Part shown: piece by piece, positions 1 to 32,296 of the stretch
How the letters are laid out: each line of letters starts with the position of its first letter
Position numbering within the stretch: the stretch's first letter is position 1
Origin: an uncultured Thiotrichaceae bacterium
GTDB lineage: Bacteria > Pseudomonadota > Gammaproteobacteria > Thiotrichales > Thiotrichaceae
Direction of reading: 5' to 3'
NCBI GenBank assembly: GCA_902727985.1
Contig: CACVAY010000061.1
Coordinates: forward strand, 1-32,296
Length of the DNA: 32,296 bases
Translations under genes and position numbers: made by a program
Notes under the pieces: model-generated
What the model was told of the DNA's origin: nothing
What the model saw: only the letters and a program-made list of their open reading frames with translations
Database searches by the model: none

Positions 1-935
1 CCCATCACTTTGGCGATGAGTGTACCCATCGCTACGAGTATGCCACCTGCGATAATGCCAGCAACAAAGTTGAGTAGAATAGGGGTTGAGGCTGCTGCAA
101 CAGGACCGACAGTTGCAATTTGCCCAGCACTCTCTTGCCAATGGTGTATGACATCATGCGAGCCTGGAATACCATGCAAAAGGATGCCTCCTCCGACTAG
201 GAACATGGCAGCAGTCCCAACGATAGTAAGTATTTTCATTAGATAAGGGGCGACCCACAGTATGATTTGGCCAAACCCGCGTTTGAAACGTCCCCAAAGA
301 TTTGCCGTTTTTTCTTTTACGAGATACAAACCTGCATCATCTAATTTTACAATGCCTGCAACCAGTCCATAAACAATAACAGTGATTCCAACGGCTATAG
401 CAGTTACAACACCAACCTGTGTTGCAAATGAAGCATCTTTAACGGTACCAAGTGCAATAACAATTATCTCAGCAGAGAGAATAAAATCAGTACGAATTGC
501 CCCCGTTATTTTCTTTTTTTCAAACTCTACCATATCAACTTTTGGGTCAATTACCGCTTTAATCATATCTTCATGATGAGCTTGTTTTTCTTCTTTAGGA
601 GCAAAAAGCTTATGAAATACTTTCTCGAAACCTTCGTAACACAAGAAAGCACCGCCAAGCATGAGTAAAGGTGTGATTAGCCATGGAATAAAAGCACTAA
701 TTGCCAATGCTCCGGGAACGAGGATCAGTTTATTTTTAAATGAGCCTTTGGCCACTGCCCATACCACAGGTAATTCTCGATCCGCTTTCACACCAGAAAC
801 TTGTTCGGCATTTAGTGCGAGATCATCGCCAAGTACTCCCGCTGTCTTTTTTGCAGCGATTTTTGTCATGACTGAAACATCATCCAGCAATGTCGCAATA
901 TCATCAAGGAGTGTTAATAAGCTTGCACCCGCCAT
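1..935 (-). CDS. yedI: DUF808 (YedI-type) inner membrane protein, 3' end cut off by window edge
   Basis: The reverse strand is open from an ATG at 935 to the first base of the window, about 311 codons without a stop, so the C-terminus lies outside. The protein begins [19 protein letters not shown] and continues with [20 protein letters not shown], which is the hallmark N-terminus of the DUF808/YedI family. Several hydrophobic stretches follow (around residues 70-105, 165-205, 245-270 and 285-310), as expected of a multi-pass inner membrane protein. The function of the family is not established. The start is chosen because family members begin at MAGxSLL; only a weak purine-rich stretch precedes it. 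It is transcribed away from frmA, so the two do not share an operon. Confidence 0.9.
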
Positions 936-1354
936 GTGTATTCCATTGAATTATTGAAAGAAGGAGATGATAACTGATTCAAACTTAAGGGTACAAATAT
1001 TAAAAATTTTCCAAATATGTTGTTAGGTGAAATGGTTTCTTCCAGAGAAAGGGGAGGTATTCAGCTTGATAATACGTTAAAAAATCCTTTGATTAAGTCA
1101 TTGGCTCTGCAAGATCAAGAAATGAATTATTTAGTGACATGCCTAGAGTCACTAACAGGTAGTAATGTGGATATCTTGGTATCAGAGTCTTCCTTGTGAC
1201 GGTCTGTGATCTAACCATCATTATTGCTTGAACAACACTTTCAAGCCAAATAATTGATATGTAATAGTGTTGTTAAGCATATATCTAGCAAATGTATACT
1301 AATACCAAATGTAAATGAATACGAATACTTATATTAGAAAGGAGACGCTATAAA
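936..1354. other. Gene-poor stretch between yedI and frmA
   Basis: This 419-base, AT-rich stretch separates two divergent genes and should contain the promoters of both. I see a good Shine-Dalgarno-like AAGGAG at 961-966, followed by a 19-codon ORF that stops at once, and a 60-codon ORF at 1017-1199 listed separately. The last 150 bases are rich in TATA-like hexamers (for example TATACT near 1295) but no convincing -35/-10 pair can be assigned. No FrmR-type repressor gene is present here. Confidence 0.5.
1017..1199 (+). CDS. Doubtful small ORF, 60 residues
   Basis: A short open frame encodes a hydrophilic peptide ending VDILVSESSL. I do not recognise it. It has no ribosome binding site in front of its first ATG; a GGGGAGG at 1050-1056 lies inside the frame but is not followed by a standard start codon at the right distance. 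No signal peptide, membrane segment or motif is visible. It could be a chance ORF, a short unknown gene, or the tail of a decayed gene. It is kept only because the composition of its last 45 residues is protein-like. Confidence 0.2.
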   Translation: MLLGEMVSSRERGGIQLDNTLKNPLIKSLALQDQEMNYLVTCLESLTGSNVDILVSESSL

Positions 1355-2464
1355 ATGAAATGCAAAGCAGCGGTAGCTTGGGAGCCGAAGAAACCCCTCG
1401 TCATAGAGGAAGTAGAAGTGATGGGGCCAAAGGAAGGAGAGGTTCTAGTAAAAGTTATCGCATCAGGTGTTTGTCATACGGACGCCTTTACCCTTTCTGG
1501 AGATGACCCTGAAGGATCTTTCCCTTGTATTCTTGGACATGAAGGGGGTTGTGAAGTTGTAGAAGTTGGCCCTGGTGTTAAGGATTTAAGCGTTGGTGAT
1601 CACGTTATTCCGCTATACATCGCAGAGTGTGGTGATTGTGAATATTGTAATACGACCAAGTCTAATCTTTGTCAGACCATTGCGGGCACGATCTGGACGG
1701 GCTATATGCCTGACGGTACGCGTCGTTTTTCTCAAGGTGGCAAAGATATTTTCCACTATATGGGGTGTTCAACTTTTTCTGAATACACCGTTGTGCCTGA
1801 AATCGCATTGGCAAAAATTAATAAAGAAGCGCCTCTTGATAAAGCCTGTCTACTGGGTTGTGGTGTAACAACAGGTATTGGTGCTGTACTTAATACTGCT
1901 AAAGTTGAGCCAGGTTCAACCGTTGCTGTATTTGGTTTAGGTGGTATTGGCCTGTCCTGTATCCAGGGGGCTGTTATGGCAGGCGCTGAGCGCATTATTG
2001 GTATTGATATCAATCCTGATAAGTTCCAGTTTGCTAAGCAGCTAGGATGTACCGATTTTGTAAATCCCAATGATATTGATGGTTCTTTTGTCGAATATAT
2101 GCAGGACACCTTTAACGGTGGCCCTGATTACTCCTTTGAGTGTATTGGAAATGTGCATGTTATGCGTGATGCGCTTGAGTGTACCCATATGGGTTGGGGT
2201 AAGTCGGTAGTCATTGGTGTTGCAGGAGCGGGTCAGGAAATTTCGACGCGTCCATTTAACCTTGTGGTTGGTCGTACGTGGATGGGAACTGCATTTGGTG
2301 GCGTTAAGGGGAGAACTGAATTACCAGGGTATGTTGATCGTTATATGTCAGGTGAAATTGAACTGGATCGCTTGGTAACACACACTATGCCATTAGAAGA
2401 TATCAATCGAGCATTTGATCTCATGCATTCAGGTGAGAGTATACGTTCAGTCATCATCTTTTAA
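1355..2464 (+). CDS. frmA: S-(hydroxymethyl)glutathione dehydrogenase (class III alcohol dehydrogenase)
   Basis: This zinc-dependent medium-chain dehydrogenase oxidises S-hydroxymethylglutathione, formed spontaneously from formaldehyde and glutathione, to S-formylglutathione with NAD+. It acts in the cytoplasm. At 369 residues it has the usual length. Catalytic zinc ligands are visible as C40 (GVCHTD), H62-E63 (GHEGG) and C169 (LLGCGVTTG); the structural zinc is held by C92, C95, C98 and C106 (CGDCEYC plus a fourth Cys). The NAD-binding GLGGIG turn is at 194-199. A strong AAAGGAG precedes the ATG. It is followed after 11 bases by frmB, so the pair forms a compact formaldehyde detoxification operon. 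No FrmR repressor gene is adjacent, so control may differ from the enterobacterial frmRAB arrangement. Confidence 0.97.
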
Positions 2465-2475
2465 GGCAGGTTTTA

Positions 2476-3321
2476 ATGACAATGCAAAGAATAGAAAGTA
2501 TTAAGGAGTTTGGTGGTTATCTGAATCGTTATACACATGAGTCGGAAACCTGTGATTGCGAGATGACCTTTTCGGTCTACCTGCCTCCACAGGCAGAGCA
2601 GGGTAATGTGCCCGCTTTGTATTGGTTATCGGGTTTAACGTGTACGGATGACAATGTTCGAACGAAGGCCGGCGCCCAGCGCTATGCTGCCGAACATGGC
2701 ATCGCACTGGTTTTTCCCGATACTAGTCCTCGTGGCGATGCTGTGGCGGATGAAGAGGACCGTTATGACTTGGCTAAAGGTGCCGGTTTTTATGTCAATG
2801 CAACCGAAGAGCCTTGGGTGAAGCATTACCAGATGTATGACTATGTCACTCAAGAGTTACCTGAATTGGTGGAAGCAAACCTGCCTCTGATGGCTGGTGT
2901 TAAATCGGTATCAGGTCATTCAATGGGAGGTCATGGTGCTTTGATTTGCGCACTGAAAAATCCTGATAGTTATCGATCCGTTTCTGCTTTCTCACCCATT
3001 TGTAATCCGATGCATTGTGGTTGGGGCAAAGGGTGTTTCGGTGCTTATCTTGGTGATAATGAAGAAAGCTGGAAAGCGTATGATGCAACTGTATTAGTGG
3101 AATCGGGAGCGAATGTGCCCGATATTCTTATTGATCAAGGCCTGGGAGATGAGTTTTATGATGAAAAACAGTTGTTACCAGAGAACTTTCAAGCTGCCTG
3201 TGATCGTGCAGGTCAGAAAGTAACCATTCGTATGCAAGAAGGCTACGATCATAGTTATCACTTTATTTCTACGTTCATTGGCGAGCATATTGCTTATCAC
3301 GCAAGAATGCTTGGCAAATAA
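2476..3321 (+). CDS. frmB: S-formylglutathione hydrolase
   Basis: This esterase-D type alpha/beta hydrolase splits S-formylglutathione into formate and glutathione, the second step after FrmA. It has 281 residues, typical of the family. The nucleophile elbow is GHSMGG with S149; the other triad members are probably D225 (in GLGDEFYDE) and H259 (in GYDHSYHF). LSGLTCTDDN near residues 51-60 is a family signature. It starts 11 bases after the frmA stop with a modest AGGCAGG in front. An internal ATG two codons later could also serve as the start. The gene order and spacing match the standard operon, and nothing is missing from the active site. Confidence 0.97.
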   Translation: MTMQRIESIKEFGGYLNRYTHESETCDCEMTFSVYLPPQAEQGNVPALYWLSGLTCTDDNVRTKAGAQRYAAEHGIALVFPDTSPRGDAVADEEDRYDLAKGAGFYVNATEEPWVKHYQMYDYVTQELPELVEANLPLMAGVKSVSGHSMGGHGALICALKNPDSYRSVSAFSPICNPMHCGWGKGCFGAYLGDNEESWKAYDATVLVESGANVPDILIDQGLGDEFYDEKQLLPENFQAACDRAGQKVTIRMQEGYDHSYHFISTFIGEHIAYHARMLGK

Positions 3322-3444
3322 GGTCATCCAAAGCGTTTTTGGGTGTCTGAGTCTATATTTTTCGAAATTTTTAGACACGCTAGCCTTGAAAATTACGCTA
3401 CTATTAGGGCATCTTTCATTGATTCTGATATTAATATTAACGTT

Positions 3445-3924
3445 ATGAATACTGTCAAAGTTTTGTTTGTTTGTATGGGGAATATCTGTCGTTCACCGAC
3501 CGCTGAGGGTGTTTTTCAGCAATTAGTGGTAACACGTAAGTTGCAATCGCACATTCGTATGGATTCTGCGGGTACACATGCTTACCACATTGGTGAGCAG
3601 CCTGACCAACGCTCTCAAGCAGCGGCAAAAAACAGAGGCATCGATATATCTCACCAAAAAGCACGGAAAGTAGAGGTTTCCGATTTTGATCGTTTTGATT
3701 ATATCTTGTCCATGGATAAATCCAATCACCGAGACCTTCACGCGTTAGCATCGCCTGAGCAACGCCAACGGATTCATTTGTTCATGGATTTCTCAACAGA
3801 TTGGAATGTAGACGAAGTTCCAGACCCTTATTATGGGGGAGGTCATGGTTTTGAACGTGTTTTAGATATGGTTCAATCAGCTTCTGAAGGTTTACTTGAA
3901 GATATTCTTAGAAGACATCTTTAA
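3445..3924 (+). CDS. Low-molecular-weight protein tyrosine phosphatase
   Basis: A 159-residue cytoplasmic phosphatase of the LMW-PTP/arsenate reductase fold. The P-loop CX5R is CMGNICR (C10 to R16), followed by SPTAEGVF, and the general-acid loop is DPYYGG near residue 130. The open frame extends upstream to a GTG at 3343, but the extra 34 residues match nothing in the family and the ATG at 3445 puts VKVLFVCMGN at the normal N-terminal position, so I use it. Family members dephosphorylate tyrosine kinases of capsule export or other targets; no capsule genes are near here. It lies 18 bases before recQ and probably shares its transcript. Confidence 0.93.
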   Translation: MNTVKVLFVCMGNICRSPTAEGVFQQLVVTRKLQSHIRMDSAGTHAYHIGEQPDQRSQAAAKNRGIDISHQKARKVEVSDFDRFDYILSMDKSNHRDLHALASPEQRQRIHLFMDFSTDWNVDEVPDPYYGGGHGFERVLDMVQSASEGLLEDILRRHL

Positions 3925-3942
3925 AGCGAGTATCAAACACTA

Positions 3943-6069
3943 ATGAGCCAAGCTCTAGACATTCTCCAAAATACGTTTGGGTATGAAGATTTCAGAAGTA
4001 ATCAAAAAGCTATCGTCGATGGGGTTATTGCTGGTCGTGATGTTTTCGTCTTAATGCCAACGGGGGGGGGTAAGTCGCTGTGTTATCAAATTCCGGCCTT
4101 GGTACGAGAAGGCGTAGCGATTGTTATATCACCGTTGATTGCACTGATGCAAGATCAGGTTGATGCTTTGCAACAACATGGTGTTAGAGCTGCGTATTTG
4201 AATTCAAGTTTATCCTTCCAGGAACAGCAGAATGTTTTGGGTGCATTGCATCGCCAAGCATTAGATCTTCTGTATATTGCACCAGAACGTTTGGTTACAT
4301 CGGCAATGTTTGATCATTTACTGCAAGCGAGAATCTCGCTATTTGCCATTGATGAGGCACATTGTGTATCTCAGTGGGGACACGATTTCCGAAAGGAATA
4401 TCAACAACTTTCGATACTTCGAGAACGATTTCCTCATGTGCCAAGAATTGCCCTGACTGCGACTGCGGATCAGCGTACGCGTGAAGAGATTATTGCTCAA
4501 TTGGGGCTACAAAATGCTGAAGTCTATATTAGCAGTTTTGATCGTCCCAATATCCGTTACTTGATTGAAGAAGCCAGTACAAACGCCCGTGAAAGCTTAT
4601 GGCGTTTTATTCAGCGAGAGCATCCGGAGGATGCTGGTATTGTCTATTGTCTTTCTCGAAAGAAGGTGGAAAGTGTTGCTGAATTTTTAACGAAGAAAGG
4701 TCAAACTGCGCTGCCTTATCATGCTGGGATGTCAGCAGAATTGCGTCAACATCATCAGCAACGCTTTCTACGAGAAGAGGGGGTTATTATTGTTGCGACT
4801 ATTGCCTTTGGTATGGGCATTGATAAACCGAATGTACGTTTCGTAGCACATTTGAGTCTGCCAAAAAATATCGAGTCTTATTATCAAGAGACAGGCCGTG
4901 CAGGGCGTGATGGTAAACCAGCTAATGCCTGGATGAGCTACGGTTTGCAAGACGTGATCTTATTACGTCAGATGTTAGAAAATTCGGATGCCGCCGATAT
5001 CTTTAAACGCGTTACTCAGCACAAACTTCAATCTTTATTAGGCTTATGCGAATTGGTAAATTGCCGACGTCAGACATTACTCGCGTATTTTGATGAGACT
5101 CTGGCTGAACCCTGTGGAAATTGTGATAATTGTTTACATCCACCTAAAACCTATGATGCGACAACCAATGCACAAAAAGCATTGTCTTGTATTTACCGTA
5201 CCGAACAACGATTTGGAGTGACCTATATTATTGATGTGTTACGCGGTAAATCGAATGAAAGAATGATACATAATGGTCATGATCGTCTCACAACTTACGG
5301 TATTGGTGATGACGTTGCTCCAGCTGAGTGGCGAAGTTTGTTCAGGCAACTCATTGCCATGGGGTATGTGCATGTTGATGTGGAATATGGTTCGTTAAAA
5401 CTGGCTGACAGTGCGCGTTCTTTACTACGTGGTGAAACACTTTTCATGGCACGAATTATTGAGAAGATTAAAGCCGGAAAAATCAAAAAAGAGAAATTAC
5501 ACAAATTACGTTCTTTTGATCAAGAACTAAGGGAAGCACTTCGTCAATGTCGAAATGGATTAGCGGATGAGCAGGGTGTCCCTCCCTATATGATTTTCCA
5601 CGATTCGACCTTGGATGAAATGGCCAGAATGCGTCCTACCAATAATGAAGCTTTTTTGCAGTTAAGTGGTATCGGGCAATTTAAGCTGGATAAATATGGC
5701 AAAGAATTTCTTAAAGTGATTGCCGAGAATCCGATACCAGACGTTTTACAGAATAGACTGAGTGATACGATCAATGAAACCTTGTCTTTATTTCTCGAAA
5801 CAGAATCCGTAGAGAAAGTTGCAGAAACACGTGGGTTAAAGAACACGACTATTTATTCACATTTGGCAGAAGCTATTGCTTGCGACTTATTATCTCTTGA
5901 TCGAGTCATTGATTTAAGCGGTGAAAAAATCACTGAAATAAAGAATGCGGCTGATATGTTCGACTTTGCAGAGGGCGCACCCATCAAGCCTATTTATGAG
6001 GCACTGGATGAGAGCTATGAGTATGGTATTCTTCGTTGTGTGCTGGCAACGATGGGGAGAGTATCATGA
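3943..6069 (+). CDS. recQ: ATP-dependent DNA helicase RecQ with C-terminal HTH_40-like extension
   Basis: This 3'-5' superfamily 2 DNA helicase acts in recombination and fork repair. Walker A is MPTGGGKS (residues 38-45), the DEAH box is at 137-140, and motif VI is [10 protein letters not shown]. The RQC zinc ligands are C374, C391, C394 and C397 (CGNCDNC). An HRDC domain spans roughly 525-592. At 708 residues it is about 100 longer than E. coli RecQ; the extra C-terminus (about 605-690, including [20 protein letters not shown]) resembles the HTH_40 domain found in other RecQ proteins. Walker A is encoded across a run of nine G at 4062-4070, a slippage-prone tract. It overlaps namZ by four bases (ATGA). 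Confidence 0.96.
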
Positions 6070-7271
6070 GCTTTCAGTTAGGTATTGATGTTTTTCTGGC
6101 GGATAAAGAGCGTCATGATTCATTAAAGAACAAGCGTTTAGCTTTGCTTGCTCATCCAGCTTCTCTCACTCGTGGTTTTGTACCCACTGCTGATGCTATT
6201 GCTGCTTGTGATGTATTAAATCTTGTTGCGTGTTTTGGTCCTCAGCATGGTATGCGTGGCGACAAGCAAGATAATATGGTTGAAACACCGAATGAGATGG
6301 ATGCCAAGTTGGGTATACCAGTCTTTAGCCTCTATGGTGAAGTGCGACGACCTACTGCTGAGATGTTAGATACATTCGATGCTTTATTGATTGATATCCA
6401 AGATGTGGGCTGTCGTATCTATACCTTTATTACTACTTTATTTTATTTGTTGGAGGACTGTGCTGCATCTGATAAGCATGTCATTGTGCTGGATCGCCCC
6501 AACCCTGCTGGACGTGAGGTTGAGGGGTTTATTTTAGAAGCCGGACAGGAAAGTTTTGTCGGTGCCGCCGAAATCCCGATGCGTCATGGTTTGACTCTGG
6601 GTGAGGCCGCACGTTGGTATGTTGCGTATAAACAGTTAGACGTAGTACTAGATGTTGTGGCTATGCAAGGTTATGAGCCGAATTCCTCAGCAGGCTATGG
6701 TTGGCCATATGAATTATCGTGGGTTAATCCAAGCCCTAACTTGGCGACTGTCAATTCTGCCCGTGTTTATCCTGGAACTGTTTTGTTTGAAGGGACAACA
6801 TTGTCAGAAGGGCGTGGGACAACCAGAGCATTAGAATTATTCGGTGCGCCTGATATTGATATTCCCAAAATTTTAAATGTCATGTATGAACTTGCTCCAC
6901 AATGGATGGATGGAATACGTATACGTGAGTGTTGGTTTGAGCCAACGTTTCATAAATTTCATGGTGAGTTATGCGCTGGCATTCAGTTGCATACCGACTA
7001 TCCGGAATATACAGCAACGACCGCTAAGCCATTCCTTGTCGTATTGCTCTTCTTAAAGTCACTACGTATGACCATGCCCGAATATCCAATTTGGCGAGAT
7101 TTTCCTTACGAATATGAATTTGATCGTCTTGCGATTGATGTCATTAATGGTGGGGCAAAATTACGAGACTGGGTTGATGATGACTCATCTACCATTGAAG
7201 CCTTGGAAGCTATGTTATCGAAAGATGAAGCTGCTTGGAAACAACAAATACAACCGTTTCTACTTTATTGA
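6066..7271 (+). CDS. namZ: DUF1343 family, NamZ-like exo-beta-N-acetylmuramidase
   Basis: A 401-residue member of DUF1343, the family of Bacillus NamZ (YbbC), which removes MurNAc from the non-reducing end of peptidoglycan fragments. Conserved blocks include [59 protein letters not shown] and [20 protein letters not shown]. The start at 6066 gives [13 protein letters not shown], preceded by GGGGAGAG and overlapping the recQ stop as ATGA, which implies translational coupling; a longer frame from 6036 is unlikely. No signal peptide is visible, so a cytoplasmic role in muropeptide recycling is more likely than secretion. Substrate specificity is taken from the family, not proven here. Confidence 0.88.
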
Positions 7272-7373
7272 TTAGAACTGTCATACCATGTGGCATAAGC
7301 GCTAGAGTTGAAAGTACAGATTAATGTTATCGCTAGAAATTGTAGTGATAAGGACATATCTATTCACTCTTTC

Positions 7374-10300
7374 TTACTGTTTCTTGTCATGATTCAAACC
7401 AAGCTGCTCTGCATCAGCACGGTATCTAAATTGAATATAAGGGCCTTTGGCGGTGTAATCGCTATTATTAAAATCATCATCGCTAAAGCCCTCGAAATTA
7501 TATCCAAGGCTGAACCACATATTCTTACGCGGTGATGTGCCAACTGACAGTCCATAACCATATTCTGTCGTATCGGCGTCCCAGCTGCGCAAATATCCAG
7601 CATGCAATCCTACATCCCAGCTTTCATTGATGTTTCTGCGAACTTGTAATCTTCCCGTATCTACGGTGTTTTCAAATTCTTGGTTAAATTCGCTATCAAT
7701 GGTGTGTTTTATTCCATGATGAAGGCTTGCTTGAGTTTTATCGCCAATCTGTTTATTGATATGAATGTTATGAATGAATTTGCGTGTTTTAGATTTTGAT
7801 GTGTTATCAACCTGCTGATCCTGTTTGAAATCTAAACGCTGTAAAATAGTATAATCACTATCCTGTGGATGCCAAGCGCTACCAACACTGAACTCAGTTG
7901 TTTCAGTGGTTACTCCATTGTTTAGTTGCAAATCTGTAATGGATATAGAGGCTGATATATCACGACCTTTGCCGAGGTTTCTCAATAACCCGAAGCGTAA
8001 ATTAGTTTTATCTTCGCTGTCACCTTGTCGAATTTCCAATCGATTCGTCCAGCCCCAGTCATTATCACGATAACCCAAGCCAACAGAAAATGCTGTGTAG
8101 TTATCACGTTCTGCACCATAAATAGCAGGCTGATCTGCATCGACAGAATTATTTGTGGTTTCTTCTGAAGTTTTGAGGGTTTTTGCATGATCAACGCTGA
8201 TATCAGCGGTAATATGCTCTGTCAAACTCAGGCGTTGTTGTAGGCCTAATGTGCCAAAGGTGCTATCGCCATAAGCTGCTGATTCTCGGTCAATACTGGT
8301 TCTTGCGGTTGCGCCTTCCCATAGTTTTGAGGTTAGACCAACGCGATCAGTTACAGCTTCGGTTTGATCGCCTTTGGCAATTTCACGTTCAAGGAATAGG
8401 GCGACACCATCTGTAATGCCAATATCAGCACCAACAATGAGACGATCGGGATAGGCCTCAGCATCTCCAGAATCAAACGTACGAATGTTCTTTTCGACAT
8501 GTGATCTGAAGGTTAAACGGCCATTACCGGGAGTAAAACTACTTCCTAAACTTGCCAAGGTGCCACCACGCAGCTCAGTGTTCACTAACTCTCGGGTATA
8601 ACGTAAACCCGCATCAACGTGGCCTGAGACAAAACGTTGTTCCAACTCTATACTTGCCTGATCACGACGATTATCATTGTCGAGGTTATCCTGTCGGTAA
8701 ATATCACTGTTAAGTGTTAAGTCATCTTTAAGACGGTAATCAGCTTCTAAGCCATGTTTTTTTGTACCTTGGTCACTGATGTTTTGATGGCCTAGACCAA
8801 AATTACTGCCTTGCTGGCGAATATACGCTTTACCCGTTACTTTTTTGCTTTCTGTTTTTGCTTGCAGTAACCAGGCACTATCTTTGGTATTTGTATCGCT
8901 TTGAGCAAATTCACCTTTAAGTTCGATGTTCTCATTGAGTTTGTGGGTAATATCAACACCAACTAAATCACCCCCTTCATCATTGGCATTTTTCTCCTCA
9001 TGAATTGCACTGATGCCGGTTTCTGTGAACCCATCTTCACTGACATAGGCGGCACGGCCTGCTGCAACTAATGTTTTATTTGAATTACCATCAGTTTCAT
9101 AGTCAACAACAATAAAGTTAGGGTTGAGCTTTTCATCACGGCCTGGAACAGGGAATTTCAAGAATAAACTGCGTTGATCGTAGTCAATCGTATAATCCAC
9201 ATGCTCAGCTAATAAGCGTTGTGAGACTATCTGTTCAGGATGAAAACGGTCGCGTGTTTCAAGAGTAATAACTTCACTATTTGGGATGATGTTTTGGCTT
9301 AAATAATACAAGCCTGATGTGCCATCTCCAGGAATCTCATCTTGTTGGTGTTTTTGACGGGTGTAACTCACTGATATATTGCTGCGCATGTACTTGCCAT
9401 GATATTCGCTATGAATGCCATTTAATGTACGTTTATATTCAGATAACTCAGTAACAGTCAGGTTTGTTCGATAGTCACCAAACAAGAAATAAAATTGTTC
9501 TTTTTCAAGTTTGAGGAAGAGCTTCTTAGAGCTAGTCGCTTCATATTGGCTATAGGTACGATCTCCATAAACCGTATAAAAGGCTTCTGGGTCTATATTG
9601 CCTTGTAGTTGCGTACCCACATCGCTGTCTTCTTTAGCTGAGTCATAAGCAACCGTTAGTAAATACTTACCCTTAACTTTACCTTTTGCAAAGAAGGCAA
9701 TGCGACCATTTGAATAGGTGTCACTTTTGATATCTTTGTCGTTAAGGGTTTGAAGATTGCCAGATATCGTTTTGTGGCCAAGCGTTCCTTCTGCCAAGCC
9801 AACCAGTAACCATGTATCACGGATGTGTGGCTTCAGCCATACGCGACGTAATACAGAACGATTGTTATCTAAATAAAAACGTAGGGTGATTTCTCCCGTT
9901 TGTGTCGTCGGCTTTAGGAAAATCCGAGCAATACCTGTTTCATCAATATAATACTTATGCTGTCCAAAACTTTCTCCAAGATTCAAGTCAATACGTTTCT
10001 TACGTTGGTCATCAATTTGGTAGTCACCATCTTCAATAACGAAATAACCATGCGTATTTTTACGCATAGGGAAACCTTCTAAATCTTTAACTTCGATAAC
10101 GATCTCGGGTAGACTCTTACCATCAGCGGTCAAATTAGAGCGTGCTTCTAAAACTTCTACTGAAGCTGGTAGGCTTGAAAAATGGATGTTTTTAAACAGT
10201 GTTTTAAGAACTTTTCCTTTCTTATCTTTTAAAACCACTTTTAGTGTGTTTTCACGATTTTTAATATCGATATCAAGTCCACGATAACGGCTAACGCGTA

Positions 10301-12002
10301 CCGTTTTTTCCTTGTTCGTTGAGCTACCATCGTAATTTAATGCGTTGACCAGTTTGCCATTCAAGCTGACTTCAATTTTTTGCATGGGAGAATGCTGAAC
10401 AGCAACATCCGTTGATGCCACGGCAGGAACATAATTTTCAGGCGGCCACAAAATTTTGAATCCTGGTGTAGCGGTTGTAACAAATGTTTTACCGAAGTTC
10501 TCAAGTGGGTGGTCTATATCAGCTTCTAGTTCCTTATTCTTATTGCTCAACTTGTAATTAGCTTTTGTGGAAGCAGAGCCCTGAACATAAAAGTCTGCTC
10601 GCCAAAGACTTCCTTGTTTCAAATCTACAAATTGAGAATAATCTGAACCTGCAAATTGTGTGTTTTTCTTACAACTTAAAGGAGCGAACCCCTCAGGTAG
10701 ACTCTCTGGGTCCATCGTGATCACATGATTACCAGGCTTTACACCTTCTAGATGCCAGAAACCATCTTCATCACTTTGAGTACTACGACCTGTTTCTAAA
10801 TATATGCGTGCTTTTTCTAGTGCTGGAGCATCCTTTGCACATCCAATAAAGACGCGCCCCGTTAATATACTGGTTTCCTGCATCAGCTCATCAACCATCC
10901 GAATGGATGCTTGTGCCTTTTTTGAAGAAGAATTATCACTGATTGCTTGGGCGATATTGGTCGCCTCTTTATCAGGCGCACCTGCACCGATAAGTACACG
11001 ATAAGTTAACTTCCAGACATTATCTCTTGGCATATTGCCTAAGAGAAATGTGAGTTGGCGTCCTTGTTTGATGATTTGTGTATCATCAAACTGAACATCA
11101 TCAAGTCTAGCGGTGTTGTCTACATATCTAAAACCAGGAGGAAGTCGGTCATGAATACGTAAATTCAACAAATTATTTTCTAAGCCTGTTGTGTTGATAC
11201 TCAGTGTGTATTTTACAATATCGCCAATAGCAGCAGTTTCTTTATCTGCATTCTTAGATAATGTGATGAACTGTGATGGATCAATAAGTGCTGCAGTAGC
11301 GCTGATATCTGTACTATCAATATCATCTTGATAATTTACTCGAATCTTAGCGTCTTTTTGTACGGTTATGATGCCATCAAATGGGTTCGCAGTACTTCCA
11401 CTGGCTGATTGAATAGCACCCCGAAAAATCCCTGATGAGGGTTCTGTTTCGGTTAAAAGAATAACTTCGGTGTCGCCGGTTTCGGGGACTATGATGGTGA
11501 CGAAAATCGTTTCTCTCACGAGTGGGTCTGAATTCTGATCAAGGTCTTCTACTTGAATAATGATGGGTTCGTTGGCCACATAGAGGCTGGTTTCTTCGAT
11601 AGGGTGATTGTCGGGAACAGCGATGACTGTGCCATTGGATAGTACGAGTTCAGAAATAGGGTTAAAGGCTTTACCGCCATCATCGCTGCTATTGTAGGCA
11701 GCTTCTGGTAATGAAACAGGTGTTCCAGAATCAGTGATTTTATGAAAGCTGATAATTGAGGGCGTACGAGATGCCGTGGTCAAACCAGCACTACTACTGA
11801 TGCTCGTTGTTTTACCATCAAATAAGAAACTTGCTGTTACCGTATTGGTAATGAGTGTTTCAGGAGGCGTTGCAGCCTTAGAATTATTGCCCAATAAAGT
11901 GAAGAGCAAAATACCACAGACAAGTACCAGCCAAAGTATGTTTACTGCTTTGGCAAGTTTAAAGCTCTTGCTGCTCAAGTAAGTGATATTAGCCCTAAAC
12001 AT
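7374..12002 (-). CDS. DUF11 / carboxypeptidase-regulatory-like / outer-membrane beta-barrel protein, 1542 residues
   Basis: A very large exported protein. It has a long N-region and a hydrophobic core at about 20-38 ending SKAA, a probable signal peptide. A Cys-poor beta-rich region follows. A DUF11 domain lies at about 246-370 (ITLSKNADKETAAIGDIVKY, then HDRLPPGFRYVDN), then a carboxypeptidase-regulatory or SpaA-like domain at about 378-440 (TGRVFIGC, DEDGFWHLEGVKPGNHVI). Ig-like beta domains run to about 710. From about 720 to the end, alternating polar and hydrophobic strands, many aromatic girdles and a final strand GPYIQFRYRAD indicate a barrel of outer-membrane type. It is the last gene of the leftward cluster, 12 bases after a DUF11 gene. 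It may anchor or export the smaller DUF11 proteins; that is inference. No terminator is obvious in the 102 bases to namZ. Confidence 0.85.
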   Translation of the reverse strand: MFRANITYLSSKSFKLAKAVNILWLVLVCGILLFTLLGNNSKAATPPETLITNTVTASFLFDGKTTSISSSAGLTTASRTPSIISFHKITDSGTPVSLPEAAYNSSDDGGKAFNPISELVLSNGTVIAVPDNHPIEETSLYVANEPIIIQVEDLDQNSDPLVRETIFVTIIVPETGDTEVILLTETEPSSGIFRGAIQSASGSTANPFDGIITVQKDAKIRVNYQDDIDSTDISATAALIDPSQFITLSKNADKETAAIGDIVKYTLSINTTGLENNLLNLRIHDRLPPGFRYVDNTARLDDVQFDDTQIIKQGRQLTFLLGNMPRDNVWKLTYRVLIGAGAPDKEATNIAQAISDNSSSKKAQASIRMVDELMQETSILTGRVFIGCAKDAPALEKARIYLETGRSTQSDEDGFWHLEGVKPGNHVITMDPESLPEGFAPLSCKKNTQFAGSDYSQFVDLKQGSLWRADFYVQGSASTKANYKLSNKNKELEADIDHPLENFGKTFVTTATPGFKILWPPENYVPAVASTDVAVQHSPMQKIEVSLNGKLVNALNYDGSSTNKEKTVRVSRYRGLDIDIKNRENTLKVVLKDKKGKVLKTLFKNIHFSSLPASVEVLEARSNLTADGKSLPEIVIEVKDLEGFPMRKNTHGYFVIEDGDYQIDDQRKKRIDLNLGESFGQHKYYIDETGIARIFLKPTTQTGEITLRFYLDNNRSVLRRVWLKPHIRDTWLLVGLAEGTLGHKTISGNLQTLNDKDIKSDTYSNGRIAFFAKGKVKGKYLLTVAYDSAKEDSDVGTQLQGNIDPEAFYTVYGDRTYSQYEATSSKKLFLKLEKEQFYFLFGDYRTNLTVTELSEYKRTLNGIHSEYHGKYMRSNISVSYTRQKHQQDEIPGDGTSGLYYLSQNIIPNSEVITLETRDRFHPEQIVSQRLLAEHVDYTIDYDQRSLFLKFPVPGRDEKLNPNFIVVDYETDGNSNKTLVAAGRAAYVSEDGFTETGISAIHEEKNANDEGGDLVGVDITHKLNENIELKGEFAQSDTNTKDSAWLLQAKTESKKVTGKAYIRQQGSNFGLGHQNISDQGTKKHGLEADYRLKDDLTLNSDIYRQDNLDNDNRRDQASIELEQRFVSGHVDAGLRYTRELVNTELRGGTLASLGSSFTPGNGRLTFRSHVEKNIRTFDSGDAEAYPDRLIVGADIGITDGVALFLEREIAKGDQTEAVTDRVGLTSKLWEGATARTSIDRESAAYGDSTFGTLGLQQRLSLTEHITADISVDHAKTLKTSEETTNNSVDADQPAIYGAERDNYTAFSVGLGYRDNDWGWTNRLEIRQGDSEDKTNLRFGLLRNLGKGRDISASISITDLQLNNGVTTETTEFSVGSAWHPQDSDYTILQRLDFKQDQQVDNTSKSKTRKFIHNIHINKQIGDKTQASLHHGIKHTIDSEFNQEFENTVDTGRLQVRRNINESWDVGLHAGYLRSWDADTTEYGYGLSVGTSPRKNMWFSLGYNFEGFSDDDFNNSDYTAKGPYIQFRYRADAEQLGLNHDKKQ

Positions 12003-12014
12003 GATTGCTACAAC

Positions 12015-13013
12015 TTAGTTGATTGTTGCAGTAATTGTCATGGTTGCTGTTTCACCAGCATCAAGATCAAAAGCAGCTGATGTTACTGTTCCACCGGATT
12101 CGGTAGGTGTTGTGACAGCAGCATCACCGTCGGTTAATGAAGCACTTACAAATGTTACATCACTTGGAAGAGGATCACTAATTACGATACCTGCAGCAGT
12201 TGCTGCACCTGCTGCATTTGATACTGTAATTGTATATTCAATCGTAGCACCTGGAATTCGCTTTGGAGCATCAACACCTGTGCCAGTAACATCAGAGCCA
12301 TTAATACTCATTTTGGTTACTGCATCCGTTTTGTTAACAGTAATATCTGCAGTTGCAATTGTGTAAGTATTCGTTGCAGAGTGTGCTGCATTTCTGTCAG
12401 CACCATCTTCAGTAGTACCTGTGCTATCTGCAAATACAGTTTGAACAGTTGCAGGGTCATCTGCCCCAGTAGACTGTGTTACGCCATTAGCTGTGGCTTT
12501 TAAATCAACTAATGCAGTTTTTCCTTGGTTTACTGATGAGCTACTGTCCGGGATATCACAATTAACGGTGATCGTCGTCGTTGCACCAGCGTTGATTGTG
12601 ACACTTGTTGGCGTAGTACAGCTGTCAAGGTCGAAATCATCTGTTGCAACATCTGCTTTAGTGGCAAAGTTAAAAGTTTCATTGCTATTACCTTCATTTT
12701 TTACCGTGAAAGTAATGGCTTGTGCATCTGCGCTAGGTACAACGGTTACACCAGAACCTGCAGTAACGAGTACGTCGATTTTCTTATCTACTTTGAACGT
12801 TGTTGCTTCACCTTGGCCAACACCAGGAACAGCGTTACCGCCATCTTTTGATTCAATAGGTGTTTGGTCTACCAATCCAACTTTGTAGGTAATAGTAGCT
12901 GTGTTGTTAATGTCCGTACCGGCGAGTGTGCCATCGGCCCATAAACTTGATGATGCGGTAAAGGCTGCAAGACTAAAGAATAAGGGGATTGTTCTAATTA
13001 TTGTTGTTTTCAT
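12015..13013 (-). CDS. Secreted DUF11/Ig-like surface protein, 332 residues
   Basis: A signal peptide (MKTTIIRTIPLFFSLAAFTA, cleaved near SLWADG) is followed by a mature protein very rich in Thr, Ala, Val, Asp and Gly with few Lys, Arg or aromatic residues, a composition usual for bacterial surface-layer or fibre subunits. The mature start GTLAGTDINNTATITYKV recurs as AGILAGTSIKNTVEVTYF in the neighbouring 350-residue protein. A middle beta-domain carries two Cys (CTTPTS and NCDIPDSS). The C-terminal 95 residues form a DUF11 domain (ITVNKTDAVTK through PGATIEYTITVSN to ISDPLPSDVTFVSA). It ends ITATIN. A strong stem-loop lies in the transcript just upstream of the gene. It may be the most abundant product of the cluster; that is inferred only from composition and the stem-loop. 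Confidence 0.83.
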   Translation of the reverse strand: MKTTIIRTIPLFFSLAAFTASSSLWADGTLAGTDINNTATITYKVGLVDQTPIESKDGGNAVPGVGQGEATTFKVDKKIDVLVTAGSGVTVVPSADAQAITFTVKNEGNSNETFNFATKADVATDDFDLDSCTTPTSVTINAGATTTITVNCDIPDSSSSVNQGKTALVDLKATANGVTQSTGADDPATVQTVFADSTGTTEDGADRNAAHSATNTYTIATADITVNKTDAVTKMSINGSDVTGTGVDAPKRIPGATIEYTITVSNAAGAATAAGIVISDPLPSDVTFVSASLTDGDAAVTTPTESGGTVTSAAFDLDAGETATMTITATIN

Positions 13014-13072
13014 TGTTATTATCTCTTGGTTTGTTTTTTATATTTTGTAGTTTTTATTGTTTTTTTGATGAT

Positions 13073-13110
13073 ATGGGTCTAACCCTCTAGGGGATAAAGG
13101 CTAAACCCAT
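13073..13110 (-). other. Intra-operon RNA stem-loop between two surface-protein genes
   Basis: Read as minus-strand RNA, bases 13110-13099 (AUGGGUUUAGCC) pair with 13084-13073 (GGUUAGACCCAU) over 12 base pairs, two of them G-U. Read as plus-strand RNA the same two positions would be mismatches, so the structure belongs to the leftward transcript. It is not followed by a U-tract but by an A-rich leader running to the next ATG at 13013. It sits 7 bases after the stop of the 166-residue gene. An mRNA processing or stabilising site is more likely than a terminator. Confidence 0.55.
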
Positions 13111-13116
13111 TGGGTG

Positions 13117-13617
13117 TTAAAGTAAGCGAACTTGAAAGCTCACAGCTTTTCTTTCTTGAGGTTGTAGGTCTCCTTGATATTGCCAACGGATATGAGTGTA
13201 ATCAGATGGGGGGGCAGGATACATCTTTCCATCACTACCACGTACTTTAAGTTGTGCTGGTTTTGCCCATTGCTTACCGCCATCGATAGAATAGACAATG
13301 TTACAATTGGCACCACTTGCGGTATTGGCCAGATACACCGTGTGTTTAGGAATAGGGTTGGTAATATTGATATTGTCTGCTGGTTTACCACTAATATTCG
13401 TGAAGAATGTGGAATACTGAACCACCTCACCTGGCAGTACTTTAGCCGCAGGAACACGCTTATAAGTGCGCTCGCCGTTTTCATTGACAACAGCGATAAT
13501 CTTTTCGGCTTTAGAGTCAACATTAAGATGCCCCTGAGCAGCCATTGCCGTTGTACTGGCAAATATGACTCCGCTAATGGATAAAATGGAGAGGCTTTTT
13601 TTTATTATCGAAAACAT
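13117..13617 (-). CDS. Small secreted DUF11-like protein, 166 residues
   Basis: The signal peptide is clear (hydrophobic SILSISGVIFASTTAMA, cleavage after AMA). The mature 140 residues form one DUF11-like Ig fold: LPGEVVQYSTFFTNISGKPA, then ITNPIPKHTVYLANTASGA, then a C-terminal strand ERKAVSFQVRLL. A single mature Cys is present. An AAAGGCAA precedes the ATG. It is the second gene of the leftward cluster, 17 bases after the 350-residue gene. A run of seven C on the coding strand (13208-13214) is a minor slippage risk. Role unknown; a capping or adaptor subunit alongside the larger DUF11 proteins would fit but is not shown by the sequence. Confidence 0.82.
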   Translation of the reverse strand: MFSIIKKSLSILSISGVIFASTTAMAAQGHLNVDSKAEKIIAVVNENGERTYKRVPAAKVLPGEVVQYSTFFTNISGKPADNINITNPIPKHTVYLANTASGANCNIVYSIDGGKQWAKPAQLKVRGSDGKMYPAPPSDYTHIRWQYQGDLQPQERKAVSFQVRLL

Positions 13618-13634
13618 ATTGTTGCCTTTTTTTA

Positions 13635-14687
13635 TTAATTGATTTTATATGAAATGGTTAATACATGTGACGTAGGAGCTGAAACATCTCCTAATGAAAG
13701 CGTAATGGCGTCATGACGTGATTGATTAAAATCTCCAACATCTGCGTCTTGTTGATCTGAAAGAGCGGTTCCATTCAAGAACATGCTGCCAGCGATATAA
13801 TTCATATTATCCGGGGTAGGGTCTTGGATAACGATCTGTTCAATGGTTCCGTTATCACCAACAACATCAATGTTTATTTGATAAGTAACCTTAGCGTTAG
13901 TGATGACTGTATCGCCACCAAATGGATCAACAACCGATAGAACTGTTTTATGTAGATTAAGCTGAACAGGAGATACTTGATAAATACCAACCGCAGAAGC
14001 AGTGCCTAATTCAACAAGGTTCACAAGAGCGGTTCCTTTATCTCCGACATTCTCAAGCACACCTCCAAGCGGTTTTGTTGTTGCTCCAGGTGTTGTTGAT
14101 ACTGCACTTAACGCTACATGTCCTTCATCATCTTTATTCAGTAAAGGAGGAATTGTTGCCTCTATATAAGCAATGATTGATTGATCCGCTGTCAGCAACG
14201 GATGGCCTTCGTTATCTGTTGCAATTGAAGAAGATGCTATGGCATTGATATAGGGAGTGTCCGTGCTTTGAAGGCCAGGTAGGTCGTTAGTTTCAATCCA
14301 TAATTTTAGGTTGTTAGGCTCAAATTCATCTCCTGAAACTAATGGATTCATCTCCAGTTTGTATGCTTCATTACCATTGCCTGTATTGGTGATCTGATAG
14401 GACAACACTACATCAGTAGCAGGTGTTGCGACGACTCTTGCTGGCGTATCTAGTGATACAACCGAAACATTAATGATTTCATCAACAGTAAACGCTGACG
14501 ATGCATACTCCGTTTTGCTTTGATCCGTTGAATCATTAATAAAGTAGGTAACTTCAACGGTGTTTTTTATTGATGTGCCCGCTAATATTCCAGCAGCATA
14601 AACATTATTAAAGAGTGTTATTAAGCCTAAAAATATGAGTATAAAATATGTTACTTTGTATAAATTAGTATTATATATATTCTTCAT
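13635..14687 (-). CDS. Secreted DUF11/Ig-like surface protein, 350 residues
   Basis: First gene of the leftward surface cluster. The N-terminus has a hydrophobic core (YFILIFLGLITLFNNVYAAG) typical of a signal peptide cleaved near VYAAG. The mature start AGILAGTSIKNTVEVTYF matches that of the 332-residue protein downstream, and both end in a strand closing with Ile-Asn, so the two are divergent paralogues. A first Ig-like domain covers about 30-130; the C-terminal third is DUF11-like (LNLHKTVLSVVDPFGG, IVIQDPTPDNMNYIAGSMFL, ISYKIN). No Cys is present in the mature protein. No clear Shine-Dalgarno precedes the ATG; the leader is almost pure A/T. Likely a structural surface subunit. Confidence 0.82.
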   Translation of the reverse strand: MKNIYNTNLYKVTYFILIFLGLITLFNNVYAAGILAGTSIKNTVEVTYFINDSTDQSKTEYASSAFTVDEIINVSVVSLDTPARVVATPATDVVLSYQITNTGNGNEAYKLEMNPLVSGDEFEPNNLKLWIETNDLPGLQSTDTPYINAIASSSIATDNEGHPLLTADQSIIAYIEATIPPLLNKDDEGHVALSAVSTTPGATTKPLGGVLENVGDKGTALVNLVELGTASAVGIYQVSPVQLNLHKTVLSVVDPFGGDTVITNAKVTYQINIDVVGDNGTIEQIVIQDPTPDNMNYIAGSMFLNGTALSDQQDADVGDFNQSRHDAITLSLGDVSAPTSHVLTISYKIN

Positions 14688-14729
14688 TTTTATATTTTCT
14701 ATTTTTTATAGTCATTAATTTTTTATCAT

Positions 14730-14759
14730 TTTATATGGGGGTAATAGAAATATAAACAA
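14730..14759 (-). promoter_or_regulatory. Candidate sigma70 promoter for the leftward surface cluster
   Basis: On the minus strand TTGTTT (14759-14754) and TATAAA (14735-14730) are separated by 18 bases, 43 bases upstream of the ATG at 14687. The match is reasonable, but the surroundings are so AT-rich that chance matches are likely. Confidence 0.4.
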
Positions 14760-14775
14760 TTGATAATTTTATTAG

Positions 14776-14789
14776 AGTTAAGATTAACT
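14776..14789. promoter_or_regulatory. Perfect dyad AGTTAA-GA-TTAACT, candidate operator
   Basis: A 14-base inverted repeat with a 2-base centre lies in the divergent control region, just upstream of the proposed leftward -35 box. It has the size of a small dimeric regulator site. No regulator gene is found in the locus. Confidence 0.3.
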
Positions 14790-14879
14790 ATTGCTGAATT
14801 ATTTATACCGTTTGTCGGATGAATGCATTTTTTTTTATTTTTTCATATATATTCGCTGAAATATGAGTCTGTGGCTTTC

Positions 14880-14908
14880 GTTGATATAAGTCAATGTTGA
14901 CATAAGTC
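14880..14908 (+). repeat. Two 13-base direct repeats upstream of the TSP3 gene
   Basis: GTTGATATAAGTC (14880-14892) and GTTGACATAAGTC (14896-14908) differ at one base and start 16 bases apart. The second copy contains the TTGACA of the proposed promoter. Tandem same-orientation sites overlapping a -35 box suggest a response-regulator type operator, which would control the rightward arm of the surface locus. Confidence 0.45.
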
Positions 14909-14923
14909 TTTAATATGTAATAT
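14897..14923 (+). promoter_or_regulatory. Candidate promoter for the TSP3-OmpA arm
   Basis: A consensus TTGACA at 14897-14902 is followed after 15 bases by TAATAT at 14918-14923. The spacing is shorter than ideal, which is common in activator-dependent promoters. The gene start is at 14958, with AAGGGG as ribosome binding site at 14946-14951. Confidence 0.45.
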
Positions 14924-14957
14924 TTTTTGCTGAAAATAAAACGCTAAGGGGCGAATA

Positions 14958-17900
14958 ATGGGCAATAATAAATATAACTATGCTCTTAAAAAAACTACGC
15001 TAGGTACTTTATTACTTACATCATCTTTCTTGTTTACTTCAACGGCATTCTCTGCCACTCAATATACTGTTTCACGAGTAGAGCCTCTTCAGTCAACGAC
15101 TAACAGTGATTCTATTGTTTACCAAGTTGATTTTAACGGTTTGTCAGTTCCTGGTTTAGAGCCTAGCGACTTTTCATTGTTTTTAGCTAGTGGGGCCCAA
15201 AAGGTCGACACAGCAGAGGCTCTGGCTAATGATACGATTTATAGAGTAACAGTATTGACGAAAGACGCTGGTCAGGTTGCTATTATTCTCAAAGAATTTG
15301 TTACTGATGATAATGGTGTCGATTATAATTTCCATGTTGATTCTAATAATTTACCTATTTATACCATTGATAAAATCGCTCCTCCCACTCCAACGCTGAC
15401 TTCTCCAGAATATACATTATCAAACAGACCAGAATTTACGGGGGATCAACTAGATGAAAGCACTGGGAAGTCGTTAGCAGAACCAAAATCGGTGGTGACA
15501 GTTACTTTGGTGGATAATCCAGGGACGTGTTCTGCGCTGGTGAGTGATGAAGGGACGTGGACTTGTTCCATTCAACCTGCTGTCGATTATCAATCGTATA
15601 TCAGTCATATCACCGCAACCGATGAGGCTGGTAATGTCAGTGAAATCGGGGAAAATCCGATAGACGTATTAGATCCATTTGGGGACGACGACAACGATTC
15701 ATTAAGCAATAGTGTAGAGATAAATATCACAAAAACAGATCCAACACATGATGATAGTGATCGTGATGGCGTTCCTGATCAGATAGAAGTTGGCGGTGAT
15801 GCAAATAATCCACTGGATTATAATAATGACGGTATTATTGACGCGAAGGATCCTCATAATGACTCTGATACTGATGGCCTGAGTAATTTGCTAGAACTTC
15901 ATTTAGGTTTGCTACCTATGGATCCTGATTTTGATAACGATACGATACTTGATGGGGTTGAGGCTGGAGCATTAGGGTTGGACTCCGATAATGATGGTAT
16001 TGATGACAAATTTGATGTTGACAGTACCAACGGCGGTGATACGAACGAGGATGGTATTGATGATGATGCGATTTTACGAGATTCCGACTTGGATAGTGTC
16101 GCAGATGCAAAAGACAAGGATAGCGATAATGATGGTTTACCTGATCTTTTCGAAGGGGTAGATGACCCGGATAACGATAATATACCCAATTATCTGGATC
16201 TTGATTCCAACGGGGATAATATTAGCGATGCGGATGCATCGGGTACAACAGGCAATGATTCCGACGGGGATGGCATTGATGACACCTTTGATGTTGATAA
16301 TACGGGTGGTACTGATGCGAATGGAGATGGCATTGATGATGATGTCGTAGGTTCAGATGTCGATAGTGATGGTATTAACGATGCGATCGATGATGATAAC
16401 GATAACGATGGTATTACCAACATTGTTGAAGGTAATGACGACATAGATGGTGATGGCAAAGGCAATTCTACTGATACAGACTCCGATGGGGATGGTGTTC
16501 CAGATAGTATTGAAAGTACAGAAGATATAGATGGTGATGGGAAGGGGAACTATCTTGATACAGATTCAGATAATGACGGTATCAGTGATAATGATGAAGC
16601 TGGCCTTACAGGCAATGATCATGACAACGATGGCATTGATGATGCATTAGATGTCGATTTAACGAATGGAAACGATCTTGATAATAATGGTATTGATGAT
16701 GATCTTCCTTTGGATAGCGATAATGACGGCACTCCTGATTACCAAGATGTAGATTCTGACAATGATGGTATCCCTGATATCCTGGATGGAACGGGCGATT
16801 ATGATGGTGATGGTATCAAAGACTATCTTGACCCAGATGCAGATAATAATGGAATCAATGATGGTGTAGAAATCGGAATAACCGGAAATGATCATGATAA
16901 TGATGGTATTGATGATTTGTTTGATGTTGATTTTACCGGTGGAATAGATCTCAATGGCGATGGTATCGATGATAATGCTCTACCAGATTCAGACAATGAT
17001 GGCAGACCTGATCATATAGATCCTGATACCGATGGTGATGGTATTCCTGATAGTGTAGAGGGCGTTGGGGATGCTGATGATGATGGCAAGTCAAATCATA
17101 TCGATTTAGACTCCGATAATGATGGTATCAGTGATAGCGATGAGGCTGGAGTTACTGGCTTAGACTCCGATAATGACGGCATTGATGACAAGTACGATGT
17201 AGATATTACCAATGGAATAGATGCCAATAATAATGGTGTTGATGACTTCTTTGAAAACCAAGTCGGGGGGGATTATTTAAATCCTGACAATGATACTGAT
17301 AAGGATGGGCTTCCAAATTCTACCGAGAAATATCTTGGCACTGATCCAACAAACCCGGATTCTAATAACAATGGTATTTCTGATGGAGATGAAGATACCG
17401 ATGGTGACGGGCTAACGGATGCCATGGAGGTCTTACTTGGCTTGGATCCCAAGGATGGTGATTCTAATAATAATGGTATTGGTGATGCCTATGAAGATTC
17501 CGATGGTGATGGTATTAGCAACATTGTAGAGATTTTTCTCGGTCTTGATCCGACCAATCCTGATAGTGATGGGGATGGTTCGAAAGATACTACAGTCAGT
17601 GACTGGGATAATGATGGCATTAATAACTCACAAGAATTGGGGGGCTTACCCTTCGCCGATAGTGATCAAGACAGCATTCCCGCTTACCTTGATGATAATG
17701 ATAACGATAATGAGATAGGTGATGAAGACGGTAGTATCGAGTTTCCTTTTGATATTGATGGGGATGGACAGTTAAACGTTCTGGATGCTGATGATGATGG
17801 TGACAAGATTCAAACATTATCAGAAGGTCTCTCTGATTCAGACTCGGATGCTATTCCAGATTATCTTGAATCTAATATCCATGATTTTGATGGGGATGGA

Positions 17901-18695
17901 AGTGCGGATTATGTAGATAATGATGATGAAAATGATGGATTGTTGACATCGGGTGAAATCAACTCATCTATCAATAATATTGCTAATGATAATGATCATG
18001 ACTCCATACCTGATTATCTTGATGGTGATAGCACTAACATCAATAATTTGATTGATGGGTCCGGTGATAGTGATAAGAATGGTATCAGTGATACTGCCGA
18101 ATGTGCACAGAAGTTTCCTTGTAAAGATCATGATTTTGATGGCGTACCAGACTTCATCGATACCGATAATGATAATGATGGCGTAAGAGATGCAGAAGAA
18201 ATAGGGCAGAATCCATCGCAACCTATCGATACAGATGAGGATGGAATTCCGGATTATCAGGAACCTAATAATCTGGATAGTGATGGCGATTCTATCGTTG
18301 ATTATCTTGATACTGATGATGATGGTGATGGCACTTTTACACGTATAGAACTCCCCGTAAACAAAGATGCTGATGGTGATGGTATTCCAGATTATCTTGA
18401 TGGTGATACGAATGTGTTATCGCCCAACGGAGAATTTGATGGGGATGCTGATGGGGATGGTGTTCTTGATAGGCTGGAGTGTACGACTGCTCCTTTTTGC
18501 CAAGACAGTAATGACAATGGCATACCTGATTATCGTGAACACAACGGTTTATCGGGGAATGTCATTAATACCCCGCCAGGGGTAACGACAGTATCAGGTG
18601 GAGGTGGTGGTAGTTTTTCTCCATTTGCATTGTTACTTGGATTATTGGGCTTCGTAATACGCCGTTATAAGTTGATGGTAAGGAATAAAAACTAA
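14958..18695 (+). CDS. Thrombospondin type 3 repeat surface protein with GlyGly-CTERM-like tail, 1245 residues
   Basis: An exported, extremely acidic protein. The signal peptide ends near TSTAFSA. The N-terminal 230 residues hold beta-rich and bacterial Ig-like domains ([19 protein letters not shown]; two Cys in [15 protein letters not shown]). From about 240 to 1205 it is an almost unbroken array of DxDxDGxxD calcium-binding units of thrombospondin type 3 kind, partly ordered as 91-residue modules. The C-terminus has a Gly-rich [11 protein letters not shown], a hydrophobic [12 protein letters not shown] and then RR with a basic tail: the GlyGly-CTERM pattern processed by rhombosortase in other gammaproteobacteria. 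No rhombosortase gene is in the window. It is 10 bases upstream of the OmpA gene, so they are co-transcribed. Expected to fold as a rigid Ca2+-dependent stalk at the cell surface. Confidence 0.9.
15960..17417 (+). repeat. Higher-order 273-base (91-residue) modules inside the TSP3 gene
   Basis: The phrase (D/V)EAGxTGxDxDNDGIDDxxDV recurs five times. Aligned codons fall at 15963, 16236, 16599, 16872 and 17145. Three intervals are exactly 273 bases and one is 363, which equals 273 plus 90 (30 residues). This shows that the TSP3 array grew by duplication of a 91-residue block, with one block carrying an extra 30-residue unit. Such tracts can change copy number by recombination. Confidence 0.8.
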
Positions 18696-18705
18696 GGGAA
18701 TCCTC

Positions 18706-19746
18706 ATGAAACATATACATTATAAAAATACACTCGCTTTTGTCATTGGCTCCTTGTTTGTAATGACACAAGCTGCCGCGGCAGAGTTTAATAAACTCGA
18801 AGATAGCTGGTATTTAGGAGGCTCTGTAGGGTTATCTGGGCTTGACCCAGTTACATCAACAGGCTTTGAAGTAACCGATGATAGTGATATCGGCAAGAAA
18901 ATTTATGCGGGTGTTAATATCACTGATCAAGTTGGTTTAGAAGCATTCTGGAATGACTTAGGTGCGGCAGGCGTTTCTGGTACTGGAGGGGTTGGCGAGG
19001 CAAGTTATAGAGCATTGGGCTTTAATGCTGTTTACAACCCACCCATTAAAGTGGGGAGGGTTCAACCTTTTGGTAAGGTTGGAGCAGCAAAGATGTCAAC
19101 TAAATCTTCAGGTAATATCTCAATCACGCAAGAAAATCAGTTCTCACTATTTGGAGGGGTGGGGGCAGATATAGAATTAAATAAAAACTTTGCGATTCGC
19201 ACGGAGTTTGAATATTTTACAAAAGACGCCAATCAACTTAGTGTCGGTGTAAAGTGGGCACCACGAGGCCATATTCCAAAGAAAAAAGTGATACCGAGTG
19301 CATTGCCTTATAATTTTGGTGTGCAGCCGACGAAAGTCATTACTCGCGTTGTTACTCAAGCACCACCAAAAGTAACGATTCTCAATAAGTCACTAGCCGG
19401 TGGATCAAACTTTGCTACAGGAAGTGCAGTTTTAACTCTTCAAGGTAGACAAAATGTAGATACGATTGTTAATCAAATAAAAAATAATCAAATAAGGGTT
19501 CATCATATCAAAATTGTTGGCCATACAGACTCTGTTGGGAAGCCAAAGCAAAATTTACTTTTGTCTAAGCAGCGAGCTCAATCGGTTGCAACTTATCTTT
19601 CAAGGCACGGTATCAGTAGAGATCATATGACTATATTGGGGGTAGGAGACAATCAACCTGTCGCGAGCAATCGAACTGATTATGGGCGCGCTCAAAATAG
19701 ACGTGTTGAGATTGCGGTAAGTGGTGCGAAAATGCTTATTAAATAA
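18706..19746 (+). CDS. OmpA-family outer membrane protein with N-terminal beta-barrel
   Basis: The signal peptide ends QAAAA, followed by a barrel of about 155 residues (WYLGGSVGLSGLDPV through FGGVGADIELNKNFAIRTEF to LSVGVKWAPRG). A Pro/Lys-rich linker leads to the OmpA peptidoglycan-binding domain at about 225-340, with FATGSAVL, HIKIVGHTDSVG, LLLSKQRAQSVATYL and YGRAQNRRVEI; the Asp and Arg that hold diaminopimelate are present (GHTDSVG and NRRVE). AAGGGAATCC precedes the ATG, 10 bases after the TSP3 gene. It would tie the outer membrane to the cell wall and could provide an anchor for the co-expressed TSP3 protein. Orthology to E. coli ompA is not claimed. The gene ends 29 bases before a strong bidirectional terminator. 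Confidence 0.92.
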   Translation: MKHIHYKNTLAFVIGSLFVMTQAAAAEFNKLEDSWYLGGSVGLSGLDPVTSTGFEVTDDSDIGKKIYAGVNITDQVGLEAFWNDLGAAGVSGTGGVGEASYRALGFNAVYNPPIKVGRVQPFGKVGAAKMSTKSSGNISITQENQFSLFGGVGADIELNKNFAIRTEFEYFTKDANQLSVGVKWAPRGHIPKKKVIPSALPYNFGVQPTKVITRVVTQAPPKVTILNKSLAGGSNFATGSAVLTLQGRQNVDTIVNQIKNNQIRVHHIKIVGHTDSVGKPKQNLLLSKQRAQSVATYLSRHGISRDHMTILGVGDNQPVASNRTDYGRAQNRRVEIAVSGAKMLIK

Positions 19747-19775
19747 TATTATGCGGTTATGTCGATAACTGTATG

Positions 19776-19810
19776 CATAAAAAAGGGAGCTAAGTGCTCC
19801 CTTTTTTATG
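19776..19810. terminator. Bidirectional intrinsic terminator
   Basis: GGGAGC (19785-19790) and GCTCCC (19796-19801) form a 6-pair GC-rich stem with a 5-base loop, flanked by A6 on the left and T6 on the right; the whole CATAAAAAAGGGAGC pairs with GCTCCCTTTTTTATG. It can end both the OmpA transcript and the convergent gene at 19843-20526. Confidence 0.92.
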
Positions 19811-19842
19811 TGTATTTTAGTATCTCTGTCGAGAGAGAATAA

Positions 19843-20526
19843 CTAGTTGTCAAGGCTGAGAAACTCAATGTAACCTTTTATAAATTCTAAGTTTTCTGTG
19901 GCTCTTTTAACGTGTTCATTACTCGCTTCCAAATTACTCAAATGATTTGAAGAGTCTTGAATAATGAGTGTTAGTTGATCTTCATCAAAAATCTGTAATG
20001 CCGATGCAAGCTGTTCTTTATCAGAAGAAAGTAGGGTGGGTACGAGCTCGTCTTTATGGACAGGAGAATGTGGGTCTAACAAGTCTGCCACAAGGTGTGA
20101 TTCTAATAGCGTAAAATGTGCTTCACGGGCTTGTTGTTCTTGGTTTAATTCTTGGTGGGCTTGCTCATCAGTGCCTGCACCTACACGAACGGCAGACATC
20201 ACAATTTCTAGTAATTGTTTAAGTGCCGATTTCGTTTCAGCTTGATCATCAGCTATAACGCTAGCTTGTTCATATAACTTGTCTAATCGGTCTTTGAGCT
20301 TTAAGACAACATCACTGTCAACATTCGCTTTTAATTGCACAGAATCAGAAAGAACATCTTGGAACTCCTCATGAAATGCTAACAATTGGTCGTGGTCTTG
20401 TTGTTGCGCCTCGATCATATTCTCTTGATCAATATTGATCATTGCATCACCAAATAGAATATTTTCATTACGTCTAACAAGATGTCGCTCGTGAGCGCCC
20501 GGGTTTTCGCTGGGTTGTATGATCAT
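19843..20526 (-). CDS. Hypothetical acidic helical protein, 227 residues
   Basis: I do not recognise the family. The protein has no signal peptide, membrane segment or Cys. It is strongly acidic and predicted mainly helical with heptad-like stretches (for example LKLKDRLDKLYEQASVIADD and HQELNQEQQAREAHFTLLES), so a cytoplasmic coiled-coil or helical-bundle protein is likely. The first ATG at 20526 lacks a Shine-Dalgarno; an alternative start at 20442 (MINIDQEN) is possible and also weakly preceded. It stands alone, convergent with the OmpA gene across a shared terminator and divergent from the symporter operon. Uniform composition with its neighbours argues for a real gene. Confidence 0.75.
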   Translation of the reverse strand: MIIQPSENPGAHERHLVRRNENILFGDAMINIDQENMIEAQQQDHDQLLAFHEEFQDVLSDSVQLKANVDSDVVLKLKDRLDKLYEQASVIADDQAETKSALKQLLEIVMSAVRVGAGTDEQAHQELNQEQQAREAHFTLLESHLVADLLDPHSPVHKDELVPTLLSSDKEQLASALQIFDEDQLTLIIQDSSNHLSNLEASNEHVKRATENLEFIKGYIEFLSLDN

Positions 20527-20833
20527 TTTTAAGACTAAGTATTAGGAATATATATGGTGTAGTAGAAAACAAAAGATAACAAATCGTCAAGCGTGAATTG
20601 CCTATTTTTTAATCAAAAACGCCTGAAAAATACTTTTTATCAAGCTTACTCAAAAATGAAGAAGATATGAATTCGAAAAATAAGATCTAAAAAAGTCCGC
20701 CAAACAAGATAACAATTTTTTATCTGATAAGTGGGGTGATTGATTGATTAAAACATACTACAATGGCAGAAGCTTGACTTCGGTCAGTTCTTGATTGAGG
20801 CAAGTTCCTATTAATGTAAGGAGGAGTAATTAT
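20527..20833. promoter_or_regulatory. AT-rich control region upstream of the symporter operon
   Basis: This 307-base stretch holds no gene. A possible -10 TACAAT lies at 20759-20764 with only a poor -35 17 bases upstream, so an activator may be needed. AGATAA/TTATCT around 20708-20724 is a small dyad. A TGAC-TTCG-GTCA tetraloop hairpin (20775-20786) would fall in the 5' leader. The operon start has an excellent AAGGAGGAG at about 20819-20827. Confidence 0.4.
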
Positions 20834-21088
20834 ATGGGTACTAAAGACAACAGTGCTTATTGGAGCGCCAATAAACGACTGATATTCTTTTGTCTCGCAG
20901 TTTGGGCTTTCGTCTCATTCGGTATGGGCATTCTGTTTAGACCTTTTCTTAAGGATATTTCCATAGGTGGTGCTGACCTTGGCTTTTGGATGGCTCAGCA
21001 AGGTTCAATCTATGTGTTTCTTTTCATAATTTTCTTTTATGCCTTTGCCATGAATAGACTTGATCGCAAGTTTGGCGTTAACGAGTAA
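20834..21088 (+). CDS. DUF4212 small membrane subunit of a sodium/solute symporter
   Basis: An 84-residue protein with two hydrophobic segments (LIFFCLAVWAFVSFGMGILF and SIYVFLFIIFFYAFAMNRL) and the DUF4212 signature (YWSANKRLI near the N-terminus, LDRKFGVNE at the end). The start at 20834 is chosen because AAGGAGG lies 8-10 bases upstream; an upstream TTG at 20795 would add 13 residues unlike the family. It precedes the large symporter by 13 bases, the standard arrangement for the VC_2705-type SSS transporters, in which the small subunit is thought to accompany the permease. Confidence 0.93.
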   Translation: MGTKDNSAYWSANKRLIFFCLAVWAFVSFGMGILFRPFLKDISIGGADLGFWMAQQGSIYVFLFIIFFYAFAMNRLDRKFGVNE

Positions 21089-21101
21089 GGAGTTGTAATA
21101 C

Positions 21102-22823
21102 ATGTCACAATATGCAATAAACATGATCTTTGTGCTCGGGTCTTTCGGTATCTACTTCGGTATCGCAGTCTGGGCACGTGCTGGTTCTACTTCTGAATTC
21201 TACGCTGCTGGACGCGGTGTACATCCAGTCGTAAATGGTATGGCAACTGCTGCAGACTGGATGTCAGCGGCATCATTTATCTCAATGGCAGGTCTGATCG
21301 CAGGTCTGGGTTACGCGGCATCACCATTCCTAATGGGCTGGACTGGTGGTTACGTACTTCTTGCATTGCTATTAGCACCTTACCTTCGTAAGTTTGGCAA
21401 GTTTACTGTTCCCGAGTTTATAGGTGATCGTTTCTACTCAAACACAGCACGTACCGTTGCTGTAGTGTGTTTGATTATCGCGTCGTTGACCTATGTTCTT
21501 GGACAGATGACGGGTGTTGGAGTTGCGTTCTCTCGCTTCCTGGAAGTTGATAAATCAATAGGCATCTGGATTGGTGCAGCTATCGTAGTTTTCTATGCTG
21601 TGTTAGGTGGAATGAAAGGTGTAACTTATACACAGGTTGCACAGTACGTTGTATTGATTATCGCTTATTCTATTCCAGCAATTTTCATCTCTTTGAACTT
21701 AACAGGTAACTTCTTTCCTCAGATTGGTTTAATTGGCGATGTTGAGAGTGGTAAGTCATTACTTGCAGAACTGAATGCATTAATTACCGAGTTAGGATTT
21801 AAATCGTATACAGATCCCGGGACCTCACAGTTCACATTGGTTCTTTATACGTTGTCTTTGATGATTGGTACTGCGGGTCTTCCACATGTAATTATTCGTT
21901 TCTTCACTGTACCTAAGGTTTCTGACGCACGTTGGTCTGCTGGTTGGGCACTTCTATTTATTGCGCTTCTTTACACCCAAGCTTCGGCGGTAGGTGCAAT
22001 GGCTCGCTATAATGTGACTGAAACAATCTACCCAGGTGGCGATACTTCATCTCCAATCAGGTTTGATGATCGTCCACAGTGGATGAAGAACTGGGAAGTT
22101 ACAGGTCTGCTAAAGTTTGAAGACAAGAATAATGACGGTCTTATCAACTACACAGGTGACAAAGCGACTAACGAGCTTGACGTAAACCGCGACATTATCA
22201 CTCTTGCTAACCCTGAAATTGCTAATCTACCAGCTTGGGTAATTGGATTGATTGCTGCAGGTGGTATCGCAGCGGCATTATCAACAGCTGCTGGTTTATT
22301 ACTTGCAATCTCATCTGCGGTTTCGCACGATTTGATTAAAGCACAAATCAACCCAGGTATTAGTGAGAAAGGTGAGCTTATGTGGGCGCGTATTTCGATG
22401 GTGGTAACCATCGTCTTTGCGACTTATATAGCCTCGTTAGGGCTGCCGTTAGCGGCCCAAACGGTGGCATTAGCCTTTGGCCTTGCTGCGGCGTCGATCT
22501 TCCCGGCATTGATGATGGGGATTTTCTCGAAGCGCATTAACAACGTAGGTGCAATCGCGGGTATGCTTGCTGGTATCAGCACGACCTTGCTTTACATCTT
22601 CTTGCACAAAGGTTGGTTCTTCATCGCGTCAACTGCCGTTGTTACTGATGGTCCGTTGATCCCGCATGTACCGGATACAGCATTTGGTGCAATCGGAGCA
22701 TTGATCAACTTTGTGGTAGCTGTTGTCGTATCTAATGCGACGAAAGAGCCACCAGCAGAGATTCAAGAGTTGGTTGAGTCTGTACGTGTACCAGCTGGTG
22801 CTGGTGCTGCTGTAGGCCACTAA
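21102..22823 (+). CDS. Sodium:solute symporter, VC_2705 subfamily (ActP-like acetate/carboxylate permease)
   Basis: A 573-residue inner membrane transporter of the SSS family with about 13 transmembrane segments. Family blocks are ADWMSAASFISMAGLIAGLG, ALSTAAGLLLAISSAVSHDL and AFGLAAASIFPALMMGIFSK. Between helices lies a hydrophilic insertion of about 60 residues containing an EF-hand-like DKNNDGLINYTG (about 341-352), usual for this subfamily. AAGGAG precedes the ATG. Relatives are annotated as cation/acetate symporters, but the substrate cannot be fixed from sequence; acetate or a similar short carboxylate is likely. It is co-transcribed with DUF4212 and ends 23 bases before a terminator. 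Base composition is slightly more GC-rich than the surface locus. Confidence 0.94.
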   Translation: MSQYAINMIFVLGSFGIYFGIAVWARAGSTSEFYAAGRGVHPVVNGMATAADWMSAASFISMAGLIAGLGYAASPFLMGWTGGYVLLALLLAPYLRKFGKFTVPEFIGDRFYSNTARTVAVVCLIIASLTYVLGQMTGVGVAFSRFLEVDKSIGIWIGAAIVVFYAVLGGMKGVTYTQVAQYVVLIIAYSIPAIFISLNLTGNFFPQIGLIGDVESGKSLLAELNALITELGFKSYTDPGTSQFTLVLYTLSLMIGTAGLPHVIIRFFTVPKVSDARWSAGWALLFIALLYTQASAVGAMARYNVTETIYPGGDTSSPIRFDDRPQWMKNWEVTGLLKFEDKNNDGLINYTGDKATNELDVNRDIITLANPEIANLPAWVIGLIAAGGIAAALSTAAGLLLAISSAVSHDLIKAQINPGISEKGELMWARISMVVTIVFATYIASLGLPLAAQTVALAFGLAAASIFPALMMGIFSKRINNVGAIAGMLAGISTTLLYIFLHKGWFFIASTAVVTDGPLIPHVPDTAFGAIGALINFVVAVVVSNATKEPPAEIQELVESVRVPAGAGAAVGH

Positions 22824-22846
22824 TCGTCTTGAAGTAGTCAGAAAAA

Positions 22847-22873
22847 GCGCATCCTTTGGGGTGCGCTTTTTTT
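22847..22873 (+). terminator. Intrinsic terminator of the symporter operon
   Basis: GCGCATCC (22847-22854) pairs with GGGTGCGC (22859-22866), one G-T, around a 4-base loop, followed by seven T. Confidence 0.93.
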
Positions 22874-22919
22874 CTTTTTCCAGAATTGTCTTGGGAAATC
22901 ACAAATAAAAGGTAGTCGT

Positions 22920-23429
22920 ATGCTGTTTAAATTGATTGCTATGCTGTTTATTGGGTTAACTATTTACGGTATTTACTCTTTACTGAACAAGCTCTTAAGT
23001 GGAAGCATACCTCGATGGGTTTTGCCCGCTAGTATTGCGCTTTCGATGGTGCTTTATCATATCTACGATGAATATACCTGGGCAGATCGCACCATTGATG
23101 GCATCGAAGCCGAGAATACCTTATATCATGTCGTGGGAATTAAAGAAGATCAGGCATTTTGGAGGCCTTGGACTTATATTTGGCCACTTAAAATCGAGAT
23201 TAATATTGTGCTGGATAGTTCGATTACTAAAGCTGAGGATGGTTCCAACGAAGCAGTATTGATCCAATATCGTCACCCTGGTATGTCTACGACCTTTCTG
23301 ATGAAATATTCTTGTACGGATGCTGCTTATATTTTAAAGGCTGAAAACGCAGCTATCCCAGCGGCATTTACTATGAATGACAGTATGAAAAAAGAACTGT
23401 GTAACGGTTCAAGTAAAAAACTATTCTAG
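22920..23429 (+). CDS. Hypothetical membrane protein, 169 residues
   Basis: The N-terminus has two hydrophobic helices (LIAMLFIGLTIYGIYSLL and RWVLPASIALSMVLYHIY); the rest (about 60-169) is a soluble, probably periplasmic domain with several Trp (AFWRPWTYIWPLKIEINIVL) and two Cys. AAAAGGTAG precedes the ATG. I do not recognise the family. It stands after the symporter terminator and before decayed DNA, and the frame that overlaps its last 40 bases leads into the pseudogene described at 23389-23715. It may once have formed a pair with that gene. Confidence 0.65.
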   Translation: MLFKLIAMLFIGLTIYGIYSLLNKLLSGSIPRWVLPASIALSMVLYHIYDEYTWADRTIDGIEAENTLYHVVGIKEDQAFWRPWTYIWPLKIEINIVLDSSITKAEDGSNEAVLIQYRHPGMSTTFLMKYSCTDAAYILKAENAAIPAAFTMNDSMKKELCNGSSKKLF

Positions 23430-23715
23430 TACATTATCAATCATCACCTCACAGCTAAGTGCTTTCTGGTTCGCTGATACACGAACTCTCAGAGCTGATG
23501 ATCAAACCTTAATGATGAAGAAAGAAAACTCTGCAAAGCATTGGATTGTTATGCAGGATATGACCAAACAAAAGCTTAGCAAAGTCCGTTATGTTGCACA
23601 GGCAGAAGGTGGTGTTTTTATTTCTGAGATCACTCAGTAATATTTAGACGCTACTGGTAATCAGTATAATCGTTCCAATGTTGAGGGATTTTTGATTCAG
23701 CATTTTTGCCGATAA
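23389..23715 (+). pseudogene. Remnant of an unidentified protein gene with an in-frame stop
   Basis: The frame open from 23389 reads protein-like for some 80 codons (FWFADTRTLRADDQTLMMKK, ENSAKHWIVMQDMTKQKLSK, VRYVAQAEGGVFISEITQ), hits TAA at 23638-23640, then continues in the same frame with YLDATGNQYNRSNVEGFLIQ to a second TAA at 23713. Both parts have natural codon use, so the first TAA looks like a point mutation of CAA. No start codon with a ribosome binding site is present upstream, so the 5' part is also damaged or missing; the longest ATG-started remnant is 23512-23640 (42 residues). The family is not recognised. A real short gene of 42 residues is the alternative. Confidence 0.5.
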
Positions 23716-23733
23716 TATATTGGATCATGATTT

Positions 23734-23770
23734 TTCTCTACCCACACCTAATTCTTCTCTACCCACACCT
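23734..23770 (+). repeat. 16-base direct repeat, period 21
   Basis: TTCTCTACCCACACCT occurs at 23734-23749 and again, identical, at 23755-23770, separated by 5 bases. It resembles no mobile element end I know. It lies directly after the pseudogene. Confidence 0.7.
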
Positions 23771-24045
23771 CGTGGTGACACCATGCCGGTGCCCGTAATA
23801 AATACACGCATCCCTATTGTTTGCTCTATCATCGATATCGTGAATGCGCGTCTCACGGGGCAAGTCTTTGGGAAGTGGCTGCCGTTTGGGCTGGCGACGC
23901 GGGTATTGCAAAAAACAAAGACGGCGGCTTCAGCAGTCGCAACTTCATCACTGGAAAAGGCAAAGGCTATTATGCAAGTGACGTCGTTTGGAATACCAAT
24001 AGTGTCCGTTGTAAGAATAGTCATACCTTCGTGTTTTATCGTAAT

Positions 24046-24080
24046 CTGCAACTTGATAGTGCGTTATTCTCAAGTTGCAG
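24046..24080. terminator. Inverted repeat, possible terminator downstream of carbonic anhydrase
   Basis: CTGCAACTTGA (24046-24056) and TCAAGTTGCAG (24070-24080) are perfect 11-base arms around a 13-base loop. A T6 run lies 8 bases to the right (24088-24093), too far for an ideal plus-strand terminator, and the left side is only moderately A-rich. It lies 20 bases beyond the carbonic anhydrase stop and could end that transcript. Confidence 0.4.
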
Positions 24081-24099
24081 GTAGTCATTTTTTAGAACT

Positions 24100-24846
24100 C
24101 TACTTCAGAATGGTTCGTGCGTTGGTTGCTTGGATAGGACGGTTATTTGCGTGGTGTAGCACTCCCGCAAATTGAGCAATTTGTGCTTTGGAGGCGGTCA
24201 TTGGTTGTTTCATGACCGTCCAGATAACACCTTCTGAACACGGTGGTGTGGTCAATGAACCATTGAAACGATAATGATCACGGTTTTTCGGCAATATCTC
24301 GCTGACACTTACAGGGGGTGATAATGCGTTTTTGTCCCCTTTGTTTTGTGGCATTTGCGCCCAGACTTTTGCCAAACCTTCATTTGGCGTACCCTCTTTA
24401 AACATCACCGCAACTACCGCAAGATTCCCATGACGGTCTTTATGAACAAGATGCGCTTCAAGTGGGTAAGACATTCCATTTATGTGATTTTCACTCGGTG
24501 CGTGGAAATGGAATTGCACGAGATTAAACTGCACACCATCGATAAACACAGAACTACCAACATCGTAATTTACCTGTACGGTGTGCCCATTATTGACCAC
24601 CTCGTTTCCGCCAGCCTTATATTGAAACTGGAGCGGTTTTAATGATGCTTCCGTGAAGCTCGTCAGGTCGACGGGCGACTGATTCTTTCCATTGCATGCG
24701 CCATATTCTGGGGTCAATTGTGCCCAATGTGCAGGGCCAGTATTACCCTCATAACTCCATGCTGGGGGTTGCTGCTCTGTGGTATTTGATGTGGTTGAAC
24801 ACGCGGCCAATAACGTCATTGCGCTTACTGCAATAAACCTTTTCAT
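24100..24846 (-). CDS. Alpha-class carbonic anhydrase, predicted lipoprotein
   Basis: The enzyme interconverts CO2 and bicarbonate. The signal sequence has a lipobox LLAAC (C16), so the mature protein should be lipid-anchored in the periplasm or outer membrane; most bacterial alpha enzymes are soluble periplasmic proteins. Zinc ligands are H113 and H115 (QFHFHAPSE) and H132 (EAHLVH); the GSLTTPPCSEGV block carries the catalytic-pocket Thr, and C51 with C203 can form the usual disulfide. GKNQSPVDL near residue 53 is also typical. At 248 residues the length is normal. A strong AGGAGAGAGGA precedes the ATG. The gene is monocistronic, with several overlapping dyads in its upstream region. Confidence 0.96.
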   Translation of the reverse strand: MKRFIAVSAMTLLAACSTTSNTTEQQPPAWSYEGNTGPAHWAQLTPEYGACNGKNQSPVDLTSFTEASLKPLQFQYKAGGNEVVNNGHTVQVNYDVGSSVFIDGVQFNLVQFHFHAPSENHINGMSYPLEAHLVHKDRHGNLAVVAVMFKEGTPNEGLAKVWAQMPQNKGDKNALSPPVSVSEILPKNRDHYRFNGSLTTPPCSEGVIWTVMKQPMTASKAQIAQFAGVLHHANNRPIQATNARTILK

Positions 24847-25300
24847 TCCTCTCTCCTAGATAAGTATTATTAATACACTCGATGTATTGGCTGAATAGAA
24901 CCGATACATGCATTTTAGGACAAATATGAAATCAGTATTTCACTCTACGGTTAGTTATTAGGAACTTACATGGTGTGATTGAAGCTAGGTCTTTGAAATA
25001 CAGATCTCTCATGTCGATATTAAGTGTACATAAGGGAAGGGGGGAGCAGTAGCATATTTCAGGCAGCTTTATGCAGAAAGAGCGATCTTTATATTTGAAT
25101 GGGGGAAATGTATCAGAATCACCATAAGGTGATCTTAAAAAACGTTTTCTGTCATGTTTAGCCGTAGTATCAAATATGCACTTATTATGTGAATCTAAGA
25201 TATATTTGTGATTTGATTTTTTCAAAAAGGGTTCAGCACATAGGCAATATGTGCGCGAGGATACGTTTCTTTAGGGAAGGTAAAAATCTAGAGGGACAGT
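24847..25300. promoter_or_regulatory. Gene-free stretch with overlapping dyads upstream of carbonic anhydrase
   Basis: Close to the carbonic anhydrase start are GTATTA-T-TAATAC (24864-24876) and AATACA-CTCGA-TGTATT (24872-24888), which share bases, and a third imperfect pairing between GATGTATTGG and CCGATACATG. These look like a regulator site or alternative structures. A 97-codon minus frame (24932-25225) starts at TTG without a ribosome binding site and has a composition unlike the neighbours; I do not count it as a gene. The right end must hold the promoter of the gene at 25301, but no clear boxes are seen. Confidence 0.4.
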
Positions 25301-26911
25301 TTGTCAATTGAACGGATCATACTTCCGTATTATGCTGTGGCTATTCCCAGTCCGAACAGGCTACAGCCAATGACTACCTTGACCCGTAAGGCATTCCTGC
25401 AAGAAATGTCAGGCAAAAAAATTGCTTTATCCCAAGCACAACAAGACCCGCGTTTACATGATATTGATTTAACGAGACTAGACTTGTCGGATGATAAGTT
25501 CATTCGTGACGATATGGAGATGCATCAGTTGTTTAAGACGATCGATGATTTTGATGTGAATGGCTCATATCGCTCGGTTGATATGGGAACACCAGCTCAG
25601 CCAACAACTGCGGGGATTATGATCCAGGCGATTCGTGATTTGGCCATGGATGATGTTGCTGATGATCACATGGTGTTAGATCTTCCGGCGCTGGGGGACT
25701 TCCAGATTCAAGACACTGCTTTTCGTAGAGCCTTCCCCAAAGGTTTTCGTGGCATATTCAAGCGTGGTAGTCGGGGTAGGCAGGTCGTGGCGATTCAATA
25801 TGCACTGGGGCGTCTAGGTTATCTGAAGGATAGCTGCGATGGTCATTATGGCAAGCTCTCGACAGCGGCGGTTCGGGCATTTCAGGATGATTATGCTTTA
25901 GAAGTAACTGGGATTGTTGATGAGCATATCCTGAAACTTTTGGATCAAGGTGTAAGTGTTTTAGATTTGCGCCCTCCCGTTATTCGATCTGGCGAGGACC
26001 CAATGCGTTTTATGTCAGATTTCCGCCGTATGGATATGCCGACGCTGAGTGTGGAACGTCATCAGGAAAACACGACATGGGACTCACCGAGTGTGCAGAT
26101 AGCCTATGGGGAATTTGTGGCGAATTATTGGGAAGTGATGAAAGAGAATAAGATTGAGGCAGATTGTAAGGCCTTGGCATTGTTCTTTATGGATCAGTTC
26201 CGCAAACAGTTGGCGGAAGATAGCTTTGTTGAATTGCCCTTACCACGATCTAGACGCGGAAGTTTTCAGGAACGTGAATGGTCGGTGAGTACTCGGCATA
26301 AAACGCGGGGGTTATTCTCTACACTGGTGGAGTTGGCTCGCCGTTTGTTTATCACAGAAGTGCGCAGGAATTATCGAGCGGTTAAGAATATTCAGGCGCT
26401 TGATCCTGATCATTCCATGGTTTATGGGGTGAATATGAAATATCCTCGAACCTCTGCACATCAGGTGGCGATGGCGGCAACAGAGGTAGCTGCGTGGCAT
26501 CCTTCTATGAACAATCGAGGGGATAAACGCAAGCCTGAAATCCCACTTGATGTGTTAGAGCCTGGACATATGATTTTTATGGATCATACTGGAAACGGTA
26601 GTTACGATCATACTGTCAATGTGATTAAGGTAGAGCGTGATGAGGGCAAGGTGAAACAGCTTATTTTGGCGGTAGGGTCTTATGATGATGTTCGAGATTC
26701 GCTGGCGGCAACCGTTGTAAATAGTCTAGGGCAGGTCAATCAATATTCAGAAGAAGTGACGGTTGATTTTGATGCCGAGGGGCATATTACTGATTCACGA
26801 GTGACGTGGTCGTCGGAGCCTTCTTATGTGGTGCATCCTCGTTATGCAGCAAGGAATACGCTAATGGAGCTTAAGGCTGGGGGGCAGTTATTTATAGGGC
26901 GTTGGGGGTAG
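25301..26911 (+). CDS. Peptidoglycan-binding protein with NlpC/P60-like C-terminal region, no signal peptide
   Basis: A 536-residue protein. Residues about 153-214 are a PG_binding_1 domain (GSRGRQVVAIQYALGRLGYL, then GKLSTAAVRAFQDDYAL). The second half has features of an NlpC/P60 or related papain-like hydrolase: a Cys in EADCKALALFF (C289), then EPGHMIFMDHTGNGSYDHTV with H437. Cys and His are about 150 residues apart, so the fold would contain insertions; this reading is inference. No signal peptide or membrane segment is visible with either start. The TTG at 25301 has GAGGG in front; an ATG at 25370 (MTTLTRKAF) is the alternative. It is monocistronic. It could act on muropeptides in the cytoplasm or be exported by a non-Sec route. 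Confidence 0.75.
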   Translation: MSIERIILPYYAVAIPSPNRLQPMTTLTRKAFLQEMSGKKIALSQAQQDPRLHDIDLTRLDLSDDKFIRDDMEMHQLFKTIDDFDVNGSYRSVDMGTPAQPTTAGIMIQAIRDLAMDDVADDHMVLDLPALGDFQIQDTAFRRAFPKGFRGIFKRGSRGRQVVAIQYALGRLGYLKDSCDGHYGKLSTAAVRAFQDDYALEVTGIVDEHILKLLDQGVSVLDLRPPVIRSGEDPMRFMSDFRRMDMPTLSVERHQENTTWDSPSVQIAYGEFVANYWEVMKENKIEADCKALALFFMDQFRKQLAEDSFVELPLPRSRRGSFQEREWSVSTRHKTRGLFSTLVELARRLFITEVRRNYRAVKNIQALDPDHSMVYGVNMKYPRTSAHQVAMAATEVAAWHPSMNNRGDKRKPEIPLDVLEPGHMIFMDHTGNGSYDHTVNVIKVERDEGKVKQLILAVGSYDDVRDSLAATVVNSLGQVNQYSEEVTVDFDAEGHITDSRVTWSSEPSYVVHPRYAARNTLMELKAGGQLFIGRWG

Positions 26912-26922
26912 TTCAGGAGTGT

Positions 26923-26967
26923 TAAAAAGCTATGACCCCACACGGAGGAGATGCTGTGGAGCCATAG
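26923..26967 (-). terminator. Intrinsic terminator of the DUF465 gene
   Basis: On the minus strand CTATGGCTCCACA (26967-26955) pairs with TGTGGGGTCATAG (26942-26930): 13 pairs including two G-T, then CTTTTT. The plus-strand version would have two mismatches, which fixes the direction. It starts 15 bases after the DUF465 stop. Confidence 0.85.
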
Positions 26968-26982
26968 AGATCACGAAAGCGT

Positions 26983-27222
26983 TTAATCTTTGAGGATCAT
27001 TTTAAGCATGTCATCTTTCAAGGTTAGTCGCCTGGTCTTCATTTCTTTCAAATGTTCATCAGAGACATTGCTGTTGTTCTTTTCAATAGATTCAATTTGA
27101 TGCGTCAGATCATGATACTCGGTAAATAGACGGTTGAAGTGCACGTCATTCATTTTTAGATTGTGGATAGCATCTTTGTGTTCTGGGAGCTCATGATGTA
27201 AATCGTGATGTTCACCTAGCAT
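26983..27222 (-). CDS. DUF465 family protein (YdcH-like)
   Basis: A 79-residue, highly charged helical protein with the family pattern HHDLHHELPEHKDAIHNLKM near the start, then FNRLFTEYHDLTHQIESIE, and a closing RRLTLKDDMLKMILK. Members are small coiled-coil proteins of unknown function, cytoplasmic by prediction. AGAGGA lies 7 bases before the ATG. It is transcribed alone, with its own terminator at 26923-26967; an imperfect hairpin lies upstream around 27250-27282. Confidence 0.92.
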   Translation of the reverse strand: MLGEHHDLHHELPEHKDAIHNLKMNDVHFNRLFTEYHDLTHQIESIEKNNSNVSDEHLKEMKTRRLTLKDDMLKMILKD

Positions 27223-27478
27223 TGTAATTCCTCTATTAAGGTTGTTGATGGCTTAAGTGTATTCAATCTGTTTGAATAAGCCCTTGAGCTAAATCAATTG
27301 CCCATAAGAGAAAATAGCCAGTAAGCGCTTTAGAATAGGCAATCCTGGGTCTTTGTTGCTAATCTCTTACCTATTGTTATAAAAATATTACAGAAAATAT
27401 GAACTTAAGTTATTTGTTTTACGTCTATGTTGCGTTCATTAAGTGAATTGAGTTGAAAAGATCCCCAAAGTTTTTCCG
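27223..27478. other. Intergenic stretch upstream of the structured leader
   Basis: Together with the next 145 bases this is a 401-base region without a gene. It must hold the DUF465 promoter on the minus strand. An imperfect hairpin is formed by GGCTT (27250-27254) with AAGCC (27278-27282) and ATTCAA (27261-27266) with TTGAAT (27272-27277). Otherwise it is AT-rich with nothing recognisable. Confidence 0.4.
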
Positions 27479-27484
27479 TATAAT
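27453..27484 (+). promoter_or_regulatory. Promoter with consensus -10 box
   Basis: A perfect TATAAT lies at 27479-27484. The nearest -35-like hexamer, TTGAAA at 27453-27458, is 20 bases away, longer than the ideal 17, and no better one is seen. Transcription would begin near 27491 and run into the structured region and then the DUF2797 gene. Confidence 0.55.
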
Positions 27485-27490
27485 CTGACA

Positions 27491-27608
27491 GGCCGCACAC
27501 CCTGAAAGGATATTATTGGATGAATTCGCGGCGGAGAAAACCCGGTCGAAGGATTTGATCGGGTTTTTTTATGGGCGATGATTTTTCGGGTTTTGTTCTC
27601 CGAATTCA
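27491..27608 (+). ncRNA. Candidate structured leader or small RNA ahead of the DUF2797 gene
   Basis: Between the -10 box and the ATG at 27624 the transcript would hold four GGA motifs (AAAGGAT, TTGGAT, GCGGAG, GAAGGAT), the last in the loop of a terminator hairpin. A second, competing fold pairs TGAATTC (27521-27527) with GAATTCA (27602-27608), GGAG (27533-27536) with CTCC (27598-27601) and AAAACCCG (27537-27544) with CGGGTTTT (27587-27594). It uses the left arm of the terminator stem, so the two folds exclude each other. An about 80-nucleotide small RNA ending at the terminator, or an attenuating leader, are both possible. It matches no RNA family that I recognise. Confidence 0.4.
27537..27570 (+). 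terminator. Strong intrinsic terminator upstream of the DUF2797 gene
   Basis: AAAACCCGGTC (27537-27547) pairs with GATCGGGTTTT (27557-27567) over 11 pairs with one G-T, loop of 9, and seven T from 27564 to 27570. It lies about 80 bases after the -10 box and 54 bases before the coding region. Confidence 0.85.
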
Positions 27609-27623
27609 CGTAAAATCCTGCTC

Positions 27624-28445
27624 ATGAAAATGAAAGGCCATCTCCGAAAAATGAAAGTCGACTTGCAGACGCCTGTTGACTACTCGCTGGTGCTTGACGA
27701 CCAGCTTCTTCCACTGAACGATAAGCTCGGTGAACCCCTAAAACTCACCCATACCGGACAAATCCATTGCGTTGCCTGTGGGCGTTTAACCAAAAAAAGT
27801 TTTAACCAGGGGTATTGCTTCCCTTGTGTGCGCAGTTTGGCACAATGTGATATGTGCATTGTGCGTCCTGAGCTTTGCCATTATGACGAGGGAACTTGTC
27901 GTGAGCCAGAGTGGGGTGATAAACATTGCATGCAACCGCATTATGTGTACTTATCCAATACCTCAGGAGCCAAAGTTGGTATTACCCGCCATACGCAAAT
28001 TCCTACACGTTGGATTGATCAGGGAGCCGTTCAGGCATTACCTATTATGGAAGTGTCTTCACGCTTGCTCTCAGGTTTAGTGGAAGTTGAGTTAAAAAAT
28101 TACGTTGATGATAAAACGCAGTGGCAACGTATGCTCAAAGGCGGTATTGAAGAACGTGATCTTGAAGCCTTGCGCGATGAGATGTTTGAAGAAAGTGAGC
28201 GTGAAATAGAAGCGTTGCAAGAACGCTTTGGTGAAGATGCGATTGAGCGGTTGGAGTATGAAGATCTCGTCGATATTGAGTACCCTGTGTTGGAATACCC
28301 CAAGGCGGTTAAATCCATGAACTTTGATAAAACCCCAGAAGTGAGTGGTGTGTTGAAGGGTATCAAGGGGCAGTATTTGATCTTTGATACGGGAGTTATC
28401 AATATGCGTAAATTTGGTGGCTATGAAATAGAGGTCGAGGTTTAG
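27624..28445 (+). CDS. DUF2797 protein (zinc-ribbon and GIY-YIG-like)
   Basis: A 273-residue protein of the DUF2797 family, function unknown. It has a Cys-rich N-terminal half: HCVACGRLTKKSFNQGYCFP with further Cys pairs in CDMCIVRPELC and a GTCREPEWG block, suggesting one or two zinc sites. The block YVYLSNTSGAKVGITRHTQI, followed by PTRWIDQGA, resembles the start of a GIY-YIG nuclease-type fold; this is my reading of the motif. A second start at 27630 (MKGHLRKM) fits relatives better, but both ATGs are close. No clear Shine-Dalgarno is present, and the gene follows the structured leader and terminator, so expression may depend on read-through. Confidence 0.88.
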   Translation: MKMKGHLRKMKVDLQTPVDYSLVLDDQLLPLNDKLGEPLKLTHTGQIHCVACGRLTKKSFNQGYCFPCVRSLAQCDMCIVRPELCHYDEGTCREPEWGDKHCMQPHYVYLSNTSGAKVGITRHTQIPTRWIDQGAVQALPIMEVSSRLLSGLVEVELKNYVDDKTQWQRMLKGGIEERDLEALRDEMFEESEREIEALQERFGEDAIERLEYEDLVDIEYPVLEYPKAVKSMNFDKTPEVSGVLKGIKGQYLIFDTGVINMRKFGGYEIEVEV

Positions 28446-28538
28446 AACGTTTCCAACAGATCCTGCTGAAGTCGGTGGTATGGATTTAGTGACTTATATT
28501 GATATTCCTACTGTCAACCCATCCGCTATTCTCTCAGT

Positions 28539-29018
28539 ATGAAACGATTTTTCAGGAAACGTAGTCCCTATCTTAAAGAAATCTATATTGCTCGCTCGGG
28601 TGGAGAAGCGATGCGTCCCTTATTGAATGTTAATATTTTGTTCGGCATGGGGCTTGAAGGAGATCGTTATGCAACGAATCAAGGCTATTGGCACAAAGTC
28701 GAGAGTTGTGAAGTTACGATAATTACAGAAGATGAATTAAAGGCTATCCAGCGTCGTGCTAAAAGCTTTGAGTTTCAGGCGGGCATGCATCGTAGAAATC
28801 TAGTACTTGCAGACATTTCTCAAAAACAGCTAAAAGGGCAAACCATTCAATTGGGTACTGCTATTTTACAATACCAAAAGCCGCGCCCACCTTGTGGCTA
28901 TATCAATCAAGTCACCAAGGTTAATCTGGCAAAAGCCATGGCCTATGATTGTGGGGCCTGTTTTAAGGTGCTCACAGCTGGAGAGTTATCGGTGGGGGAT
29001 CCCTTAATCATTAGGTAA
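28539..29018 (+). CDS. MOSC domain protein
   Basis: A 159-residue single-domain MOSC protein. Recognisable blocks are ARSGGEAMRPLLNVNILFGM near residue 20-38, GLEGDRYA, EDELKAI, and RRNLVLADIS; the conserved Cys is in RPPCGYI. MOSC domains occur in molybdenum cofactor sulfurases and in YiiM-type proteins, where the Cys handles sulfur; a small stand-alone member like this has no assigned substrate. It lies 93 bases after the DUF2797 gene and may be co-transcribed. Its last 15 bases overlap a convergent small ORF. No Shine-Dalgarno is obvious; the start gives the basic MKRFFRKRSPYLKEIYIA. Confidence 0.87.
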   Translation: MKRFFRKRSPYLKEIYIARSGGEAMRPLLNVNILFGMGLEGDRYATNQGYWHKVESCEVTIITEDELKAIQRRAKSFEFQAGMHRRNLVLADISQKQLKGQTIQLGTAILQYQKPRPPCGYINQVTKVNLAKAMAYDCGACFKVLTAGELSVGDPLIIR

Positions 29019-29186
29019 AGGTGTCTCTTTAGGTTGCTCTATTGTCTCAAGCGTTTTACGTAAAGATTTCAAGAGTTTCTCGGTTTCATCATTATGATGC
29101 ACCATGACTTTATCTAGCTGTTCTTTTAACAAAGATACTTCCGACGAATTTCTGCGGACTGTTTTAGTTAGGTTTCTTTTTATCAC
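29004..29186 (-). CDS. Small coiled-coil protein, 60 residues
   Basis: A short minus-strand frame from a GTG start encodes a basic, charged peptide with a clear heptad-like helix (EVSLLKEQLDKVMVHHNDET then EKLLKSLRKTLETIEQ) and no membrane segment. Codon use is like the neighbours, which favours a real gene. Against it, the start is GTG without a good ribosome binding site and the 3' end overlaps the MOSC gene by 15 bases. Family not recognised. An ATG on this strand at 29188 is out of frame. Confidence 0.45.
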   Translation of the reverse strand: MIKRNLTKTVRRNSSEVSLLKEQLDKVMVHHNDETEKLLKSLRKTLETIEQPKETPLPND

Positions 29187-29294
29187 ATTATTGTTTTTAT
29201 TGATTAATGGAGGGTGTTAATACTTTGGTCGTCTTTTGGGGCTGAAGGTTCAAAGGAATCCTTCTTTCATGAACATGTAACCTTGCCTGTTTAG

Positions 29295-29324
29295 AAGGCT
29301 GAGGAGTCTCTTTTCCTCAGCCTT
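29295..29324. terminator. Hairpin downstream of the PDZ gene
   Basis: AAGGCTGAGGA (29295-29305) pairs perfectly with TCCTCAGCCTT (29314-29324), loop of 8. On the plus strand the stem runs into only TT beyond its own TT pair; on the minus strand into CTAAAC, so the U-tract is weak both ways. Its place just beyond the PDZ gene stop suggests it ends that transcript. Confidence 0.6.
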
Positions 29325-29338
29325 TTGATCATGTACGG

Positions 29339-30253
29339 CTAATTTAAGGTCCCACTCGGTAATGGTTGTGGTGTTTGCGGCTTTACGGATGGAGAGCCTT
29401 GCATGAAATTATTATTCATGAAACTTCCGGGGCTCATATTGAGTGATTGCAACAAGCTCTGTCTCTGGTTCTCAGGCAGTTCCTTATTGGCATGAATCTG
29501 TTTTTTAATGTCGTCTGCATCCCCTTCAAAAATAAACTCCTTGGTATTGCCGTCGCTGTCTTTGCTACTTGTTTCGATGTGAATTTTTCCATCCGGTAAT
29601 GTTTTCATGCTCAGACTTTCTGCTTGTGAAAAGCTTTGTGCATTTGGCATAGCGGGTAAGTTGGGGAAATTCGGCATCTGTGGAGTAGGAATATTAAACG
29701 ATGGCCAGTTTGGTTGTGAATACGGGACGTTAAAGGGATTCGGGTTGCCCCAGAAAGGATTATTGTTGTTGCCAAAAGGGTTATTGCCGAAGGGGGTATT
29801 CCCAAACGGTGATCTTGGTTGACGCGTTGGAGTGACTTGGCGTGTAGCAAGCTTGACGTCAATATCAGTAGGGGTGGCATTACGAAGAATGCTCAGCTTT
29901 ATTGTGGTACCCGCTTTACGTGATTGCACTGTTTGGTAGACTTGCTCGACAGTATTGATTGTCTTGCCATCAATATGCGTGATGATGTCAAAAGCTTGAA
30001 TGCCTGCTGTTTTAGCAGGGGAGGCGTTCTGTACGTTTTGAATCATTGCACCGCCCTTTTGCGGCAGTAGTTTTCCCAGTTGTGCTTGAATAGCTTGGGG
30101 TACAGGTTTCAGGTAAACGCCTAGCCATGTTATTTGCTGTTGTGCTTGATTTTGTGTTGTCGCAGGAGGAGTTGCTGGCGTGGCTGAAGCATTGATGGAG
30201 TTTAGTGCAGTAAGGCTAGATGCCAAGATGATTGAAAGCATTTTGTATTGCAT
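29339..30253 (-). CDS. Secreted PDZ-domain protein with Asn-Pro-Phe-rich linker
   Basis: A 304-residue protein with a signal peptide (MLSIILASSLTALNSINASA) and a PDZ domain at about 45-130, similar to those of DegP/HtrA proteases (GAMIQNVQNASPAKTAGIQA, FDIITHIDGKTINTVEQVYQ). No protease domain is present, so it is a PDZ-only protein. Residues about 140-205 are low-complexity with repeated N-P-F-G and N-P-F units, then Pro/Asn-rich sequence. The C-terminal part (KTLPDGKIHIETSSKDSDGN, EFIFEGDADDIKKQI) is a small charged domain. It is probably periplasmic, binding exposed peptide ends. Monocistronic, divergent from yaaA. Confidence 0.8.
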   Translation of the reverse strand: MQYKMLSIILASSLTALNSINASATPATPPATTQNQAQQQITWLGVYLKPVPQAIQAQLGKLLPQKGGAMIQNVQNASPAKTAGIQAFDIITHIDGKTINTVEQVYQTVQSRKAGTTIKLSILRNATPTDIDVKLATRQVTPTRQPRSPFGNTPFGNNPFGNNNNPFWGNPNPFNVPYSQPNWPSFNIPTPQMPNFPNLPAMPNAQSFSQAESLSMKTLPDGKIHIETSSKDSDGNTKEFIFEGDADDIKKQIHANKELPENQRQSLLQSLNMSPGSFMNNNFMQGSPSVKPQTPQPLPSGTLN

Positions 30254-30342
30254 GATTTCCTCTTATTCATTGTAATTTCGAACAGGTTTTGACCTATTTC
30301 ATGATGTGAAGCATTCTTAAACGTAGGCATTGTCTAAGCGTT

Positions 30343-30382
30343 TTTCAAGGACTTTTTGTAAACCTTGAAAGATCGGTATAAT
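30343..30382 (+). promoter_or_regulatory. Dyad and -10 box of the yaaA promoter
   Basis: TTTCAAGG (30343-30350) and CCTTGAAA (30363-30370) are perfect 8-base arms 12 bases apart, ending 6 bases before a consensus TATAAT (30377-30382). The dyad covers the -35 position, where only TTTGTA is found, so it may bind an activator or repressor. In E. coli yaaA belongs to the OxyR regulon; this dyad does not look like a standard OxyR site. An ACGGAG lies before the ATG at 30425. Confidence 0.55.
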
Positions 30383-30424
30383 CGCAAGCTTTGACGACTT
30401 TTATGCCACGGAGTTCCACAAAAG

Positions 30425-31210
30425 ATGCTCATCACTATATCGCCTTCTAAAGGACAGGATTTCGATACACCCGCACCGACCGATCATTTTACCCAGCCTG
30501 ATAGGCTAGATGAATCCGTGATGCTGATTGAGGAGGCGCGTAAACTCAATGTGAAAGATGTTCGTGAGTTGATGACCGTGAGTGAGAATATTGCCAAGCT
30601 TAATGTCGATCGCTTTGAGACATTTTCAGTACCCTTTGATTTGAATAATGCCAAGCAAGCTTTATTTGCGTTTAAAGGGGATGTGTATAGTGGCATTAGT
30701 ACGGTGGAATATACGCAGGAGGATATGGATTATGCGCAAGACCATCTACGCATGTTGTCAGGCTTATATGGAGCATTGCGACCATTGGATTTAATCCAGC
30801 CGTATCGTTTGGAAATGAAAACCAAGTTAGCAAATCCTCGTGGTGAGAATCTTTATCAGTTCTGGGATGAGCGTATTACGGATAGTCTCAATGAAGTACT
30901 AGATAAACAAGAAGAAAAGACTCTGATAAACCTTGCTTCTAACGAATACTTCAAAGCTGTAAAGCCGAAGCTCTTAAATGGCCGTTTACTCAATATTAAT
31001 TTCAAAGAAGAGAAAGATGGCAAGGCGAAGATTATTGCCATCTTTGCCAAACGGGCGCGGGGGATGATGACGGATTACATTATTCGTAACCGTATTGAAA
31101 AGTCAGAAGATATTAAGCAGTTTGATACTGCTGGTTATCGTTTCTCCGAGGAGTTATCGGATGACAAGCAGTGGACGTTTGTACGCCCACAGCCTGAAAA
31201 GAAAACATAG
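30425..31210 (+). CDS. yaaA: Peroxide stress resistance protein YaaA (DUF328/UPF0246)
   Basis: A 261-residue cytoplasmic protein. Family blocks are MLITISPSK, ALFAFKGDVYSGI, LRMLSGLYGALRPLDLIQPY, RLEMKTKL, LINLASNEYFKAV and IFAKRARGMMTDYII. In E. coli YaaA lowers intracellular free iron and limits damage by hydrogen peroxide; structural work on the family shows a DNA-binding-like fold. Length is normal and no residue block is missing. It stands alone between the divergent PDZ gene and the convergent nadC. Confidence 0.96.
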   Translation: MLITISPSKGQDFDTPAPTDHFTQPDRLDESVMLIEEARKLNVKDVRELMTVSENIAKLNVDRFETFSVPFDLNNAKQALFAFKGDVYSGISTVEYTQEDMDYAQDHLRMLSGLYGALRPLDLIQPYRLEMKTKLANPRGENLYQFWDERITDSLNEVLDKQEEKTLINLASNEYFKAVKPKLLNGRLLNINFKEEKDGKAKIIAIFAKRARGMMTDYIIRNRIEKSEDIKQFDTAGYRFSEELSDDKQWTFVRPQPEKKT

Positions 31211-31269
31211 GTAGATTAGTTGGAAGTCAAAACCAGGTTCTAAAAATGTGGTTTTCAGGGATCGTAAAT

Positions 31270-32142
31270 TTACCTTTGATCATTAATGCTGTTGAGTGAC
31301 TTTTCGAGGTCGAGATGAAAACGCATTGATAAGTCAATGGCTTTGATATCTTTGGTAATTTCCCCAACTGAAATGTAATCAACGCCCGTAGCAGCGATCG
31401 ACTTCACGGTTTCAAGATTAACCCCGCCGGATGCCTCCAGTTTGATTTTGTGATCATTCAAAAAGACAGCTTTACGCATCATTTCTAGCGTGTAGTTATC
31501 CAGCATAATGATGTCAGCTCCAGCTTGTGAGGCTTCCTGGAATTCATCAAGGTTCTCAGTTTCTACTTCAACTAACAGATCAGGATGAATGGCTTTTGCC
31601 TGTTTCACGGCGGCAGTAATCGTGCCTGCTGCCATAATGTGGTTTTCTTTAATTAACACCCGATCATAAAGTCCGATGCGGTGATTTTCACCACCGCCGC
31701 ATAATACGGCATATTTCTGTGCTTTGCGCAGTCCTGGAATCGTTTTACGGGTATCCAGAATTTTAGTTGAGGTTCCTTCAATTGCCTGCATATAGCGGTT
31801 GGTAGTCGTTGCTGTTGCAGATAACAATTGCAAAAAATTCAAAGCAGCGCGTTCACCGGTAAGTAGAGAGCGAGAAGTACCCTGTAGTTTGCAGATTTCT
31901 GAACCAGCCGTGAGCTTGTCGCCATCTTTGTAGTGCCAAAAAATATTAAGCGTATGGTCAATCTGTCGAAAACATTCATCAAACCACGCACACCCAGACA
32001 AGACAGCGTCATCACGGCAGATGACCGAAGCGGTAGACATGGCGTTCAAGGGAATTAAGTCAGCAGTGACATCGCGTTCGCCAATGTCTTCTTGTAAGGC
32101 AAACTCTACGGAACGTGAAATGTTATCGGGTAATTGAATCAT
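31270..32142 (-). CDS. nadC: Nicotinate-nucleotide pyrophosphorylase (quinolinate phosphoribosyltransferase)
   Basis: NadC makes nicotinate mononucleotide from quinolinate and PRPP in de novo NAD synthesis. Signatures are TGERAALNFLQLLS, LDTRKTIPGLRKAQKYAVLC followed by GGGENHRIGL, LIKENHI, VEVETENLDEF, IIMLDNY, LEASGGVN and YISVGEIT. The frame extends upstream to 32184, but the start at 32142 (MIQLPDNISRSVEFALQEDI) gives 290 residues and places the conserved first helix as in relatives; neither start has a strong Shine-Dalgarno. Cytoplasmic hexamer or dimer by family. It is convergent with yaaA; in many gammaproteobacteria the gene is divergent from ampD, which might lie beyond the window. 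Confidence 0.95.
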   Translation of the reverse strand: MIQLPDNISRSVEFALQEDIGERDVTADLIPLNAMSTASVICRDDAVLSGCAWFDECFRQIDHTLNIFWHYKDGDKLTAGSEICKLQGTSRSLLTGERAALNFLQLLSATATTTNRYMQAIEGTSTKILDTRKTIPGLRKAQKYAVLCGGGENHRIGLYDRVLIKENHIMAAGTITAAVKQAKAIHPDLLVEVETENLDEFQEASQAGADIIMLDNYTLEMMRKAVFLNDHKIKLEASGGVNLETVKSIAATGVDYISVGEITKDIKAIDLSMRFHLDLEKSLNSINDQR

Positions 32143-32234
32143 GTGGCCAGCATTTATGGTTAGAATCTGATAATTGTAAACCATGAAAGTGTTTAGTGGC
32201 GTATTTTTCCTGCTGATTTCTGGATATATTCATC

Positions 32235-32266
32235 TGTCTAGCAGGTATTTGCTCAGTTATACTGAG
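32235..32266 (+). promoter_or_regulatory. Possible rightward promoter with a dyad
   Basis: TATACT at 32258-32263 with TGTCTA 17 bases upstream (32235-32240) could drive a gene beyond the window. The -10 box lies inside the dyad CTCAGT-TAT-ACTGAG (32252-32266), a possible operator. Weak evidence. Confidence 0.3.
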
Positions 32267-32296
32267 GCTACTGTTTAATTAACATGTTTAGCTTAT

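Follow-up and report, generated by a model that had tools for sequence, protein, structure and literature searches.

Introduction

Among the large outer-membrane barrels relevant here, that of the usher has 24 strands and that of SprA has 36. In chaperone-usher pili (FimA/FimH/FimD; see also PMC9715654), the barrel gene lies beside genes for several Ig-like exported proteins, the subunits combine an N-terminal extension with an incomplete Ig-like fold, and tip-type proteins lack the extension. For the archaeal thread filament of Saci_0406, PMC9715654 describes head-to-tail strand complementation with a proposed inter-subunit isopeptide bond, which joins an N-terminal amino group to an Asn two subunits apart; the term DUF11 is absent from the text of that paper. 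A DUF11 (CLIPPER) structure has been solved (9IFR) and holds a Lys-Asp-Asn triad, and PMC12617251 describes bonds of these domains within one chain. Split pairs of the SpyTag/SpyCatcher type are engineered, and in them a strand with one reactive residue joins a body with the other. SprA (6h3i, 6h3j), the type IX translocon, is a very large single-chain outer-membrane barrel whose partners carry C-terminal Ig-like domains.

Here we describe a cassette of four genes, D4-D3-D2-D1, found in a window of 32,296 nucleotides (the whole stretch of DNA analysed) from an uncultured Thiotrichaceae bacterium. As in the chaperone-usher systems outlined above, a gene for a putative outer-membrane barrel stands beside several Ig-like exported proteins, which by sequence signs would have an N-terminal extension and an incomplete fold, and tip-type proteins without the extension are likewise proposed. 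The cassette differs in that its barrel region has 35 predicted strands, the putative acceptor, a DUF11 domain, carries isopeptide residues, and neither an usher family (D1 against Pfam, up to E 0.1) nor a PapD-type or other pilus chaperone model (Pfam and NCBIfam matches of D2, D3 and D4) was found. Its DUF11 domains belong to the same family as 9IFR, and the Lys, Asp and Asn positions correspond (PMC12617251); unlike the bonds described there, the Asn strand would come from another protein, and the split, unlike that of SpyTag/SpyCatcher, would be natural. The proposed chain shares head-to-tail complementation and a possible inter-subunit bond with the Saci_0406 thread, which is archaeal, has no outer-membrane barrel and uses a bond other than the Lys-Asn bond considered here.

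Organization of the locus

An ORF check of the window recovered all six ORFs with the coordinates and strands that the sequence-only reading had assigned to them. On the minus strand lie D1 (7374..12002, 1542 aa, exported), proposed as an outer-membrane anchor or assembly platform, the subunit-like exported proteins D2 (12015..13013, 332 aa) and D4 (13635..14687, 350 aa), and, between these two, the DUF11-like D3 (13117..13617, 166 aa). On the plus strand lie R1 (14958..18695, 1245 aa), with Big_6/TSP3 repeats and a Gly-rich, hydrophobic and basic tail, and R2 (18706..19746, 346 aa), with an OmpA-type barrel and an OmpA domain of the peptidoglycan-binding type. Neighbours are separated by 17 nt (D4-D3), 103 nt (D3-D2), 12 nt (D2-D1) and 10 nt (R1-R2). 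The N-termini of all six proteins are signal-peptide-like when judged by eye, in agreement with the earlier claim that all six are exported. The control region said to be shared exists as geometry, namely the 270 nt that separate the divergent units (14688..14957), but promoter-like sites in it show no excess (35, against 42.8 in shuffles, sd 6.2). As for the DUF11 assignments, PF01345 (DUF11) is above its cut-off of 24.6 bits in D2 (49.3) and in D1 (27.4) but below it in D3 (19.7), while D4 has no DUF11 match in Pfam and a weak one to NCBIfam B_ant_repeat (E 0.0025, below the family cut-off). The locus falls into two units, the leftward D4-D3-D2-D1 cassette and the rightward R1-R2 pair.

Conservation of the cassette

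The leftward four-gene neighbourhood occurs far outside this genus. Of 22 named loci, 10 hold all four genes in this order, 11 are interrupted by a contig end and one shows a variant order. Across 369 Gammaproteobacteria genomes, strong D3 matches (E below 1e-25) were found in 30 and D1-type barrels (E below 1e-150) in 28, with both in 26 (hypergeometric 1.8e-33, a figure that ignores relatedness). In this sample, 23 of 33 D3 loci lie upstream of the barrel on the same strand and within 10 kb, and D3, D2-like and barrel ORFs are consecutive in 10 of 20 loci; three genomes with D3 (G127, G248, G309) yielded no barrel in the flanks examined. Within the family, strong D3 matches are patchily spread (37 of 60 genomes). 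No partner accompanies the barrel more constantly than D3. The isopeptide Asp occurs in 0 of 14 D3 proteins, which also have no conserved Lys, and this DUF11-like protein without reactive residues may act as a periplasmic chaperone or adaptor.

No description of a gene set of the D4-D3-D2-D1 type was found in the literature searched, and searches on Leucothrix returned nothing useful. The cassette family is widespread and, as far as this literature goes, undescribed. The sequence-only reading had proposed an undescribed system with a subunit-like group and an outer-membrane barrel; both elements are supported for the leftward genes, in a neighbourhood conserved well beyond the genus.

Incomplete DUF11 ends and N-terminal Asn strands

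To describe the subunit ends we used a DUF11 HMM of 124 positions built in this analysis. In 164 complete DUF11 domains it recovers Lys in 147, Asp in 154 and Asn in 152. The terminal domain of D2 (residues 247-332, 12018..12275, minus strand; 247-331 above the Pfam cut-off) stops at about position 92 of this HMM, and in all 15 D4 proteins examined the terminal domain can be aligned to it (in the window, residues 261-350, 13638..13907, minus strand). Both terminal domains, which are the proposed acceptors, have Lys and Asp and no Asn strand. Such truncation is seen in 49 of 67 chain subunits under a strict rule, compared with 3 of 34 control ORFs, the rules being different (body HMM with at most 3 residues left for subunits, full HMM with at most 4 left for controls); two of the three truncated controls (G278, G373) come from genomes in which no barrel was found. 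Asp is kept in all 67 chain-subunit terminal domains and Lys in 62, the five losses being among 31 D2 proteins.

The proposed donor strands are residues 31-46 of D2, around N37 (12876..12923, minus strand), and residues 36-50 of D4, around N42 (14538..14582, minus strand). N37, K228 and D280 are invariant in 15 D2 sequences (alignment A5), as are N42, K247 and D289 in 10 D4 sequences (alignment A6). An N-terminal Asn motif is present in 64 of 67 chain subunits and 1 of 37 control ORFs, although subunit and motif counts are not independent, because the proteins were grouped by homology. The motif also occurs in D1 proteins (18 of 21) and in type B barrels (9 of 12), and in none of 14 D3 proteins, 4 adhesins or 16 fifth genes.

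The likeness of this motif to the missing DUF11 strand appears modest. Tail-HMM scores have group medians of 1.6 to 7.8 bits; in each of four groups a single protein exceeds the 99% background level, and the 99% shuffle level is not surpassed by D2, by D4 or by one of the type B subunit families. With hhalign, for which signal peptides were cut crudely, N-terminal segments gave no clear tail match; the exception was the type B barrels, with a weak second alignment (P 0.0055). In a window-scoring test, the top rank went to the best N-terminal Asn in 18 of 31 D2 and 10 of 15 D4 proteins, in none of the type B subunits (two groups, of 10 and 11), in 1 of 21 D1 proteins and in none of 12 type B barrels; it also went to that Asn in the motif-less D3 (8 of 14) and fifth genes (4 of 16), and the median of the fifth genes (-2.5) is not far below those of D2 (0.0) and D4 (-0.7). 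In the D4 of the window, the top-scoring Asn is N73 rather than N42. Domain boundaries may merely be shifted, in which case the DUF11 domain would be complete after all. With D2 as query, Foldseek and VIA-align returned many Ig-like rows with tied scores and pointed to no informative family; they indicate a general Ig-like similarity, Caf1M being one of many (Z 8.4 to 8.8).

A proposed head-to-tail fibre

Since the D2 and D4 ends lack the Asn strand and the mature N-termini resemble it, head-to-tail strand complementation is suggested. Our main reading, to which we assign a probability of roughly 45%, is that D4-D3-D2-D1 is a surface-fibre operon whose products form a donor/acceptor chain on the D1 barrel. 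D2 and D4 would be Sec-exported subunits, with the Asn-centred β-strand that opens each mature N-terminus as donor and the C-terminal DUF11 domain, which ends before the Asn-bearing strand and keeps Lys and Asp, as acceptor. The donor strand of one protein would complete the acceptor of the next, giving a polar head-to-tail chain. D1, with a donor strand, a very large outer-membrane barrel and no open acceptor, would form the base and perhaps the exit channel, and the tip would be taken by acceptor-only proteins without a donor, namely large adhesin-like partners at related loci and possibly the fifth gene.

Lys-Asn bonds may seal this chain. The stronger proposal is a natural covalent "tag and catcher" fibre, in which isopeptide bonds would arise spontaneously between the Lys/Asp body of one subunit and the Asn strand of the following one. 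Many Gram-negative families would then have a covalent pilus that needs no sortase and is built on a non-usher barrel with some 35 strands. We consider this proposal doubtful.

The barrel protein and alternative roles

D1 is composed of an N-terminal Asn-strand, an Ig-like region, one complete DUF11 domain, a carboxypeptidase-regulatory-like domain, Ig and Big_1-like domains, and a C-terminal β-barrel region. The proposed donor strand (residues 44-62 with the mature start placed by eye, 11817..11873, minus strand) contains N53, nearly invariant in 11 aligned sequences. The DUF11 domain (residues 247-356, 10935..11264, minus strand) holds a full Lys-Asp-Asn triad, K250, D285 and N349, invariant in 11 sequences, and the 9IFR chain aligns to this region at D1-profile positions 248-367 (E 2.8e-6). 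The C-terminal region (residues about 851-1527, 7422..9452, minus strand) contains 35 predicted strands of at least 8 residues and has no match in Pfam or NCBIfam; a Pfam search of D1 up to E 0.1 showed no autotransporter or POTRA/FhaC domains. Structure models supplied confidence values and DSSP assignments only, and the barrel model is of moderate confidence (pLDDT 71.7, pTM 0.48).

The fold comparison of D1 placed SprA (6h3i) as the longest alignment among the rows listed (439 residues, Z 13.1, rmsd 12.4), and the predicted strand number is about that of SprA. D1 could accordingly be a SprA-like translocon for which a C-terminal DUF11 strand is the sorting signal, with D2, D4 and other DUF11 proteins secreted independently and without polymerising. 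We regard this as unlikely, given that the SprA match is tied with porins and TonB receptors and that the N-terminal Asn strands are left unexplained. A phmmer search of D1 against the PDB found nothing, SprA is absent from the two PDB sequences that match the D1 profile, and the NCBIfam matches of D1-D4 and R1 up to E 0.1 include no model of a type IX C-terminal domain. A regular expression found a β-strand-like C-terminal ending in 134 of 201 operon ORFs, compared with 26 of 209 others (both classes impure). In a pilot with distant DUF11 ORFs, 11 of 12 had this ending where the genome has the system and 0 of 6 where it does not, but the pilot drew on D3-profile matches, which favour such ends, and dropped two cut ORFs and one that was not found. 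In a wider PF01345 sample, truncated ends occurred in 1 of 12 ORFs from genomes with the system (D3) and 2 of 22 from genomes without; this sample was hand-picked among the matches listed at one ORF per genome, left out genomes with only type C barrels, and kept 34 ORFs after 6 contig-cut ones were dropped (L180 has no DUF11 domain and may be in the wrong frame). Because the pilot ORFs were D3-profile matches and the wider sample gave these proportions, the genome-wide C-terminal sorting signal, which failed in that sample, was demoted to a rival explanation. Two ORFs in the D3-genome group of the sample (G201, G298) end in a fifth-gene-like strand.

The DUF11, Ig and Big_1-like domains within D1 itself, the additional DUF11-like repeats of some D1 relatives (for example in Cocleimonas) and the existence of giant single ORFs that carry both barrel and DUF11 (11,777 aa in G146, 3,046 aa in G135) are consistent with D1 being a fibrillar adhesin that displays its N-terminal part outward from its own barrel, while D2-D4 coat or stabilise it and form no polymer. 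This appears quite unlikely, as the constant presence of D2, D3 and D4 and their donor/acceptor-like ends would go unexplained; the fused ORFs count in favour of the fibre reading as well. An S-layer, sheath or extracellular matrix, in which D2 and D4 form a lattice tethered around cells by D1, draws on a weak hit of an anammox S-layer protein model to D1 residues 124-239 (E 1.4e-6; 26 bits, where the cut-off is 1400) and on DUF11 proteins being common surface components (PMC12617251), but is very improbable given that no SLH domain was found in the six proteins (Pfam, up to E 0.1) and that the patchy spread of D3 is unlike that of an essential lattice.

The R1-R2 pair

The sequence-only reading had joined all six genes in one surface system and expected them to co-occur, with R1 as a TSP3 repeat protein with a GlyGly-CTERM-like tail and R2 as an OmpA-family wall anchor. 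Domain searches agree for R2, whose OmpA and OMP_b-brl matches are well over their Pfam cut-offs, and less so for R1, whose Big_6 and TSP3_bac matches fall slightly below theirs. The R1 tail is GlyGly-CTERM-like by eye and a rhombosortase is encoded in the genome (at C36, 145.7 bits against a family cut-off of 84), but R1 has no NCBIfam GlyGly-CTERM match up to E 0.1.

Three genomes of the genus have R1 in divergent orientation next to D4: G000 and G004, both with R2, and G003, where a contig end cuts R1 and hides R2. The R1-R2 pair was found in 8 of 60 family genomes; it is present without a type A D1 in G001, G016 and G021 (the last 83% complete) and located apart from the cassette in G005 and G011, G022 being left out of the placement call. 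Among the 10 named loci that carry the full cassette, L037 alone has R1-R2 adjoining. R1-R2 is a separately inherited unit, and a single six-gene system, weakened by this separate inheritance, is very unlikely. Since the pair also occurs without or apart from the cassette, the "calcium stalk" and the "wall anchor" are probably not cassette parts, although local cooperation in this genus is possible. G005 also has a second R1-R2 locus, which is fused.

Significance

Conservation alone already defines an outer-membrane barrel family that has no Pfam model and a constant set of partners. If the head-to-tail fibre reading is true, the cassette would represent a further route to surface fibres in Gram-negative bacteria, with a barrel family of its own and with subunits whose covalent locking may need no enzyme. 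It would also offer a clear test of natural between-subunit isopeptide chemistry, supply new parts for protein ligation, and assign a function to many proteins whose present annotation goes no further than "DUF11 domain-containing" or "hypothetical".

A cassette and a gene pair inherited differently

The window comprises the entire contig CACVAY010000061.1 of a 3.54 Mb draft genome, and the six ORFs described in the sequence-only reading are present. Four leftward genes, D4-D3-D2-D1, end with the 1542-aa barrel protein D1 (7374-12002), and two rightward genes encode R1, a 1245-aa TSP3 repeat protein, and R2, a 346-aa OmpA-type protein. The flanking genes are ordinary: those to the left include zinc alcohol dehydrogenase, esterase, RecQ and NamZ types, and those to the right a sodium:solute symporter and a carbonic anhydrase. 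The six genes have a G+C content (0.384 to 0.427) close to the values of their flanks (0.426 and 0.428).

Named D1 relatives come from Leucothrix, Cocleimonas and 'Thiotrichaceae' records, together with one Desulfuromonas and one Campylobacteraceae assembly. Long, high-scoring D1 orthologues were found in 15 of 57 related genomes searched, all within the same family. D4-D3-D2-D1 order and orientation are kept across neighbourhoods, and the flanks vary. The complete set is visible in 10 of 22 named loci, counting L045, where D4 is partial; at 11 a contig end falls before the set is complete, and the Desulfuromonas locus (L058) differs in that D3 is followed by two exported proteins of another kind, D1 and a further D3 set. 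At L039, L044, L046 and L054, D2 narrowly outscores D4 as the match to the first gene, which was assigned as D4 from its place and alignment. A fifth gene 3′ of D1, absent from the window, is common among the loci and usually has the same strand type at its end.

The proposal that all six genes form one undescribed surface assembly system is partly supported: the cassette is kept as a unit, but the R1-R2 pair is inherited differently and is probably a unit of its own. Homologues of R1 and R2 lie side by side in 8 of the 60 family genomes (G000, the window's own, G001, G004, G005, G011, G016, G021 and G022). In G000 and G004 the pair is next to the cassette; G003 has the beginning of an R1 homologue adjacent to D4 and divergent from it, after which the contig ends. 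It is located away from the cassette in G005 and G011, and G001, G016 and G021 (83% complete) carry it with no type A D1 (the window's type) found. G022 is not assignable, because both contigs stop at the critical place. On contig C14 of G005 (L231, 2396-5383), R1-like and R2-like sequences share a single 995-aa frame, a natural TSP3/OmpA-type fusion. A rhombosortase scoring above its cut-off at 9013-9474 of contig C36 in the window's genome is a possible candidate for processing the R1 tail.

Barrel proteins and locus types

D1 residues 372-1542, modelled from 21 sequences (mean pLDDT 71.7, pTM 0.48), are predicted to form small beta domains followed, from residue 851 onward, by 35 strands of at least 8 residues. 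In the PDB the model matched diverse outer-membrane barrels as well as Ig-type proteins, many of them tied, among them Fiu (Z 16.1, rmsd 8.1, 311 aligned) and SprA (Z 13.1, rmsd 12.4, 439 aligned). The predicted barrel region is covered by neither a Pfam nor an NCBIfam match. Taken by itself, the first third of the barrel (D1 ~728-1040, window 8883-9821) matches proteins of Sinorhizobium, Phyllobacterium, Roseivivax and others; their annotation is either TonB-dependent receptor or hypothetical, and this segment may therefore belong to a wider barrel family.

Three locus arrangements were recognized, type A being that of the window. Type B comprises D3, a ~1000-aa protein, a ~2000-aa barrel protein and a ~900-aa protein, often with an OmpA-type protein and sometimes with a giant adhesin. 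Type C places a barrel protein of ~1200-1800 aa beside a giant ORF of DUF11 or repeat type. The window's genome carries a second, larger system of type B (contig C117, 31937-55410; L021, L022), encoding D3-like, 985-aa, 2141-aa barrel, OmpA-like and 900-aa DUF11 proteins and a 2763-aa adhesin with L-type lectin, CshA_NR2, GEVED and SdrD_B domains. Barrel and DUF11 matches share a single ORF in G146 (11,777 aa) and G135 (3,046 aa), which argues for joint function.

In G146 this open frame (contig C2, ~440001-468135; L145, L146) holds DUF11 repeats with the barrel close to its end. In G119 the barrel gene is broken into three frames (L118, 6341-11525), which may reflect gene decay or an error in the assembly. 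A type B-like set is found on Acinetobacter haemolyticus plasmid p4, typed as mobilizable (L157, 6313-19820); it comprises a D3-like ORF, DUF11 proteins, a 2020-aa barrel ORF, an OmpA family protein and a 978-aa DUF11 protein. Arsenic genes precede the set by a few kb, and a transposase directly follows it.

Profiles of D3 (A4) and the barrel (A3) were both searched against 369 gammaproteobacterial genomes. Counting only matches with E below 1e-25 for D3 and below 1e-150 for the barrel, D3 occurred in 30 genomes, the barrel in 28 and both in 26. A barrel lay less than 10 kb downstream, on the same strand and contig, at 23 of 33 D3 loci. Four of the remaining ten were fetched for inspection: in G263 the contig terminates within a barrel-like ORF, and in G127, G248 and G309 no barrel was present within the fetched 9 to 20 kb. 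D3, D2-like and barrel ORFs were consecutive in 10 of 20 fetched loci; three were type B, and in others one partner was divergent, was hidden beneath an overlapping frame or was cut. With E to 1e-20, D3 was matched in 37 of the 60 family genomes, and with E to 1e-15 in 33 of the 299 genomes of a phylum sample. Plasmids of Novosphingobium, a Synechococcus-like cyanobacterium and Kovacikia carry D1-like and D3-like matches separated by ~3 kb; on plasmids of Thermus and Deinococcus the matches are D3-like and partial.

Truncated DUF11 domains and an N-terminal asparagine

In excerpts of a 2025 survey (PMC12617251), DUF11, renamed CLIPPER, is described as forming an intramolecular Lys-Asn isopeptide bond, presumably Asp-catalysed (triad Lys 715, Asp 748 and Asn 806 in 9IFR). 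The 9IFR chain matches D1 profile positions 248-367, and the Lys, Asp and Asn positions are kept in 147, 154 and 152 of 164 complete DUF11 domains. Against an HMM built from 109 full internal domains, the last domain of D2, D4 and both type B subunit families reaches about position 92 of 124, where the protein ends. By a strict rule, this truncation affects 49 of 67 proteins of these families versus 3 of 34 control DUF11 ORFs whose ends are intact. The absent strand is the Asn-bearing one; Asp is kept in 67/67 terminal domains and Lys in 62/67 (26 of 31 in D2, all in D4 and the type B families). Shifted domain boundaries are a possible alternative to a missing strand. G278 (C209, L189) and G373 (C54, L190) also have DUF11 proteins that stop at this position, with no barrel detected in either genome; they may point to a barrel too divergent to be recognized or may be a counterexample.

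A motif of the form AGTxIxNxAxxxY, searched by a looser regex, lies just past a signal-peptide-like stretch in 64 of the same 67 proteins versus 1 of 37 control ORFs whose N-termini are intact. It is found in 18/21 D1 proteins, 9/12 type B barrels and 1/11 distant DUF11 proteins, and the regex found none in D3 (0/14), fifth genes (0/16) or adhesins (0/4). Among 507 other ORFs it occurred 26 times, 17 of these being, by eye, barrels or partners outside our lists. The window residues are N37, K228 and D280 in D2; N42, K247 and D289 in D4; and N53 in D1, with K250, D285 and N349 in a complete DUF11 domain.

By score, the likeness of these N-terminal strands to the DUF11 strand that is absent is modest. 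Median tail-HMM scores were 1.6 (D2), 2.9 (D4), 7.8 and 5.0 (type B subunits) and 5.0 bits (D1), against shuffled-sequence 99% levels of 6.4, 4.5, 4.6 and 6.8, and 4.3; in each of four groups, just one protein exceeded the 99% level of a background set that includes system proteins. In a window-scoring test, N37 was the top Asn of D2, N53 of D1 came second behind the true triad N349, and in D4 N73 ranked above N42. An N-terminal Asn was also favoured in D3 (8/14) and fifth genes (4/16), so ranks alone are non-discriminating. The D2 model places the N-terminal segment with pLDDT near 90, which could reflect packing within its own chain.

A proposed donor-acceptor fibre

A first idea, a genome-wide C-terminal sorting signal, failed in a wider sample. 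D3, the most constant partner, has neither the Asp nor a conserved Lys, and a role as chaperone or adaptor is a guess. The donor/acceptor logic proposed from sequence for the cassette is that of chaperone-usher pili, although no usher or pilus chaperone family is among its Pfam/NCBIfam matches. A covalent version of the proposed fibre would parallel engineered tag/catcher pairs, and in excerpts of a report on archaeal threads (PMC9715654) covalent linkage is also proposed, in another form. Among the open-licence papers listed for DUF11 surface or secretion systems and for donor strands with intermolecular isopeptide bonds, none has a title or abstract start that describes the gene set, which is no proof of novelty.

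With the N-terminal Asn-centred strand as putative donor and the shortened terminal DUF11 domain as putative acceptor, D2 and D4, which have both, would be able to form a chain. D1, a donor with a membrane barrel, could terminate it at the cell, and acceptor-only proteins could terminate it at the tip. Should Lys and Asn meet across chains, the product would be a covalent fibre.
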